Source of the DNA: an uncultured Bacteroidota bacterium
Lineage (GTDB): Bacteria; Bacteroidota; Bacteroidia; Chitinophagales; Chitinophagaceae
DNA length: 64,000 nt
NCBI GenBank assembly: GCA_903824665.1
Contig: CAIJXT010000024.1
Coordinates: 62,001 to 126,000, forward strand
Direction: 5' to 3'
Under the pieces are notes generated by a model. It was not told the origin of the DNA and searched no databases. It saw nothing but the letters and a program-made list of their open reading frames with translations. The position numbers were made by a program, and so were the translations under genes. Below are positions 1-64,000 of the stretch, piece after piece (the stretch's first letter is position 1; each line of letters opens with the position of its first letter).

Positions 1-3000
1 TGTCCAAACACCACCTGTCACTGCATTGGTAAGTGTTGTTGAAGAACCCGAGCACACGCTTGTTGTACCGCCAATAGGTGCAACCGGATTGTGTACGAGT
101 ATCGACCTTGACCGCTGGCAGCCATTGGGCAATGCATAGGTGATCAGCGCTGTGCCGGGAGTATTACCGGTTAGCAAACCTGTTGCTGCATCGACAGATG
201 CGATGAGACTATTGTCGACTGTCCAGGTGCCGCCTGGCTGTACATTGGTGAGTATTGTGCTTGTACCGGGGCATATAGATGCTGCACCCAACAACAAGCC
301 GGGCAATGCATTGATGGTCACTACTGCAGTGCGTTTGCAATTGTTGCCTATGGTATAAGAGATAGTGGTTGTACCTGCAGCCACTCCGGTTACCCAGCCT
401 GAGGCATTGACCATAGCAGCCATTGATGCAGCCGACCATGTACCACCGGGCGTTGCACTTTCAAGGAGGGTGTTCTTGCCTGCACAAACTTCGAGTGTGC
501 CTGTAATTGGCTCAGGAAGCGGGTTTATGACAGCAGTAGCAATGCGGTTGCACCCTGAAGGTAATGTATATGTTATCTGACTGGATCCCTGACTCATCCC
601 GGTCATGAGACCCGTTGCCGAAACTGCTGCCACCGAAACATTACTGCTAGCCCACGTTCCACCGGGGAGCGCATTACTGAGTGCAGAAAGTGTACCCTGA
701 CAGATATTGAGGTTGCCGGAAATAAGACCCGGCAGCGGGTTAACCACAAACACTACTGTCTTGTAGCAACCTGTAGGCAATGAATAAGAAATGACAGCAT
801 TACCTGCTGAATTTGCTGACACAGTACCTGTCGCGTCTGCTGCTGCAACAGCATCGTTTGATGACGCCCAAACACCACCCGGAGTTGTATTGGAGAGGAT
901 AGAAGACTCCAGTGCACACAAAGTAGTTGTTCCGGTTATGTTGGCGGGCAAAGGATTTACGACAACAGACGCGACTGAACGACAAGATGTGGGCAATACA
1001 TAAGAGATCACCGCTGTTCCGGCCAGTGATCCAGAGACAACACCTGCAGCGCTAACAGGCGCTATAGCAGGCAGATTGCTGCTCCACGTGCCACCCGGCG
1101 TGCCGTTTGACAATGTTGTAAAACTACCCTGACAAACATTCAAAGCACCAGTGATAGGCCCCGGAAGCGGATTGATAGTAACTGTTGCTGTACGTGAGCA
1201 TGTAGTGGGCAATGTGTAGGTCACAAGCGTTGTGCCCTGAGCAATTCCACCCACCAGGCCTGTATTTACATCAATTGTACCTATTGCAGTATTTGCTGCC
1301 GTCCAGGTACCGCCAATGCTCGAGTTGGAGAGCACAGACGTAGATCCTATACATACGCTGCGGGAACCAGTTATAGCGGCAGGCAACGGATTGGTTGTAA
1401 AAATCTCAATCGTACGGCAACCCTCTGGCAAAGTATAAGTGATGGCCGAGGTGCCGGCAGCAACAGCGGTGACTTCCCCTGCCGCATTGATAATTGCCAC
1501 CGATAAATTATCCGCAACCCAGGTACCATTAGTAGGAACACTGGATAGCGTTGTAGTGAATCCCGGACACGCCTGCAAGGCACCTGTAAACGCATCTGGT
1601 GTTGGGTTTACAGTCACAGCTCTTCTGCGAATGCATCCCGTAGCCGGATTGGTATATACTATATTCGTGCTACCGGCATCTATGCCCTCAACAACTCCTG
1701 TAGGCGATACATCAGCGATAGTAACATCTTCTGAACTCCACACGCCACCCATTGTAGCACTGCTAAAAGTGGTTGTCAGCCCTTCACAAACAGTAGCTGT
1801 ACCTGTAATAACAGATGGAAGTGGATTTACCGTTACCTCGCGGGTAGTGATACATGATGTAGGTAATGTGTAGGTTACCAGTGTGGTACCTGCACTTACA
1901 CCCATAACCAATCCAGCACCGCTGATCGTTGCTACAGATGCATTATCCGTGTTCCAGGTACCGCCCGGGTCGGCATTCTCCAGCAGTGTAGTGTTACCGG
2001 GGCAAACATCTGCAATACCGGTAATATCAGCAGGCAGTGCATTGACAGTAACAACTACAGCGCGTAAACAACCTGTTGGCAACGTGTACTCGATAGTTGC
2101 GGTACCGGGAGCGATACCAGCTACTACTCCCGCAGTAGATACGGTTGCAACAGAAAGGTCTGATGAAGTCCACAGACCATTGGCAGTAGCATTCGAAAGG
2201 GTTGTTGTCAGTCCGACACATACCTGAGTGGTGCCCGAAATAAATCCGGGAAGCGGATTGACAGTAACAGTAGACACAGTGCGGCAGGTAGTAGGCAATG
2301 TGTAAGTCACATTTGCAGTACCCGCGTTGACTCCCGTTGCAATACCTGATGCAGCATCAATTGACAATGTACCTGTTGCGCCGCTGGTCCACGAACCACC
2401 GGCAGTGGCATTAGTAAGTAATGTTGTGCTGTTTCTGCATACATCCATGATACCGGTGATGTTAGCAGGCACTTCATTTACAGTAAGCGGATGAACGGTA
2501 TAACAACCGGTAGCTGTAAGCACATAAGATATTGTAACATTTCCAGTGAATGCCCCGGTTGTAACTGTACCTGACAGGAGGTCTATGCTGGCTACGGCAG
2601 ACGAAGCCAGCCAGGTTCCGCCTGATGTAGCATTGGTCATCACGGTGCTTGCACCCTGACAAACCGCAGAAACACCTACGATGTCTGCGGGTATTGGGTT
2701 TACCGTTACTTCACGTGTTGCTACGCAGGATGTGGGCAATGTATATCGTATCGTTGTATTGCCGGTATTCAATCCACTGATTACACCAGAACCATCAACA
2801 GTTGCGATGGTACTGTTGTCTGTTGTCCATGTACCACCTAAGGTAGCAGATCCGAATACAGTAGTTACACCTTTGCACACCGTCTGTGTTCCGGTAAGCG
2901 CCGCCGGCAGCGGATTGACTGTAACCTCACGGAAAATGGTGCACCCTGAAGGTAGCGTGTAAGAGATATTGGCATTGCCCTGAGCCAGTCCTGCAACAAC

Positions 3001-3400
3001 TCCGAAAGTGCTCACCGTGGCAATTCCTGTGGCACTGCTGCTCCAGGTTCCACCCGCTGTTGCGTTAGCCAGTGCCGTAGTGAGACCAACACATACACTG
3101 GCGGTTCCTGTTGTGGCAGATGGTGCGGGAATTACTGTTGCAATGCTTGTTGTCTGGCAACCGGTGGATAAGGTGTAAGATATTGTTGCTGTGCCTGTTA
3201 CAATACCGGATACAGCTCCTGTCGTCGGGTGTATTGTAGCAACGGCAGGATCACTGCTTGCCCAACTGCCTCCTGTAGTACTGGTCAGCGTATTTGTATT
3301 TCCTTCGCAAACGGTAAGATTGCCCGTAATGGTAGCTGGTAGCGGATTGACGCTGACAGTGATGTTATTGCCGGTGCTGCACCCCACACTATTCGAAACA
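1..3400 (-). repeat. Tandem Ig-like module repeats, about 216 bp period
   Basis: The codons for the NPLP-type linker recur at about plus-strand 80, 302, 516, 732, 948, 1167, 1383, 1602, 1818, 2035, 2252, 2470, 2690, 2910, 3127 and 3340, a spacing of 214-220 bp. Three further copies sit near 4092, 4310 and 4530, beyond the inserted domain. Copies are diverged at DNA level, so this is a coding repeat and not a recent tandem amplification. Confidence 0.85.
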
Positions 3401-5292
3401 GTGATGCTATAAGCATTCGCACCGTTGACAATGGGTGTGATACTGGTTGAAGCACAGGATGTGCACGACAGCCCCAATGTACCTGACCAGGTGTAGGTGG
3501 GAGGAGGAAGTGTGCCTTTAACCGAAATATTATCGAGATACCAGAAGACCAGATTTGCATTGTACACCCAACGAAGCCTTACATCAGCAAACCCAACTGC
3601 ATCTGCAGGCAACTTCATCGAAAACTCAGGAGTTGTTGCACTCCATGATCCGGTACCGATACCTGCAGCAGGTATTACCTGATCAATTATGGTTTGCCAT
3701 GGGCCACCGCTAACAGAATACTGAATTGATGAAACAGTAGCCCCCGAGGACACTATATGCTGGTTGAATGTCAATGTAACAGAGTCATACCCACCTTGTG
3801 TTGTAAATGAAGGGGAAGTCAACACGGTATTGGTGACACCTGCAAAGTTAATGGCGGCAGCCTGCAACATTTGGGTGCCGTCGCCCGGAATACCAAAACC
3901 GCCGGGAGGAGTAACGAGCTGCCAATAGCTGGCGGCGCTTCCGGTGCCATTAGTGATCGTCCAGGATCCGGTTCCACTATTGAAATCCTGATTGAGCAGC
4001 GAGAACACCGGCGTAGGGGAGCTGGCAGTGAAGTTTGCAGCGGACCCTGCGCACACAGTTGCACTCGTGCCCGGAGTGATCGTAACCACCGGTGACGGAT
4101 TAACAGTAACCGGCACCGACGTAGCACATCCGTTGGGGAAAGTATAGGATATATTCGCAACACCACATGTGATGCCTGCTACAACACCGGCACCTGTAAC
4201 AGATGCAATAGTAGGTGCATCGGAACTCCAAATGCCACCGCCGTCAGTATTAGTAAGTGTAGTGCTTGAGCCTGTACAGGTAACCTGTGTACCCGTAATA
4301 GCTACAGGAGTGGCAATTACGGTAACAACCCGTACGGTATAGCATCCGGAGGCGATTGTGTAAGTCGGTAGTGTGTAGGTGATGCCGGTAGTTCCGGTGA
4401 GCACTCCGGTTACTACACCACCTGCCACAGTTGCAGTGCTCGGAGCTGCGCTAAGCCAGGTGCCACCGGCTATAGCATGAGACAAAGTAGTACTGGCTAG
4501 CTGACAAACCGATGCAGTACCAGAAAGTGGTGCCGGGACCGGATTGACGACAACAGAAACACTAGCCTGTGCGCCCCAGCAGCCACCTGCGGTTCGGGCT
4601 CTGAAATAATATGTACCTGTTGTAGTTACGGCAGCATTTGTGGTTGGGAAAGCGGTAGAGGTGCCACCCGATGTTGTGCCCTGATAGTAAATGGTGCCAC
4701 CAGAGCCGCCAGATGCACTGATGTTGGCTGTGCCGCAATAAGTACCACCCCCACTGGCCGTGACGGCCCCGGGACCGTTGATGGTGATAGTGAGCGCAGG
4801 GCTAATGACCGGTACACCCGCGGTTCCACCACAGTCGGTCACTGCCGGAGTGTACTTACATTGCAATGTATGTGTACCCGGGCTCAGTGTGCTGAGTACA
4901 GCAGACTGGGCAGATGTAAGGGTAACGACAGGAACGGCTCCTGAGCCAACTACGAATGTGCCGGAAGCACCCGTAATATTGGTTGTACCATCATATACCC
5001 ACTGCCATGTAATGGTATTTGATGTTGCAGAACCAATGATCGTACAACTTGTTTTGTTTGCCTGATTGGTATATGAACTGGTCGCATCACCCGAACAATA
5101 GGTTGTTGTACCGACGGGGGCAGCCGAGGGGGCTGTTATCTGATATCGGGTAGCTGTTGCATAACTTCGTTGCGGACTCAATAACGCGCCCACAATTAGT
5201 AGCAAACCGAAGGCAACAAACTTCAGGCCAAGGGGATTCCACGATGTCTCAACTGAAACATTCGGAACAAATAGTCGTGTAATCAATTTCAT
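1..5292 (-). CDS. Giant secreted Ig-like repeat protein (partial, C-terminus outside window)
   Basis: Reading the minus strand from ATG at 5290-5292 gives a frame with no stop that I could find down to base 1 (1764 codons), so the ORF track misses it. A charged N-terminus and hydrophobic stretch ending near SYA (about residues 25-52) form a signal peptide. A first region of two non-repeat Ig/PKD-like segments follows. About 18-19 copies of a roughly 72-residue module come next; each has a pattern like VC.G.TT.L.NAT.GGTW, then IA.VS..G.V.G, then YTLP.GC and VTVNPLP. Around plus-strand 3500-4020 an unrelated jelly-roll-like domain, ending WYLDNISVKG, interrupts the repeats. Modules of this kind occur in very large Bacteroidota surface adhesins that usually end in a T9SS sorting domain; that end lies outside the window. 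Function as an adhesin is inference. Confidence 0.85.
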   Translation of the reverse strand, partial: MKLITRLFVPNVSVETSWNPLGLKFVAFGLLLIVGALLSPQRSYATATRYQITAPSAAPVGTTTYCSGDATSSYTNQANKTSCTIIGSATSNTITWQWVYDGTTNITGASGTFVVGSGAVPVVTLTSAQSAVLSTLSPGTHTLQCKYTPAVTDCGGTAGVPVISPALTITINGPGAVTASGGGTYCGTANISASGGSGGTIYYQGTTSGGTSTAFPTTNAAVTTTGTYYFRARTAGGCWGAQASVSVVVNPVPAPLSGTASVCQLASTTLSHAIAGGTWLSAAPSTATVAGGVVTGVLTGTTGITYTLPTYTIASGCYTVRVVTVIATPVAITGTQVTCTGSSTTLTNTDGGGIWSSDAPTIASVTGAGVVAGITCGVANISYTFPNGCATSVPVTVNPSPVVTITPGTSATVCAGSAANFTASSPTPVFSLLNQDFNSGTGSWTITNGTGSAASYWQLVTPPGGFGIPGDGTQMLQAAAINFAGVTNTVLTSPSFTTQGGYDSVTLTFNQHIVSSGATVSSIQYSVSGGPWQTIIDQVIPAAGIGTGSWSATTPEFSMKLPADAVGFADVRLRWVYNANLVFWYLDNISVKGTLPPPTYTWSGTLGLSCTSCASTSITPIVNGANAYSITVSNSVGCSTGNNITVSVNPLPATITGNLTVCEGNTNTLTSTTGGSWASSDPAVATIHPTTGAVSGIVTGTATISYTLSTGCQTTSIATVIPAPSATTGTASVCVGLTTALANATAGGTWSSSATGIATVSTFGVVAGLAQGNANISYTLPSGCTIFREVTVNPLPAALTGTQTVCKGVTTVFGSATLGGTWTTDNSTIATVDGSGVISGLNTGNTTIRYTLPTSCVATREVTVNPIPADIVGVSAVCQGASTVMTNATSGGTWLASSAVASIDLLSGTVTTGAFTGNVTISYVLTATGCYTVHPLTVNEVPANITGIMDVCRNSTTLLTNATAGGSWTSGATGTLSIDAASGIATGVNAGTANVTYTLPTTCRTVSTVTVNPLPGFISGTTQVCVGLTTTLSNATANGLWTSSDLSVATVSTAGVVAGIAPGTATIEYTLPTGCLRAVVVTVNALPADITGIADVCPGNTTLLENADPGGTWNTDNASVATISGAGLVMGVSAGTTLVTYTLPTSCITTREVTVNPLPSVITGTATVCEGLTTTFSSATMGGVWSSEDVTIADVSPTGVVEGIDAGSTNIVYTNPATGCIRRRAVTVNPTPDAFTGALQACPGFTTTLSSVPTNGTWVADNLSVAIINAAGEVTAVAAGTSAITYTLPEGCRTIEIFTTNPLPAAITGSRSVCIGSTSVLSNSSIGGTWTAANTAIGTIDVNTGLVGGIAQGTTLVTYTLPTTCSRTATVTINPLPGPITGALNVCQGSFTTLSNGTPGGTWSSNLPAIAPVSAAGVVSGSLAGTAVISYVLPTSCRSVASVVVNPLPANITGTTTLCALESSILSNTTPGGVWASSNDAVAAADATGTVSANSAGNAVISYSLPTGCYKTVVFVVNPLPGLISGNLNICQGTLSALSNALPGGTWASSNVSVAAVSATGLMTGMSQGSSQITYTLPSGCNRIATAVINPLPEPITGTLEVCAGKNTLLESATPGGTWSAASMAAMVNASGWVTGVAAGTTTISYTIGNNCKRTAVVTINALPGLLLGAASICPGTSTILTNVQPGGTWTVDNSLIASVDAATGLLTGNTPGTALITYALPNGCQRSRSILVHNPVAPIGGTTSVCSGSSTTLTNAVTGGVWT

Positions 5293-5857
5293 GTGCTTCT
5301 GTTTTATATTAATATATCGATTGAAAAAAGTAAACAACCATATTTTTGGGCGGTATCTTTCTTAGAAATGTTAGGATATATTTTACATAAACTTTGATGT
5401 TATCGTATCTTTTTCACATGTTTATTTTATTATTTTCGTATCGCATTAACTGAAAGGCAATTATCCTAATCGTTAGTTTATTCAGCAGGCGTAAATTCAT
5501 TCTTTATATTTTTATATTCGTAGTAATTTTTTATTTGTTTTTATCACATTTATTTTTCGGCGAGAAACTTGCAAAAAATGGTAAAAACAGACAAAATGGA
5601 GCGCATTTTCTTCTAAATTAGTGAAAATACGAGATGACAGGAAAGAAATTCGAACCCAGGAATTGAAAAAATTATTTTATCATTATTTTTTATTTTGATT
5701 TATTTTTTTCATATTCTGTAAAAACAAAGCAAGTGATGCTAAATACACATACAATTGTGCATTATACATACTATTTATATTTGTATATTTTTTTCAGCCC
5801 GATACGTTACCGAAGAGCAAAATCGACGACACAACGATTGAAGTTAATAAATGGCCG
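5293..5857. other. AT-rich gene-free gap
   Basis: This 565-bp stretch is strongly AT-rich with long T and A runs. It lies upstream of the repeat protein and downstream of the DUF4105 gene, both on the minus strand. I see no convincing ORF, RNA gene or exact TAnnTTTG element for the repeat protein; the promoter is presumably here but cannot be assigned. Confidence 0.6.
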
Positions 5858-7057
5858 TTAACGGGCAGTGTTCCGGTACATGGCACCAAACACAAAAAGT
5901 AAAGCAAGAAGAAGGGAAGAAATCTCAAAAACAGGCATGATCTGCACCCGCAACAAATGCAGCAATAAGGCACCAATCAATAGCGTGATAGCGACAGCAG
6001 CATACAGTCTTTTTGCACGTTTGCCGAGAAATGGAACCAGCAAATTTGTAGGTAATGCCCACAGCACGTTAAAGTTGTCTTTCCAGGCAGGTTCACCATT
6101 CATAAACCACCACCTTAGGATCAAACATCCGGCAATACCGGTAAGCAGCAAAACCACAGTACTCATTATTCTGCCGGGTATTGGTGATTTTGGGATAAGC
6201 AACGCGCAAATGGTAAAAACAGATAACAAAAGTAAAATATAGAAGGGCTGATTGGCTCTTTTTTCCCAATCTATAGTCTCATCCTGTATTACAGTCCTGC
6301 TACTGCAAATTTTTCTGCCGTCAATAGTTGCATCACTCATACCATTGCTCAATAATGATGGCAGAAACATAGCCTCATGATTCGACATCACCCGGTCTGT
6401 GCGGCTGGCATAGAGGATATTGACCGCAAAACCAAACCAGTATTTATGCTGGGCAGGGCATAATGTAGTAACCGTAACATCGCGAAATGTAATGCGTGAA
6501 TCCTTGGGTACAGCTGCTCCGTATTGAAACCGGTTTCCAAAAATGATAGTAAACAGATCGCGAATCCTGGTGCTGCAATTGTCGTAGAATGTATCAAAAT
6601 CATAGTATCGGTTTTCGCGGCGGAGATTTTTCTTCAGAAAAGCAACGACAAGTTCCTTTTGTTGTTCATCGAGTTCGAATACCTGCTCTGTTATACTCCT
6701 TTTCTTGATCCGGTACTCTATCATCAGCTCCTCAAAAGTAATCGTGTCGAGCAGGTCAACCACACGGCCACTAAATGCCTGAGACCAGATACTGTTACCC
6801 TCACTGGACTCAAAAAAGCCGTAATTATAAATCTTATCTCTTTCAGCGTCTGTCTTTGAGCTATCGATAACCCTGATGCAAGCATGTCCGAAAGTTTCCC
6901 AAACCTCCTCCCCGGGACCGCAGGTGAGCAAACTGATGCGGTAATGGGAAGCACCGCCTGCCGGGGACTCTACTGCAGTTGCAGTGTCTGCCTGGGCCTG
7001 AGCGAAAAAATGCAAACCCACCGTAAGTATCAAAGCGAGTATAGCCCTGTACATCAT
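5858..7057 (-). CDS. DUF4105 (Lnb N-terminal periplasmic domain) membrane protein
   Basis: This 399-residue protein starts with a signal peptide (MMYRAILALILTVGLHFFAQ...). Residues about 38-190 match the DUF4105/Lnb-type periplasmic domain, with the characteristic GPGEEVWETFGHACIRV and YDNCSTRIRDL segments; the conserved His and Cys resemble a papain/NlpC-like fold, but catalysis is unproven. The C-terminal third has about five hydrophobic segments (from FYILLLLSVFTICALL onward), so the periplasmic domain is anchored in the inner membrane. A TATTTTTG element lies only 4 nt before the tandem ATG ATG start, so the leader is very short. Family function is unknown; a lipid or peptidoglycan-related hydrolase is only a guess. 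Confidence 0.85.
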   Translation of the reverse strand: MMYRAILALILTVGLHFFAQAQADTATAVESPAGGASHYRISLLTCGPGEEVWETFGHACIRVIDSSKTDAERDKIYNYGFFESSEGNSIWSQAFSGRVVDLLDTITFEELMIEYRIKKRSITEQVFELDEQQKELVVAFLKKNLRRENRYYDFDTFYDNCSTRIRDLFTIIFGNRFQYGAAVPKDSRITFRDVTVTTLCPAQHKYWFGFAVNILYASRTDRVMSNHEAMFLPSLLSNGMSDATIDGRKICSSRTVIQDETIDWEKRANQPFYILLLLSVFTICALLIPKSPIPGRIMSTVVLLLTGIAGCLILRWWFMNGEPAWKDNFNVLWALPTNLLVPFLGKRAKRLYAAVAITLLIGALLLHLLRVQIMPVFEISSLLLALLFVFGAMYRNTAR

Positions 7058-7061
7058 TGCT

Positions 7062-7069
7062 CAAAAATA
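7062..7069 (-). promoter_or_regulatory. -7 element TATTTTTG for DUF4105 gene
   Basis: Exact match to the Bacteroidota TAnnTTTG element, 4 nt upstream of the ATG at 7057. No good TTTG at the usual -33 spacing. Confidence 0.45.
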
Positions 7070-7259
7070 GGGAAAAAGGAATTAGGTAAACAGTTGCTAA
7101 AAACGACATATTCCACAACGTATTGTAATCGCATGTATTGCTGTGGTAACAAAAACCTCAAACCTTTTGCTGTGGTGTACCACTCCCCCACTGGTATCGT
7201 ATATCCCCACTGTATTCACAGCATACAAAACCCAAAAATCAAATCCAAAAAAATCTCTC

Positions 7260-7267
7260 TACCTTCG
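7260..7267 (+). promoter_or_regulatory. Possible -7 element TACCTTCG for ileS
   Basis: Seven of eight positions match TAnnTTTG, 83 nt before the ileS start. No clear -33 partner. Confidence 0.3.
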
Positions 7268-7350
7268 CACCTTATTTTTTGAGGGTTTACGGCGGTTTTT
7301 CACTCTGCCTGAATAACAGGCCCCTCCCCACCCAGGTCATGTAAATTACA

Positions 7351-10300
7351 ATGAAGCAATATAAAGAGAACAAAGGATTGAATATGCCTTCCATAGAGCA
7401 GGAAATGCTTGCAAAATGGAAAGAGGAACACAGTTTTGAAGAAAGCGTAACACAACGCGAAGGCGCTGATACATTCGTTTTTTATGAAGGCCCTCCAAGT
7501 GCCAACGGTATGCCGGGCATCCACCATGTCATTTCGCGTACGCTGAAAGATCTTGTATGCCGTTACAAAACAATGCAAGGCTATCAGGTGCAGCGCAAAG
7601 CTGGATGGGATACGCATGGTCTGCCGGTAGAACTGGGCGTAGAAAAGGAATTGGGTATAACGAAGGAAGACATTGGCATCAAAATAAGCGTTGAAGACTA
7701 TAACCGCAAATGCCGTGAGGTAGTAATGCGGTATAAAGATAAATGGGAAGAAATAACCGAAAAAATGGGTTATTGGGTGGATATGGGCAACCCCTATGTC
7801 ACCTTTGAGAATGAATACATTGAAACATTGTGGTGGGCGTTGAAAGAACTGTACAACAAAAACCTGTTGTATAAAAGCGTCAGCATACAGCCTTATTCGC
7901 CCGCAGCGGGCACCGGGCTCAGCAGCCATGAGCTGAACCAGCCCGGCACCTACAAAGATGTGAAAGACACCACTGTAGTGGCCATGTTCAAGGCTGTACA
8001 GAATGAGCAATCGCAGTTTCTGTTTGACGCGGCAATGGGTGAGGATTTCTATTTTATGGCATGGACCACTACCCCATGGACCTTGCCGAGCAATTGCGGA
8101 TTGACAGTTGGCCCCAATATCGATTATGTGCTGGTGGCGACCTTCAACCCCTACACCCATAAGCCGTGCAATGTGATACTGGCCAAGGCGCTGTTGGGTA
8201 AATATTTTAAAGAAGAACATCGTGATGCCGACTTCAGTGCTTACACCGCTGAATCCAAAGCGACACCCTGGAAAATTCTGTTGGAATGCAAGGGCAGCGC
8301 ACTGGAAGGTATCCGGTATGAGCAGCTGTTGCCATTTGAAGGAAATACGCGTGAGGTTGCTGGTGGCGACCCATGGCGGGTGATCACAGGCGACTTTGTA
8401 ACCACCGAAGATGGCACCGGCATAGTGCACACAGCGCCAGCCTTTGGTGCTGATGACTACCGCGTAGGGAAAAAGAACAATATAGGTATACTGACCATGG
8501 TAGACCGCGAGGGTAAGTTTAACGACTATACCGGCGCATACAGTGGCAGGTATGTGAAGAACTACAAAAACGACCCAGACTATAAAGATGTAGATGTTGA
8601 CATTGCTGTGCAACTGAAAATCAGTGGTCATGCTTTTAAAGTAGAAAAGTATGAACATACCTATCCGCACTGCTGGCGCACAGACAAACCTGTAATATAC
8701 TATCCGCTGGATGCATGGTTTATACGTACTACGGCAGTAAAAGACCGGATGATAGCACTGAACAAAACCATCAACTGGAAGCCCAAGGCTACCGGTGAAG
8801 GTCGTTTTGGTAACTGGCTGGAGAACATGGTGGACTGGAACCTGAGCCGCAGTCGCTTCTGGGGTACACCACTACCCATCTGGGTGAGTGACGATGGCAC
8901 CGAAACAAAATGTATCGGCAGCATTGCCGAGCTGATAGTAGAAGCTCATAAGGCTAATAAAGTTTTAGGTATCAATCAGCTGCTGGCTGAGGAAGTCAAT
9001 TTGAAAGATACCCTTGATCTGCACAAACCCTATGTTGATCAGATAATTTTGGTTTCGGCTACCGGCAAGGCTATGCGCCGCGAACCGGACCTTGTGGATG
9101 TGTGGTTTGACAGTGGAGCTATGCCCTATGCGCAGTTGCACTACCCATTTGGCGCTGATCCGGTGAGTGTGCTGAAAAAGAATTTCCCTGCCGACTTCAT
9201 CGCCGAAGGCGTAGACCAGACACGCGGATGGTTCTATACCCTGCATGCGCTGAGCGTGATGCTTTTTGACAGTGTGGCGTACAAAACGGTAGTGAGTAAC
9301 GGATTGGTGCTGGACAAGAATGGCAATAAAATGAGCAAGCGTCTGGGCAATGTGGTTGATCCGTTTATCACCATCGAACAGAACAGCGCTGATGCTACAA
9401 GGTGGTACCTCATCACCAATGCATCGCCATGGGACAGCCTGAAATTTGATAATGAAGGAATCAAAGAAATACAACGCAAATATTTCGGTACGCTCTACAA
9501 TACCTATCAGTTCTTTGCGCTGTATGCCAATGTGGATGGGTTCACGTTTGCCGAACAATACATACCTGTAAACGAACGCCCTGAAATAGACAGATGGATA
9601 CTATCGTCGCTGAATAGCCTTGTAAGGAACGTGACCGCCTATATGGACGATTACGAACCCACGCAGGCTGGCAGAGCTATGGAGTACTTTCTGGATGAGC
9701 AACTGAGCAACTGGTACGTACGTTTGTGTCGCCGCCGGTTTTGGAAAGGCGAATATGAGCATGACAAAATCTGCGCGTACCAGACGCTATATGAGTGCCT
9801 GGAGACGCTGTCGCTGATGATGGCCCCTATAGCACCATTTTTTGCAGACTGGCTGTACCGCAACCTGAACGAGGTAACAGGACGGCACAGGCAGGGTGTG
9901 AGTGTTCATTTGGGCACATTCCCGGTGACCGACGAAAATCTGATTGATAAAGACCTGGAAGAGCGTATGCAGATGGCACAGGACATCTCTTCGCTGGTTC
10001 TGTCAATAAGAAAAAAAGTAAATATAAAAGTACGCCAACCGCTCAGCCGTATTCTGGTACCGGTACGTGATGCTGCTATGCAAGAGCAGATCGTGCTGAT
10101 TGAAGACCTGCTGAAAGGCGAAGTAAACATCAAGACTGTTGAATACCTGACGGATACAGCCGGTTTTATTAACAAAAAAATAAAGGCGAATTTCAAGGCG
10201 TTGGGCACTCGCATGGGCGCCCGCATGAAAGCCGTGGCAGCCGCTATAGGTAACATGAGCCAGCAGGATATCGCAATGCTGGAACAGCAAAAATCTTTCA

Positions 10301-10695
10301 ATCTGCCGATAGATGGTGGAACTGTTGAGATTCTGCCAACAGATGTAGATATTATCGCAGACGACATCCCCGGATGGTCTGTAGCTAATAAAGACACGCT
10401 TACTGTAGCACTTGATATCACTATAACACCACAGTTGCTGGAAGAGGGCATAGCCCGCGAGCTGGTAAACCGGGTGCAGAAGGTAAGGAAAGACAGTGGA
10501 TTGGAGGTTACAGACCGGATCATATTAAAGATTGAACACAACGAAGAACTAAAAAGTGCAATAATTAATTTTAGTAACTATATTTGCGCGGAAATTTTAG
10601 CAGATAATATAGAGATAGCTTCGGTATTGGACGATGGGACAGAAATAGAGATGAATGAAATAAAGCTCAAAATACTCATATCAAAAACCACTTAA
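7351..10695 (+). CDS. ileS: Isoleucyl-tRNA synthetase, type 2 (IleRS2)
   Basis: This 1114-residue class I synthetase charges tRNA-Ile in the cytoplasm. The N-terminus (MKQYKENKGLNMPSIEQEMLAKW) fits the family start. The first signature region reads ANGMPGIHHVISR, so the canonical HIGH is replaced by G56-I57-H58-H59. The second signature is KMSKR at residues 660-664. The editing domain lies between (about residues 190-430), with WTTTPWTLPSN at its entry. Length and sequence character place it in the long eukaryote-like type 2 group, which is known to be insensitive to mupirocin compared with type 1. The gene is followed 4 nt later by the DksA-like gene, suggesting co-transcription. A short hairpin (GCCTG/CAGGC) precedes the start by about 30 nt; I see no T-box. 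Confidence 0.97.
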   Translation: MKQYKENKGLNMPSIEQEMLAKWKEEHSFEESVTQREGADTFVFYEGPPSANGMPGIHHVISRTLKDLVCRYKTMQGYQVQRKAGWDTHGLPVELGVEKELGITKEDIGIKISVEDYNRKCREVVMRYKDKWEEITEKMGYWVDMGNPYVTFENEYIETLWWALKELYNKNLLYKSVSIQPYSPAAGTGLSSHELNQPGTYKDVKDTTVVAMFKAVQNEQSQFLFDAAMGEDFYFMAWTTTPWTLPSNCGLTVGPNIDYVLVATFNPYTHKPCNVILAKALLGKYFKEEHRDADFSAYTAESKATPWKILLECKGSALEGIRYEQLLPFEGNTREVAGGDPWRVITGDFVTTEDGTGIVHTAPAFGADDYRVGKKNNIGILTMVDREGKFNDYTGAYSGRYVKNYKNDPDYKDVDVDIAVQLKISGHAFKVEKYEHTYPHCWRTDKPVIYYPLDAWFIRTTAVKDRMIALNKTINWKPKATGEGRFGNWLENMVDWNLSRSRFWGTPLPIWVSDDGTETKCIGSIAELIVEAHKANKVLGINQLLAEEVNLKDTLDLHKPYVDQIILVSATGKAMRREPDLVDVWFDSGAMPYAQLHYPFGADPVSVLKKNFPADFIAEGVDQTRGWFYTLHALSVMLFDSVAYKTVVSNGLVLDKNGNKMSKRLGNVVDPFITIEQNSADATRWYLITNASPWDSLKFDNEGIKEIQRKYFGTLYNTYQFFALYANVDGFTFAEQYIPVNERPEIDRWILSSLNSLVRNVTAYMDDYEPTQAGRAMEYFLDEQLSNWYVRLCRRRFWKGEYEHDKICAYQTLYECLETLSLMMAPIAPFFADWLYRNLNEVTGRHRQGVSVHLGTFPVTDENLIDKDLEERMQMAQDISSLVLSIRKKVNIKVRQPLSRILVPVRDAAMQEQIVLIEDLLKGEVNIKTVEYLTDTAGFINKKIKANFKALGTRMGARMKAVAAAIGNMSQQDIAMLEQQKSFNLPIDGGTVEILPTDVDIIADDIPGWSVANKDTLTVALDITITPQLLEEGIARELVNRVQKVRKDSGLEVTDRIILKIEHNEELKSAIINFSNYICAEILADNIEIASVLDDGTEIEMNEIKLKILISKTT

Positions 10696-10699
10696 AGTT

Positions 10700-11884
10700 A
10701 TGGCTATCAACAAAAAGCAAACAGCTAAGCCTGCTAAAAACGTGAAAGTTCAAGTTTCCGCTAAAAAAGCGGCGCCTGCTGTTCAGAAAAAGGTAGCCAC
10801 AAAACAATCAAAAGAACCCGCAAAAATTACGATAGCCAAAAAACCGGTAAAACCAGTTGCTAAGAAAGTAGTAGCAAAGCCAGTAGCGAAAAAGGCAGCA
10901 CCGGCGAAAAAAGCAGCACCGGCGGCAAAACCGATTGCGACTGGAAAAAACCAGCCATTAAACAAAAAACCAGCATCAGCTAATAACCAACAGACTGTGA
11001 ATAAAAAGAATAGCAAGCCTGAAACAAAGGCAACAAAAGCAACGCCAGCCAAAAAAGCAGAAGTAGCCAAAAAAGCTGCTCCGGTAGCGAAGAAAGCCGC
11101 GCCGGCAAAGAAAGCCGCACCGGCAAAACCCGCGCCTGTACCTGTAGCAAAAGCTCCGGTAAAACCAGCAGCAAAGAAGGCAGCTCCTGCAAAACCAGCA
11201 CCCGCACCAGCACCCGTAGCTAAAAAACCAGAAGTTGCCAGAAAACCTGCAACAACTGCAAAAAGACCAGCGTCAAAAACACCAATAAAACAGATGCCTG
11301 TGAAACCGGCTGTGCCTGTTGTGAAACCTATGGCAACACCGGCAGCAAGGCCAACAGAAAAGAAGCCTACGGTTGTTATTGCGCATCGTAAGTTGGAAAA
11401 CAAATCGAAATCATCGAAAGAATCGGCCAACGTCGTTATCCCATATCAGGCAGAAACATATCGTTCTATACTGGACGAACCTACGCCCGTGCAACAGTCG
11501 ACCATTTACAGGTATAGCGATGAAGAGCTGAACGAATTCAGGCAGATCATCATGACCAGACTCGAAGCTGCCCGTAAAGAACTGCACTACCTGCAGGGAC
11601 TGATAACCCGTAAAGATGAGGCAGGAACAGAAGATACCGAAAACCGCTTTATGAATATGGAAGACGGCAGTGGTGCTATGGAACGCGAGCAACTGGCACA
11701 GCTGGCAAGCCGGCAGATTCAGTTCATGAACCATCTGGAAAAAGCGCTTGTACGTATAGAAAACAAGACATACGGTGTGTGCCGCGTAACAGGGAAGTTG
11801 ATAGACAAGGCGCGTTTGCGTGCCGTGCCTCACGCTACGCTGAGTATCGAAGCAAAAAACCTGATGTCTACCAAACAGAACTAA
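10700..11884 (+). CDS. TraR/DksA-family protein with long Lys/Ala/Pro tail
   Basis: This 394-residue protein has two parts. Residues 1 to about 235 are a low-complexity tail rich in Lys, Ala and Pro, with repeated AKKAAPAK motifs like histone H1. Residues about 265-394 form a DksA/TraR module: a coiled-coil helical pair (EELNEFRQIIMTRLEAARKE) followed by YGVCRVTGKLI...RLRAVPHATL. In a canonical DksA the finger carries four cysteines; here only one remains and the others are Thr, Ser or Ala, so zinc binding is unlikely. Zinc-less versions are common in Bacteroidota. It starts 4 nt after ileS and ends before a strong terminator. Likely role: RNA polymerase secondary-channel regulator that may also bind nucleic acid through the basic tail (inference). 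Confidence 0.85.
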   Translation: MAINKKQTAKPAKNVKVQVSAKKAAPAVQKKVATKQSKEPAKITIAKKPVKPVAKKVVAKPVAKKAAPAKKAAPAAKPIATGKNQPLNKKPASANNQQTVNKKNSKPETKATKATPAKKAEVAKKAAPVAKKAAPAKKAAPAKPAPVPVAKAPVKPAAKKAAPAKPAPAPAPVAKKPEVARKPATTAKRPASKTPIKQMPVKPAVPVVKPMATPAARPTEKKPTVVIAHRKLENKSKSSKESANVVIPYQAETYRSILDEPTPVQQSTIYRYSDEELNEFRQIIMTRLEAARKELHYLQGLITRKDEAGTEDTENRFMNMEDGSGAMEREQLAQLASRQIQFMNHLEKALVRIENKTYGVCRVTGKLIDKARLRAVPHATLSIEAKNLMSTKQN

Positions 11885-11909
11885 TCTGAATAAAAGATAA
11901 CCTTAATCG

Positions 11910-11940
11910 AACGCCTGTAGCCATCGCTACGGGCGTTTTT
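11910..11940 (+). terminator. Rho-independent terminator after ileS-dksA-like operon
   Basis: A 12-bp stem (AACGCCTGTAGC pairing with GCTACGGGCGTT, one G-T pair) is followed by TTTTT, 25 nt after the stop codon. Confidence 0.9.
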
Positions 11941-12111
11941 CTGCATTACTGGGCTGATTTAAATTGTAAAAAATACCACATCAGGTGCAGGCAGCCGGGT
12001 AATACCGCTATAAAAAGGCAATGTAATTGCTCCGGAAGGAATAGTTATCCACACCCTTTCACCATGTATTTTTTAAGGAAAAATACTTTTCCTGAACAAG
12101 AAAATATTCGG

Positions 12112-12119
12112 TAATTTTG
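12112..12119 (+). promoter_or_regulatory. -7 element TAATTTTG for atpG
   Basis: Exact TAnnTTTG match 35 nt upstream of atpG, after an upstream terminator, so atpG appears to have its own promoter. Confidence 0.6.
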
Positions 12120-12154
12120 CCGCAGTTTTATCGTATCTATTATTATATAATTAC

Positions 12155-13033
12155 ATGTCAGGTCAACTTAAAGAAGTACGTAACCGAATAAAGTCAGTAA
12201 CGTCTACCCAGCAGATCACCAAGGCGATGAAAATGGTAAGCGCAGCCAAGCTGCGTCGCGCCCAGGATGCTATCCTGCAGATGCGTCCGTATTCCCGCAA
12301 GCTGCAGGAAATGCTGAGCAACATTGTTAGTGCCTCATCATCTGAAAAGAGCCTGCCACTTGCCGAAGAGCGTCCGATAGAGCGCGTACTCTTTATCACA
12401 GTTACCAGCGACCGCGGTTTGTGCGGTGCCTATAATGCCAATGTGATCAAGCTCACACGCAGTATAATCGCCGAAAAATATGCCGACCAGGCTGCCAAAG
12501 GCAACGTTACCATTCTGCCTATAGGCAAAAAGGGCTATGAATTTTTCCAGCGCAATGGATTTAAACTGATAGACAACTATTGGGATATTTTCTCTGACCT
12601 TGCATTTGATAATGTGCGCAGGGCTGCATTGCATGCTCAGAAAGCTTTTCTGAACAAAGAATTTGACCGTATAGAACTCGTTTACAGCCAGTTCAAAAAT
12701 GCTGCTACCCAAGCTTTTGTTTCTGAGCAATACCTGCCCATTCCTAAAACGGAACAGAAAGGTGGAATGAATACTGACTTCATTTTTGAACCATCAATGG
12801 AAGTGCTGTTGCTGGAACTGATGCCAAAGATATTGAACACACAAGTGTACAAGGCGGTACTCGATGCCAATGCATCAGAGCATGGTGCCCGTATGACCGC
12901 TATGGATAAAGCCAGCGAAAATGCCAATGAACTGCTGAAGTCGCTGAAGATCAGCTACAACCGCGCCCGTCAGGCGGCCATCACTACCGAACTTACAGAA
13001 ATTGTGAGTGGTGCTGCTGCATTGCAGGGATAA
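12155..13033 (+). CDS. atpG: ATP synthase F1 gamma subunit
   Basis: This 292-residue protein is the rotary central stalk of F1. The N-terminal helix MSGQLKEVRNRIKSVTSTQQITKAMKMV and the C-terminal helix MDKASENANELLKSLKISYNRARQAAITTELTEIV are the two signature segments of the coiled-coil rotor, and length is normal. The usual neighbours atpH and atpA are not adjacent: upstream is a terminated ileS-dksA operon and downstream is a secreted protein. It has its own TAnnTTTG element and its own terminator, so it is a single-gene unit. Recognition is certain; the isolated location is the only odd point. Confidence 0.98.
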   Translation: MSGQLKEVRNRIKSVTSTQQITKAMKMVSAAKLRRAQDAILQMRPYSRKLQEMLSNIVSASSSEKSLPLAEERPIERVLFITVTSDRGLCGAYNANVIKLTRSIIAEKYADQAAKGNVTILPIGKKGYEFFQRNGFKLIDNYWDIFSDLAFDNVRRAALHAQKAFLNKEFDRIELVYSQFKNAATQAFVSEQYLPIPKTEQKGGMNTDFIFEPSMEVLLLELMPKILNTQVYKAVLDANASEHGARMTAMDKASENANELLKSLKISYNRARQAAITTELTEIVSGAAALQG

Positions 13034-13063
13034 ACACTGATATACTTTCTGTTTACAGATACC

Positions 13064-13099
13064 GAAACATCCCTGCACTGTGGGGATGTTTTCTTATTT
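13064..13099 (+). terminator. Terminator after atpG
   Basis: Stem AAACATCCC / GGGATGTTT with a loop of 8-9 nt, followed by TCTTATTTTT, 31 nt after the atpG stop. Confidence 0.75.
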
Positions 13100-13116
13100 T
13101 TAGGAAAACTTTTTCT

Positions 13117-14991
13117 ATGCGTTGCTTTATCATTTCTGCTGCACTGCTGCTTATGGGTTTCCAGACCACCATTGCACAACAAGCCCGTGTGCGACAATAC
13201 ACCGCGCCACTGGCCGGAACTGCCGCCCTGCGCGATGCTGACGACAAATACAATGCCAGCGTATACAATCTGGAAGCACCTGATGTGGAGCACAATGCCG
13301 ACAAAAAACGCCTCAGAGAGATCAAACAGCAGGTGGAGAAAGCATACCCAAGAAAGGCAAGCCCTTCTCTGCACAAAAAAACGTCTGCAGTACTGAAACC
13401 AACAGTAACTATAGGGTTCATAGCCGATACGCTTTCAGGTATCCCGCCCGACAACTATTGTGCGGTAAGCAATGGCGATAAAGCCGTAGCAGTTATGAAC
13501 TCCAACATTGCTGTCCACAATGCCACTACAGGCGCATACCTCACTCGTAAGGCGTTGCTGCCATTCAGTACTGCTGTGGGCCTGCCATCGAGCCCGTCGG
13601 GCACCAATTACCGCTTCGACCCAAAGGTGGTTTACGATCCCGAAGCAGACCGATTCATTTGTGTCATGCTCAACGGGGTTAACCAATACAACTATATAGT
13701 ACTTGCTTTCTCTAAAACGAACGACCCTACCGGAGAGTGGAATTTCTACAAATTCTATGGTGATTTTGCGGGTGACACTACCTGGTTCGACTACCCGGCA
13801 ATCGCAATAACAAAGAACGAATTTTTCCTGACCGGAAACCAGATCAAGTACAACCAGAGCTGGCAGGCGGGTTTCAAGGAGACGCTCATCTATCAGTTTC
13901 GTAAGGCCGATGGATACAATGGCAGCACAGTTCTTTCTTACCAGATATGGGACAGCATCCGCTACAACAACCGCCCATTGCGTTGCCTGTATCCGCTCAA
14001 CCCGGGAGATCAGATAACCGGTCCGGAACAGTATTTCCTGTCGAACAGGAATTTTGACATGTCTAATGACTCTATATTCATCGTCAAAGTTCCGGATACC
14101 ATAGGCAGCGGCAACACTGCATTCACAGTAACACCGGTCATTTCGAACCTCCCCTATGGCGTACCACCAAACGGACAACAGCCCGACACTTCCAAAACCC
14201 TTGCTACCAATGATGGCAGAGTGCTGGGTGGTTTCTACCGCGGCGACGAAATGCATTTCGTAAGTACATCTGTCAACCCTGCCAATGGAGCGTCATCGGT
14301 ATACCACGGCATCATCAGCAATTTCAAAACAGCACCCACCGTGTTTGCAAGGCTGATCAGCATTGATTCACTCGATTTCGGTTATCCGAATGTGTCGTTT
14401 GCAGGGAGTGCGCATGGCATAAACCATGCCATTATTTCCTACGAATTCTCCGGGCGTTCTACTTTCCCGGGTTATGGAGCAGTGTTTTTTGATGGCAGCG
14501 AATACTCCGACATGCTGGTGATCAAAAGCGGCGACAACAGTATCCGCCTGTTGTCGGGCAAAGAGCAGCGCTGGGGCGACTACAGTGGCTCGCACACCGA
14601 CTGGGACGCAATCGGTGCGGTATGGACGGTGGGTATTTTCGGCCGCAGAGACAACCGCTATGGCAACTATATGGCAAGACTGGCATCGCCATTCTATACC
14701 AGCAGTGTACCTGAAGCAGGCACCATTCATGCACAGGCTTCAAAACTATTTCCCGATCCCGCATGGGAATACGTAAACTTCGAGTTTAACGTCAGCAAGC
14801 CACAGTATTTTACATTTGGCGTATTCGATGTTTCCGGCAAAATGGTTGATCAGGTATTGGCTACGTATTGCAAAGCAGGGCGAAATCTGATACAGTTCAA
14901 TGTAGCGCCACTGGCACCGGGGATGTACCTGCTGAAAGCGATGGGCAATGAGGGCGAGGTGATTCCGGTTCATAAACTGATCAGGCAATAA
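13117..14991 (+). CDS. Secreted T9SS cargo protein of unknown function
   Basis: The 624-residue product has a signal peptide (MRCFIISAALLLMGFQTTIAQ) and a C-terminal T9SS type A sorting domain from about residue 545 (LFPDPAWEYVNFEF... GKMVDQV... LAPGMYLLKA... KLIRQ). The central region (about 95-530) contains segments such as FDPKVVYDPEADRFICVM and GEWNFYKFYG, suggestive of a beta-propeller-like fold, but I do not recognise a named enzymatic family. It should cross the outer membrane through T9SS and be anchored or released. It follows the atpG terminator and is followed by an ABC permease gene after about 130 bp. Function unknown. Confidence 0.85.
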   Translation: MRCFIISAALLLMGFQTTIAQQARVRQYTAPLAGTAALRDADDKYNASVYNLEAPDVEHNADKKRLREIKQQVEKAYPRKASPSLHKKTSAVLKPTVTIGFIADTLSGIPPDNYCAVSNGDKAVAVMNSNIAVHNATTGAYLTRKALLPFSTAVGLPSSPSGTNYRFDPKVVYDPEADRFICVMLNGVNQYNYIVLAFSKTNDPTGEWNFYKFYGDFAGDTTWFDYPAIAITKNEFFLTGNQIKYNQSWQAGFKETLIYQFRKADGYNGSTVLSYQIWDSIRYNNRPLRCLYPLNPGDQITGPEQYFLSNRNFDMSNDSIFIVKVPDTIGSGNTAFTVTPVISNLPYGVPPNGQQPDTSKTLATNDGRVLGGFYRGDEMHFVSTSVNPANGASSVYHGIISNFKTAPTVFARLISIDSLDFGYPNVSFAGSAHGINHAIISYEFSGRSTFPGYGAVFFDGSEYSDMLVIKSGDNSIRLLSGKEQRWGDYSGSHTDWDAIGAVWTVGIFGRRDNRYGNYMARLASPFYTSSVPEAGTIHAQASKLFPDPAWEYVNFEFNVSKPQYFTFGVFDVSGKMVDQVLATYCKAGRNLIQFNVAPLAPGMYLLKAMGNEGEVIPVHKLIRQ

Positions 14992-15124
14992 CCTGCGCGA
15001 GTTTAGGGCTGTTTCAGACAAATACCAGCATGTGCACATTGTGCTGCGCCACAAGCACGATGCAATGTACTATTGTTGGGTATAATAAGGTAAATTGCTG
15101 CCTGAAAGGAATCTCCGGGCTATT

Positions 15125-16369
15125 ATGCAGCTGATGTTCAATGTTATTCTGGCTTTTCGTGCTATCCGCAACAATAAGTTGCGGTCGGTGCTCACTATTG
15201 CCATCATTGGGCTGGGTATCATGGCATTGGTTGGGATACTTACCGCCATAGAGGTGATGAAGACCAGTATCTATACCAACTTCAGCAGTATGGGTGCCAA
15301 TTCATTCAACATCACCAACGATGTGCTCAAGAAAAAGAAACACCGGAGTGGTGGCGAAAATGTAACAGTAGTTGATGGGGAGAACATAACCTACGAAGAG
15401 GCAAAAACTTTTAAGGAACGCTACAATTTCCCGGCTACAGTAGGTATATCTGTGCGCGGTACCAGCATAGCAACGGTACACTACAGATCTGCCAAAACCA
15501 ATCCGAATGTGAAAGTAAACGGCGTTGATGAATCTTACCTGACAGTTACCGATACAAAACTGGAAGCCGGCCGTAATTTCTCAACCGGAGAAGTGCAGAC
15601 AGGAAGTTATGTGTGCCTGATAGGCAATGGCGTAGCAAAAAAACTCTTCAGAGGGAAGCTTAAAGAAGCAATAAACGAGATAGTATCAGTTGGCAATGTA
15701 AAATGCAGAGTGGTAGGCATTATGGAGTCAAAGGGCGGCAGTATGATCATGGATGCCGATAACATAGTGCTGATTCCATTAAACCTTGGCCGGTCATTAT
15801 TTGGAAGTGAAGAATCTTACCGTATCAGCGTTATCGTTCCCGATGTGCATTCAAAAGACCTCGCTGCCGAAGAAGCTGAAGGCGTTTTCCGGGTCATACG
15901 CAAGCAACGGCTGGGCACAGAGAACAACTTTTCTATAACGCAAAGTAATGACCTTGTAGAGACCGTAATGGACAGCATCGTCTACATCAGACTTGCAGCT
16001 GTGATCATCGGTATCATTACATTGTTGGGTTCTGTTATCGGCCTCATGAATATTATGCTGGTATCGGTTGCAGAACGTACCAGAGAGATCGGCGTGAGCA
16101 AAGCATTGGGTGCACGCTCATCAACCATCAAGCAGCAGTTCCTCACTGAGTCGGTACTGATCAGTCTGCTGGGCGGAGTGAGTGGTGTGATTTTCGGTAT
16201 GTTGCTGGGCAACGTAGTAGGCATGTTTTTCGGTACGCCGTTTGTTGTGCCATGGCTTTGGATAGCAATGGGTGTCAGTTTATGCGCCTTTGTAGGTGTG
16301 ATATCGGGCATATACCCCGCAATAAAAGCGTCAAAGCTCGACCCTATTGTAGCCCTGCGATATGAGTAG
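15125..16369 (+). CDS. MacB/FtsX-type ABC transporter permease
   Basis: The ORF track opens at a TTG (15095); ATG at 15125 (MQLMFNVILAFRAIRNNKLRS) matches the family start better. About 414 residues. An N-terminal transmembrane helix (SVLTIAIIGLGIMALVGI) is followed by a large extracytoplasmic MacB-PCD domain and a C-terminal FtsX domain with three helices, containing the typical MNIMLVSVAERTREIGVSKALGA segment and ending YPAIKASKLDPIVALRYE. Such permeases pair with an ATPase for lipoprotein, peptide or macrolide export; the ATPase immediately downstream is of a different (ABC-2) subtype, so its true partner may be elsewhere. Confidence 0.9.
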   Translation: MQLMFNVILAFRAIRNNKLRSVLTIAIIGLGIMALVGILTAIEVMKTSIYTNFSSMGANSFNITNDVLKKKKHRSGGENVTVVDGENITYEEAKTFKERYNFPATVGISVRGTSIATVHYRSAKTNPNVKVNGVDESYLTVTDTKLEAGRNFSTGEVQTGSYVCLIGNGVAKKLFRGKLKEAINEIVSVGNVKCRVVGIMESKGGSMIMDADNIVLIPLNLGRSLFGSEESYRISVIVPDVHSKDLAAEEAEGVFRVIRKQRLGTENNFSITQSNDLVETVMDSIVYIRLAAVIIGIITLLGSVIGLMNIMLVSVAERTREIGVSKALGARSSTIKQQFLTESVLISLLGGVSGVIFGMLLGNVVGMFFGTPFVVPWLWIAMGVSLCAFVGVISGIYPAIKASKLDPIVALRYE

Positions 16370-16450
16370 TTGCTGCGGAACGGTGCAATCAAATCGCCTG
16401 GCCGACGCAAATCACTTTTGTTCGTTACTTTTATCTCCAAAATAATATCT

Positions 16451-17341
16451 CTGGCACACTTACTCACTATACAGAATATCTCTAAAGCTTATGGATCCAT
16501 TCAGGCCCTGAGCAATGTTTCGTTCGAGGTACCTGAAGGGAGTGTATTCGGCGTGCTTGGACCCAATGGCAGCGGAAAAACAACACTGCTGGGCATCCTC
16601 ATGGATGTATTGATAGCAGACAGCGGATCGTACAGCTGGCTGGGTGGTATGCCAAATGCTGATGCACGAAAACAGATAGGTTCGCTGCTGGAAACACCCA
16701 ATTTCTATCACTACATGTCCGCTTACAACAATCTTGAAATTACTGCCTCTATCAGACAGCGCGGTTTAAGCGACCGGGATGCAGTACTCAAGCAGGTAGG
16801 ATTATATGAGCGCAAAGACAGTAAGTTCCAGACGTTCTCGCTCGGGATGAAGCAGCGCCTGGCTATAGGCGCCGCATTGCTCGGCAACCCTAAAGTTCTG
16901 GTACTGGATGAACCCACCAATTGGCTGGACCCGGCAGGCATAGCAGAAATAAGAGAGCTGATCAGAACACTGAACCGTCAAGGCATCACCATCATCATTG
17001 CAAGCCATCTGCTGGACGAAGTGGAAAAAGTATGCACACACGTGGCTATTCTGAAGCGTGGTCAGCTACTGGTGAACGGACCGGTGAACGAAGCCCTGCG
17101 TCAGGAAGACAATATAGAAGTGCGTGCAAATGACATGTCCGCGTTGCAACAGCTACTGAGTGCTATGCCGGGTATCGTCAATATCAGATCGAATGACGGC
17201 ACCCTGCAACTCACCTGTGCTGACAACATAACCACTGCTGCTATCAATGAATACTGCAGTAGTAAAGGCATTGTGCTTTCGCATCTGCTGCTGAGGAAAA
17301 AAAGCCTCGAAACCAAATTCATGGAACTGACCAATAAATAA
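16451..17341 (+). CDS. ABC transporter ATP-binding protein (ABC-2 type)
   Basis: An ABC ATPase with Walker A GPNGSGKTT, signature FSLGMKQRLAIG, Walker B VLVLDEPTNWLDP and switch His in IIASHLLDE. The C-terminal 80 residues are the accessory domain of BcrA/NatA-type exporters. The ORF track opens at TTG 16370, directly after the upstream stop, but the family start reads (M)AHLLTIQNISKAYG, and the only codon giving it is CTG at 16451; TTG at 16418 is the other choice. The start is therefore uncertain by up to 81 nt. It is 6 nt from the permease gene downstream, with which it should form the exporter. Confidence 0.9.
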   Translation: MAHLLTIQNISKAYGSIQALSNVSFEVPEGSVFGVLGPNGSGKTTLLGILMDVLIADSGSYSWLGGMPNADARKQIGSLLETPNFYHYMSAYNNLEITASIRQRGLSDRDAVLKQVGLYERKDSKFQTFSLGMKQRLAIGAALLGNPKVLVLDEPTNWLDPAGIAEIRELIRTLNRQGITIIIASHLLDEVEKVCTHVAILKRGQLLVNGPVNEALRQEDNIEVRANDMSALQQLLSAMPGIVNIRSNDGTLQLTCADNITTAAINEYCSSKGIVLSHLLLRKKSLETKFMELTNK

Positions 17342-17347
17342 CACGAA

Positions 17348-18145
17348 ATGGGCGCACTGCTGGCTATAGAATGGATGAAAATAAAACGCTACCGCACCTT
17401 CTGGGTACTGGTAGGGTTGTTCATGCTATTGCTGCCGGTTTGGAACTATGAAATCGCAAGTGGTGTGATGAAATTCGGAAGTGATGCAAAAGGCGGTGTC
17501 AATATCCTCAGCACTGCTTATTCCTTTCCGGATGTGTGGGCCAACCTTGGCTTCTGGGGCAGTATCTTTATCATTTTCATTTCCATTCTGGTTATCATCA
17601 TTACCACCAACGAGTTTCAGTACCGCACCCACCGACAGAATATTATTGACGGCTGGGACCGGGCGGCGTTTTTCAATGCCAAGATACTGGTGGTGTTGAT
17701 GCTCAGTATTGCCGCTACCCTGTTTCTTTGCCTTACAGGACTTGCGTTTGGCTGGTCTTTCTCGGGCTCATTGGCCCATGCGTTTGACAATTTCCAAATG
17801 GTTGGTTACTTCTTCCTGTTGTCACTCAACTATCTGGGACTTGCTTTCTTTCTGGCTATTGTAGTTCGCCGCAGTGGCCTGGCTATCGGTCTTTTTCTGT
17901 TGTACAACAACATAGTAGAGCACATACTAAAAAGTGTACTCAATCACTTTTCTGATATGCCCATAGGCAACTTCCTGCCACTACAGGCCAGCGACGAATT
18001 GCTACCCTTCCAACTCATGCAAATGATGAAATCTATGATGCCGGCATCGGCTATTTCATCAACCACCTATGCCCTGGTCACTGTGGGCTGGTGCGCAGTG
18101 TACTACTTTGCAGGCCGTGCTATTCTGCTTCGCAAAGACTGGTAG
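17348..18145 (+). CDS. ABC-2 type transporter permease
   Basis: This 265-residue integral membrane protein begins MGALLAIEWMKIKRYRTFW, a typical ABC-2 permease start, and has six hydrophobic segments (for example WVLVGLFMLLLPVW, SIFIIFISILVIIITT, ILVVLMLSIAATLFLCLTGL, YFFLLSLNYLGLAFFLAIVV and the last near residues 240-258). EFQYRTHRQNIIDGWDR in the first cytoplasmic loop is the coupling region typical of the family. It lies 6 nt after its ATPase. The substrate cannot be told from sequence; related pairs export peptides or drugs. Confidence 0.9.
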   Translation: MGALLAIEWMKIKRYRTFWVLVGLFMLLLPVWNYEIASGVMKFGSDAKGGVNILSTAYSFPDVWANLGFWGSIFIIFISILVIIITTNEFQYRTHRQNIIDGWDRAAFFNAKILVVLMLSIAATLFLCLTGLAFGWSFSGSLAHAFDNFQMVGYFFLLSLNYLGLAFFLAIVVRRSGLAIGLFLLYNNIVEHILKSVLNHFSDMPIGNFLPLQASDELLPFQLMQMMKSMMPASAISSTTYALVTVGWCAVYYFAGRAILLRKDW

Positions 18146-18375
18146 ATCCCATTTCCAGTTTCTATCTCCAACCAACTTTCAAGGCCATTAACTGGCGCTC
18201 CTTACCTACCCGTTAGGTATTAGGATTGCTATGCCACTCTCTGGTCTTGTTTTCATATTCGGCCAGGTGCTCGCCACACCAGAAAAAAAAATAATGGTGC
18301 TCTGAAAACCAGAAACCAAAAGCCGTCGTAGATGTAAGCACAAAACAAATTTCTAACCACAAAACAATCAAAATT

Positions 18376-18930
18376 ATGAAGAAGATCATGCTGATGGCGG
18401 CCATCGCAATCGCAGTAACAACGACTGAAACAAACATCGCTTTTGCACAAAAAACAGTTATGGTAGGTGGTGCAGCCATGTACCCCACCAGGAATATAGT
18501 GGAAAATGCAGTCAACTCCAAAGATCACACCACCCTTGTTGCGGCTGTAAAAGCTGCAGGGCTGGTAGAAACATTGCAGAGCGCCGGACCATTCACAGTA
18601 TTTGCCCCAACCAATGCAGCATTCGATATGCTGCCCAAGGGTACTGTTGAGGCATTGCTGAAACCCGAGGCTAAAGGCAAGCTGACAGCAGTGCTCACCT
18701 ACCATGTAGTAGCCGGCTCCATGGATGCCAATGCACTGATGGAAAAAGTAAAACAGGGCAACGGAAAGGCCACGCTGAAGACCGTGCAGGGCAATGAACT
18801 GACCGTAATGCAAAAAGGAAAAAAACTGATGGTAAAAGACAGCCAGGGTGGCGTAGCTACAGTAAGTATAAAAGACGTGTACCAGAAAAATGGAGTGATA
18901 CATGTGATAGACAAAGTGTTAATGCCGTGA
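18376..18930 (+). CDS. Secreted fasciclin (FAS1) domain protein
   Basis: 184 residues: a signal peptide (MKKIMLMAAIAIAVTTTETNIAFA), a short linker with YPTRNIVENAVNSKDHTTLV and a single FAS1 domain. Both FAS1 blocks are visible: H1-like GPFTVFAPTNAAFDMLP and H2-like VIHVIDKVLMP at the C-terminus, with YHVVAGS between. FAS1 domains mediate adhesion or bind matrix and small ligands. It has about 230 bp of upstream intergenic sequence, so it is probably transcribed on its own; a hairpin after it overlaps the sdaA promoter. Confidence 0.92.
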   Translation: MKKIMLMAAIAIAVTTTETNIAFAQKTVMVGGAAMYPTRNIVENAVNSKDHTTLVAAVKAAGLVETLQSAGPFTVFAPTNAAFDMLPKGTVEALLKPEAKGKLTAVLTYHVVAGSMDANALMEKVKQGNGKATLKTVQGNELTVMQKGKKLMVKDSQGGVATVSIKDVYQKNGVIHVIDKVLMP

Positions 18931-18956
18931 TTTGTGTTTTTGAGTCTGTTTCATGT

Positions 18957-18964
18957 TATCTTTG
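18957..18964 (+). promoter_or_regulatory. -7 element TATCTTTG for sdaA, with TTTG 22 nt upstream
   Basis: TTTG at 18931-18934 and TATCTTTG at 18957-18964 form a Bacteroidota-type promoter. It lies downstream of the ATG at 18953 used by the ORF track, which argues for the GTG start at 19013. Confidence 0.6.
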
Positions 18965-18996
18965 CGGGGGCGGGAAATTCTCTCCCCCGTTTTTTA
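18965..18996 (+). terminator. GC hairpin plus T-run in sdaA leader / after fasciclin gene
   Basis: CGGGGG pairs with CCCCCG around a 13-nt loop and is followed by TTTTTT. It starts one base after the sdaA -7 element. It may terminate fasciclin transcription, or act as an attenuator in the sdaA leader. Confidence 0.55.
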
Positions 18997-19012
18997 TTTC
19001 AACAAGATATTT

Positions 19013-20437
19013 GTGGCTAAGGAAAGCATTTCGGTATTCGATATTTTCAAAATTGGAATAGGTCCCAGTAGTTCGCATACCCTCGGCCCATGGCGGGCGG
19101 CACTCCGTTTCATAGAAAGCATAAAAACACATGGCATCGAAAAAGTGCTGCATGTAAAAGTGCTGCTGTATGGCTCTCTTGCCAAAACAGGCAAGGGGCA
19201 TGGCACTGATGTTGCCGTCATTCTGGGACTTTGCGGTGAAGACCCCGTGACCTTCGACGTAGACCTGATAACACCCCGCATCAACGAAATCGCAGAACAG
19301 CAGCTTCTAAACCTGGGAGGCCTGCGTACTTTGCCCTTTAACCCCGCCGAAGATGTTGTTTTTCTGATGACGGAAAGTCTTCAGTATCATCCCAATGCGC
19401 TTACATTTCTTTGCTCTTTCAGCGACGGAACCGAGATTGCCGAAACCTACTTTTCGATAGGCGGCGGCTTTGTGGTGAAAGAAGGCGAGGAAGGTGGCAG
19501 TGGTGACTTTGTGCACCTGCCCTACCCGATCGAAAAATCGGAATACCTGCTGGAAGCATGCACCAAAACCGGCCTGAGCATTTCGGGTGTGGTCATGGAA
19601 AACGAAAAAACATGGCGCAGCGAGGCTGATGTACGGCAGGGTGTATTGAAGTTGTGGCAGGTAATGCGTGATTGTATTTTCCGTGGTTGCCACATAGGTG
19701 GCGAGCTACCCGGCGGACTAAAAGTAACCCGCAGGGCACAGGGCCTCAATACCAAACTCACACAGGGCAAACCTTATAGCAATTACGAAGAATGGCTGGA
19801 CGTGATCAAAAGCGGCTCACAGACCTTTCAGTATACACTCGACTGGGTCAGCTGCTTTGCACTGGCAGTGAATGAAGAAAATGCCTCTTTCAGCCGTGTG
19901 GTAACTGCACCTACCAATGGTGCCGCAGGTGTGGTGCCGGCAGTATTGCAGTATTTCATTTCGTTCTGCGACGGCAACGACGACGAAAAGATCATCAACT
20001 TCCTGCTTACCGCATCAGAGATTGGCAGCATCTTCAAGAAAGGTGCTACGCTCTCAGCAGCGATGGGTGGGTGCCAGGCCGAGATCGGCGTGTCTTCCTC
20101 CATGGCTGCTGCCGCCCTTACAGAAGCGCTGGGCGGGTCGGTGGAGCAAAGCCTTATGGCAGCAGAAATCGCAATGGAGCACCACCTTGGGCTCACCTGC
20201 GATCCGGTAGGCGGGCTGGTACAGGTGCCATGTATAGAGCGCAACACTATGGGAGCGATTAAAGCCATCACAGCCTCTCAACTGGCTCTGCAAAGCAATC
20301 CGGAACATGCGCGCATCACGCTCGACGACGTCGTAAATACTATGTACGAAACCGCACTAGACATGAACCATAAATACAAGGAAACAGCAGAGGGTGGTCT
20401 GGCCATACAGGTGCCGCTGGGGCTCAGTGAGTGTTAA
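19013..20437 (+). CDS. sdaA: L-serine ammonia-lyase, iron-sulfur dependent, single chain
   Basis: Converts L-serine to pyruvate and ammonia. Start chosen at GTG 19013 ([26 protein letters not shown]) because the promoter and a hairpin precede it; the product is then about 474 residues. The N-terminal beta domain carries GPSSSHT, and the C-terminal alpha domain carries the three cluster-ligand cysteines in [16 protein letters not shown] and VPCIERN, expected to hold an oxygen-sensitive [4Fe-4S] cluster, plus [12 protein letters not shown]. Both domains are fused in one chain as in enterobacterial SdaA. No pathway partner is adjacent. Confidence 0.96.
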
Positions 20438-20497
20438 AGAACTGTGCAGATGTCGTTTTGATTTTGAATATCCTTAAGGGAGTAGTAACTTTATAAT

Positions 20498-20710
20498 ATG
20501 AAACGAATTGTTTTGGTTGTGGGCATAACCCTTTCTGTGGCATCCGGGGCACTTGCTCAGGGATGCTCGGTATGTACAAAAACCGCCCAGGGTCTTGACG
20601 ACAAAAGTGCCAAAGGTCTGAACGGAGGCATATTGTATCTGGCACTGCTGCCTTTGGCGATCATGGGCACGGTGGGTTATATGTGGCTGCGCTCAAAGAA
20701 CAGCAACTAA
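20498..20710 (+). CDS. Small membrane protein with N-terminal CxxC
   Basis: A 70-residue protein: hydrophobic leader MKRIVLVVGITLSVASGALA, then QGCSVCTKTAQGLDDKSAKGLNGGI, then a transmembrane helix LYLALLPLAIMGTVGYMWL and a short basic tail. If cleaved at ALA, the CSVC pair faces the periplasm just before the membrane anchor. The architecture is common among unnamed Bacteroidota proteins. A TTTTG-N19-TAACTTTA promoter-like pair lies at 20462-20493, almost touching the ATG. Function unknown; redox or metal-handling is only suggested by the CxxC. Confidence 0.7.
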   Translation: MKRIVLVVGITLSVASGALAQGCSVCTKTAQGLDDKSAKGLNGGILYLALLPLAIMGTVGYMWLRSKNSN

Positions 20711-20800
20711 GGCATACCATTGCCTGAATTTTCGGAAAAAGTTCCGGGTAACGGATTCCACAGTTGTTCATCAAATTCTACGTCTTTACAAACGCTCAAT

Positions 20801-21541
20801 ATGCTTTCTATGAAAAAAATACTTGCAGGCATTCTGGTAGCAGGCTCTATCCTGATCTGCTCATCGTGCGGGATGAATGTATTGCGTGGCGAAGGAAAAA
20901 AAACTACGCTATCACCTGCTGTCAATACTTTTGATGCGGTGGATGTAACGATTTCATCCAAGATCAAAATTACGGTTGCTGAAGGATCTGCTCAGCTGAT
21001 AGAACTTTCGGGATATGAGAATATTCTGAAGCACATCAAAACTGAGGTAAAGAAGAACACGCTTTATATAACCTTTGATCTGGATGATACCTGGACGGTA
21101 AACGAAGATGACATGGAGATCAGAATCTCTGTCCCTGCGCTGAGGTCGCTGTCGATGTCGGGCGCACCTGATGCAGAAATTCACGGAAACATTAAGGGAA
21201 GCGAATTCAGGCTGGATGTATCTGGTGCCAGCGAAGTGACTATTGACAACATAAACGTCGACAAACTGGTAGCTGACCTCTCAGGTGCTTCTGAGCTCGT
21301 CATAAAAGGCGGTGTCGTGAAAGACGCAAATTACGATATCAGCGGAGCAGGAAAAATAGAAGCTTTCCCATTACAAACCATTGAAACCTCAGCCTCCATA
21401 TCGGGCGCTGCCAAAAGTGAAGTAAGTGTATCCGGTAAACTCGAGGCCAGTATCAGTGGTGCCGGATCGGTAAAGTACAAGGGCAAACCAGAGGTAATAG
21501 AACATATCTCTGGCGTAGGCTCTGTGGAAGAAGAAAAATAA
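20801..21541 (+). CDS. DUF2807 (head GIN domain) lipoprotein
   Basis: Start taken at ATG 20801 (MLSMKKILAGILVAGSILICSSCGMN); ATG 20810 is equally possible. The ORF-track start at 20720 adds a non-signal leader. The signal ends in a lipoprotein-like SSCG. From about residue 40 the chain is a right-handed beta-helical DUF2807 domain, with FDAVDVTISSKIKITVAEG, repeated SGAS/SGAG turns (SMSGAPDAEI, LDVSGASEV, ADLSGASELV, DISGAGKIE, SISGAAKSE, SISGAGSVK). The domain is abundant in Bacteroidota envelopes and its role is unknown. Confidence 0.88.
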   Translation: MLSMKKILAGILVAGSILICSSCGMNVLRGEGKKTTLSPAVNTFDAVDVTISSKIKITVAEGSAQLIELSGYENILKHIKTEVKKNTLYITFDLDDTWTVNEDDMEIRISVPALRSLSMSGAPDAEIHGNIKGSEFRLDVSGASEVTIDNINVDKLVADLSGASELVIKGGVVKDANYDISGAGKIEAFPLQTIETSASISGAAKSEVSVSGKLEASISGAGSVKYKGKPEVIEHISGVGSVEEEK

Positions 21542-21599
21542 CACTACGCTTTTGATAATCGGGGCGTATTGCTTATATTTATAAACAAATATTTCTTCT

Positions 21600-22046
21600 A
21601 TGTTATCAGGCAACACACTCAAAACCTTACTTGCAGTACTCCTGCTCCTTGGTACCCGTCAGTACGCGCTCGCTCAGGATGCCATAGAGCGCTTGTGGTA
21701 CAATGAAGAGAAGACAGCCAAGATCCAGATTTTCAAGGCCACCGACGGAAAATTCTATGGAAAGATCGTATGGCTGAAAGAACCCAATAACGAAGAAGGC
21801 AAGCCCAAAACCGACAAAAAAAATCCGGATAAGGCAAAGCGTGCCAACCCTATTATGGGCTTGCAAATGTTGAAAGGTTTCAAGAAAGACGACGCCACGC
21901 ACTACGAAGACGGAACCATCTACGACCCCAAAAACGGTAAAACCTACAGCTGCAAAATCACCCGGAAAGGAGACCTCCTCGACGTTCGCGGTTACATGGG
22001 CATCTCCCTTATTGGCAGAACCACCACCTGGACAAAAGCAGACTGA
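21600..22046 (+). CDS. DUF2147 secreted protein
   Basis: 148 residues: signal peptide (about 1-26, ending YALA) then a single DUF2147 domain with the opening ERLWYNEEKTAKIQIFKATDGKFYGKIVWL, GLQMLKGFKK, DGTIYDPKNGKTYSCKI and the closing LDVRGYMGISLIGRTTTWTK. These proteins have a lipocalin-like small beta-barrel and lie in the periplasm or on the surface; function is unknown. It is convergent with the amidohydrolase gene, with only 20 nt between the stops. Confidence 0.9.
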   Translation: MLSGNTLKTLLAVLLLLGTRQYALAQDAIERLWYNEEKTAKIQIFKATDGKFYGKIVWLKEPNNEEGKPKTDKKNPDKAKRANPIMGLQMLKGFKKDDATHYEDGTIYDPKNGKTYSCKITRKGDLLDVRGYMGISLIGRTTTWTKAD

Positions 22047-22066
22047 TAGTTTGAGTGTTACACTAT

Positions 22067-23236
22067 CTACACAATCCGCTGCACGGTTATGCAATCGGTT
22101 CCCTGATCAAGTCCCTGCAGCAGATTGATACCGGGCTTTTTGCCTGGTGTCAGCGACCCCACAATTGCCTGCATTTGCAGCGCTTTGGCGCCTCCCAGTG
22201 TCCCCCACCCTATCAGGGTTTCCCAGCTGATGTGCGGATACCGCTGTTTTATGGTTACAAGTTCAGATAATATACTCAGATTGTGGTTGGACGCAAGACT
22301 GTCTGTGCCAATACAGATATTCACACCCTCACGGACAAACAAATCAATGTCAGGCAACCGACCCTCTATGTACAGATTTGCATTAGGACAAAGACACCAA
22401 TATACTTCCCGTCCGTTTGCCTGTGCACGCGCCACATCCTCTTGTGCACTGCTGGTGTTGTGCACCAATATCAAAGGGTGATGGTGTGTCATCCATTGCA
22501 TATAGGAAGCCAAAGACCGCATTCCGGTTGGCTTGAATTCGCTTGTATCAACACCCAGCACCTGTAACAGTTCCGGTACACCTCCGCTGCCATCAATAAA
22601 AAACCGGTTTTCGTCTTCACTCTCCTGATTATGAATGCTGACCAGTGCACCGGGCTGATGGCTGTCAATAAGCCCGAATAAGGCAGGCGATACAGAATAA
22701 GGTGCATGGGGTACAATAGACTGCCGTAGCACCATGCCAGCGGGTGGCTGGGCTGCATAGCCAGTATAAACCCCGGTTGCGAAACCAAATGAACGGTCAG
22801 CCAATGACGCAGTAAACCCAAGCGACTCTACAAAAGTGTGGAAATGCATCAAACCGGTAGCCCGAAGGTCCAGCGTATCGTTAGTATTAGCAATATCGCC
22901 AACAGCTATAACACCCGCCTCGAGCATAGCTGCAAATGCTGTGTGCCTTGCATCATGCTTCTGCTCGTCGGTAAAAGTGTTTCGGTATTGTGGAATGTTC
23001 TTTAGAAACGGAATAAGCCCCGTACGCTCAGCGGCCAGCCCTTTCATATGTGACAGCTCCAGATGACAATGCGCATTCACAAACCCCGGTACCAATACCC
23101 CCTGATACACTACTGTATCAAGTGTTGGCGTGGCCTCAAATGATACTATAGTACCATCATCTGCCACACCAATGGTTGTACCTGCGGGCAACCATCCCTG
23201 CCCATCATGTATGCGATCTGCAGTAATAAATTTCAT
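22067..23236 (-). CDS. Amidohydrolase, aminofutalosine deaminase-like
   Basis: A 389-residue metal-dependent hydrolase of the amidohydrolase superfamily. Start moved from the TTG at 23248 to ATG at 23236 (MKFITADRIHDGQGWLPAG). Metal ligands are visible: PGFVNAHCHLELSH (the HxH of strand 1), HAPYSVSP, a VSIHNQE strand with the catalytic Glu in the SEDE stretch, and GTDSLASN with the final Asp. The NAHCHLE signature is shared with cytosine/aminodeoxyfutalosine deaminases of the MtaD-MqnX group, so a role in the futalosine route to menaquinone is possible, but no mqn gene lies here to support it. Confidence 0.8.
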   Translation of the reverse strand: MKFITADRIHDGQGWLPAGTTIGVADDGTIVSFEATPTLDTVVYQGVLVPGFVNAHCHLELSHMKGLAAERTGLIPFLKNIPQYRNTFTDEQKHDARHTAFAAMLEAGVIAVGDIANTNDTLDLRATGLMHFHTFVESLGFTASLADRSFGFATGVYTGYAAQPPAGMVLRQSIVPHAPYSVSPALFGLIDSHQPGALVSIHNQESEDENRFFIDGSGGVPELLQVLGVDTSEFKPTGMRSLASYMQWMTHHHPLILVHNTSSAQEDVARAQANGREVYWCLCPNANLYIEGRLPDIDLFVREGVNICIGTDSLASNHNLSILSELVTIKQRYPHISWETLIGWGTLGGAKALQMQAIVGSLTPGKKPGINLLQGLDQGTDCITVQRIV

Positions 23237-23306
23237 AGTGCAACTCAAACAAAAAATTCAGCCTCATCGCCAGCACCGGAAAACCCGGTAGTAGCGGTCG
23301 GCAAAA

Positions 23307-25088
23307 TTAAGACTTGAAATGCTTCAAAAGCACAACCTCACGCTCTTCCAGAAAACGCCATTTGCTGCGGGGCAGGTTTTTCTTGGTAAGCCCGGCATAC
23401 ATCACGCGGTCCAGTTTTTCTACTACATAGCCCAGTGATTCAAAAATGCGGCGCACGATTCTGTTTTTGCCACTATGTATTTCCAGTCCTATTTCGTTTT
23501 TGTTCTCCAGGTAGGCCATTTCATCTACTACAGCCTTGCCATCTTCCAGCTCCACACCCTCCATTATTTTATCAAAATCTGGCTGTGTCAGTTGTTTGTC
23601 CAGCGTTACCTGGTATACTTTTTTGATCTTGTGCGACGGATGCGACAGCTTCTGGGCCAGCACCCCATCGTTGGTCAGCAGGATGAGCCCTGTTGTAGCC
23701 CTATCCAGCCTGCCCACAGGGTACATTCTGCCGGCGTCTGCGCTCTTTACCAGATCCATTACCGTCCTGCGTCCCTGCGGGTCATCGGTTGTGGTTATAA
23801 ATCCTTTTGGCTTATTGAGCAACACATACACCATTCCCTTCTGCGGTACCAGTTTCTTGCCACTCAGGGTCACCTTGTCATCAGCATTCACTTTGTGTCC
23901 GGGATCTGTTATCAATTCTCCGTTCACCTTTGCCTTGCCCTGTTTTACCAGCTCAGCTGCATCGCGCCTGCTGCACTCACCACTGTGCGCTATGAACTTA
24001 TTGAGCGGCATAGGGTATTTTGCAGCCTCGGTAAAAGGCTTCTTTTTCCTGTTATCATCGACTACTTCCCATTCACCGCCATCATCCTCCAGATATCTGT
24101 TTTCTGCCTCGGTATAGGTATGTTCCTTTTTCTTGTAAAAATCGGCTGGTGTTTCTCTTGGTTCTGCGCCGTCACGATCAGGCTTTTCAGACCTTGGTGT
24201 AAATGCACGCTTTGGTTTGTCACTTCCTTTATCGTCACGCCTTCCGGGTTTAGAAAATTCTTTGCGCGGACGGTCTTCGCGGCTGCTTTCGCCCCGTGCG
24301 CTGTATGGGCGCTTGCTTCCCGGCGCATCGCGATCACTACCCCTGCTGCCGGCACTGTCTGGCCTTCCGGAATAAGGGCGCTTGGGCGCTCCGTCCCGGC
24401 TTTCAGCCCGTCTTGCCGGCCCACCCTCACCGGATCTGCTGTCCGGTCTGCCAGAGTAAGGTTTTTTGAACCCTCCATCACGGCTATCAGATCGCCTGTC
24501 CGAAAAAGATCTTTTACTATCAGCACCGTCCCTTGATTCGCCGCGTGGCTTCTCTCTGTCAAATGGCTTACGCCCTCCGGCTCCCGATTCACGCCTGTCG
24601 CCGAAACCTGATGAGCGTTCTTTACGGTCTTCGAATTTACCTGATGATCTTTCCTGGTATGGGCGTTTTGGCGCATCACCACCGGCATTATCACTATTGT
24701 CGAATGGCTTTTTGAAAGAGCGTGTTGGCGCATCTCCCGACGGGCCTCTGCTATCGCGCTCGCGAAACGGACGTGAGTCCGGCCTGCTGCTGCGCTCACC
24801 CCCGGCCGGGCGGCCACCTGCCCTGAAGCCCTCACCACGTGGTGCACGGTCATTGTCGCGCGGAGCCCCAGACCTGGCAGACTTGTTATAGCCACCTTCC
24901 TTCTTGAAGCCACCACTACTACTCCCACCGCCATACGATTTACGTGGACGGTCACCTTCGGCACCATCACCACCCCTGTCTGCCGATCGGTAAGGCTTTT
25001 TATTACCGCTGCCACTATCTTCTCTTTTACGGAAGGTATTGCCGCCTGTCTTACTGTTTCGCGAATCAGATGATGATTTCTTATACAT
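23307..25088 (-). CDS. RsuA/RluB-family pseudouridine synthase with long disordered N-terminus
   Basis: Start chosen at ATG 25088 (MYKKSSSDSRNSKT); the upstream TTG/GTG codons of the track are not needed. Residues 1 to about 345 are a disordered tail rich in Arg, Gly, Ser, Asp and Lys with many KRPYS/RPDS-like motifs. The catalytic half starts with an S4 RNA-binding domain (PLNKFIAHSGECSRRDAAELVKQGKAKVNG) and continues with VGRLDRATTGLILLTNDG, containing the catalytic Asp of RLD, and ends with KNRIVRRIFESLGY. It should modify a uridine in 23S or 16S rRNA; which one is not clear. Long basic tails of this type recur in Bacteroidota homologues. Confidence 0.93.
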   Translation of the reverse strand: MYKKSSSDSRNSKTGGNTFRKREDSGSGNKKPYRSADRGGDGAEGDRPRKSYGGGSSSGGFKKEGGYNKSARSGAPRDNDRAPRGEGFRAGGRPAGGERSSRPDSRPFRERDSRGPSGDAPTRSFKKPFDNSDNAGGDAPKRPYQERSSGKFEDRKERSSGFGDRRESGAGGRKPFDREKPRGESRDGADSKRSFSDRRSDSRDGGFKKPYSGRPDSRSGEGGPARRAESRDGAPKRPYSGRPDSAGSRGSDRDAPGSKRPYSARGESSREDRPRKEFSKPGRRDDKGSDKPKRAFTPRSEKPDRDGAEPRETPADFYKKKEHTYTEAENRYLEDDGGEWEVVDDNRKKKPFTEAAKYPMPLNKFIAHSGECSRRDAAELVKQGKAKVNGELITDPGHKVNADDKVTLSGKKLVPQKGMVYVLLNKPKGFITTTDDPQGRRTVMDLVKSADAGRMYPVGRLDRATTGLILLTNDGVLAQKLSHPSHKIKKVYQVTLDKQLTQPDFDKIMEGVELEDGKAVVDEMAYLENKNEIGLEIHSGKNRIVRRIFESLGYVVEKLDRVMYAGLTKKNLPRSKWRFLEEREVVLLKHFKS

Positions 25089-25192
25089 GAGTAGTTTCTT
25101 GTGAGCCTGCAAAAGTACCACATTTTAAGGTCAAACCATTAATATGTTTCAAGGCGGCATATCCAATAAGCACACCCATCATTTCTACACCT

Positions 25193-25200
25193 TACATTTG
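25193..25200 (+). promoter_or_regulatory. -7 element TACATTTG for dnaG
   Basis: Exact match, 6 nt before the ATG at 25207. The upstream ATG at 25144 precedes this element, which supports the later start and implies a very short or absent leader. Confidence 0.5.
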
Positions 25201-25206
25201 CACAGA

Positions 25207-27174
25207 ATGATCACTCCAGCCTCCATACAGCAAGTAATGAACCGCGCCGACATTGTAGATGTGCTGGGGCAATTCATACGGTTAAAAAAGAGAGGAGCCA
25301 GCTATATTGCCAATTGCCCCTTTCACAACGAAAAAACGCCGTCGTTCAACGTTTCTCCTGCCAAGGGAATCTATAAATGCTTTGGCTGCGGCAAGGCAGG
25401 TGATGTTGTCACTTTTATTCAGGAGCATGAAAAACTCTCCTACCCGGAGTCCATACGTTGGCTGGCAGACTTTTACAAGATCACGCTCGACGAGACGGAA
25501 AGAACACCAGAACAGGTTCAACAGCAACAGGCTGGCGAGGCGCTGCGTATACTCAATGAATTTGCCGCGACCTATTTTTATGATACCCTGCTCAATTCTG
25601 AAGAGGGACAGCTAATAGGACTCAGCTATTTCAAACAGCGGGGATTCAGAAAAGAGATTATAGACCGTTTCCGTCTGGGCTACAACCCGGAGCGTGGTGA
25701 TGTGTTTTACCGAGATGCCACCGCGAAAGGCTATACGGCCGAAATGCTGGAGCGCGCCGGGCTGGCCAAAAACCGCAATGGTGCTTTTCATGATGTATAT
25801 CGCGGCCGGGTGATCTTCCCGATACAGAACATGACCGGCCGCATACTGGGCTTTGGGGCACGAATACTCAAGACCAGCGAAAAAGCGCCCAAATACATCA
25901 ACACGCCTGAAAATGAGCTGTATGTAAAAAGCAAGGTACTCTATGGCATGTACCAGAGCCGTCAGGCCATAGGCAAGCTGGACGAATGCCTGCTGGTAGA
26001 GGGCTATACCGACGTCATTTCGCTACACCAGGGCGGTGTGGAAAATGTCGTTTCCAGCAGCGGCACATCGCTTACCGAAGATCAGTTGAGGCTGATAGCG
26101 CAGCTTACCAAAAACCTGACGATACTGTACGATGGTGATGCGGCCGGAATCAAAGCCGCTTTGCGCGGTCTGGACATGGCACTCTCACAAAGTTTCAATG
26201 TGCAGCTGGTTTTGCTGCCGGAGGGTGAAGATCCTGATAGCTTTGTGCAAAAATCAGGTGCTGCCCGCTTTCATGAGTACATCAAAGACCATAAGCAGGA
26301 TGTGATCAGCTTCAGGCTGCAGGTGGGACTTACCGAAGCCGGAACAGATCCCGTAAAAAGGTCGAAACTGGTTAACGAAATTGCAGAGAGTATATCGCGC
26401 ATCAACAAAACCGAGGACTTCGCGCTGCAAAGCCATTTTACGCGGCTGGCAGCCCAGAAACTGAATGTTGAAGAGGCCGGCCTGATCAATCTGATCAATA
26501 AATACATCCGCGACCGTATCGAAGCCGACCAGCGACAGAACCGGCGCACTCAGGGACTGCCACAAGCCGAAGAGGTGCTTCCTGAACCGGGTGCGATACC
26601 CATAGACATCACTCCGGAAATGCCCGGTGTGAAACCCGGTGCAGATGAAGACCAGGAATGGCAACTGATACGGGTGATGATAGAATATGGCGCCATGCCC
26701 TACGAGGAATATGGCACTGTGGCGCACCTTATAGAAGCCCGCATAGAAACAGACCTGCTAACAGCACCAATCACCAAAAGGCTGTTTGCTGCATATTTCG
26801 AGCACATGCACCATACAGGTATGCCGCCCGACACACAATTTTTCATACGCCACGATGATCCCGATATACGTAGCCGGATGGCATCTCTGCTGCACCCCCG
26901 CCAGGCTATAAGTGGTAAATGGGATGAAAAGTATGGCATCAAGCCCATACCGGATGACCTCATCTATCAGAATGATGTTGATAGTACGCTCTCCTACTTC
27001 GAGCTAAAGAAAGTACTGGCTATGCAGCACGAACTAACCTCCCGGCTCAACGGAGAAACAGACCCCATAAAACAGCAGGTGATGCTGGAAGCATTTATGC
27101 AGCTGCGCAAAGCCGAAAAGGACATCCTTAAAAAACACGGCACCGTAGTATACACTGCACAAAAGCACAAGTAA
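25207..27174 (+). CDS. dnaG: DNA primase
   Basis: Makes RNA primers at the replication fork. Start at ATG 25207 (MITPASIQQVMNRADIVDVLGQFI), as the track start lies ahead of the promoter. About 655 residues. The CHC2 zinc finger is CPFHNEKTPSF...YKCFGCGKAGD; the TOPRIM domain follows with LLVEGYTDVISLHQGG, VVSSSGTSLT and LYDGDAAGIKAALRG, supplying the catalytic Glu and Asp residues. The C-terminal third, which should contact the DnaB helicase, is helical and less conserved. It is a single-gene unit convergent with the prenyl synthase gene (47 nt gap), not part of an rpsU-dnaG-rpoD operon. Confidence 0.97.
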   Translation: MITPASIQQVMNRADIVDVLGQFIRLKKRGASYIANCPFHNEKTPSFNVSPAKGIYKCFGCGKAGDVVTFIQEHEKLSYPESIRWLADFYKITLDETERTPEQVQQQQAGEALRILNEFAATYFYDTLLNSEEGQLIGLSYFKQRGFRKEIIDRFRLGYNPERGDVFYRDATAKGYTAEMLERAGLAKNRNGAFHDVYRGRVIFPIQNMTGRILGFGARILKTSEKAPKYINTPENELYVKSKVLYGMYQSRQAIGKLDECLLVEGYTDVISLHQGGVENVVSSSGTSLTEDQLRLIAQLTKNLTILYDGDAAGIKAALRGLDMALSQSFNVQLVLLPEGEDPDSFVQKSGAARFHEYIKDHKQDVISFRLQVGLTEAGTDPVKRSKLVNEIAESISRINKTEDFALQSHFTRLAAQKLNVEEAGLINLINKYIRDRIEADQRQNRRTQGLPQAEEVLPEPGAIPIDITPEMPGVKPGADEDQEWQLIRVMIEYGAMPYEEYGTVAHLIEARIETDLLTAPITKRLFAAYFEHMHHTGMPPDTQFFIRHDDPDIRSRMASLLHPRQAISGKWDEKYGIKPIPDDLIYQNDVDSTLSYFELKKVLAMQHELTSRLNGETDPIKQQVMLEAFMQLRKAEKDILKKHGTVVYTAQKHK

Positions 27175-27221
27175 GTCTGCATTGCACAGGCATTCATTGT
27201 CCGACAGCCAATCGAAGTATT

Positions 27222-28187
27222 CTATTTGTCACGTACCAGCAGGTAGCGTGCCAACTCTGTCAAAGGCTGCTTTCTTACAGATGGTATTGCAACATCCTCC
27301 AGATACCCAAATGCGATATCGGCATAGTGTGTTATTGCTTCTCTGCAGGCCTGGTGCGCATTCGTATCAATGTACAGCGAGCACATAGCTGAGACTTTGT
27401 CATCTTCATCTGTTCTCAATAACCGCTCAATGTTGTGTCGTTGCTCGGCATCAGCATTTTCCAGGGCCTTCAGCAGCAGGTAAGTTTTCTTGTTTGCTTT
27501 TATATCGCCTCCGCTCTGTTTGCCCGATTTTTCGGGATCTCCGAACGCATCCAGATAATCATCCTGCAGTTGAAAAGCGATACCCATGTTCTTACCAAAT
27601 TCGTAAAGCTTGTTGGCATTATCGCCCAGCGCACCACCACACAATGCACCCATCTGCAGGCTGCAGGCCAGCAACACCGATGTCTTCAGGGTTATCATTC
27701 TGATGTACTCGTCTATCCTTACGTCCTCCCGCGTCTCAAAATCCATATCCAGCTGCTGGCCTTCACATACCTCTATAGCCGTCTTGTTGAATATCTTCAT
27801 CAGTGGCCCCAGTCCACGCTTCACACCCGCCAACTGGTCGTATGCATATATGCACATCACATCGCCGCACAGTATACCTGCTGTCAATCCGTACTTGTGG
27901 TGCAGTGTTGGCTGCCCGCGGCGCAGGGGTGCTTTATCCATGATGTCGTCATGTATCAGCGTAAAGTTGTGAAACAATTCTATAGCCGCTGCACTATGCC
28001 AGGCATCATCATTAATTTCATCAAACAGCTCGCAAGCCATCAGGCACAGTACCGGCCTTATCCTTTTGCCGCCTATATCCAGCAGATACCTGCAAGGGTC
28101 GTACAATGTTGCCGGCTCGCCGGGAAAAGGTAATGAAGCAGAAAATCGGTTTTCAAACGCTGCTACAAGGTTTGTAAAAGTGTGCAT
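27222..28187 (-). CDS. Polyprenyl (geranylgeranyl/farnesyl-type) diphosphate synthase
   Basis: A 321-residue trans-prenyltransferase that condenses IPP with allylic diphosphates. The first Asp-rich motif is LIHDDIMDKAPLRRGQPT and the second is LQDDYLDAFGD; GGKRIRPVL near residue 40 is the substrate-binding segment. No bulky residue evidence lets me fix product chain length; neighbours do not help. It follows rnr by 6 nt and is probably the second gene of an rnr-prenyl synthase operon. Isoprenoid products would feed quinones, heme O (see ctaB, 6 kb upstream) or undecaprenyl phosphate. Confidence 0.93.
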   Translation of the reverse strand: MHTFTNLVAAFENRFSASLPFPGEPATLYDPCRYLLDIGGKRIRPVLCLMACELFDEINDDAWHSAAAIELFHNFTLIHDDIMDKAPLRRGQPTLHHKYGLTAGILCGDVMCIYAYDQLAGVKRGLGPLMKIFNKTAIEVCEGQQLDMDFETREDVRIDEYIRMITLKTSVLLACSLQMGALCGGALGDNANKLYEFGKNMGIAFQLQDDYLDAFGDPEKSGKQSGGDIKANKKTYLLLKALENADAEQRHNIERLLRTDEDDKVSAMCSLYIDTNAHQACREAITHYADIAFGYLEDVAIPSVRKQPLTELARYLLVRDK

Positions 28188-28193
28188 CTATCT

Positions 28194-30242
28194 CTATTTG
28201 CGTTTTTTAGTATTGTTCGGTGCTTTGCTCTTGCTATCGTACTTGCCTTTGCGGGCTTGCGGCAGTGGCTTCCTCCGGCCGGCATGTGCGGGTACCTCGG
28301 CCAGCATATAGTCTATCTGGCGCTTTGTCAGGTTGGCAGATACAACGCGCACCTTTACCTTATCCCCCATGGCAAACCTCAGACCCGTGCTGCGGCCCGC
28401 AAGCGCATATTCGCCTTCTATAAATTCAAACTGGTCAACGTCTGCCAGATCAGTTATCGACACCATTCCTTCACACTTATGCGCCACGGTTTCTGCCCAG
28501 AACCCAAAGGTAGCTACACCGCTGATAACGGCTTCAAATTCCTCCCCAATGTAGTCCTGCATATACTCTACCTGCTTGTATTTGTTTGCAGCCCGCTCTG
28601 TCTCCATTGCCCTGCGCTCCTGGTCAGAGCAATGCCGGCACTGAGCTTCCAGGTTTTTCATCGGTTGAATTTTGTTGGTCAGGCACTGCTGCAATATCCT
28701 GTGTACCAGCACATCAGGATACCTCCTTATGGGCGACGTAAAGTGGCAATAATGCTCAAATCCCAGCCCATAGTGTCCTATGTTCTCTGTAGTATATACA
28801 GCCTTCGACATGGTGCGTATGCCCAGTTGCTCCAGCACATGTTGCTCAGGCTTGCCCTGCACCGTTTCCAGCATCTTGTTGAAAGATGATGCGATCTGCT
28901 GCGGCGCAGACAAATCGAAGCGCACGCCAAAGCGGGCGGCAAACAAAGTGAACATTTTCAGTTTGTCCTCGTTGGGCACATCATGCACCCGGTATGGAAA
29001 CGGCAACGATTTTTCTTTGTACACAATACCACCCACATACTCTGCAATTGTCCTGTTGGCAAGTAGCATAAATTCTTCTACCAGCTGGTGCGCAGCTTTG
29101 CTTTCTTTCACCACTACTTCCACCGGCTTTGCATTAGAGTCTAGCCTGAAGCGAACCTCCTGCGACGAAAAATTAATAGCCCCCTTTTTGAAGCGCTCGG
29201 CACGCAGACTCTGCGCCATACCATTCAGAATATGCAACTCCTTACTATACTCGCCCTCTGCACCTTCTATGATCTCCTGCACTTCCTCATAGGTAAATCT
29301 CCTGTCAGAGTGTATTACCGTCTTTGATATCCAGGTGTCCTTTACCTTGCCTTGTTTATTGATCGTGAATCCTGCAGAAAACGTGTACTTATCTTCCTTA
29401 GGCCGCAGCGAGCACAGCTCGTTCGAAAGCCGCTCTGGCAGCATGGGCAATACCCTGTCTGGCAGGTACACACTCGTGGCCCGGCGGTAAGCCTCCTTAT
29501 CCAGCGCAGAGTCTGGTTCAATATAATAGCTCACATCGGCAATGTGCACACCCACCTCATACCATCCGCCTTTCAGCGTTTTTATGGATATCGCATCATC
29601 AAAGTCACGTGCATCTACCGGATCTATAGTGATGGTGAGCGTATCTCGAATATCCTTCCGGTTCTTCACTTCCTGCTTGTCTACACCCTCCGGATACCTT
29701 GCTGCATCCTCCAGTACATCATCTGGAAATGTAAGTGGAAATCCATTCTCAACCAGCATGCCCTGCATGGCTATTTCATTCATCGATGCATTGGTCAGCA
29801 CACTGATTATTTCACCTACCGGATTCTTTGTTTTGCCGGTCCACTCCACCACCCTTGCCATGGCACTGTCTCCACTCTTTGCTCCATTCAGCAGATGCAG
29901 CGGTATGTATATATCTACCGGCATTTTATCACTGTCTGGCACCAGAAATGCGAAGTGCGGATGAACCTCCACAACACCGCTGAACTCTGATTGTTTGCGG
30001 CGAACCACCGCTGTAACTTCGCCTTCTGGGCGTTTATTGTTGTCTCGGTAACCACGCACTTCTACACGTACTTCATCCCCATTTAGTGCGGTAAGCATAT
30101 TCTGCTGCTTTACCATTATATCCTGCTTCTGACCCTCTACGATCACAAAACCCATACCACCTCTGGTCACTTCAAGTTTTCCTGTAAATGTCTGACTGCC
30201 CGCCCCGGCACTCTTGCTCTTCTTCTTAGTCTTCTTTGGCAT
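28194..30242 (-). CDS. rnr: Ribonuclease R (RNase II family 3'-5' exoribonuclease)
   Basis: Start chosen at ATG 30242 (MPKKTKKKSKSAGAGSQTF), giving about 682 residues; the track start adds an unrelated leader. Order: basic N-terminus, two cold-shock domains (about residues 18-150), RNB catalytic domain with the acidic cluster TITIDPVDARDFDDAISIK (about 240), and C-terminal S1 domain (AVISGVATFGFWAE) ending in a Lys-rich tail. HYGLGFEHYCHFTSPIRRYPD is the second catalytic-domain signature. It degrades structured RNA and works in rRNA and mRNA quality control. A TACCTTTA element sits about 25 nt upstream of the start. Confidence 0.97.
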   Translation of the reverse strand: MPKKTKKKSKSAGAGSQTFTGKLEVTRGGMGFVIVEGQKQDIMVKQQNMLTALNGDEVRVEVRGYRDNNKRPEGEVTAVVRRKQSEFSGVVEVHPHFAFLVPDSDKMPVDIYIPLHLLNGAKSGDSAMARVVEWTGKTKNPVGEIISVLTNASMNEIAMQGMLVENGFPLTFPDDVLEDAARYPEGVDKQEVKNRKDIRDTLTITIDPVDARDFDDAISIKTLKGGWYEVGVHIADVSYYIEPDSALDKEAYRRATSVYLPDRVLPMLPERLSNELCSLRPKEDKYTFSAGFTINKQGKVKDTWISKTVIHSDRRFTYEEVQEIIEGAEGEYSKELHILNGMAQSLRAERFKKGAINFSSQEVRFRLDSNAKPVEVVVKESKAAHQLVEEFMLLANRTIAEYVGGIVYKEKSLPFPYRVHDVPNEDKLKMFTLFAARFGVRFDLSAPQQIASSFNKMLETVQGKPEQHVLEQLGIRTMSKAVYTTENIGHYGLGFEHYCHFTSPIRRYPDVLVHRILQQCLTNKIQPMKNLEAQCRHCSDQERRAMETERAANKYKQVEYMQDYIGEEFEAVISGVATFGFWAETVAHKCEGMVSITDLADVDQFEFIEGEYALAGRSTGLRFAMGDKVKVRVVSANLTKRQIDYMLAEVPAHAGRRKPLPQARKGKYDSKSKAPNNTKKRK

Positions 30243-30305
30243 TTTTCTGATAATTAATACGATAAAGGTAAGTGGAAATCGATTACAGGCATCGGTATGT
30301 AATAC

Positions 30306-30341
30306 AAAGTGCCTTGCTGCACACCGGCAACAAGGCACTTT
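30306..30341 (-). terminator. Terminator between DUF420 gene and rnr
   Basis: Perfect 11-bp stem AAAGTGCCTTG / CAAGGCACTTT around a 14-nt loop. It lies 60 nt after the DUF420 stop and before rnr. The T-run after it is better on the plus strand, so it may work in both directions. Confidence 0.7.
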
Positions 30342-30402
30342 TTAAGAAGCAAATAATACAGTACCTGCTTCAATAACAGGCCTGCTACCTGCAAAAACCG
30401 TA

Positions 30403-30945
30403 TTAAACGTAATAAGGACTGATAAAGATATACACCAGCACACCGGTTATGCTCACATACAGCCACAGCGGCCATGTATACTTGGCCAGCTTCTTATGGT
30501 TGGCGTATTCGCCGGTAAGCCCCCTGTAGGCAGTAAACAGAATGAATGGGAGTATAATTGCCGCAAGCGGTATATGGGTAAGCAATATGAAATAGTAAAC
30601 ATTACGGAGTACACCTTCACCACCATACTTCGTTTCTCCTGCCAGCAGATGGTGTGCTATGTACGACACCAGAAACAACACAGACAGCACCATGGCGCCC
30701 AGCATCAGCTTTTTGTGCAGCTCATAGTTCTTACTCTTTACCGCCACCAATGCCCATACAAGCAATAACGATACTGCGGAATTGATTACCGCATTAGCAA
30801 GCGCAAACACGTGCACATCAAATCCGAGGTTCAATTGAAGCGTGAACTTAGACAGAAACGCCACAGCTGCAAAGACTACAAAAGATACTGTGATTATCAA
30901 CAAACGCGCCTGTTTGTCATTTTTCTTGAGTGCGGGAACTAACAT
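30403..30945 (-). CDS. DUF420 membrane protein (CtaM/YozB-like)
   Basis: 180 residues with five to six transmembrane segments (LLIITVSFVVFAAVAFLS, VFALANAVINSAVSLLLVWALVAV, LMLGAMVLSVLFLVSYIAHHLL, FILLTHIPLAAIILPFILFTAYRG, WPLWLYVSITGVLVYIFI). Conserved His pairs (IAHHLL, LTHIPLA) fit the DUF420 family. In Firmicutes the homologue CtaM/YozB is needed to mature heme A-containing oxidases. Here it is the last gene of the cox cluster, which supports the same role (inference). About 100 bp separate it from sco. Confidence 0.88.
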   Translation of the reverse strand: MLVPALKKNDKQARLLIITVSFVVFAAVAFLSKFTLQLNLGFDVHVFALANAVINSAVSLLLVWALVAVKSKNYELHKKLMLGAMVLSVLFLVSYIAHHLLAGETKYGGEGVLRNVYYFILLTHIPLAAIILPFILFTAYRGLTGEYANHKKLAKYTWPLWLYVSITGVLVYIFISPYYV

Positions 30946-31044
30946 AATTGTGAAGTATTGAGATTGATTACTGATTCCGAAAATTTAGTGAGCGAAATTA
31001 TCAACGTACAGCATAACTGTGGTAACAAAATTGTCATTTTGCAG

Positions 31045-31767
31045 CTATTTGCGCTTCGATTTTTTGTCTTTTTCCATGGTCAGCAGTACTATATCATCAG
31101 CGCACCGCTTGATCTCTACAGTATCCAGGCCATCATAATACCCCCTTATGTTCCGATGGGCATCAATAAGCACCAGCTTTTCAGAATGGATGAAGTCATC
31201 GGCACCGCCATCGCCCGGGCCTGTGGCCAGCTTCAGCTCATTACGTGCGTAGCTGTATATCTGCTGCTTGTCGCCGGTAAGAAACCACCAATGGTCGTGG
31301 TTCACCCCAAACCTATCGGCATATTGCCGCAATGCCTGAAACGTGTCGGCAACCGGATCGACTGACATAGACACAAAATGAACCGAATTATCCAAACCAT
31401 GCTCCATCTTCGTATTCCTTCTGAATGCCTTTTGCAACATACCTATGTTCCCCGTTAACTTAGGGCAAACCGAACTGCAATTGACAAAAAAGAAATTGAC
31501 TACCATAATCCGCCCGGCAAGCTCTTCATTGAGCGACACCGAATTGCCTAGCTGATTGGTTAGCCGTATGTCGGCTACTTTGTGGTATATCGTATCCGTC
31601 TCTTCCTTACCGCCAACGGTTATTTTGTCTACTCGCTCCACTCCGTAACGCTTGGGCAGATGTATAGTATCTTTCGAAAACACCTTGGCAATCATGTAAA
31701 AAGAAAGCGGCAGCAAAAACGCTACCGCTAACCCAAGGATAAATGATGTGTGTATCTTTTTACTCAT
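31045..31767 (-). CDS. SCO1/SenC-family copper chaperone for cytochrome oxidase
   Basis: 240 residues: a membrane anchor (FILGLAVAFLLPLSFYMIAKVF), then a thioredoxin-fold domain on the periplasmic side. The copper-binding CxxxC is NCSSVCPKL, and the distal His ligand is in DDFIHSEKLVLID. These three residues are the Cu ligands of SCO proteins that load the CuA site of subunit II. The C-terminus is Lys-rich (KDKKSKRK). Its start overlaps the end of the subunit IV gene by 4 nt (ATGA-type coupling), so it is translated with the oxidase subunits. Confidence 0.95.
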   Translation of the reverse strand: MSKKIHTSFILGLAVAFLLPLSFYMIAKVFSKDTIHLPKRYGVERVDKITVGGKEETDTIYHKVADIRLTNQLGNSVSLNEELAGRIMVVNFFFVNCSSVCPKLTGNIGMLQKAFRRNTKMEHGLDNSVHFVSMSVDPVADTFQALRQYADRFGVNHDHWWFLTGDKQQIYSYARNELKLATGPGDGGADDFIHSEKLVLIDAHRNIRGYYDGLDTVEIKRCADDIVLLTMEKDKKSKRK

Positions 31768-32219
31768 TTTTTAGCGTGTGGTGCTACTACTTCAATTTTA
31801 TCTCCGCGAGCGGGTGATTCGTTGTTCATCCTCAACCAGAAAAATCCGTCTGCAAGGAAAGCGATGATAAACCATACAAACAGGAACAAAGGTACCAACA
31901 CGGTAACAATGAACCCTTTGAACTCATCGCCTAGGTGCATGAAAATAGCAACGATGTAGCCTGCTTTAAGAATGGTAAGCGCAAGGAAGAAGAAGTTTAC
32001 CAGCCCTTTCGGTATAGAGTGACTGAAAAACATACCTACTACTACCTCAGCAACAGTTATTGCAAGCAATACCCAGAATACCTTCCAGATTTTCTTGATT
32101 TGATCTTTACTTTCTTTTGACTCTATGTCGGTATGGTGAGCCATAACACCAGAGTACAATTTCGATTGGTCTCCTTCGTACAGGTGCTGTATACTGTCTG
32201 ATCCGTGATGTGCTGACAT
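31764..32219 (-). CDS. Cytochrome c oxidase subunit IV family protein
   Basis: 151 residues. A hydrophilic N-terminus with several His is followed by three transmembrane helices (VFWVLLAITVAEVVVGMFF, VNFFFLALTILKAGYIVAIFMHLGDE, FIVTVLVPLFLFVWFIIAFLADG). The AGYIVAIFMHL segment is typical for the CoxD/CyoD-like subunit IV family. It stabilises the heme-copper oxidase in the inner membrane and has no catalytic residue. It overlaps sco by 4 nt downstream; upstream, a 7-bp repeat array separates it from the subunit III gene. Confidence 0.92.
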   Translation of the reverse strand: MSAHHGSDSIQHLYEGDQSKLYSGVMAHHTDIESKESKDQIKKIWKVFWVLLAITVAEVVVGMFFSHSIPKGLVNFFFLALTILKAGYIVAIFMHLGDEFKGFIVTVLVPLFLFVWFIIAFLADGFFWLRMNNESPARGDKIEVVAPHAKK

Positions 32220-32280
32220 TTTTGAGAATTATGAGTTATGAATTATTTGCTACAATTAGTTTTTAAACGCTAAGCTTTCA

Positions 32281-32364
32281 ACTTTAGACTTTCGACTCTC
32301 TACTATAGACTTTCGACTTTCTACTTTCGACTTTAGACTTTCTACTTTCTACTATCTACTACAA
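32281..32364 (-). repeat. 7-bp degenerate repeat array A (about 12 units)
   Basis: On the plus strand the units read ACTTTAG, ACTTTCG, ACTCTCT, ACTATAG, ACTTTCG, ACTTTCT, ACTTTCG, ACTTTAG, ACTTTCT, ACTTTCT, ACTATCT, ACTACAA with no slip in register. On the minus strand this is AAAGTNN. The array begins at the stop codon of the subunit III gene (TAG is part of it) and ends 62 nt before the subunit IV start. The same motif recurs at 47937-48083. Confidence 0.9.
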
Positions 32365-33117
32365 CAAGTAGAAACAAGTAAATACGAATACCCATACCAG
32401 ATCTACAAAGTGCCAGTAAAGACCTATTTTTTCTACCATTTCGTAATGGCCGCGGCGCTCATAAACACCATTCACAGTGTTTACAAGTATCAGAATGTTA
32501 AACACCACACCAGACGTTACGTGACCACCGTGAAAACCAGTGATGGTAAAGAAGTAATTGAAGAAGTTATGTGTAGACTGCATGGCTACCAATGGCTGTT
32601 GATCCAGAATAGCGCCTGCATTGTGATGATTAAAGAAATGCTCGAACTTGCTAACCGGAGTTGCAGGATCGGTAAAAGTACCCCAAAGGCCACCCAACTC
32701 ACCATGAAGATGCGTCCACTCCCATGCCTGACAAGCCAGGAAGCAGATACCACCTATGATAGTCCACAACAACCAGTAAGCTACTTTTTTCTTATCACCA
32801 TAGTGGCCTGCATGTACCGCCAATACCATTGTTACAGAGCTCATGATCAGGATAAAGGTCATAAGACTCACGAAAAGCAGTGGAAGTGATGCATGGCCCA
32901 TGAACGGGAATGCTTTGAACACCTCATTCGGGTCAGGCCATACGGCACTGAAAAAACGTGTTGTACCATACGAAATCAGCAAGGCTCCGAAGGTGAGGGC
33001 ATCCGATAAAAGGAAGAACCACATCATCATTTTTCCATAGCTGACGTTGTAGGGAGAGCGTCCCCCTATCCATACATTCTCTTTTGGCGCTGAAGTAACT
33101 ACTGTTGAATGCGACAT
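32359..33117 (-). CDS. Cytochrome c oxidase subunit III
   Basis: 252 residues with about six to seven transmembrane helices. Family marks: MMMWFFLLSDALTFGALLISY (first helix), CQAWEWTHLH, FFTITGFHGGHVTSG (the FHGxHV signature) and the end WHFVDLVWVFVFTCFYLL. Subunit III is non-catalytic and protects turnover stability of subunit I. It follows a shorter subunit III-like gene by 54 bp; the two together are a common Bacteroidota arrangement. Subunits I and II are not in the window. Confidence 0.96.
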   Translation of the reverse strand: MSHSTVVTSAPKENVWIGGRSPYNVSYGKMMMWFFLLSDALTFGALLISYGTTRFFSAVWPDPNEVFKAFPFMGHASLPLLFVSLMTFILIMSSVTMVLAVHAGHYGDKKKVAYWLLWTIIGGICFLACQAWEWTHLHGELGGLWGTFTDPATPVSKFEHFFNHHNAGAILDQQPLVAMQSTHNFFNYFFTITGFHGGHVTSGVVFNILILVNTVNGVYERRGHYEMVEKIGLYWHFVDLVWVFVFTCFYLL

Positions 33118-33171
33118 AATCTGTTTTAAAAGTGTGTTAGTTGTGATTCGGGTGCGAATTTCGAAACAATT

Positions 33172-33777
33172 TTATTGATTTGCCAGAAAAAACACAAATA
33201 AATATACCCACAATATATCCACAAAGTGCCAATACGTGGCGGCAATCTCTAATCCTGTTGCGTTATAAACCTTTACCCTTGTTCTAAATGCGCGGAAAAA
33301 TACAAATAATAATGCAATAATCCCACCAAATAAATGCACTAAATGTAGTCCGGCAATCACAAAAAGAAAAGATTCACTCGGATTACCATTCACACGCACC
33401 GTTGCCGATTGGTTTTGCGCCTCACCATTCATAACTATCTGCTGCAACTGATGGTACAACTGGTAAAACCCTGCATATTGCAACACACCAAATAATATAC
33501 CCAATATCAGGGTTGTGGTTATCAGCATCCTGAATCTGGGCATCTCCCGGTTTTTGAATGCCTTTACCGTAAAATGCATCGTTGCACTGCTGATTACAAT
33601 AGCAATTGTTGAATACCAAAAAGCAGCCGGCAAATGATAATACCTCCAGTTGCCCTGCGCCTGCCGCACAATATACCCACTTGTCAGACCCGCAAATGCC
33701 ATCGACATACTGCCGATCGCAACCCACATCATAAACTTCTGTGGGTGAATTTTCTTTCTTTCAGTGGTTATTTCCAT
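33172..33777 (-). CDS. Second cytochrome c oxidase subunit III-like protein
   Basis: 201 residues, five predicted helices: KFMMWVAIGSMSMAFAGLTSGYIV, AFWYSTIAIVISSATMHFTVKAF, MLITTTLILGILFGVLQYAG, LFVIAGLHLVHLFGGIIALLFVFF, WHFVDILWVYLFVFFL. The GLHLVHLFGG and YWHFVDILW motifs are those of subunit III, but the protein is shorter than its downstream neighbour. It probably assembles with it in the same oxidase. It begins 133 bp after ctaB; a 4-unit CTGTC microsatellite lies in that gap. Confidence 0.93.
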   Translation of the reverse strand: MEITTERKKIHPQKFMMWVAIGSMSMAFAGLTSGYIVRQAQGNWRYYHLPAAFWYSTIAIVISSATMHFTVKAFKNREMPRFRMLITTTLILGILFGVLQYAGFYQLYHQLQQIVMNGEAQNQSATVRVNGNPSESFLFVIAGLHLVHLFGGIIALLFVFFRAFRTRVKVYNATGLEIAATYWHFVDILWVYLFVFFLANQ

Positions 33778-33857
33778 ATCACGTTTTCCTTTCTCTGCCG
33801 CCCTTCAATTGCAACGGCTATATCTTTTTGAGCAAAATGCTCTGTTTTTCAATTCAA

Positions 33858-33877
33858 CTGTCCTGTCCTGTCCTGTC
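33858..33877. repeat. CTGTC microsatellite, four units
   Basis: Four perfect copies of CTGTC in the gap between ctaB and the subunit III-like gene. Could vary in length by slippage; it is not in a coding region. Confidence 0.8.
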
Positions 33878-33910
33878 TGCCTTCGGCCTGAACCGTTCAG
33901 AAAACAGCCC

Positions 33911-34849
33911 TTATGCTTTGTCTATTATCAGTGCCAACAAAACAGTAGGCAGATAAATAAAAGACGCAAACATTACCCTTCTTGCCGATTTATGATCATT
34001 CTTAAGATAAAATGCTACCGAAGCCGCAAAATACATCACGCCACAGGCCATACACACCAGCATGCCTGCACCACCCGTCATGCCCAGCATCTGGGGCACC
34101 ATAGCAAGTGGAATCAATACAAGGCTATACAGCATACATTGTATAGCAGTAAACTTTGTTTCGCGCTCCCGGGTAGGCAACATACGTATGCCGGCATTGC
34201 TGTAATCGTCGAAAGCAACCCATGCTATGGCCCAGAAATGCGGAAACTGCCAGAAAAACTGCAGCATAAAGAGCACAAAACCACCCGGATCTACACTACC
34301 CGTTGCTGCCACCCATCCTATAAGTGGAGGTAGCGCACCGGGTATAGCACCTATCAGTACTGCTATAGGGTGTACCTTCTTCATGGGCGTATATGCAAAT
34401 GCATACAGCATCAAAGACATAAAACTCAGTAAACCCGCCTGTGGATTGAAATAAAAACTCAACAACAGCGCACCTATAATTCCGGTCAGCGCTGCAAATA
34501 TCCACGCTTCGGTATCTCCCATCCTGCCATCAGGCAGCGGGCGCATACGTGTGCGCTTCATCAGCCGGTCGCTGTCGCGCTCCAGTATCTGATTGATCGT
34601 ATTGGCACCACCCGTCACCATCATGCCTCCGGCAAAAAGGGTCACGATCCGCTGCCACATACCCAGATCAGTCCAGCCAAATGTGATATTGGGAGCCATC
34701 AGGTAGCCGATCACACTGCTGAAAACTACCATCCCGCTCAGGTTGGGCTTTAGCAACTGATTATAGTCTCGCAGCCGCGCCAGTACGGAAATATTTTCTT
34801 TAGCCCCTATAGACTCTTGCTGCAGCATACTTTTTTCTGTAATCGCCAC
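33911..34849 (-). CDS. ctaB: Protoheme IX farnesyltransferase (heme O synthase)
   Basis: A 312-residue UbiA-family prenyltransferase that attaches farnesyl to heme B to give heme O, the precursor of heme A. The first Asp-rich motif is NTINQILERDSDRLMKRTRMRPLP, with LKPNLSGMVVFSSVIGYLMA as first helix and YTPMKKVHPIAVLIGAIPGALPPLIGW in the middle. The second motif region is AWVAFDDYSNAGIRMLP. About nine helices are predicted. It heads the cox cluster, with TACTTTTG 15 nt upstream. Confidence 0.96.
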   Translation of the reverse strand: MAITEKSMLQQESIGAKENISVLARLRDYNQLLKPNLSGMVVFSSVIGYLMAPNITFGWTDLGMWQRIVTLFAGGMMVTGGANTINQILERDSDRLMKRTRMRPLPDGRMGDTEAWIFAALTGIIGALLLSFYFNPQAGLLSFMSLMLYAFAYTPMKKVHPIAVLIGAIPGALPPLIGWVAATGSVDPGGFVLFMLQFFWQFPHFWAIAWVAFDDYSNAGIRMLPTRERETKFTAIQCMLYSLVLIPLAMVPQMLGMTGGAGMLVCMACGVMYFAASVAFYLKNDHKSARRVMFASFIYLPTVLLALIIDKA

Positions 34850-34864
34850 TAATTATTCAGGGTG

Positions 34865-34872
34865 CAAAAGTA
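34865..34872 (-). promoter_or_regulatory. -7 element TACTTTTG for the ctaB-cox cluster
   Basis: Exact TAnnTTTG match on the minus strand, 15 nt from the ctaB start codon; the -33 region is only T-rich. Confidence 0.55.
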
Positions 34873-35039
34873 CGATAAATTAGGATTTCATTAGCGAAAA
34901 ATGCTAACACCAAATACACAATACCGCATAAATAATATCGAATTGCTCAGGGAGCCTTCCCTGAATGGGAATGGCAGGTTTGCCGGCGAAAAAAATCTGG
35001 TTTCCCCCCATAGACAAATAGCTTGTTGCGCGTACAATG

Positions 35040-35585
35040 CTATTCTACCTTCAGCTGCTTCAGTGCCAGCAGTGCCTGCGCTATAATAGCAGGCTCCTTT
35101 TGCGTAAAGTCCGCAATGTTCACCGGCACATCTTTAGCCGATGGCCCCGTCCACTTGATCAGTTTATTATCGTCAAAGAAATACTGATTGATCTCCAGAC
35201 GGGTTTTCGTATCGTCATACCACACACTATCTCCTGCCGCTCTTGCCACTTCCTCGGTAAAGGTGTTTGGCTTGTTGTATACATACTCTTCGCTCCTCAC
35301 ATAGATCAGCATGCCATCATCAAAATAGTACGTCACAAAGCTGCGTTTGTCTTTACCAAAATGCTGCGACTGTACCTTTTTTGCCTCTTCATCCCTGAAG
35401 TAACCTATGATGATCCCACGCTCGGCCGATATAATATCATCCACCTGCCGCAGCGTATACTTGCTCAGGTCAGCATTGATCTCTTCCTGCTTTTGCCTTA
35501 TAGATTGCAGTACATTCTCCTGCTTCTTCTTGCACGAAACAAAAACTGAAAATGCAATAAAAACGAGTAGGAATAACTTCTTCAT
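35040..35585 (-). CDS. Lipoprotein of unknown function
   Basis: 181 residues. The N-terminus MKKLFLLVFIAFSVFVSCKKKQ is a typical lipoprotein signal (Cys at about 18). The first mature part is a short coiled coil (QSIRQKQEEINADLSKYTLRQV), followed by a mixed alpha/beta domain with FVTYYFDDGMLIYVRSEEYVY and RLEINQYFFDDNKLIKWTGP. I do not recognise the family. It is transcribed in the same direction as ftsE, 55 bp after it, and may be its operon partner. Confidence 0.75.
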   Translation of the reverse strand: MKKLFLLVFIAFSVFVSCKKKQENVLQSIRQKQEEINADLSKYTLRQVDDIISAERGIIIGYFRDEEAKKVQSQHFGKDKRSFVTYYFDDGMLIYVRSEEYVYNKPNTFTEEVARAAGDSVWYDDTKTRLEINQYFFDDNKLIKWTGPSAKDVPVNIADFTQKEPAIIAQALLALKQLKVE

Positions 35586-35640
35586 AAATCCGGTTCAACC
35601 TGTTTCCTGTACTTTTTGCTGCAATTTTTACTTCAATTGA

Positions 35641-36357
35641 CTATACGCCGGCCGCGCTGATCTCTTTTACCTGACCATGTTCTATTCGCACCACACGTGC
35701 CGGATACTTCTGAATAATGCTGTAGTCATGTGTAGCCATAATAAACGCCGTCTGAAAATCACGGCAGATGTTGAACAGCAACTGCATGATCTCGTCTGTT
35801 GTCTCCGGATCCAGATTTCCCGTAGGCTCATCTGCCAGTATCAGCATAGGGTTATTCAGCAGTGCGCGGGCAATATCTACACGCTGCTGCTCACCACCAC
35901 TCATTTCGTACGGCATTTTTCCACCCTTGTTTTTCAGCCCCACTTTTGCCAGCACATTCTCAATTTTTTCCTTCATCATCACCTTGTCCTTCCAGCCAGT
36001 TGCCTTCAGTACAAACTCCAGATTATCATACACATCCCTATCCGTCAGCAGCCTGAAATCCTGAAACACGATCCCCAGATTTCTGCGCAGCAGGGGTATC
36101 TTCTGCCAGGTCAGCTCTTTCAGGTTAAAGCCAGCCACATTGCCCTCTCCTTCCTTCAGGTACAGATCACCATACAGTGTTTTCAGCAGGCTCGACTTTC
36201 CCGTACCTGTCTTGCCTATCATGTATATAAACTCTCCCTTATCCACTTCCAGGTTCACATTATTGAGCACAAGACTGTTGCCCTGATATATGTTGGCCTG
36301 CCGCAACGACACGATATTCATTGACTCAACATCCATTGATTCTATCATCGTTTCCAT
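35641..36357 (-). CDS. ftsE: FtsE-like cell-division ABC ATPase
   Basis: ABC ATPase with Walker [11 protein letters not shown]-loop VFQDFRLL, signature [15 protein letters not shown], Walker [16 protein letters not shown] and switch His in IMATHDY. The sequence [33 protein letters not shown] matches Bacteroidota FtsE, which works with FtsX in septal peptidoglycan hydrolase control. The track start (GTG 36363) overlaps a TATCTTTG element; ATG at 36357 is the first clear start and ATG 36321 (MNIVSLRQ) fits the family best. No ftsX is adjacent. Confidence 0.9.
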
Positions 36358-36362
36358 TTCCA

Positions 36363-36370
36363 CAAAGATA
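36363..36370 (-). promoter_or_regulatory. -7 element TATCTTTG for ftsE
   Basis: Exact match that overlaps the GTG start used by the ORF track, so translation must begin downstream. Confidence 0.5.
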
Positions 36371-36391
36371 ATTGCGATACTATTAACAAAA

Positions 36392-36432
36392 AGAAAAAAA
36401 AGGCGGCTATACCTTTTTTGATATAGCCGCCG
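36392..36432 (-). terminator. Terminator of M43 protease gene
   Basis: Perfect 10-bp stem GGCGGCTATA / TATAGCCGCC, followed on the minus strand by eight T, C and more T; 21 nt after the stop codon. Confidence 0.92.
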
Positions 36433-36452
36433 GTCAATTTAAATGCTGTCGA

Positions 36453-38729
36453 TTAATATACTACCAGCTTCTGGGTATTTACCTGATGACCGGTAAGGGT
36501 CTGTACCAGATAGATGCCTTTGGCAGTAGTTGCAGATGCTGGTATTACTATACGAGCCTGTGTACCCCTGATCGCCTGGCTGGTAGTGTATACTACTTTA
36601 CCGGTGATGTCAGATACAGACAGCTGTACAGTTGTGTTGGCAGCGTCGTTAACCACTACATATGCATCGCCCATTGTTGGGTTAGGCACTATGGTTACGC
36701 TGGTTGCACCTGCATTGATGCTGCTCACTTCTGCCGGCCATGGGCTGAAGTGGATACGATCCATGTAGAAATTGTTACCGCTGCTGGTTACTTCATTTGC
36801 AGAAACACCTGGCCTGTAACGGAAACGGAATGTAGTGTAGTTAGTAATTGCCGGTGCTGGCAGCGCTATCGTTTTCGGTGCCCAATCCCATGTGCCAGCC
36901 GGTGTGTATGCAGTTGTTACAGCTCCCTTGTTGAAGATGTCACCCTTGCCCAGTTTGGCCAGTGATATCCATGCTGTGCCTTTGTTGATTGTGTAATCGA
37001 TGTACAATGAGTCATTGATGCTGGCAGTGCTCGCAGAGCGTGAAGCACCGGAGTAGAAGAAGTTCAGGTTGCATGCTGATCCGAAACCGGTCAGATCCAT
37101 TGGCAAAGTGAAGAAATCATCGAAGTCACCACGTGGCGTACCATTGATTGGTCCGGAAAACGCTGTTACCCTATTGTCGTAGCCATTGTATTTCAGACAG
37201 TTGCCGTCATATGCACCTACATCAGCCAGCTCCCATTTGAATTCATTGTTGTAGTAGTTGAACATAGGCCATTTGTCGCGGTCGCTTGATGGCGTAAACT
37301 CCTGGAAATATCCTGATGCTGGTGTGCCGGTCGCCTCAGTAACGAAAAGTGCTTTTTCGAAAGACTTTGTGCTGTCACCGGTGTGATTGCCGGTAGCAGT
37401 CATCGTAAGCTTTACCCAACCCGGATCAGTAAACTGATGTGTGAACCCTGTGATAGACGTAGATGCAGGTACTGCAGCATCGTTAAAATACCACTTCATT
37501 GCAGTCACTGTATCATTCATTGTAAAGCTTGTGAACTTCACATCCTTACCCGGAAACGCAAAATTGGCGTTCTTGGTAAGCATTGATGTACCTGTTACAT
37601 TGGTAACTGTAAAATCAGGTATTGGCTTCAGATCCGGAAAAGGAGCCAGCGCACCTGTTGCTACCAGATTAGATGAATCCCACAGCATATTCCTGCCTCC
37701 TATGTCGCTGTTCAGCGCCAGGTGCATACGCTTCGACTGACCTTTTGTGAACATTTTGTCGCAATAGGTATAGTCCATTATGTTCTGAGAGTTGTTGGTA
37801 TCCGGATAGTTCACCAGCTCCATATTTCCCAAAGAATCGGTATACAGTTTGAAGTAGTTGATGCTGCATACTGTGTCGTAAATGCTGGCAGATGTGCAAC
37901 CCGTTGTGTTATGCCCTTTTGTTGGCGGGGTATCATCTACGTTGTCATCACCACAGGCTATGTTAGGCTGATTGTTGTCGCCCCATACGTGGCTCAGGTT
38001 CAGTACGTGACCCAATTCATGGTTCATTGTTTTTGAACCATTGTTCATGTATCCTGCAAGAGAGATAACACCATCGTAGAATGGTATAAACGTAACTGCA
38101 GATGGCTTGTAGGCATATGCCGCAGCCTCACTGTGATCCACACTCATCTTATTGATAAACCACAGGTTAATGTAAGATGTGTTGGACCATCCGTCATATT
38201 TAGCCTGATCGCCACCGGTATACGTAAGGTAAGAGCGACGACGGGTGATACCCTTTGTAGGATTGCCCATCGGGTCTTTTGTAGCCAGGTGCAAACGGAT
38301 ACGTGGATTGCCTACCCATTTTTTGAAAGGTGGTATTACGTCTATCGTATCGCCGTTCTGCTTGGCAAATACGGTATTCCAATCTTTCACAGACTCAAAT
38401 ACGAAGTCATCAGGAATAAAATCACCATTGAATGTGCTGGTGCTGAATGGGTTGTAATCGTGAATGATATGCACTACGATCGGAATGTCGTACCAAAAAC
38501 TCTCATTGTTCGACTGATCAACAAAAGTAGTTTTAGCGGCTTTAGTAAAGTCTATTTTCCTCATGCCTTCCTGTATCTGCTTTTCCAGATCAGCTTCAAT
38601 CTGCAACAACTCGGGGTGCTCGGCAAGCAGCTTCTTACGCATCTGATCAGAGGCACACGGCAACATTTGCGCCTGGCTGCTGGTAATGGCAAAAGCAGTG
38701 GCAAGTAATAACAAGGATTTCTTAAGCAT
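36453..38729 (-). CDS. Secreted M43 (pappalysin-like) metalloprotease with T9SS sorting domain
   Basis: 758 residues. Signal peptide ends at SSQA (about 20). A prodomain-like helix precedes the catalytic domain, which holds the zinc motif MNHELGHVLNLSHVWGD near residue 237 (HExxHxxxxxH with Gly replaced by Leu-Ser spacing typical of M43) and the Met-turn QNIMDYTYC near 316, with several Cys of the family. A PKD-like domain (DVKFTSFTMNDTVTAMKWYFND), a jelly-roll-like segment (about 480-670) and a T9SS type A sorting domain (IVPNPTMGDAYVVV... GKVVYT... KGIYLVQT... QKLVVY) follow. A secreted protein-degrading enzyme; substrate unknown. Confidence 0.93.
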   Translation of the reverse strand: MLKKSLLLLATAFAITSSQAQMLPCASDQMRKKLLAEHPELLQIEADLEKQIQEGMRKIDFTKAAKTTFVDQSNNESFWYDIPIVVHIIHDYNPFSTSTFNGDFIPDDFVFESVKDWNTVFAKQNGDTIDVIPPFKKWVGNPRIRLHLATKDPMGNPTKGITRRRSYLTYTGGDQAKYDGWSNTSYINLWFINKMSVDHSEAAAYAYKPSAVTFIPFYDGVISLAGYMNNGSKTMNHELGHVLNLSHVWGDNNQPNIACGDDNVDDTPPTKGHNTTGCTSASIYDTVCSINYFKLYTDSLGNMELVNYPDTNNSQNIMDYTYCDKMFTKGQSKRMHLALNSDIGGRNMLWDSSNLVATGALAPFPDLKPIPDFTVTNVTGTSMLTKNANFAFPGKDVKFTSFTMNDTVTAMKWYFNDAAVPASTSITGFTHQFTDPGWVKLTMTATGNHTGDSTKSFEKALFVTEATGTPASGYFQEFTPSSDRDKWPMFNYYNNEFKWELADVGAYDGNCLKYNGYDNRVTAFSGPINGTPRGDFDDFFTLPMDLTGFGSACNLNFFYSGASRSASTASINDSLYIDYTINKGTAWISLAKLGKGDIFNKGAVTTAYTPAGTWDWAPKTIALPAPAITNYTTFRFRYRPGVSANEVTSSGNNFYMDRIHFSPWPAEVSSINAGATSVTIVPNPTMGDAYVVVNDAANTTVQLSVSDITGKVVYTTSQAIRGTQARIVIPASATTAKGIYLVQTLTGHQVNTQKLVVY

Positions 38730-38751
38730 CTGTGAAATTTTTATTAAGATA

Positions 38752-38759
38752 CAAAACTA
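38752..38759 (-). promoter_or_regulatory. -7 element TAGTTTTG for M43 protease gene
   Basis: Exact TAnnTTTG match on the minus strand, 22 nt before the start codon. Confidence 0.5.
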
Positions 38760-38950
38760 AAAAATTAATAGATTAATACCCTCTTTCGGGTGATATTTTT
38801 TTTAAACAAATGCCTTACCTCTTTTTAGGCAAAAGTTAATCTTTTATCACCTGCTTTTAGGGCTGGTTTTCACGCCGCTGCAAGCCGGGTATTTCACCCG
38901 CTCTGCCGGCTGTTTGCCGGTGCCGGTTTGTTGTGTTACAAAGGGTTACA

Positions 38951-39562
38951 TCAGGCTACAGCCCACCACCACACCAGCGCCAGTACAGTTCCGGCCAGCA
39001 CACCCATCCCACCTGCCAGCAGCGGCGCAGTATAGCGCAGTTGCCTGTATGCCGGCATAGCCAGTGCCGTGAGGTCTTCTGCCGACATTTTACCCACAGC
39101 TGCAGCTATCTGCTGTTCCATCGCTCCTCCCCCCGTCAGCGATGCTGTGTACCTTTCCACAATCTGAGGCAGCAGCAGTGCTATTTCCTCCATCATTCCT
39201 TCCTTCAGCTTCACCATTGTTTTTTCGCCTATGAAGGCTGCCACCGCAGGTAGTTTCTCCTTCAGCCGCACACGCAGATAGGTATCCAGGTGGGCGGCTA
39301 TCAGCGGCTCCATTTCGGCCAGCACAGCAGAGTCTGCCAGCTGCACACCACTGCCGGCAGTGGCTATCTGGCGTGCTGCCGCAGCACCTGCCGCCGCCGC
39401 TATCGCCTGCTGATGCCCCGCCAGCAACCCTTGCCAGCGCATACCCATTACCCGCCGCGGCTGTATGGGGTAGATCACCATCCGAACCAGCACCCACACT
39501 ACCAGCCAGGCTGTAAAGCCCGTGACCAGTGGCAGCGCCACAAAAAACAAACTATTCGTCAT
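38951..39562 (-). CDS. DUF445-like membrane protein
   Basis: 203 residues, Ala-rich. One transmembrane helix at each end (FFVALPLVTGFTAWLVVWVLVRMVIYP and APLLAGGMGVLAGTVLALVWWW) encloses a helical domain. The N-terminal pattern GFTAWLVVWVLVRMVIYPIQPRR..GMRWQGLLAGHQQAIA resembles the DUF445/YheB family entry (two-helix hairpin then Pro-rich, GL-P-R segment). GC content is clearly higher than in the flanking genes. Function unknown; family membership is moderately sure. Confidence 0.7.
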   Translation of the reverse strand: MTNSLFFVALPLVTGFTAWLVVWVLVRMVIYPIQPRRVMGMRWQGLLAGHQQAIAAAAGAAAARQIATAGSGVQLADSAVLAEMEPLIAAHLDTYLRVRLKEKLPAVAAFIGEKTMVKLKEGMMEEIALLLPQIVERYTASLTGGGAMEQQIAAAVGKMSAEDLTALAMPAYRQLRYTAPLLAGGMGVLAGTVLALVWWWAVA

Positions 39563-39613
39563 ACAAAAACGGAAAATAATGACCAGTACAGGCTGATAAC
39601 GGCAGGTTTATCG

Positions 39614-39641
39614 CTAAAAAAGCCACTCTCGCGAGTGGCTG
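39614..39641 (-). terminator. Terminator of rpmB-rpmG-DUF4295 operon
   Basis: Stem AGCCACTC / GAGTGGCT with a TCGC loop; on the minus strand it is followed by TTTTTTAG. It lies 55 nt after the DUF4295 stop. Confidence 0.88.
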
Positions 39642-39695
39642 TTCTGTAGTATGTTTATAAGTCCTTAAGCCATGGGCTCAGGATTACAGGGGTGG

Positions 39696-39869
39696 CTATT
39701 TTATATTGGCCAGAAAGTCCTTCACCTTGTCTTTGTGCACCATACCTTCCTTAAAGGTATAAGCACCAGACTTGGGGCTGCGTACAGCCTTGATCACTTT
39801 TGTATAGTTTTTAGCTTCCGCTGCCTGTTTAGGGTCTTTCTTGATCGCGGTTTTAGCTGCTTTTGCCAT
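39696..39869 (-). CDS. DUF4295 small basic protein
   Basis: A 57-residue protein below the ORF-track cutoff: MAKAAKTAIKKDPKQAAEAK, then NYTKVIKAVRSPKSGAYTFKE and KVKDFLANIK. It is strongly basic with no Cys or hydrophobic stretch. Genes of this family follow rpmG in many Bacteroidota, and the conserved place suggests a ribosome-associated protein (inference). It is the third gene of the rpmB-rpmG unit, 20 nt after rpmG, and the unit ends in a terminator. Confidence 0.9.
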   Translation of the reverse strand: MAKAAKTAIKKDPKQAAEAKNYTKVIKAVRSPKSGAYTFKEGMVHKDKVKDFLANIK

Positions 39870-39889
39870 TGCTGAGTATTTTTAACTGA

Positions 39890-40072
39890 TTATTTAATTT
39901 CTTTATGAGTAGTTACTCTTTTCAGAATTGGGTTGTACTTCTTGAGTTCAAGGCGCTCAGTAGTTGTTTTCTTATTCTTGGTAGTAATATAGCGGCTTGT
40001 ACCGGGCATGCCACTGGTTTTATGCTCGGTGCATTCCATTATTACCTGAACGCGGTTTCCTTTTTTAGCCAT
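39890..40072 (-). CDS. rpmG: 50S ribosomal protein L33
   Basis: 60 residues, full length: [54 protein letters not shown]. The zinc-binding cysteines of some L33 forms are mostly absent (only one Cys, in MECTEH), so this is the zinc-independent (C-minus) type. Located between rpmB (31 nt upstream) and DUF4295. Confidence 0.97.
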
Positions 40073-40103
40073 TTTTGTTATTTTTTGCTTTACTTACAGA
40101 AAA

Positions 40104-40340
40104 TTAGATAGCAACACCATTTGCGCGAAGCTCCTTAATTGTGCTGAGCAATCCGTTCTTATTGATCGTACGGATAGCATCAGTAGACAGCTTCAATGTA
40201 ACCCAACGATCTTCTTCCGGAAGAAAGAAACGCTTTGTCTGCAAATTGGGCAGGAAACGACGCTTTGATTTCTTATTCGAAAAGGATACTTTGTGCCCTA
40301 CTACTGGTTTTCTACCTGTTACCTGACAAACGCGAGCCAT
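40104..40340 (-). CDS. rpmB: 50S ribosomal protein L28
   Basis: 78 residues when started at ATG 40340 (MARVCQVTGRKPVVGHKVSFSNKKSKRRF), the family start; the track adds eight residues that lie nearly on the promoter. C-terminus KLSTDAIRTINKNGLLSTIKEL is canonical. One Cys remains of the four-Cys form. First gene of the rpmB-rpmG-DUF4295 unit. Confidence 0.97.
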   Translation of the reverse strand: MARVCQVTGRKPVVGHKVSFSNKKSKRRFLPNLQTKRFFLPEEDRWVTLKLSTDAIRTINKNGLLSTIKELRANGVAI

Positions 40341-40361
40341 GATTATTATTTTTTGGGACTG

Positions 40362-40369
40362 CAAAGGTA
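40362..40369 (-). promoter_or_regulatory. -7 element TACCTTTG for rpmB operon
   Basis: Exact match, 21 nt upstream of rpmB ATG, with a TTTT tract at the -33 spacing (19 nt). Confidence 0.6.
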
Positions 40370-40473
40370 AGAGGAAAAATCAAAACTAAAAAATAAAAAA
40401 ATAAAAAATTGCTGACTTTCCACCCCTTTTTTTTAAGTACGCTGCTGGTTATGCCTGCTGCACCCTCGTTTAC

Positions 40474-41214
40474 CTAGGGCAGCGCAGGCAGTAGCAACGC
40501 ATCCAGACTACTGATACCCGTTATAGACTCGCACACAAAACCCTCTCCGTATGCCGCACCTATGCGCTTACCCATCAGCGCGTTCCGGGCTATCACATCA
40601 TTCAGAAACTGCCCGGTAGCTATATACGTCACCGGCTCGGCCGATTCCGGATTGTGAAACTGACTGGTATAAGCCCTTATCGACTCCATCTTCCGCGGAA
40701 ACGTCTCTGTAATGTCTACTATAAACGTCGGCTCCATAAACCGGTCCTGTATCATATGCAGCACCCGCCTGGGCCGCCATGCCTGCTGCGGCTCGCCATC
40801 CAGCGTGGCCGCTATCTTGCTCAGGCCCGCCAGAAAACAGGCATCCGCTATCAGTCGCCCTGCCCTGCCGTGGTCCGGGTGCCGGTCACTCAGCGCGTTG
40901 GCTATTACTATCTCAGGCCGGTACTTGCGTATGTACGTGATCAGCCTGCGCTGGTGCGCCTCATCGTTGCTGAAGAAGCCATCCGCCATACGGGCATTCT
41001 CCCGCACCGCTATGCCCATCACCTCGGCAGCCCTTGCCGCCTCTTCATACCGCAGCGCCACACTGCCCCTCGTTCCCAGCTCACCTTCCGTAAGGTCCAC
41101 AATCCCCACCGCCTGCCCCGCAAGCACATGCTTTATCAGTGTGCCGGCACAGCCCAGCTCTATATCGTCCGGGTGTGCAGCTATGGCCAGTATATGTAGT
41201 TTCAGATTGCTCAA
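40474..41214 (-). CDS. bshB1: Bacillithiol biosynthesis deacetylase BshB1
   Basis: 246 residues of the LmbE/PIG-L zinc deacetylase family; removes acetyl from GlcNAc-malate in bacillithiol synthesis. Zinc and catalytic motif AHPDDIELGCAGT near residue 14, GIVDLTEGELGTRG, and the second motif SDRHPDHGRAG. The start is a TTG (41214, LSNLKLHILAIAAHPDD); no ATG fits. TAGTTTTG lies 25 nt upstream. GC-rich compared with the gene on its other side. bshA and bshC are not in the window. Confidence 0.94.
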   Translation of the reverse strand: MSNLKLHILAIAAHPDDIELGCAGTLIKHVLAGQAVGIVDLTEGELGTRGSVALRYEEAARAAEVMGIAVRENARMADGFFSNDEAHQRRLITYIRKYRPEIVIANALSDRHPDHGRAGRLIADACFLAGLSKIAATLDGEPQQAWRPRRVLHMIQDRFMEPTFIVDITETFPRKMESIRAYTSQFHNPESAEPVTYIATGQFLNDVIARNALMGKRIGAAYGEGFVCESITGISSLDALLLPALP

Positions 41215-41239
41215 GGTTTCGCTGTTTTTTTTGAAGTCG

Positions 41240-41247
41240 CAAAACTA
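41240..41247 (-). promoter_or_regulatory. -7 element TAGTTTTG for bshB1
   Basis: Exact TAnnTTTG match on the minus strand, 25 nt before the TTG start. Confidence 0.5.
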
Positions 41248-41359
41248 CACTTCTGCCTCCAATAACCCACCATTGCACCACAAAAAATAAGCCATCAGCC
41301 TCAATGCCGCTCCCCGCCCCGTCTGCTATAACCGGTATGCTACCACTACCCTGCCGCCT

Positions 41360-41397
41360 CCGCTCACCTGCGTCTCTTTCAACTCCTCACACCGCCC
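41360..41397. repeat. 38-bp interspersed repeat, copy 1
   Basis: Identical over 38 bp to 43203-43240, beginning CCGCTCACCTGCGTCTC. The two copies stand in the same orientation on either side of the T9SS cargo gene 41462-43042. Confidence 0.92.
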
Positions 41398-41461
41398 CCC
41401 AAATAAAAATATACATTTACACAATAAGCATTTATTATCTTCATACTGCAAATCACCTGCT

Positions 41462-43042
41462 ATGAAGGCCCTCCTCTCTTTTCTTTTGCTTTTTTTCATT
41501 CACACCGGCTACGCACAGTCGCTTCATATTGACAGTACCAGATTTATTACTGGAAATAAACCAGCGGTAATTTTAAATAGTGCGATCCCAACCTCAGATG
41601 GAGGAATTTTTTTTGTTGGCTGGGATGGAAACAACCCTGGCGGCATTATTCCTTACTTCCCAGATACCAGCGGTAGGGCCAATGTACTGGTCGGTAAGAT
41701 GGACAATAGCAAGCAAATAAGCTGGATTAAGATATTTGGAGGAAATGATGAAGATTTTGGCATTACGGCCTGCCAGACCCCTGACGGAGGCTATGCCGTT
41801 CTTTCACAGGTTTCATCTTCAAATATAGATGTTACGGATTTTAAAGGAGGTGTGGATCTTTGGCTTATTAGACTGGATGGCACTGGTAATTTGTTGTGGA
41901 AAAAATCGTACGGCAGCTCGCAAAGCGAACAGGCAATTTCTATTGCAAATACTCCTGACGGTGGGTTTATTTTGTTAGGTAATTCAAATGGCGCTGATGG
42001 CGATGTCCCGTTTCATTATGGCGGCTTCTTTGACCTTGATTGGCTAGTTATTAAGATTGATGGATCTGGAAATGTAGAATGGTCAAAAGATTTAGGCACA
42101 GTTGGAGATGAGACAACAAACGGAAGCATAATAGCTATAGATAGTGTTTATTACCTGGTGGGGTCATCTGAAGGAAAGGGAAATGACTGTACCGATACGG
42201 CGTGGCACAGCGGTGTTTATACCAAATATGATTATTATATTTTAAAAATTGATGCTGTGGGAAATGTGATGTGGAATCGTAGCTATGGTGGAAGCGAAAG
42301 TGATGTGACGATGAACGCGTTTTATGATACACGCGACACAACAATAGTAATAAACGGCACATCAGCGTCAACCGACTATATGGTATCAGGCGGTCATGGG
42401 CAAGAAGACATGTGGGTGTTGAAAGTGGATTTGGCAGGTACCATGCTATGGCAAAAGACATTTGGCACAGTGAACTCAGATGTCGGATCAGGGCTAAGCC
42501 CATACAAAAGTGACCGCTACTTGATATATGGAAGCACCCGTTATGCAATAGGTGGAGGTGATTTATGGTTGTTTATGACAGATATAGATGGTAATGAAAT
42601 TACAAACAAAATTTTTGGAGGTGTAGCGACTGAGAAGCCACAATCATTGATTGCATATCAAAATAGCTTTGCAGCTACCGGTGTTAGCTCTTCAGATGTT
42701 TTTACGGAGGGGGTTACCTATGGTAAAACCGCCACAGGCCAAAATGCATTCATCAGTTTTATAGAATACTGGCCTGCTGCCGTATGGGATATAGAAGAAA
42801 GCAAGAACCCCATAACACTGGTTCCTAACCCCGCAAACGCTCTGGTAACAATCAGGGTGTCAAATCATAGAAATGGCTACCTGAAAGTGTACAATTCCTG
42901 GGGCCAAGTAGTCTTTGAAAAAAGAAATAGTAATGGAGACAGTGTAGAACTAAATACCACCCTTTGGTCCGTAGGTGCCTACTTAGTGCAGTGGCAGAAT
43001 GATGATGGCACGATATACCATTCAAAGCTGCTGAAAAATTGA
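41462..43042 (+). CDS. Secreted T9SS cargo protein with beta-propeller-like repeats
   Basis: 526 residues. Signal peptide MKALLSFLLLFFIHTGYA. The body is a series of about seven repeats carrying TPDGGY/F..LG-type turns followed by D.WL.K.D..GN..W.K..GG (for example QTPDGGYAVLSQV, NTPDGGFILLGNS, WLVIKIDGSGNVEWSKDLG, YYILKIDAVGNVMWNRSYGG, MWVLKVDLAGTMLWQKTFG), which suggests a beta-propeller. From about residue 450 comes a T9SS type A sorting domain (LVPNPANALVTIRV, LKVYNSWGQVVFE, SVGAYLVQWQ, HSKLLKN). Composition is more AT-rich than bshB1 next door and short repeats flank it. Function unknown. Confidence 0.87.
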   Translation: MKALLSFLLLFFIHTGYAQSLHIDSTRFITGNKPAVILNSAIPTSDGGIFFVGWDGNNPGGIIPYFPDTSGRANVLVGKMDNSKQISWIKIFGGNDEDFGITACQTPDGGYAVLSQVSSSNIDVTDFKGGVDLWLIRLDGTGNLLWKKSYGSSQSEQAISIANTPDGGFILLGNSNGADGDVPFHYGGFFDLDWLVIKIDGSGNVEWSKDLGTVGDETTNGSIIAIDSVYYLVGSSEGKGNDCTDTAWHSGVYTKYDYYILKIDAVGNVMWNRSYGGSESDVTMNAFYDTRDTTIVINGTSASTDYMVSGGHGQEDMWVLKVDLAGTMLWQKTFGTVNSDVGSGLSPYKSDRYLIYGSTRYAIGGGDLWLFMTDIDGNEITNKIFGGVATEKPQSLIAYQNSFAATGVSSSDVFTEGVTYGKTATGQNAFISFIEYWPAAVWDIEESKNPITLVPNPANALVTIRVSNHRNGYLKVYNSWGQVVFEKRNSNGDSVELNTTLWSVGAYLVQWQNDDGTIYHSKLLKN

Positions 43043-43065
43043 GGTACACCCTTGCACCCACATTT

Positions 43066-43137
43066 TGAGGGTCATTGCGATCACCGCGCCAGGCAATGTG
43101 CATAGCTGCGGGGAGAAGCAATCTCGCGCAAAACGGG
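43066..43137. repeat. 72-bp interspersed repeat, copy 1
   Basis: Identical base for base to 43313-43384; begins TGAGGGTCATTGCGATC and ends CGCGCAAAACGGG. Contains GTCATTGCGA and GAAGCAATCTCGC segments like those of dispersed palindromic repeats known from many bacterial genomes. Confidence 0.92.
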
Positions 43138-43196
43138 TAATGCCACACTCGCGCATTCTTCCCTTTCCAAACCTTACACCTGGATTTTTGTCTACA

Positions 43197-43248
43197 GCCG
43201 AGCCGCTCACCTGCGTCTCTTTCAACTCCTCACACCGCCCAGCTCGGC
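43197..43248. repeat. 52-bp element bounded by GCCGAGC/GCTCGGC inverted repeat, holding 38-bp repeat copy 2
   Basis: GCCGAGC (43197-43203) and GCTCGGC (43242-43248) are perfect inverted arms; the 38-bp repeat occupies 43203-43240. A second dyad (CGTAGTG/CACTACG) follows directly. Looks like a small non-autonomous palindromic element. Confidence 0.75.
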
Positions 43249-43312
43249 GTAGTGTCTCACTACGTCGCTGCGGCCTTCAATCTCCAGATTGCTGCTCTTT
43301 ACATCCCCATAC

Positions 43313-43384
43313 TGAGGGTCATTGCGATCACCGCGCCAGGCAATGTGCATAGCTGCGGGGAGAAGCAATCTCGCGCAAAACGGG
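43313..43384. repeat. 72-bp interspersed repeat, copy 2
   Basis: Second identical copy, 247 bp from the first in the same orientation; flanking bases differ on both sides. Confidence 0.92.
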
Positions 43385-43624
43385 AAATGCCCGCAATGAT
43401 ATACTGCCTTACAGTAGTCCCCTTTCCCGCCAATCATCTCAAAATTCACCTGCCACAGTCTGCAAACTCCATCAACCTACGACGAAATATGGCATGATAT
43501 TTGTGCGAATAATCATCCCCAGTTCAAGCATCCTCACTAGCCTGATGTAAACCAAAATCAGGATTAACAGGAAACAATAAAAAAGACAAACGGCATCTCC
43601 CGGCAACCGATCTGTACTGGATGC

Positions 43625-43770
43625 ACCGCCGCGCAAAGTGGGAAAGAAGTGCGCAATTTTTGCGCAAAAATCAGAAGCACGTTTTTATATAAACCACTAA
43701 ATACCAATGACTTATAAAACCAACATCACTTTATAGAAAAAATTGCGCACCACTGCGCAAAAACCAGAAT
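43625..43770. repeat. TGCGCA-rich tandem unit, copy 1
   Basis: About 146 bp, roughly 90% identical by eye to 43838-43982. Carries two dyads, TGCGCAATTTTTGCGCA and TTGCGCACCACTGCGCAA, separated by a shared AT-rich stretch containing CTAAATACCAATGACTTAT. Confidence 0.85.
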
Positions 43771-43837
43771 TGCAGTACCGGAGTTGTTACCCCACCCCGC
43801 CCCCTGCGCACCATTAATAATGCACCGGAAATTGCAA

Positions 43838-43982
43838 ACCGCCGCTCAAAGTGGGAAAGAAGTGCGCAATTTTTGCGCAAAAATCAGAACGCCATTTTTA
43901 CACAAACCACTAAATACCAATGACTTATAAAATCAACACCACTTTACAAAAAAAATTGCGCACCACTGCGCAAAAACCAAAA
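43838..43982. repeat. TGCGCA-rich tandem unit, copy 2
   Basis: Second unit, offset by 213 bp, with both dyads intact although the sequence between them has diverged. It abuts the 3' end of the PKD lipoprotein gene. Confidence 0.85.
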
Positions 43983-43990
43983 CGGTGCGC

Positions 43991-44656
43991 TTACCGCGAG
44001 TTAAGCATCGTCCAGTGATAAGCCGAAAAACCCGTACGGCTGAAACTGAAGTACTTCACAGAGTCCACCGCTGGATAATAATACAACGACCGCTCCTCGT
44101 AAGTAGTTTTGGCAGTAAACTTTACCTCGCTTGCAGTTGACGCCGTCTTGTCATAGTACAAAACATCGCCCAGAATCTTCACTGCTGCCTGGCTCTGATA
44201 AGTCACCAAAAGATCTGTACCCGTGCTGTATATAGTAGTGTCGGCAAGCGGCCAGTCGCGGGTAGTGAAATACGTTTGGTCGCAGGGCCAGGTGCGGCTG
44301 GCGGCACTGGCATAGGGTGTGCAATGGTTCACAGTCAGTTCCTGGGTAGCGGTCCTCACAGAGTCGGTTTTTACAGTAAGGGTTACTGTATAGGTCCCGG
44401 GCGCAGTATACTGGTGTACCGCCTGGTGAGTTGCAGCTGTTGTACCATCACCAAAATTCCACGATACTGCAAGATCCTTCAGGCTGGCATCAGCCACAAA
44501 TACCGCCTGGCTGTCGGTACATGTGCAACCCGATAGCGTATAGGCTACAGTGCGGGCCGGCGGCGATACATTATCGGTTTTATTACAGGCTATCATAGCC
44601 ATTATGCCGGTCACTATACATGCCAGCTGCCTTACAAATAAGTAGTGTGTACGCAT
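43991..44656 (-). CDS. PKD-domain lipoprotein
   Basis: 221 residues. Signal with lipoprotein-like cysteine (IVTGIMAMIACNKTDN, Cys near 24). A PKD domain spans about residues 38-112 with the family motif VSWNFGDGTTAATHQAVHQYTAPGTYTVTLTV. The remainder is a beta-rich segment of unknown family (TYFTTRDWPLADTTIY..., ending WTMLNSR). PKD domains serve as protein-binding spacers at the cell surface. Single gene; its 3' end borders the TGCGCA repeat tract. Function unknown. Confidence 0.85.
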   Translation of the reverse strand: MRTHYLFVRQLACIVTGIMAMIACNKTDNVSPPARTVAYTLSGCTCTDSQAVFVADASLKDLAVSWNFGDGTTAATHQAVHQYTAPGTYTVTLTVKTDSVRTATQELTVNHCTPYASAASRTWPCDQTYFTTRDWPLADTTIYSTGTDLLVTYQSQAAVKILGDVLYYDKTASTASEVKFTAKTTYEERSLYYYPAVDSVKYFSFSRTGFSAYHWTMLNSR

Positions 44657-45028
44657 ACAAGGAGTTATAAATATTGCTAAACAAATATTATGCCATACTT
44701 TTTAACAAATTACAAATTTTCGCTGCTACCGCCAAATGGCTGCATCATTGGTATGCCAGCCAGCCACCGCCCCTATGCACCCCAAAACATCACCGGCGAT
44801 TGTAGTCTATACAGATTAATTGAATTTATATTTCCAAATCCAAAACTTTTTTCAGACATTTGCCTTATCCAAGATGGGTTAGTAAGCTCAGTCCTTTCCC
44901 GACATGCCAGGCATGTCGGGACTTTTTTTGGAAATCTCTCCTCTTCCGTAAAGTGTTAAATCAACACTGTTGAAAGCCTACAATAGATTAAACTTTGTAT
45001 TTTGCGGGTTCAAAAAAACACACACTAA
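44657..45028. other. Intergenic region with isolated terminator and dyad
   Basis: 372 bp between divergent genes. It contains an intrinsic terminator at about 44895-44928 pointing rightwards with no plus-strand gene before it, and a dyad AGTGTT-N5-AACACT at 44952-44968 upstream of the DUF2911 gene. The 89-residue track ORF here is not gene-like. Confidence 0.55.
44895..44928 (+). terminator. Strong orphan terminator
   Basis: Stem CCCGACATG / CATGTCGGG (extendable to 11 bp) followed by ACTTTTTTT. No coding gene on the plus strand ends before it, so it may end a small RNA that begins near 44865. Confidence 0.85.
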
Positions 45029-45904
45029 ATGAGACGCGTTTTTCTTTCGATAATTCTGTTTACTGTCATTGCATTTGCAGCCACTGCCCAGAGCGCACTG
45101 AAGTTGCCATCACTGAGCCCCAACGCCAAAGTGACTCAGGACTTCTCGCTGTCATCCATCGAGATCAGCTACAGCCGCCCCTCTATGCGGGGTCGCAAGA
45201 TTATGGGCGACATAATTCCCTATGGCCATGTATGGCGCACAGGTGCCAATGCAGCCACCAAACTGAAGATAGGTGAAGAACTGGAAATCGCAGGCCGCAA
45301 GGTTAAAGCCGGCGAATATGCCCTTTATACCATTCCGGGCCGCGACAATTGGGAAGTGGTCATCAGCAGTGCCACCGGCAACTGGAGCGCAGAAGGCTTC
45401 CCAAAAGAGTTTGACATAGCCCGCTTCAAGGTAAAACCAATGACCATGAACGATGCGGTACAGACTTTCACTATCGCCATCAACGACATCACTTTTACCA
45501 CCTGCAAGATAGAGCTGATGTGGGAGCACACTAAGATCTCTATTCCTGTAGTAGCCCGCAACACCACTACCGTCGACGACAATATAGATAAGGCCATCAA
45601 CAACCCACCGGCTGTGCCTTATTTCCAGGCTGCCAGCTACTACTTCGAAACAAACCAGAAGATCGATATCGCCAGCCGCTATGTAGACAAGGCGCTGGAA
45701 GCCAACCCAAAAGCATTCTACATGTGGTACCTGAAAGCCCGCATCGAGAAGAAGCTGGGCCATGTTGAAGAAGCGCTTGCAGCAGCAAGAAAGTCTATAG
45801 AACTCGCACAAGGCACCCCCAACGAACTGGAATACAAGCGCAACAATGACAAGCTCATCACCGAGCTCAACAAAATGAAGCGTTACAACCAGCCGCAGGA
45901 CTAA
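45029..45904 (+). CDS. DUF2911 secreted protein with TPR-like C-terminus
   Basis: 291 residues. Signal peptide MRRVFLSIILFTVIAFAATAQ. The DUF2911 domain (about residues 25-180) shows SPNAKVTQDFSLSSIEISYSRPSMRGRKI, IPYGHVWRTGANAATKLKI, KAGEYALYTIPG and ELMWEHTKISIPV. The C-terminal part is helical, with ALEANPKAFYMWYLKARIEKKLG and EEALAAARKSIELAQ like a tetratricopeptide pair. The family is common in Bacteroidota; function unknown. A strong bidirectional terminator lies between it and the convergent ricT-like gene. Confidence 0.92.
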   Translation: MRRVFLSIILFTVIAFAATAQSALKLPSLSPNAKVTQDFSLSSIEISYSRPSMRGRKIMGDIIPYGHVWRTGANAATKLKIGEELEIAGRKVKAGEYALYTIPGRDNWEVVISSATGNWSAEGFPKEFDIARFKVKPMTMNDAVQTFTIAINDITFTTCKIELMWEHTKISIPVVARNTTTVDDNIDKAINNPPAVPYFQAASYYFETNQKIDIASRYVDKALEANPKAFYMWYLKARIEKKLGHVEEALAAARKSIELAQGTPNELEYKRNNDKLITELNKMKRYNQPQD

Positions 45905-45994
45905 ACTGCTGGCCCGTGTGCATTTGTGGCAATTTGCTGATTCCACAACAGCCCCGCTCCGGATGAGCAAAAAACTCAATAAAACGTACCAAAT

Positions 45995-46029
45995 AAAATG
46001 GGCAAACGGTAAAACCGTTTGCCCATTTT
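45995..46029. terminator. Bidirectional terminator
   Basis: 16-bp perfect stem AAAATGGGCAAACGGT / ACCGTTTGCCCATTTT with a 3-nt loop, so both strands give a stem followed by T residues. Serves the convergent DUF2911 and ricT-like genes. Confidence 0.93.
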
Positions 46030-46049
46030 CACCTCTTTAGTATTGAAGT

Positions 46050-47696
46050 TTAGGTAGTTGTTCCGCCACCACCTTCTGCGGGCGGGGGCGCCTGTCCATC
46101 AGCTGGTGGGCGCGGTCCCGAAGGGCGGTTGGGTCTGTTTCTGCCTCTGCTACCCTGCTGTGGGCGCTGGCCCGCCTGATCGCCGTTCTGCTGTGGTTGC
46201 CCGTCTTCAGCAGGTTTAGCCTGTTTCGGTCTTGGTCCCTGCTGCTGAGGTTTGCCCGCTTGCTGCGGCCTTGGCCCTTGCTGCTGGGGTTTTGGTCCCT
46301 GCTGAGGGTTTGGCCCCTGAGGTCTTGGTGCACGCTCGGCTCCAGCCTGTTTAGCTGGCTGTTGATTCCCTTGTTGTGGCTTGGGTCCCTGCTGCTGTGG
46401 TTTACCTTGCTGCTGACCTTGTTTAGGCTGTTGCTTGTTCTGCTGCGGCCTGGGTCCCGAAGGTGCACCCTGCTGAGCCCGGCTACCCTGCTGCTGTGGT
46501 CCCCTTGGCTGCCCTGCTCCTTCCGCCTGTACGCCACTGGCCTGCGGTGTTTTACCACCACTGCCCGAGCTGCCCTTTTTCTTTTTCTTCTTGTTCTTCT
46601 CCAGATTCTTCAGTGTTATCTGGCCTACGTCATTCACATAGCCCATGTCCACCTTCACAGCCCCCTTGGCATCGCGCGCTTCCAGCTCTACTGGTTGCAA
46701 CTCATCTGCCTTTTTGCCCTCTTTGTTCATGATCAGTATCTCCCTGACCCTGGTTATTGATAGCGGATACTGCTTGTTGTTGCCATGAAAGCTATACCAC
46801 ATCAGGTTCTTGAAGATGTCGCGCTTCTGCAGATGTGCTATACCATTTACCGTATCCAGCGATTCAGCATGATCCGGGAATACCGAAAGCGCATCCATAT
46901 AAGTATCAAGCTCGTAATTGAGGCAGCATTTGAGCCTGCCACATTGGCCTGATAGCTTGGTCTGATTGATAGACAGGTTCTGATACCGGGCGGCAGTGGT
47001 ATTCACCGACTTGAAATCGGTAAGCCAGGTGCTGCAGCATAGTTCCCTGCCACAGGAGCCTATGCCACCTACTTTGGCGCTTTCCTGCCGCGCACCTATC
47101 TGGCGCATCTCTACCTTCAGCTTGAAGTCGTTGGCAAACACCCTGATCAACTCACGGAAGTCTACACGCTGGTCGGCAGTATAGAAGAAGGTACCCTTCT
47201 TGCCATCGGCCTGAACCTCTACCTCACACAACTTCATCTCCAGATTGAGACTGCGTGCTATGGCCCGGGAACGGGTAAGGATATCTGCTTCACGTTCCTT
47301 GTTCTTAGCGCAAACCTCCAACTCCTCATCGGTAGATGGGTGCAGTACCCTTTTGGTCACATCGGCCTCGCGTACACCGTACTTTTTGAGCTGCAGCTTC
47401 ACGAGTTCGCCAGTGATACTCACCTGACCAACGTCGATACCGCCCGTGCCCTCCAGTGTGATCCAGGTGCCTTTTTCGAGGATATAATTGGTATTGTTAC
47501 GGAAGAATTCCTTGCGACTGCCCTTGTTGAAAGACACTTCAATTATCGCATAGGGTTTGGCTCCATCGTGCAGAGGTAGTGCGTTGAGCCAATCATATAC
47601 ATTCAAACGGTTGCACCCACTGGTGCTGCACCCGCCATTACCTTTGCAGCCGCCCGGCTTTCCGCCGGTACCGGTACTGCAATTGCCACATCCCAT
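46050..47696 (-). CDS. RicT-like PSP1-domain protein
   Basis: 548 residues. A Cys-rich N-terminus (six Cys within the first 28 residues, CGNC...CKGNGGC...SGC) precedes the PSP1 domain (about 50-300), which carries IGSCGRELCCSTWL and GQCGRLKCCLNYE, the cysteine motifs that in Bacillus RicT/YaaT help hold an iron-sulfur cluster of the RicAFT (Y-)complex. RicT affects RNase Y mRNA processing, competence and sporulation. A KKKKKKG linker and about 160 residues of Pro/Gln/Gly repeats (PQQGPKPQQ-type) form a disordered tail. Bacteroidota lack RNase Y operons of the Bacillus kind nearby, so the role here is uncertain. Confidence 0.9.
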   Translation of the reverse strand: MGCGNCSTGTGGKPGGCKGNGGCSTSGCNRLNVYDWLNALPLHDGAKPYAIIEVSFNKGSRKEFFRNNTNYILEKGTWITLEGTGGIDVGQVSITGELVKLQLKKYGVREADVTKRVLHPSTDEELEVCAKNKEREADILTRSRAIARSLNLEMKLCEVEVQADGKKGTFFYTADQRVDFRELIRVFANDFKLKVEMRQIGARQESAKVGGIGSCGRELCCSTWLTDFKSVNTTAARYQNLSINQTKLSGQCGRLKCCLNYELDTYMDALSVFPDHAESLDTVNGIAHLQKRDIFKNLMWYSFHGNNKQYPLSITRVREILIMNKEGKKADELQPVELEARDAKGAVKVDMGYVNDVGQITLKNLEKNKKKKKKGSSGSGGKTPQASGVQAEGAGQPRGPQQQGSRAQQGAPSGPRPQQNKQQPKQGQQQGKPQQQGPKPQQGNQQPAKQAGAERAPRPQGPNPQQGPKPQQQGPRPQQAGKPQQQGPRPKQAKPAEDGQPQQNGDQAGQRPQQGSRGRNRPNRPSGPRPPADGQAPPPAEGGGGTTT

Positions 47697-48180
47697 CTAA
47701 AATACATTTATATCGAGCAGGCCGCAATGATCATATAATGCCGTAAGTATACTGATGAAAGCATAAAACTCCCTGAATATTCACACAATTCACTTATCAC
47801 TGTTTTATCGCTAAAAATTAATCTTCCGGCAACTTTTATATTACTACCACCAACTATCGTTGTCCATCCACACACAATCACTGCTAACAACCTGCCAATT
47901 GTTAAAAAATAATTACTAAATACAAACCTACGAAAAAAAGTTTATAGTAGGAAGTCAAAAGTAGAGAGTCCAAAGTAGAAAGTCTAAAGTAGTGAGTACA
48001 TAGTCTAAAGTAGAATGTAGAAGGTTGAAAGGCGATATTAGAAAGTGTATAGTAGAAAGTAAAGAATCAATAACAGAGAGTGGGAACGTTGAAGATTATG
48101 AAGAGTAGATTGAGGGAAGGGCTGCAAAGAAGTGAACAGTAGGTGAGAGTATTTTTGCTGAGGGGGGTATATGTCATGTG
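47697..48180. other. Gene-free region with 7-bp repeat array
   Basis: 484 bp between two minus-strand genes. The left half is AT-rich, presumably with the ricT-like promoter; the right half is dominated by repeat array B. No ORF of interest. Confidence 0.6.
47937..48083 (+). repeat. 7-bp degenerate repeat array B (about 21 units)
   Basis: Units in unbroken 7-bp register, consensus AAAGTAG or AAAGTCT: AAAGTTT, ATAGTAG, GAAGTCA, AAAGTAG, AGAGTCC, AAAGTAG, AAAGTCT, AAAGTAG, TGAGTAC, ATAGTCT, AAAGTAG and so on, decaying to the right. The consensus is the reverse complement of array A at 32281-32364. Confidence 0.9.
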
Positions 48181-49152
48181 TTACAACTTCTGTCCCTGCT
48201 GGGCGATATTGAAGTTCTTTTGACGAACTTGATCCCGGGCCTCATCGTCCCAAAGAAGGGGGTTGGTATGATTGAAATGAATGAAGTGTATGCGTGCTCT
48301 AAGTGACGGCGGTACGGGTGTTGAAGGCAGGTCTGTAAACAAGTGCATAGTCTCTGACACAAAGGGATGCGGCACTACTGCCATGTTACGACCGGGCAGC
48401 TCACCGTTGGCAAAGAACGTGCCATCAAGTAAGGCAATATCCACACTACCCACTAACTTGCGGATATCGACTGACCATTTTTGCCACTTATCAATATCGG
48501 GAATAAACATATACTTTTTTGTTCTGGTGGTGATGAGGAAGCCTGCAGTTTCGGAAAACTCGTCGCGGTGGGGTACGGTAAATGCTGCAACACTGAATCG
48601 GTCTGAGATGTTGTATACCACCGTATCCTGGAGATGGAAATTACTATCGGGATGTATCTGCAACTGGTCGACGAGAGTGATATTCTGAATTTTCACTAAT
48701 TGACTCCAGGGACCATTGGACTGTAGATACTTCTTCATCTCCGGCAATACATAAACCGGCATCCTGGAAGTATTCATAGCCTCTTTGCCGAGCTGCATGA
48801 GCCCTGTATAATGCCCTATATGAGCATGTGTGACGAAAATACCCCACGGCAAGTAACTGAACCTACCGCCGGTTTGCTCCTGGAAATAGTGCAATTGCCG
48901 GGTGATATCGGGGGTGGCCTCTATTAGCCACCACTTGCCGGCAACAGGATCAACGAGCGCCAGTGAGGTGACATAACGCTGCATAGCAGGGTTACTCCAG
49001 GCGGTCTGGCAACATTGTTTAGCACAGCCGACATGCGGGTAGCCACCATCTTGTGCCACGCCAAGCACCATTATATAGGCATTAGTATCGGTTTGGGCAG
49101 ATGAAAAAAACGAGATGAGTATTAAGCCTGCTAGGGTGAGCAATGTGCGCAT
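48181..49152 (-). CDS. Secreted MBL-fold hydrolase, PqqB-like
   Basis: Start chosen at ATG 49152 (MRTLLTLAGLILISFFSSAQ), a clean signal peptide; the track start adds 26 unrelated residues. About 323 residues. The fold opens with AYIMVLGVAQDGGYPHVGCAKQCC and the metal region reads THAHIGHYTGL, so the usual HxHxDH has Gly in place of Asp. Later ligands are in PHRDEFSETAGF, PDIDKW, LLDGTFF and FIHFNHTNP. This resembles the PqqB subgroup (the PQQ-synthesis protein and paralogues). No other pqq gene is near, so PQQ synthesis is unlikely. Periplasmic hydrolase of unknown substrate. Confidence 0.87.
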   Translation of the reverse strand: MRTLLTLAGLILISFFSSAQTDTNAYIMVLGVAQDGGYPHVGCAKQCCQTAWSNPAMQRYVTSLALVDPVAGKWWLIEATPDITRQLHYFQEQTGGRFSYLPWGIFVTHAHIGHYTGLMQLGKEAMNTSRMPVYVLPEMKKYLQSNGPWSQLVKIQNITLVDQLQIHPDSNFHLQDTVVYNISDRFSVAAFTVPHRDEFSETAGFLITTRTKKYMFIPDIDKWQKWSVDIRKLVGSVDIALLDGTFFANGELPGRNMAVVPHPFVSETMHLFTDLPSTPVPPSLRARIHFIHFNHTNPLLWDDEARDQVRQKNFNIAQQGQKL

Positions 49153-49248
49153 ACTACCAAATTTACGAAAACCAGGCCACATACTAAAAAGCCCCAAAAC
49201 TCTTAAACAACCAAAAAGTGTTAGTAACACACCGTCAGGTACAAACTA

Positions 49249-49278
49249 CAAAAAGACCCCGCCGTTTGGCAGGGTCTC
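49249..49278 (-). terminator. Terminator after rpsG
   Basis: Stem AGACCCTGCC / GGCGGGGTCT (minus-strand sense, AAAC loop, one G-T pair) followed by TTTTTG, 27 nt after the rpsG stop; ends the rpsL-rpsG unit before any fusA. Confidence 0.92.
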
Positions 49279-49304
49279 CTGAATGTATTAACAAAGTGTA
49301 GTTG

Positions 49305-49772
49305 TTAGATCTTGAAGTGAGAGAACGCTTTGTTGGCTTCGGCCATACGATGCGTATCTTCTTTCTTTTTGAAAGCACCACCTTCACCCTTAGCTGCTGC
49401 AACGATCTCGTTGGCGAGTTTATCGGCGATTGTTTTGCCGTTGCGCTCACGAGAGAAACGGATCAACCACTTCATGCTGAGGGAAATTTTGCGATCTGGA
49501 CGAACTTCAGAAGGAATCTGGAAGGTAGCGCCACCGATTCTGCGGCTACGTACTTCTACGGCCGGAGTAACGTTCACCAATGCTTTTTTCCAGATCTCAT
49601 AACCGTCTTCGTTGGTTATTTTGGCAACCTTATCAAGAGCATCATAAAATGCACTCAATACGATGGTTTTGTTACCACCCCACATCAGGCAGTTAACGAA
49701 ACGAGTTACGTTTTTATCGTTGAATTTCGGATCCGGTGCTAACGGAAGTTTTTTTGCTTGTGCCTTTCTCAT
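49305..49772 (-). CDS. rpsG: 30S ribosomal protein S7
   Basis: 155 residues, full length. [66 protein letters not shown] and [24 protein letters not shown] are S7 signatures. It nucleates the 30S head on 16S rRNA. Second gene of an rpsL-rpsG unit (36 nt after rpsL) that ends at a terminator; fusA does not follow. Confidence 0.99.
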
Positions 49773-49808
49773 GTATTACCTGATTGGCTTATATTAAATG
49801 TTAATAAA

Positions 49809-50219
49809 TTATTTTTTACCAGCTGGTTTTGCAGCTGCGCCACCTTTAACCTTTTCTTTCTTAGTACCATACTTGGAGCGGCTCTGCTTACGGTCTTTAA
49901 CACCGGCAGTATCGAGCGCACCACGTACGATGTGATAACGAACACCGGGAAGATCCTTAACACGACCACCACGGATAAGCACTATGGAGTGCTCCTGGAG
50001 GTTATGACCTTCACCCGGGATGTATGCGATCACCTCGATTTTGTTGGTGAGACGCACCTTAGCTACTTTACGCAGCGCGGAGTTTGGTTTCTTGGGCGTA
50101 GTAGTATATACACGGGTACATACTCCACGGCGTTGAGGACACGCGTCAAGCGCACGGGATTTTGACTTCGTCCGTATCTGTTCACGGCCTTTACGTACTA
50201 ATTGCTGTATTGTAGGCAT
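49809..50219 (-). CDS. rpsL: 30S ribosomal protein S12
   Basis: 136 residues. [55 protein letters not shown], and [20 protein letters not shown] are the S12 signatures near the decoding site. The residues at the streptomycin-resistance positions are wild type (TTPKKPNSA and GGRVKDLPG). The C-terminus carries a Lys/Ala/Gly tail. A canonical Bacteroidota promoter lies just upstream. Confidence 0.99.
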
Positions 50220-50252
50220 TGCTTACGTTAGTAATAAAATTAAAATGGAGTG

Positions 50253-50283
50253 CAAAGGTAAGTCAAATAAATTATTATCCAAA
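50253..50283 (-). promoter_or_regulatory. Canonical promoter of rpsL-rpsG (TTTG-N19-TACCTTTG)
   Basis: Both elements match exactly on the minus strand: TTTG at 50280-50283, 19-nt spacer, TACCTTTG at 50253-50260, 33 nt before the rpsL ATG. Confidence 0.8.
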
Positions 50284-50728
50284 AAAAGTATTTGGGTTAT
50301 TTCTGAGGATTTTTTTCTGTCTGCAAAAAAATCTTCTGCTGCAGCCCATTTTTTCTGAAAAACAGTAGACAGAAACGACGGGAAAACGCAATAACTGCTG
50401 AATACCGGCGCGAAGATACGGGAAAAGCGATTGTTTATTCAGCGCTTTGCGATAACGAATAACAGAAAGCGATTATCTGGTAGCTCACACTCAACACCTT
50501 GCCAATAGAGGTCAGCGTAAAAAATGCAGGACAGGTACAAGTAGGCAGGTCATTTTGTGCATAAGTACATACAATTTGACACAACCTGCCGCCCTTTAGA
50601 AAATCACCCCCTTTCCGGGGCACCCCTGGTGGCATTGTTTCAGAGGGGTGACATGCAGATCAACAGGGAAAATCTGTTAATATTATAAGCGCCGGTATAA
50701 GAAATGAACTACTATTTTCTTTTTCCGC

Positions 50729-50736
50729 TATTTTTG
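50729..50736 (+). promoter_or_regulatory. -7 element TATTTTTG for tonB-folC
   Basis: Exact TAnnTTTG match 37 nt upstream of the tonB ATG. Confidence 0.5.
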
Positions 50737-50773
50737 TCAGAGAACCAGAAACTTAAAACAGGTTATACGATTC

Positions 50774-51577
50774 ATGATTGCGCTGCAACAAACCAAACAA
50801 CCTGCAATAAACAACAAAGCGCTGGCATGGACCGTTGGCGTACATGCCCTGCTGCTGCTGCTCTTTTTGTTTTTTACCTATACCGTGCCGCAAAATGCCA
50901 TAGTAGATACTGGCGGCGGACTGGAAGTAAATCTCGGCACGAGCAATGATGGCAGTGGTACCGACCAGCCCATGTCGAAGAAAGACCCATCGGAATTTCA
51001 GGCAACGGTAATTTACAGAAGCGTCGCGGTGCGCAGCAGTGTGCCTCAGGACATTCTTCGCTCTGCTGATGCAGATGCACCTGTAATCAACAACACCAGC
51101 AAGAAAAACGGTCATGCTGATGCCACGGAAAAAGGCAAGGCCCAACCGAGCCCTCGGTATACCTATCCCGGAGATGTGGGAAAAGGCGGCAATAGCGCTC
51201 AACAGGATATGCCGGGAAAAGGCGAAGGGAATACTACAGGTCCCGGCGACCGTGGTGTGCCGGGTGGCACGCCAGGCGCTGACAACTATACTGGTACACC
51301 TGGAAATGGTACAGGAGGTATAGGGCATACGCTCTCCGGAAGGCATATATCGCCCGATAAATTTGAAGCTGAGTTTCATGAAGGTGGCAAGGTGGTGATC
51401 CATGTTACGGTAGACCGTAATGGCAACATCGTAGACAAACGTGTAAAGAGCTCGTCGGGTGCGAGTCTGACCCGAATAGCGCTGGAGAAACTGAGTACAG
51501 CCCGGTTTAGCCGGAGCGATGGGCCTGAACCACAACAGTTCGGAGATGTAACGATAATCTTCAAAACACGCCGGTAA
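50774..51577 (+). CDS. TonB-family energy transducer
   Basis: 267 residues. Cytoplasmic N-terminus, one transmembrane helix (WTVGVHALLLLLFLFFTYTV, with the His of the TonB SHLS-like region), a long Gly/Pro/Asn-rich periplasmic linker (about 100-195) and a short C-terminal TonB-like domain (EGGKVVIHVTVDRNGNIVDKRVKSSSGAS... ALEKLSTARFSRSD). It couples ExbB-ExbD proton flow to outer-membrane receptors. The matching exbB and exbD genes lie 3 kb away on the opposite strand. It is followed 5 nt later by folC. Confidence 0.88.
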   Translation: MIALQQTKQPAINNKALAWTVGVHALLLLLFLFFTYTVPQNAIVDTGGGLEVNLGTSNDGSGTDQPMSKKDPSEFQATVIYRSVAVRSSVPQDILRSADADAPVINNTSKKNGHADATEKGKAQPSPRYTYPGDVGKGGNSAQQDMPGKGEGNTTGPGDRGVPGGTPGADNYTGTPGNGTGGIGHTLSGRHISPDKFEAEFHEGGKVVIHVTVDRNGNIVDKRVKSSSGASLTRIALEKLSTARFSRSDGPEPQQFGDVTIIFKTRR

Positions 51578-51582
51578 CCACT

Positions 51583-52914
51583 ATGGGCAATACCCCAGAA
51601 TACGACAAGACACTCAACTATCTATACGAACGGCTGCCGATGTTCTCGAGAATAGGGAAAGCAGCACTGAAACCGGATCTGACCAACACGCTGAAACTCT
51701 GTGCCGCACTGGGCAATCCGCAAACCCTTTTCAAATCGGTACACGTAGCAGGCACCAACGGCAAAGGCAGTGTAAGCCATTCGCTGGCGGCTGTAATGCA
51801 GGAATGCGGTAACAAGACCGGCCTTTATACTTCGCCGCATCTGGTGGACTTCCGGGAGCGGATACGGGTTAACGGTGTACCCGTAAGCAAGGAATGGGTA
51901 GTGGATTTTGTGGCACAACTTAAACCAACAATAGAAGATATACAACCATCGTTTTTTGAGATTACCGTGGCAATGGCATTTAAGTACTTTGCCGAGCAGC
52001 AGGTAGACATTGCAATTATTGAGACCGGACTGGGAGGCAGGCTGGACAGCACCAATGTAATCACACCCATACTATCTGTGATCACCAATATCAGCTACGA
52101 CCATAAGGACCTTCTGGGCAACACACTGGCTGAAATAGCTGCAGAAAAAGCAGGCATTATAAAACCCGGTGTGCCTGTAGTGATAGGCGAACAACATCAG
52201 GAAACGGAAAGAGTGTTTTTTGAACATTCTGTACACAAACAAAGCACACTGCATTATGCGCAGTCACTGTGGGGAATGGTGCGCGTGAAGCAGGATATCA
52301 GGTACCAGTACTACAAAGCTGTGAACAATGCCCGTATGCAGCTTTACGACCTGCAAACCGACCTGCCAGGCAACTACCAGCAACACAATATAAAAACAGT
52401 ACTAACGGCCGCTGAACTACTGTCGCATCAGGGCTTTAATGTAACAACCGAGAAGGCAATCAAAGCGCTGGCTCATGTGCGCCAATTGACCGGATTGCGT
52501 GGACGATGGGAGGTGCTACAGACCAACCCTCTTGTGATATGCGATGTAGCCCATAACACAGCAGGACTGAAGGAAGTGCTGGAACAATTCGGGCAAACAA
52601 TTTCAGTAAGAAAACACATCATCCTGGGTTTTGTAAAAGACAAACAAGTGAACGAAGCATTGGCATTGTTTCCCAAAAATGCTATCTACTATTTCACCAA
52701 CGCACAGATAGAGAGAGCCCTGCCTGCCAATGAACTACTGAGTGCTGCGTACGATGCCGGATTAACCGGAACGGCATATAGCAATGCCATGGAAGCATAT
52801 AACGCTGCCATAGCAGCAATGACCGCAGACGATATTTTGCTGATTACAGGTAGCTTTTTTATAGCCGGGGAAATATTGGCTGCATTGCAGCAAGAGGCAA
52901 TGGAGGTGCGGTAG
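51583..52914 (+). CDS. folC: Bifunctional folylpolyglutamate synthase / dihydrofolate synthase
   Basis: 443 residues. The Mur-ligase-like ATP site is VAGTNGKGSVSHSLAAVM, followed by YTSPHLVDFRERIRVNG, ETGLGGRLDSTNVI, ITNISYDHKDLLGNTLAEIAAEKAGIIK and the C-terminal GRWEVLQTNPLVICDVAHN and LGFVKDKQVNEAL. It adds glutamate to dihydropteroate and folates. It is coupled to tonB (5 nt), an arrangement repeated in many Bacteroidota. Confidence 0.97.
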   Translation: MGNTPEYDKTLNYLYERLPMFSRIGKAALKPDLTNTLKLCAALGNPQTLFKSVHVAGTNGKGSVSHSLAAVMQECGNKTGLYTSPHLVDFRERIRVNGVPVSKEWVVDFVAQLKPTIEDIQPSFFEITVAMAFKYFAEQQVDIAIIETGLGGRLDSTNVITPILSVITNISYDHKDLLGNTLAEIAAEKAGIIKPGVPVVIGEQHQETERVFFEHSVHKQSTLHYAQSLWGMVRVKQDIRYQYYKAVNNARMQLYDLQTDLPGNYQQHNIKTVLTAAELLSHQGFNVTTEKAIKALAHVRQLTGLRGRWEVLQTNPLVICDVAHNTAGLKEVLEQFGQTISVRKHIILGFVKDKQVNEALALFPKNAIYYFTNAQIERALPANELLSAAYDAGLTGTAYSNAMEAYNAAIAAMTADDILLITGSFFIAGEILAALQQEAMEVR

Positions 52915-52998
52915 AAATATTTTGTATATTTTTTAACCTTGCGCTAACCAATAATTGGCGGGTACCTGCGTTAACAATATTCACCTAAAAATAATAAG

Positions 52999-53640
52999 AT
53001 GAAAAAGATCATTCTTCTGTTGCTGGGAGCAGGCAGTATGCTTGATAGCAATGCACAAAAGAACAGTATACTATTGCTGGGTAATGTTGGCGGATCGACA
53101 TACTCAACAGAAGATACAACCTCAACATCAGCGAAAGGAACTGCATTAGCGGTGTCTCCGGCGCTGGGATATCAGTTCTCAGACCAGTGGACTTTGGGCA
53201 TACTTGCAGACGTGAGTATCAGAAGGGACAAAAGAAATTCGATAACCAACCCGACCTACAATTCAAAAACAGTAAACATAATGTATGGAGGCGGTGTTTT
53301 TGCACGTTATACTTTGGTATTGACCGATTTGTTGTTTCTGCCCTCACAGGCAGATATTATCTACAGCACAGGTGAAGATTATCTGAATGGCAAGAAAGAC
53401 CTGTCGCCCAATGCCAAAGTACTATCCGCCCGTATTACTCCGGCAATAGGCCTCAAAATAAAAAATGGATATGCATTGAATTTCGGCTTCGGCAGCATAA
53501 ACTATAACTATACTAAAAACCCCATTAACGCCAGTACCAATAAGGGCTTAAGTTTCAGTGTAGGCAGATCATTCTCCTTTGCACTTACTAAAAATTTCAT
53601 AAGACGCAAAATACAAACAAAACCTGCTGCTCAAGGCTAG
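52999..53640 (+). CDS. Outer-membrane beta-barrel protein
   Basis: 213 residues: signal peptide MKKIILLLLGAGSMLDSNAQ, then alternating amphipathic strands (SILLLGNVGGSTYST, LAVSPALGYQFSDQWTLGILADVS, NIMYGGGVFARYTL, LSARITPAIGLKIKNGYALNFGFGSINYNYT, SFSVGRSFSFALTKNF), the layout of a small OmpA-like eight-strand barrel. No ligand-specific motif. It lies between folC and exbD and separates tonB from exbBD. Function unknown. Confidence 0.8.
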   Translation: MKKIILLLLGAGSMLDSNAQKNSILLLGNVGGSTYSTEDTTSTSAKGTALAVSPALGYQFSDQWTLGILADVSIRRDKRNSITNPTYNSKTVNIMYGGGVFARYTLVLTDLLFLPSQADIIYSTGEDYLNGKKDLSPNAKVLSARITPAIGLKIKNGYALNFGFGSINYNYTKNPINASTNKGLSFSVGRSFSFALTKNFIRRKIQTKPAAQG

Positions 53641-53700
53641 CAAAACGAAAGTGCCAGAATGACAACAAACCGAAATGCAAGATCATGCAAAAGTATACGA

Positions 53701-54105
53701 CTAACGGGCATTGTTGTCGACTGCAAGCACCGTGCGCAGCTTTAGATCATGCGCTACACGCATAATCGCAACGATATTGTCTGCTGTTGCTTCTTTTGCT
53801 GCATTGATCACTACTGTGGGCTCTGCATCCTGCGACTTTGCTATGGCAGCGCTGATAAATGGTTTCAGCGAATCGACTATTACTTGTCTGGTACCTACAA
53901 AAAACTCCTGTTTTTCATTGACAGAAACCACTACGGTTTGCTTGGCCTTTGTATCGCTTTTGGCTTTGGGGATACTGAGCTTTACAACATTTGGGTTGGC
54001 GAGTGTAGAAATAATGAGAAAGAACAGCAGCAGGATGAACAGAATATCGTTCAATGCCGATGAATGCCCCTGCGGGTCGTGAGCCAAGCGTCTTTTAATA
54101 TTCAT
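53701..54105 (-). CDS. exbD: ExbD/TolR-family protein
   Basis: 134 residues. MNIKRRLAHDPQGHSSALNDILFILLLFFLIISTL holds the transmembrane helix with the conserved Asp (LNDILFILLLFF) that carries protons; the periplasmic domain follows with VNEKQEFFVGTRQV and EPTVVINAAKEATADNIVAIMRVAHDLKLR. Works with ExbB as motor of TonB. Second gene after exbB with a 22-nt gap. In most relatives exbB-exbD-tonB-folC run in one direction; here this pair is inverted relative to tonB. Confidence 0.93.
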   Translation of the reverse strand: MNIKRRLAHDPQGHSSALNDILFILLLFFLIISTLANPNVVKLSIPKAKSDTKAKQTVVVSVNEKQEFFVGTRQVIVDSLKPFISAAIAKSQDAEPTVVINAAKEATADNIVAIMRVAHDLKLRTVLAVDNNAR

Positions 54106-54127
54106 CTTACCTGCTGTATTGAAAGGA

Positions 54128-54814
54128 TTACTGGATATTATCTAAAAACTCAGCTGATGCTGACTCTATGCGATTGACGGTCTTATTGATCTGGGCATTG
54201 AGGTAGGCATAACCTACATAAGCGAGCAACCCAATGATAAGCCCGACTGCAGACGTAACCATCTTAGTATAGATACCACCTGCAATAGTCTCGAGCGAGA
54301 AACCCTGATGCTGCACATTGAAGAAAAGAATGATCATACCTGCAATAGTGCCAAGAAAACCAAAAATCGGCGCGATGCCGGCAATTGTTGACAAAACAGA
54401 CACGTTTTTCTCCAGCTGGTACACCTCTAGCCTGCCGGTATTCTCCATAGATTTTTCCACGTACTCGAGTGGCTTGCCCATCCGGTTCACACCCTTCTCG
54501 AGCACACGGGCGATTGGGGTATTGCTGCTTTTGCATGCTGCTATCGCCGCCTGAATATTATTGGCATCAAGCGCCTGCTGAATGCGGGATACAAGCGTAG
54601 CGTCGACAACAGATGCCTTGCGGATAGCCATAAGTCGCTCAACAAACACATAAACCATGATGCAGGAGCACAGCAACAATGGAATCATAAGCGCACCGCC
54701 TTCCATAAGGAGATTGAGCATAGATATTTTTTCGACAGGAGCCGGCGCGGCTGCAACAGCACCTAGAGCCGTGTCTGCCTGCAGCAATAAAACAGTTAGT
54801 AATGTCATGTGCAT
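54128..54814 (-). CDS. exbB: ExbB/TolQ/MotA-family proton channel protein
   Basis: 228 residues. An Ala/Leu leader precedes three membrane segments: MLNLLMEGGALMIPLLLCSCIMVYVFVERLMAIRKA, then ILSTIAGIAPIFGFLGTIAGMIILF (the GLLGTV-like family motif is FGFLGTIAGM) and MVTSAVGLIIGLLAYVGYAYLN. Forms the pentameric channel with ExbD. Start may be M1 or M3. TACATTTG lies 13 nt upstream of the first codon. Confidence 0.95.
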   Translation of the reverse strand: MHMTLLTVLLLQADTALGAVAAAPAPVEKISMLNLLMEGGALMIPLLLCSCIMVYVFVERLMAIRKASVVDATLVSRIQQALDANNIQAAIAACKSSNTPIARVLEKGVNRMGKPLEYVEKSMENTGRLEVYQLEKNVSVLSTIAGIAPIFGFLGTIAGMIILFFNVQHQGFSLETIAGGIYTKMVTSAVGLIIGLLAYVGYAYLNAQINKTVNRIESASAEFLDNIQ

Positions 54815-54827
54815 TAGTTGGACAAAG

Positions 54828-54835
54828 CAAATGTA
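54828..54835 (-). promoter_or_regulatory. -7 element TACATTTG for exbB-exbD
   Basis: Exact TAnnTTTG match on the minus strand, 13 nt before the start codon. Confidence 0.55.
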
Positions 54836-54986
54836 ATTAAAAACGGTAAACAGCTTGAGTGGCTTTGGGGTTTTGTATATATTTTAACCACGAGTCAAAA
54901 ACACATTGTAGCATGTTTTAAGTTGCCTACGGTGGCACTACCATTCATTTTGAAAAGTAATATTCATTTATTATTAAATTATTTCG

Positions 54987-54994
54987 TATATTTG
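54987..54994 (+). promoter_or_regulatory. -7 element TATATTTG for RRM gene
   Basis: Exact TAnnTTTG match, 38 nt upstream of the start at 55033. Confidence 0.6.
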
Positions 54995-55032
54995 TAACAT
55001 GAGCGCGCCTCTGGAGTTACAGTATAAACACT

Positions 55033-55299
55033 ATGATCATATTTGTCAGTAATTTGAATAAGGAAACGACAGTGCAGGAATTAGAAAAATTGTTCGCAGG
55101 CTTTGGAGATGTGTTGAAGTCGAAACTGATGCTAAATGCCATGACAAAACGATCGAGAGGATGTGGCTATGTGGAGATGACGGATGCTACTGCCAGTCAG
55201 CTGGCAGTAGAGCAACTGAACGGCACTGTATTTATGGGTGAAACACTAGTTGTTTCAGAGTCGAAGTCGACGGAAGCGTTCTCGAATATCTGGAAATAG
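55033..55299 (+). CDS. Single-RRM RNA-binding protein
   Basis: 88 residues, one RNA recognition motif. RNP2 is IIFVSNLN at the N-terminus and RNP1 is KRSRGCGYVEM, where aromatic RNA-stacking residues are partly replaced (Cys and Tyr in place of Phe pair). LEKLFAGFGDVLKSKLML is helix 1 and strand 2. Bacteroidota carry several such proteins that act on mRNA. Its short C-terminus (SKSTEAFSNIWK) is not Gly-rich. The NYN-OST-HTH gene follows after 90 bp. Confidence 0.93.
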   Translation: MIIFVSNLNKETTVQELEKLFAGFGDVLKSKLMLNAMTKRSRGCGYVEMTDATASQLAVEQLNGTVFMGETLVVSESKSTEAFSNIWK

Positions 55300-55389
55300 C
55301 CGGGGCCTCAACACACAATTACTGTGGCGGTAAGCGATCAGAATTAAGTAAAATAAGTAATTGCCAGCCGAAATGGCTGATGAACACAC

Positions 55390-56244
55390 ATGAACATGCA
55401 AACCACAAGTGAACTCAGATTGGCCGTGCTGATAGACGCGGAAAATGTGCCCTCATCGAACATCAAAGAAATGATGGAGGAGATAGCGAAGTATGGCACG
55501 CCCACCTTCAAACGCATATATGCCGACTGGACAAAACCGCACGTAACCCGCTGGAAAAATGTATTGCTTGAAAATGCGATCACCCCTATACAGCAGTATA
55601 GTTATACTCAGGGGAAGAATGCATCTGACTCAGCAATGATCATTGACGCAATGGACATTTTGTATACCGGTCGGGTTGATGGGTTCTGCATCATCTCGAG
55701 CGATAGTGACTTCACGCGCCTGGCATTGCGTCTGCGCGAAGCCGGTATGAAAATCTTCGGGATGGGAGAAAAGAAAACTCCTGAGCCGTTTATAGTGGCC
55801 TGCGATAAATTCATTTACATAGAGATACTATCGGCACAAAAACCAGTGACCACTGTAGCCGCAACCCGCGACACCCCTGCAGATACACCTGCGGACACAG
55901 ATTCCGGGCCAATGATCAAAAAAGTAGATAGCACGATTGTAGCGCTGATTGCAACGTCTATTACTGATATGGCGGACGAAACCGGCTGGGCATTTCTGGG
56001 CGAGGTAGGCAATCTATTGCTGAAGAAGCAGCCTGATTTCGACCCACGGAATTATGGATATAAAAAGCTTGCTGTAATGCTGAAAAGCACCGGCGCTTTT
56101 GAACTGGACGAACGGCTGACAGACAAAGGGAATGGCAACATAAAGCACGTGTATGTGAAAGTAAAACCAACGGTAAAGCCTGAAAAAGCCAAAAAACAGA
56201 ACAAAACTCCACGAAAACAACCCAAACAGGGGCTGGAAAAATAA
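55390..56244 (+). CDS. NYN (PIN-like) nuclease-domain protein with OST-HTH/LOTUS domain
   Basis: 284 residues. The NYN domain (about 8-150) shows LRLAVLIDAENVPSSN, with catalytic-type Asp, then DSAMIIDAMDILYTG and FCIISSDSDFTRLALRLREAGM, the three acidic clusters of PIN-like RNases. After a Thr/Pro/Asp linker (about 155-175), residues 180-265 match OST-HTH/LOTUS (VALIATSITDMADETGWAFLGEVGNLLLKKQPDFDPRNYGYKKLAVML). The end is Lys-rich. The combination suggests RNA cleavage guided by an RNA-binding winged helix; related proteins are often called LabA-like or MARF1-like. Start ATG 55390 or 55396. Confidence 0.92.
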   Translation: MNMQTTSELRLAVLIDAENVPSSNIKEMMEEIAKYGTPTFKRIYADWTKPHVTRWKNVLLENAITPIQQYSYTQGKNASDSAMIIDAMDILYTGRVDGFCIISSDSDFTRLALRLREAGMKIFGMGEKKTPEPFIVACDKFIYIEILSAQKPVTTVAATRDTPADTPADTDSGPMIKKVDSTIVALIATSITDMADETGWAFLGEVGNLLLKKQPDFDPRNYGYKKLAVMLKSTGAFELDERLTDKGNGNIKHVYVKVKPTVKPEKAKKQNKTPRKQPKQGLEK

Positions 56245-56261
56245 ACCAACACTTTAAGGCA

Positions 56262-56290
56262 TTAAAAAAGGGTGCCATAAGCACCCTTTC
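56262..56290 (-). terminator. Terminator of cold-shock gene
   Basis: Perfect stem AAAGGGTGC / GCACCCTTT with a 5-nt loop; on the minus strand followed by TTTAATG. 23 nt after the csp stop and also after the convergent NYN gene. Confidence 0.88.
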
Positions 56291-56312
56291 CAAATGATTC
56301 TTCGTGAATATA

Positions 56313-56504
56313 TCAGAGAACGCGAACGTTCACTGCATTTAATCCTTTTTTACCATTTTGAACTTCGTAAGACACCTTGTCATTCTCGCGGATCTCGTCA
56401 TAAAGACCAGAAACGTGAACGAAAATGTCTTCGCCACCGTTAGATGGAGAAATGAAACCAAATCCTTTAGTTCCATTGAAAAACTTAACTGTACCTTCTT
56501 GCAT
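56313..56504 (-). CDS. Cold-shock domain protein
   Basis: 63 residues, one CSD. RNP1 is KGFGFIS and RNP2 is DIFVHVS, as in CspA; MQEGTVKFFNGTKGFGFI is the family start, with FNGTKG in place of FNxxKG. An RNA chaperone that melts mRNA structure. Leader of about 25 nt after TATCTTTG is short for a cold-shock mRNA, so the long cold-box leader of enterobacteria is absent. Confidence 0.96.
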   Translation of the reverse strand: MQEGTVKFFNGTKGFGFISPSNGGEDIFVHVSGLYDEIRENDKVSYEVQNGKKGLNAVNVRVL

Positions 56505-56529
56505 TTTACTGTTTTTAAAAAATGAAACA

Positions 56530-56537
56530 CAAAGATA
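56530..56537 (-). promoter_or_regulatory. -7 element TATCTTTG for cold-shock gene
   Basis: Exact TAnnTTTG match on the minus strand, 25 nt upstream of the ATG. Confidence 0.6.
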
Positions 56538-56701
56538 CGGAAAAAATTACTAAAAAATAAAATATTTTTCCAAAAACCGAAAATAATAATCTCCTGAAAT
56601 GCTGTCGTAACAAGTATTCTGAAAAGGAAAACATGGCTGCAGGATGCCAAATAATGAGTGGAGTGGTATTGCAGATGTGATACAAATGGGGTGGCCCAAT
56701 G

Positions 56702-56740
56702 TAAAACAAAACGATGCCCCGCATAAGCAGGGCATCGTTG
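56702..56740 (-). terminator. Terminator of saccharopine dehydrogenase homologue
   Basis: Long stem AACGATGCCC / GGGCATCGTT (extended by a G-T pair) followed on the minus strand by TTGTTTTAC, 26 nt after the stop. Confidence 0.9.
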
Positions 56741-56765
56741 AATAAACTATATTCATTCAGTGCAA

Positions 56766-58094
56766 TTACCGCACCTCATCTTTGAAAATGATACCGAAAT
56801 GCTCCAACTCGCGAAGAACTGGCCTGTAAACAGATTGCATAACAGGTAACACCACACCAACTGGTGGTTTTAGTTTTCCGCCCAATACCAACGATGCAAG
56901 GATACCCATAGGTAGACCGACAGTCTTTGCCATAGCCGTATGATCGCCACCATCGCCTTTGAGCACCATAGAGCTAGATAGTGTTATCATGCGTCCCTTG
57001 TGCTCATATTCGATCTCATGCTCCATCACAACCATGTCTTTGTCGGCCGGATTCATTTTCCATTGACGGAGTAATAATTCCAGTAAAATATCTGACGAAG
57101 ACTTTACGCCTCCGGGCAATGACTCGTCTGTGAAAATGCCCAGCCAAACCAGCAAGCCGATGGTAGGATCACCTTCAGGGAGTCCCAGCATTTCTGCAAC
57201 ATGTTTTTCCAGGCCGGTTTTGCCTCTATAACCAATTTTTTGTTGTACCCATGCGGTATAAGTCAGGCCGGTTGTATCGATCTGGTCTGTATCGTTGATA
57301 AGGCCGAGTTTCATCAGCGCGTTCCAGCCCCTGCAAAAAGCCGGATAGCGTAAAGTGGCGCGCATAAAAGTCTTTATCTCCGGCACATCATACAACTCGA
57401 GATATTTCAGTGAATCACGGTTGGGGTAATATGCGAGTGCATTAAGCCCCGGAATTTTGATTTTTTTGTTGTTTTCAAACATTTTCGCGTAGGGCACCTC
57501 GATGTTTTTGCCGTTCTGCAAATAATGAGCACCATCCATTCCGGCGTTGATAATATTCCTCGGATTCCAGGAGAATTTATAGTGCCATGGATTAGTGTCG
57601 CTTTCAGGTGCTATCAGTCCTCCACAATACGACTTAAATGAAAGAATGAGACCAGCTACCTTGCGGATGCTATTAATGATTTTGCTGGCGGTCATATGGT
57701 CAATACCCGGATCGAGACCCATCTCACACATAAACATCAAGCCTGCAGCTTTAACTTCTGCATCCATTTCCTTCATTTCGTCGGAAATGTAGGAGGATGT
57801 GATCAAATTCTTATTGTATTTAAGACAATCTTTGGCCAACAAAATATGCAAATGGGGAGGCATCAAAGAAAGTACGATATCGGCCCGTTTGACTAGTGGT
57901 TCTCTCTCGGCTTTTTTGTTAATGTCTATCACCGCGGCTTCCGCTCTCGAGTGTTTGCCAATTTTTCTGGCAATTGCGTCTGCATCTCCATCGGCAACAA
58001 TAATGTGCCACTTGTTTCTCGATGCATTTTCTAACAAATATTCAATCAGGTAAATAGATGATTTACCTGCCCCTGCCACCAGTATTGTTTGCAT
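56766..58094 (-). CDS. Saccharopine dehydrogenase-family oxidoreductase
   Basis: 442 residues. N-terminal Rossmann fold with TILVAGAGKSSIYLIEYLL (GAGKSS in place of GxGxxG), DGDADAIARKIG and ADIVLSLMPPHLH; middle catalytic region EMGLDPGIDHMTASKII and SYCGGLIAPESDTNPWHYKFSWNPRN; C-terminal return to the Rossmann domain. This matches the saccharopine reductase/LYS9 type (saccharopine dehydrogenase C-terminal domain). In fungi it works in lysine synthesis; in bacteria its substrate is often unknown or linked to lysine degradation or carboxynorspermidine. No lysine gene is adjacent. Confidence 0.88.
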   Translation of the reverse strand: MQTILVAGAGKSSIYLIEYLLENASRNKWHIIVADGDADAIARKIGKHSRAEAAVIDINKKAEREPLVKRADIVLSLMPPHLHILLAKDCLKYNKNLITSSYISDEMKEMDAEVKAAGLMFMCEMGLDPGIDHMTASKIINSIRKVAGLILSFKSYCGGLIAPESDTNPWHYKFSWNPRNIINAGMDGAHYLQNGKNIEVPYAKMFENNKKIKIPGLNALAYYPNRDSLKYLELYDVPEIKTFMRATLRYPAFCRGWNALMKLGLINDTDQIDTTGLTYTAWVQQKIGYRGKTGLEKHVAEMLGLPEGDPTIGLLVWLGIFTDESLPGGVKSSSDILLELLLRQWKMNPADKDMVVMEHEIEYEHKGRMITLSSSMVLKGDGGDHTAMAKTVGLPMGILASLVLGGKLKPPVGVVLPVMQSVYRPVLRELEHFGIIFKDEVR

Positions 58095-58331
58095 ATTTAC
58101 AAATAAATAAATGATAAATTTCCGACAAAAGATTTGGTTATTGTTAAGTTATTACGCTATGATTTTTTAACACTTTTTACTGCAATTGGGGGCATATCAT
58201 TCATTAATCTGACAAAAATACCCTAAAAATGGATTATTTTATATGATTTTAATCAGGCTATAAAATTTTATTTTATTAAACAACTACCAATTAACATACA
58301 ATGTAAATATACAATATTATATAAAATATAT

Positions 58332-58751
58332 TTATAGGGGTGCTTTTTGTCGAAACTTCCTTTGCAAACGGATGTTGAAGAAGTGAGTAATAATAAGGCC
58401 AGCAGAAGCTATATAGGCCATCCAATGCAATTGACTTTCGAAAACAACAGCTATACCTAGGCATATCCAGAATAGCCAAAGTGCTCCTTTGACCCAACCG
58501 ATAACAGCGTGAGCGGCCGCATGATATACTGCAACGAGCCCTACAAACAAAAAGATATAGTCGATTTTTTCCCACCAATCTGGCAGACCTCTCCCCCACT
58601 CCGAATTGGCACCTACCTCTGCTAATGAATCAGTCAAAGAGTATTTGAGCAGAAAAATTGCTGGAATAACTAAACAATGCACAGCACAGATCACAGCACT
58701 GGTGATACCTAGCTTATCTGCTACCAAACTGTATTTACTAGTATTTGCCAA
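58332..58751 (-). CDS. MerC-domain membrane protein
   Basis: The track ORF begins far upstream inside the Fur-family gene; a TTG at 58751 (LANTSKYSLVADKLGITSAVICAVHCLVIP) is the likely start, giving 139 residues. The MerC motif DKLGITSAVICAVHC with its Cys and His is followed by four helices (LVIPAIFLL, YIFLFVGLVAVYHAAAHAVI, LWLFWICLGIAVVFE, MAYIASAGLIITHFFNI). MerC proteins move mercuric or other divalent metal ions. It is divergent from a Fur-family regulator and its promoter carries a palindrome matching one at the regulator promoter, so it is probably a member of that regulon. Confidence 0.85.
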   Translation of the reverse strand: MANTSKYSLVADKLGITSAVICAVHCLVIPAIFLLKYSLTDSLAEVGANSEWGRGLPDWWEKIDYIFLFVGLVAVYHAAAHAVIGWVKGALWLFWICLGIAVVFESQLHWMAYIASAGLIITHFFNIRLQRKFRQKAPL

Positions 58752-58761
58752 ATCTATAAAC

Positions 58762-58774
58762 GCAACTGAGTTGC
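58762..58774. promoter_or_regulatory. Predicted Zur/Fur-type operator 1 (GCAACTGAGTTGC)
   Basis: 13-bp near-perfect dyad, GCAAC-N3-GTTGC, touching the TACATTTG element of merC. Nearly the same as operator 2. Confidence 0.65.
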
Positions 58775-58781
58775 AAATGTA
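58774..58781 (-). promoter_or_regulatory. -7 element TACATTTG for merC
   Basis: Exact TAnnTTTG match on the minus strand, 22 nt before the TTG at 58751. Confidence 0.55.
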
Positions 58782-58797
58782 CGCAAAAAACCCAAAT

Positions 58798-58810
58798 GCA
58801 ACAGTGTTGC
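58798..58810. promoter_or_regulatory. Predicted Zur/Fur-type operator 2 (GCAACAGTGTTGC)
   Basis: Same GCAAC-N3-GTTGC dyad, 36 bp from operator 1, just upstream of the TACCTTTG element of the Fur-family gene, within its promoter. Confidence 0.65.
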
Positions 58811-58820
58811 GTTTATTATT

Positions 58821-58828
58821 TACCTTTG
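58821..58828 (+). promoter_or_regulatory. -7 element TACCTTTG for the Fur-family gene
   Basis: Exact TAnnTTTG match, 5 nt upstream of the GTG start at 58834; implies a very short leader. Confidence 0.5.
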
Positions 58829-58833
58829 TAAAC

Positions 58834-59241
58834 GTGAGTAGTTCTGAATACATTCGAGAAAAGGGATTGAAAGTGACACCGGTGCGATTAAAAGTGCTGG
58901 ATGAACTGAGCAGCACCCATCAGGCACTGTCGCATACCGAGCTTGAGGCCACCTTCAGTAAAGTAGACAGAATCACCCTTTACCGTACATTGAAAGATTT
59001 TGAAGAATCTGGTTTGGTACATAAAATTATCGGACCAGACGGGATTACACGATTTGCAGGTTGCCGGCACGATTGTCCGGACGTAACGCATACCGAAGAT
59101 CATGTACATTTTAACTGCGAAAAATGTCAGAAAATGTATTGTCTTGAGCACACCCATACACCATCCATCAATCTTCCAAGCGGTTTTACTGCAAAAGGGA
59201 TCAATACCATGATATATGGTATTTGCAAGACGTGCAGCTGA
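58834..59241 (+). CDS. Fur-family transcriptional repressor (Zur-like)
   Basis: The track ORF has a long false N-terminus overlapping merC; GTG at 58834 (VSSSEYIREKGLKVTPVRLKVLDEL) gives 135 residues, normal for the family. The winged-helix recognition region is HTELEATFSKVDRITLYRTLKDFEESGLV. Metal features: AGCRHDCPDVTHTEDHVHFNCEKCQKMYC and the C-terminal ICKTC, so the structural CxxC pair is complete and the HxH sensing site is present. The divergent merC gene and the two dyads between them favour a zinc-responsive (Zur) over an iron role (inference). Confidence 0.88.
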   Translation: MSSSEYIREKGLKVTPVRLKVLDELSSTHQALSHTELEATFSKVDRITLYRTLKDFEESGLVHKIIGPDGITRFAGCRHDCPDVTHTEDHVHFNCEKCQKMYCLEHTHTPSINLPSGFTAKGINTMIYGICKTCS

Positions 59242-59244
59242 CGG

Positions 59245-60093
59245 CTACAGATTGTCTTTTGCTATTACTGCCCAGTCACTTTTCCCAAATCCTCGGTCTA
59301 TCCAGCGATCCATCTCCGCTGCAACTGCGGGAATAATGGCAAGTGGTACACCACCCTGCTGCGCTTCGTTCATCATCAAGCCTGTATCTTTACGAGCCAT
59401 ATCCAGTTCCCAGGAAGGATTGTCGTATTTCCCTGAGGTCATACGGTGCAGTCTGGCAGGCAGCATTGCGCCTGGGTTCCATTCATTGAACAAAGCCGCA
59501 ACATCTGTCACCGGGATACCCATGGCCTTTGTGAGTGCCAGAGTATCTGCTATGCCTGCGGTAAAGGCAACCAGAAAAAGATTTCCGGCCAGCTTCATCC
59601 CCGCTGCTTTTCCAGTCTCTGTACCAAAATTGATGACTTTACCTGTCATTTTTTCCAGTTCGTACAATACTAACGCTATCGCATCCTGATCTCCCGAAAC
59701 GAGCATAAAACCAGTACTGTCGAGCGCGTTTTGCGGCCCCATAAACACTGGGGCGTGGATATATGTATATCCTCTTTCTTTCCATTTTTCAGTTCGCTCC
59801 CTGGCACCTGATACGGAGGTAGTGGTATGATCGATAATTACTGTGCCGGGTGCCAGATCACCTTTTGCCGCGTCGAGCACTTTATTTACACTTACATCAT
59901 CCTTCAGGGTTAGGTGCACCCTGGTGGCACCCCTTACGGCATCGGTAACTTTTTCGAAAGCCTCAGCACCATCAGCGACCAATGCAGCTGCTTTACCGTG
60001 AGTACGGTTCCATACATTCACTTTTAATCCCTGCCTCAGCATGGCTTTTACAAACCCTGTACCGAGCAAACCTGTTCCTAAATAAGCTATCAT
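59245..60093 (-). CDS. NAD(P)-binding beta-hydroxyacid dehydrogenase-family protein
   Basis: 282 residues. Rossmann motif AYLGTGLLGTGFVKAML (GxGxxG) at the N-terminus, VWNRTHGKAAALVADGA for cofactor choice (Arg suggests NADPH), then DHTTTSVSGARERTEKW, APVFMGPQNAL and the helix GKAAGMKLAGNLFLVAFTAGIADTLAL, which holds the catalytic Lys of the 3-hydroxyisobutyrate dehydrogenase family. Also near the imine-reductase and glyoxylate-reductase branches; substrate not clear. Convergent with the Fur-family gene (3 nt between stops). Confidence 0.9.
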   Translation of the reverse strand: MIAYLGTGLLGTGFVKAMLRQGLKVNVWNRTHGKAAALVADGAEAFEKVTDAVRGATRVHLTLKDDVSVNKVLDAAKGDLAPGTVIIDHTTTSVSGARERTEKWKERGYTYIHAPVFMGPQNALDSTGFMLVSGDQDAIALVLYELEKMTGKVINFGTETGKAAGMKLAGNLFLVAFTAGIADTLALTKAMGIPVTDVAALFNEWNPGAMLPARLHRMTSGKYDNPSWELDMARKDTGLMMNEAQQGGVPLAIIPAVAAEMDRWIDRGFGKSDWAVIAKDNL

Positions 60094-60165
60094 AACCTTT
60101 AAAATAATTGCAAATAAGATGAAATATAAGATTTACTTCCTGCTCACCGTTTTAACAAAACAGTA

Positions 60166-60783
60166 CTAAAACAAATGTTGCCATAATCCGGCACCTTCCC
60201 TGACCAAAACCGGTGCGCCACCTGTGCAATCGACTACGGTAGATGAAAAAATTTTTCCGGGGCCACCGTCTATTACAATATCAACAACCTTTCCAAATTC
60301 CTCAAACATCACCTCGGGGTCAGTAAAGTACTCTACATCGCCATCAGTAGGCAGGGAGGCACTGATAAGCGGATGCCCTAATTCAGAAACAATGCTATGG
60401 CAGATCCGGTTATCGGGTATGCGAATACCAACAGTATCCTTCTTTGTTTTCATCAGTTTGGGTACCTGCCTGCTTGCATCAAGAATAAACGTAAACGGGC
60501 CGGGCAATGCTGCCTTGAGCAAACGAAATACCGGAGTAGACACACTGGATGCATAGTCGCTAAGATGACTGAGATCGCTGCAAATAAAGGAAAACTGTGC
60601 CTTTTTCACATCAATATTCTTGATCCGCGCGATACGCGCAATAGCAGATGCGTCAAAGATATCGCATCCTATTCCGTAAATTGTATCGGTAGGGTAAATT
60701 ATCACCCCTCCACTCCGCAGACAATCCACAACCATTTTAATCTGGCGGGGCTGCGGATTATCAGGATGGATCTGCAATAACAT
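60166..60783 (-). CDS. Sua5/YciO/YrdC-family protein
   Basis: 205 residues, YrdC fold. GGVIIYPTDTIYGIGCDIFD is the family's first signature, then RIKNIDVKKAQFSFICSDLSHLSDYA, LLKAALPGPFTFIL, KKDTVGIRIPDN and HPLISASLPTDGD. The sequence is closest to the YciO subgroup, whose relation to t6A37 tRNA modification is less clear than for TsaC/Sua5. A TAACTTTA element lies 16 nt upstream. Confidence 0.9.
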   Translation of the reverse strand: MLLQIHPDNPQPRQIKMVVDCLRSGGVIIYPTDTIYGIGCDIFDASAIARIARIKNIDVKKAQFSFICSDLSHLSDYASSVSTPVFRLLKAALPGPFTFILDASRQVPKLMKTKKDTVGIRIPDNRICHSIVSELGHPLISASLPTDGDVEYFTDPEVMFEEFGKVVDIVIDGGPGKIFSSTVVDCTGGAPVLVREGAGLWQHLF

Positions 60784-60890
60784 TTTCTATGCTTTACGCT
60801 AAAGTTACACCTTTTAAACTTGCTATGGTATGCTGTATACAAAACACTACCATTATTGGGACGTCATGCACCAAATGATGTGGTATTTTT

Positions 60891-60898
60891 TACATTTG
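60891..60898 (+). promoter_or_regulatory. -7 element TACATTTG for glycosyltransferase gene
   Basis: Exact TAnnTTTG match, 19 nt before the TTG start at 60918. Confidence 0.5.
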
Positions 60899-60917
60899 CG
60901 TTTCAACTGACCTTTTA

Positions 60918-61748
60918 TTGCAACTTTCGATCATTATACCAACCTGGAACAATCTGGCCTTTGCAAAGCTTTGTGTGGCCAGTATCCGAAAAAATTCCGC
61001 CTTTGATCATCAGGTGATACTGCACATAAATGATGGCAGCGACGGCACCCTGGAGTGGGCAAAGAAAGAAGGTATAGATTACACAAGTACACCTGATAAT
61101 GCAGGAATATGTAAAGCCGTGAACGAAGCCGGAGGTCTTGCAAAGCATGAGTACATAGTGTACATGAACGATGATATGTATGTATGCCCGGAATGGGATT
61201 TACACATAGCAAAAGAAATCAATGCAGCGGGCACTGATTGTTTCATGTTCTCAAGTACGATGATAGAACCGGCGGATCATGGCAATCCATGTGTTATTCA
61301 TCGCGACTATGGCACATCAATAGACACATTTGCCGAGCAGCAACTGCTGGCAGAATGCAACAAAATAGAAAAAGCTGACTGGACGGGATCTACATGGCCG
61401 CCAACGATCGTGCACCGTAAGTATTGGCTGATTACAGGCGGATATAGCATAGAATTGAGTCCTGGGGTGAGCAGTGACGATGATTTTGCAATGAAAATGT
61501 GGTATGCTGGGTGCAGAATATTCAAGGGCATAGGAAAAAGCAGGGTGTATCATTTCCAGTCGAAGTCGACACTACGGATAGTTAAAAACAATGGCCGGAA
61601 ACAGTTTCTCATGAAATGGGGCATCAATCAGTCAACATTCAACAAGCACTATATCAGACGGGGCACACCCTATACCGGCGCACTGGCTGACCCTGGCGAA
61701 ATGCCATGGGAGCAGTTCAGGGCGTGGATAAAAAGGAAAATAATGTAA
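60918..61748 (+). CDS. Family 2 glycosyltransferase
   Basis: 276 residues, GT-A fold, with TTG as the start codon (LQLSIIIPTWNNLAFAKLCVASIRKNS); no ATG is available upstream in frame. Nucleotide-sugar binding motif ILHINDGSDGTLEWAKK, the DxD-like metal site YIVYMNDDMYVCPEWD, and the acceptor region WPPTIVHRKYWLITGGYSIELSPGVSSDDDFAMKMW (SSDDD). Likely a surface polysaccharide or glycan transferase; no glycan cluster is near. Followed by a hairpin and the convergent lon gene. Confidence 0.92.
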   Translation: MQLSIIIPTWNNLAFAKLCVASIRKNSAFDHQVILHINDGSDGTLEWAKKEGIDYTSTPDNAGICKAVNEAGGLAKHEYIVYMNDDMYVCPEWDLHIAKEINAAGTDCFMFSSTMIEPADHGNPCVIHRDYGTSIDTFAEQQLLAECNKIEKADWTGSTWPPTIVHRKYWLITGGYSIELSPGVSSDDDFAMKMWYAGCRIFKGIGKSRVYHFQSKSTLRIVKNNGRKQFLMKWGINQSTFNKHYIRRGTPYTGALADPGEMPWEQFRAWIKRKIM

Positions 61749-61749
61749 A

Positions 61750-61781
61750 ATTGCCCGGACGTAAATGACGCACCAGGCAAT
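61750..61781 (-). terminator. Terminator between convergent GT2 and lon genes
   Basis: Imperfect stem beginning ATTGCC / GGCAAT and extending through GG/CC and CGT/ACG; on the minus strand it is followed by TTTAC. 30 nt after the lon stop. Confidence 0.6.
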
Positions 61782-61811
61782 AAAATAGTAATTGATTTTG
61801 CAAGAATTTAA

Positions 61812-64000
61812 TTAGCGTTTCATCAAAGCTAAAGCCAGAACTTCTGCAGCAGTGTCTACATAATGAAACTTCAACCCTTTAAGATACTGCGCATTAATCT
61901 CCTCAATGTCCTTTTGGTTCTGGTTGCACATAATGATCTCGCGGATACCTGCGCGCTTGGCAGCTAGTATCTTTTCTTTGATACCGCCGACAGGTAATAC
62001 CTGCCCACGTAACGTGATCTCACCGGTCATGGCATAGAATGGCTTTACCCTGCGCCCTGTGAACGAAGATGCAAGGGATGTAAGCATGGTGATACCCGCA
62101 CTGGGTCCATCTTTAGGCACCGCACCTTCAGGCACATGTATATGAATATTCACCTCTTCGAAGCGATCGCTGTCGATGTTGAATTCTGCCGCATGTGCAC
62201 GCAAAAAAGACAATGCTGTTGTTGCACTTTCCTTCATAACGGTACCCAGGTTGCCGGTAAGCGTAAGGGCACCTTTACCTTTTGACAAAGATGATTCAAT
62301 AAACAAAATATCGCCTCCGACAGAGGTCCATGCAAGGCCAACCACGACCCCGGGTGGATGCCCCTTTGTGTAAATGTCGTTAGAGTATCTGGGCCTTCCC
62401 AATGCCTGCACTACCTGTGCATCAGTGACCACAGGGTCTATAGTTTCTTCCATAGCCACTCGCTTGGCCATAGACCGCATCATACCAGCAAGCAATCTAT
62501 CCAGTTCACGCACACCGCTTTCACGGGTGTATTCCTGTATGATCCGGAGGATGACCTTATCCGGAAATTTCATCGGTACCTTCACCAGTCCATGCAAATC
62601 ACGTTGTTTAGGTATCAGATGACGTTTGGCGATCTCTGTTTTTTCCTCTGGCGAATAGCCAGAAAGCTGTATAATCTCGAGCCGGTCGCGGAGCGCAGGT
62701 TGTATCTCACTCAGGCTGTTTGCTGTAGCGATAAACAAGACCTTGGACAAATCGTATTCGAGCTCCAGATAATTATCATAAAATGAATTATTCTGTTCCG
62801 GGTCAAGTATTTCCAGCAAAGCCGAACTCGGATCTCCGCGAAAATCTTTGCCCAATTTGTCGACCTCATCAAGTATAAACACCGGGTTGCTGGTCTTGAC
62901 CTTTCGCAAAGACTGAATGATACGGCCAGGCATGGCCCCAATGTATGTTTTGCGGTGTCCACGCAACTCGCTTTCATCATGCAAACCACCAAGACTCAGG
63001 CGAACGTATTTGCGCTCTATGGCTGCCGCAATACTCCTGCCCAGTGATGTTTTGCCAATACCCGGAGGCCCTACGAAACATAGTATCGGCGATTTCATAT
63101 CACCTTTTAACTTCAGTACTGCGAGATACTCAAGAATGCGGTCCTTTATCTTGTCCATACCATAATGATCGTGGTCCAACACCTTCTGAGCCTTTTTCAG
63201 ATCATAACTATCCTTAGTGTATGTTTCCCAGGGCAAATCGAGCATGAGATCCAGGTGATTATAAATCACTGAATAGTCCGGGGTGCTGGGGTGCATGCGT
63301 TCCAGCTTTTCAATGTTTTTCCGAAAGAGTTCCCTGGCACTTTCGGTCCATTTCATTTCTTCAGCCCTTTTTTGCAGGTCTTTTATCTCACGGTCATTCG
63401 GATCTCCACCCAGTTCCTCCTTAATAGACTTCATCTGCTGCTGAAGGAAATACTCCCGCTGCTGACGGTCTATATCTGCTCTTGTTTTATTGGTGATCTC
63501 GTTTTTCAACTCTACCAACTGCAACTCAGACTGTAACAAATTCAGCAATTTCTCAGCACGGAGGGTTACATTGTTCTCTTCGAGCATTGCCTGCTTTTCC
63601 TGCAATTTGGACGAGATATTGGAAGCAATAAAGTGCATCAAAAACGACTGTTGCTCTATATTGCGCAATACAATTCCAGCTTCGCTGGGGATATTGGGCG
63701 ACTGCTGTGCGATTCGTTCGCCATAGTCCTTTATAGACGATATCAGCGCGTCGAAACCGGGATCTTTTTTAGGGTATTCATCCTCGAGGTAATTTATCTC
63801 TGCACGATAGTATGGATCGGTCTGCGTGTACTTGCTGATGCGGAACCTGATGCGGCCCATAATGAACAGCGTAATATTGCCATCAGGCATTTTAATCTGC
63901 TTCACCACCTTTGCCAGTGTGCCTACCTCGTATATATCATCAGGTGTAGGGTCATCATTATTGCTGTCCTTCTGCGCAATTACACCAATCCATTTATTTG
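61812..64000 (-). CDS. lon: ATP-dependent protease La (partial, N-terminus outside window)
   Basis: The frame stays open to the right edge (the track starts at an internal GTG, 63908; upstream codons read [11 protein letters not shown]...[13 protein letters not shown]). AAA+ motifs: Walker [18 protein letters not shown], Walker [16 protein letters not shown], sensor LFIATANSL. The protease domain has the catalytic Ser in [12 protein letters not shown] and Lys in [15 protein letters not shown]. Degrades misfolded and regulatory proteins in the cytoplasm. C-terminus complete. About 50 to 100 residues of the LON substrate domain are missing at the edge. Confidence 0.97.

Follow-up and report, generated by a model that had tools for sequence, protein, structure and literature searches.

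The ileS locus

The window, a stretch of 64,000 nucleotides from a Bacteroidota genome, carries an intact reading frame of 1114 aa for an isoleucyl-tRNA synthetase (IleRS), with the following features in and around it.

5858-7057, minus strand: protein combining an Lnb-type periplasmic domain at the N terminus with a transmembrane domain (PF13387, PF25221), divergent from ileS
7351-10695, plus strand: ileS, type 2 IleRS, 1114 aa (TIGR00392, PF00133, PF08264, PF19302; closest PDB chains, P. megaterium IleRS2)
7516-7527, plus strand: class I signature in swapped form, G56-I57-H58-H59, where HxGH is usual (direct reading; in-register alignment; 83/83 loci)
8401-8463, plus strand: core of the CP1 post-transfer editing site, TTEDGTGIVHTAPAFGADDYR (residues 351-371), including the Asp conserved in the GxDD motif (alignment)
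9328-9342, plus strand: second class I signature KMSKR, residues 660-664 (alignment; KMSKR is the norm of the clade)
10700-11884, plus strand: zinc finger protein of the DksA/TraR type, directly after ileS, whose N-terminal part is long and rich in Lys, Ala, and Pro

Both NCBIfam and Pfam name the product of 7351-10695 isoleucyl-tRNA synthetase, and its TIGR00392 score of 1010 bits exceeds the curated cutoff of 621 bits. The pairing of ileS with dksA also occurs in other Bacteroidota (synteny at three loci, L108 to L110). In the protein encoded at 10700-11884, the N-terminal part comprises ∼230 residues of Lys/Ala/Pro-rich repeats (AAPAKKA, PVAKK); in Bacteroides and Riemerella, by contrast, the DksA-type neighbor of ileS is short (about 126 aa).

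Plasmid-labeled ileS records of Bacteroides and Parabacteroides were considered as mobile resistance copies and rejected, as their neighbors (dksA, lspA, DUF4296, and BamA-like genes) are ordinary chromosomal genes. Such neighbors make the plasmid-labeled records look like pieces of chromosome, and the PLSDB records NZ_OY725767.1 and NZ_OY725923.1 (L108 and L110) are probably circularized chromosome pieces or mislabeled entries. The Riemerella record also contains lepA and lspA.

The GIHH signature of a type 2 IleRS

The initial annotation had read GIHH in place of HIGH, in good register, with no frame error and with an intact KMSKR. This reading stands. Bases 7516-7527 (GGCATCCACCAT) form the codons GGC ATC CAC CAT in the frame of the open reading frame at 7351-10695 (plus strand) and code for G-I-H-H at residues 56 to 59. 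The motif and its context, PPSANGMPGIHHVISRTLKDLVCRY, align without gaps with both an HxGH IleRS2 and the type 1 enzyme (IleRS1) of E. coli, and KMSKR is found at residues 660 to 664. The first position is Gly and the third is His, so that the signature is of the G/AxHH kind, which is defined by Gly or Ala in the first of these positions and His in the third. The KMSKS-type loop, with its final Ser changed to Arg, and the editing core GTGIVHTAPAFGADD are intact by alignment. From the alignment and previous work (PMC4861432), we infer that the Asp of the GxDD motif is equivalent to the editing Asp D334 of SgIleRS.

The enzyme belongs to type 2: both sequence comparison and a tree place it nearer to IleRS2, and farther from IleRS1. 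Its best PDB matches were four P. megaterium IleRS2 structures (824 to 835 bits), with 8c8w, which reads GVHH at the same alignment columns as GIHH, at the top, whereas type 1 structures scored about 325 bits or less. In a small tree, in which E. coli was the single IleRS1 row and long branches raised a warning, the window IleRS fell inside Bacteroidota on the IleRS2 side, apart from E. coli IleRS1 (SH-aLRT, 99).

A genome-wide search (4.73 Mb, 99.4% complete) for a second ileS found none over the profile cutoff: the window gene was the sole match above it, and the remaining matches were weak and corresponded to related synthetases. The earlier description of the gene as the only visible IleRS extends to the genome. 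In the same genome, ValRS keeps HMGH and a CysRS-like open reading frame keeps HLGH, so the swap is not general to the class I synthetases of this organism.

Conservation of the swapped signature across Bacteroidota

A contig scan yielded 80 relatives with 58 to 82% identity, the nearest of which (a Sphingobacteriales MAG, Flavipsychrobacter, and Taibaiella) are Chitinophagaceae-like Bacteroidota. GIHH was present in each of the 83 loci that span the motif (the gene of the window itself accounts for two of them), and this makes it neither an error nor a chance occurrence. At the scale of the phylum, a pattern of codons encoding NGxP[G/A]xHH was present in 296 of the 297 genomes sampled and in 293/293 of those with at least 90% completeness and at most 5% contamination; the reversed pattern, used as a control, gave 5 matches in the same sample. 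The corresponding HxGH pattern was detected in 12 genomes of the phylum, which made reversions seem possible. Of the 10 matches inspected, however, 8 had the GlnRS-type context PEPNGxPHxGHA, and the other 2 had arisen by chance in unrelated reading frames. In the phylum sample, no type 2 IleRS with a canonical motif was found by this pattern (10 of 12 matches read; other contexts would escape it). The swap is real yet ordinary, being the usual form in nearly all of the phylum, and the rarity implied by the initial annotation gives way to a G/AxHH motif that is fixed across Bacteroidota. In each of two genomes from the window's own family (G115 and G254), NGxPGIHH matched twice, which suggests a pair of GxHH IleRS genes per genome.

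KMSKR was found in about 80 of the loci compared, with one KMSKS and one KMAKS as exceptions. Together with GxHH, we observed KMAKS in Taibaiella soli, KMSKH in Nonomuraea, and KMSKS in Acetoanaerobium; the last case, which combines GIHH with KMSKS, indicates that the swap does not need KMSKR. A codon-pattern search for KMSKR was indicative only, since KMSKS with AGY codons also matches and makes it too loose. It is an unlikely proposal that GIHH and KMSKR co-evolved in Bacteroidia, with the Arg compensating for the moved His and a catalytic geometry unlike that of GxHH IleRS2 enzymes characterized to date.

Two other accounts of the locus can be weighed against these data. That an ordinary HIGH motif was misread through a sequencing or frame error would need two codons to be wrong together and is contradicted by the uniformity of the 83 loci and of the phylum sample, which leaves it practically no credence. 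Scarcely more probable is a role of ileS as an additional resistance gene outside housekeeping, comparable to MupA in staphylococci. The window IleRS does match the MupA and MupB models with about 777 bits, because MupA and MupB are also type 2 enzymes; this score, however, is far under their curated cutoff of 1900 bits and places the gene outside both families. Moreover, the 99.4% complete genome has no other IleRS over the profile cutoff, its ileS adjoins dksA as in other Bacteroidota, and MupA itself reads HTGH. We hold with high confidence that ileS encodes the housekeeping IleRS of a Chitinophagaceae-like bacterium, an IleRS2 that has the first and third signature residues exchanged (GIHH) and is predicted to be nearly insensitive to mupirocin.

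Predicted insensitivity to mupirocin

The initial annotation had described some bacterial type 2 IleRS enzymes of the GxHH form as active and extremely resistant to mupirocin, and published work agrees. According to the accessible text of Brkic et al. 2023 (PMC10485003), G/AxHH occurs naturally in 86 IleRS2 cases and preserves catalysis in IleRS2 while raising the Ki of mupirocin ∼1000-fold at most, into the millimolar range. The same text reports that D. radiodurans IleRS2 (ALHH) has normal catalysis and a Ki of 6.6 mM, which drops 823-fold to 8.1 µM when ALHH is changed to HVGH. GVHH put into two canonical IleRS2 enzymes increased the Ki about 200-fold or more, and in PmIleRS2 the Ki went from 1.08 to 460 µM; the swap was not tolerated by IleRS1 (PMC10485003). 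In the crystal structures described there, the third His occupies the site where the first His would have its catalytic nitrogen, and modeling shows that it clashes with mupirocin. The IleRS2 of S. griseus, which has the same kind of motif, has a Ki of 10 mM and rescues E. coli lacking a functional IleRS (PMC4861432).

We propose that the window enzyme would function in the same way. In IleRS2, a shifted tip of the signature helix allows the His at position 3 to supply the catalytic nitrogen that otherwise comes from the first His and to stay clear of the ATP adenine. This residue does collide with bound mupirocin, and the drug would have hardly any effect on the window enzyme. The sequence features required by this mechanism (type 2 scaffold, GxHH, KMSK loop, and editing core) are all present. 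Based on these features, intrinsic insensitivity of the target, the interpretation offered in the initial annotation, is strongly predicted, with an expected Ki in the high micromolar to millimolar range; the exact value could differ, given KMSKR here versus KMSKS in the canonical P. megaterium enzyme. In Gram-negative cells, drug entry also limits mupirocin, so that whole-cell resistance alone would be no proof of an effect at the target. In the papers searched, no assay of the window enzyme or of another Bacteroidota IleRS was found, nor any usable mupirocin test on Bacteroidota.

Origin of the swap and comparison with known systems

Within Bacteroidota, the swap was most likely inherited vertically. 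It may be an old alternative signature that was fixed in the ancestor of the phylum and never selected as resistance, the insensitivity being a by-product. This idea concerns origin, not mechanism, and is compatible with a housekeeping GIHH IleRS2. Phylum-wide fixation and the absence of observed reversions point to vertical inheritance. Against the by-product account stand Brkic et al., who infer that the swap arose independently two or more times and suggest that antibiotics in the environment selected for it (accessible text of PMC10485003). We judge an origin as a by-product to be a serious candidate, falling slightly short of an even chance. The accessible text of that paper does not mention Bacteroidota by name, and the phylum-wide state is very probably already contained in its tree of 379 IleRS from representative proteomes.

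By its sequence, the housekeeping GIHH enzyme of the window is a further member of the published group of hyper-resistant IleRS2, and previous studies already account for it. The finding supports the idea that the mupirocin target is intrinsically insensitive throughout an entire phylum of common bacteria. In resistome annotation, ileS of Bacteroidota is a housekeeping gene and not an acquired resistance gene. The result is also relevant to thinking on IleRS inhibitors and leaves the known mechanism unchanged.

With the G/AxHH IleRS2 group (ALHH in D. radiodurans; S. griseus), the window enzyme shares type 2 membership, the exchange of the first and third residues, an intact KMSK part, and a housekeeping role; it differs in coming from Bacteroidota and in having KMSKR, and it is known here from sequence. 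The IleRS2 enzymes of Acetoanaerobium (GIHH) and Nonomuraea (GVHH) have the same swap but belong to other phyla and carry KMSKS and KMSKH, respectively. The P. megaterium IleRS2 (8c8u, 8c8v, and 8c8w) is a full-length homologue, and its engineered mutant 8c8w carries GVHH, a motif of the same kind, in the same columns, whereas its wild type reads HVGH and P. megaterium also has an IleRS1. MupA and MupB of staphylococci are likewise type 2 IleRS that confer resistance through an insensitive target, but they are plasmid-borne, and MupA keeps HxGH (HTGH) and is an acquired second copy.
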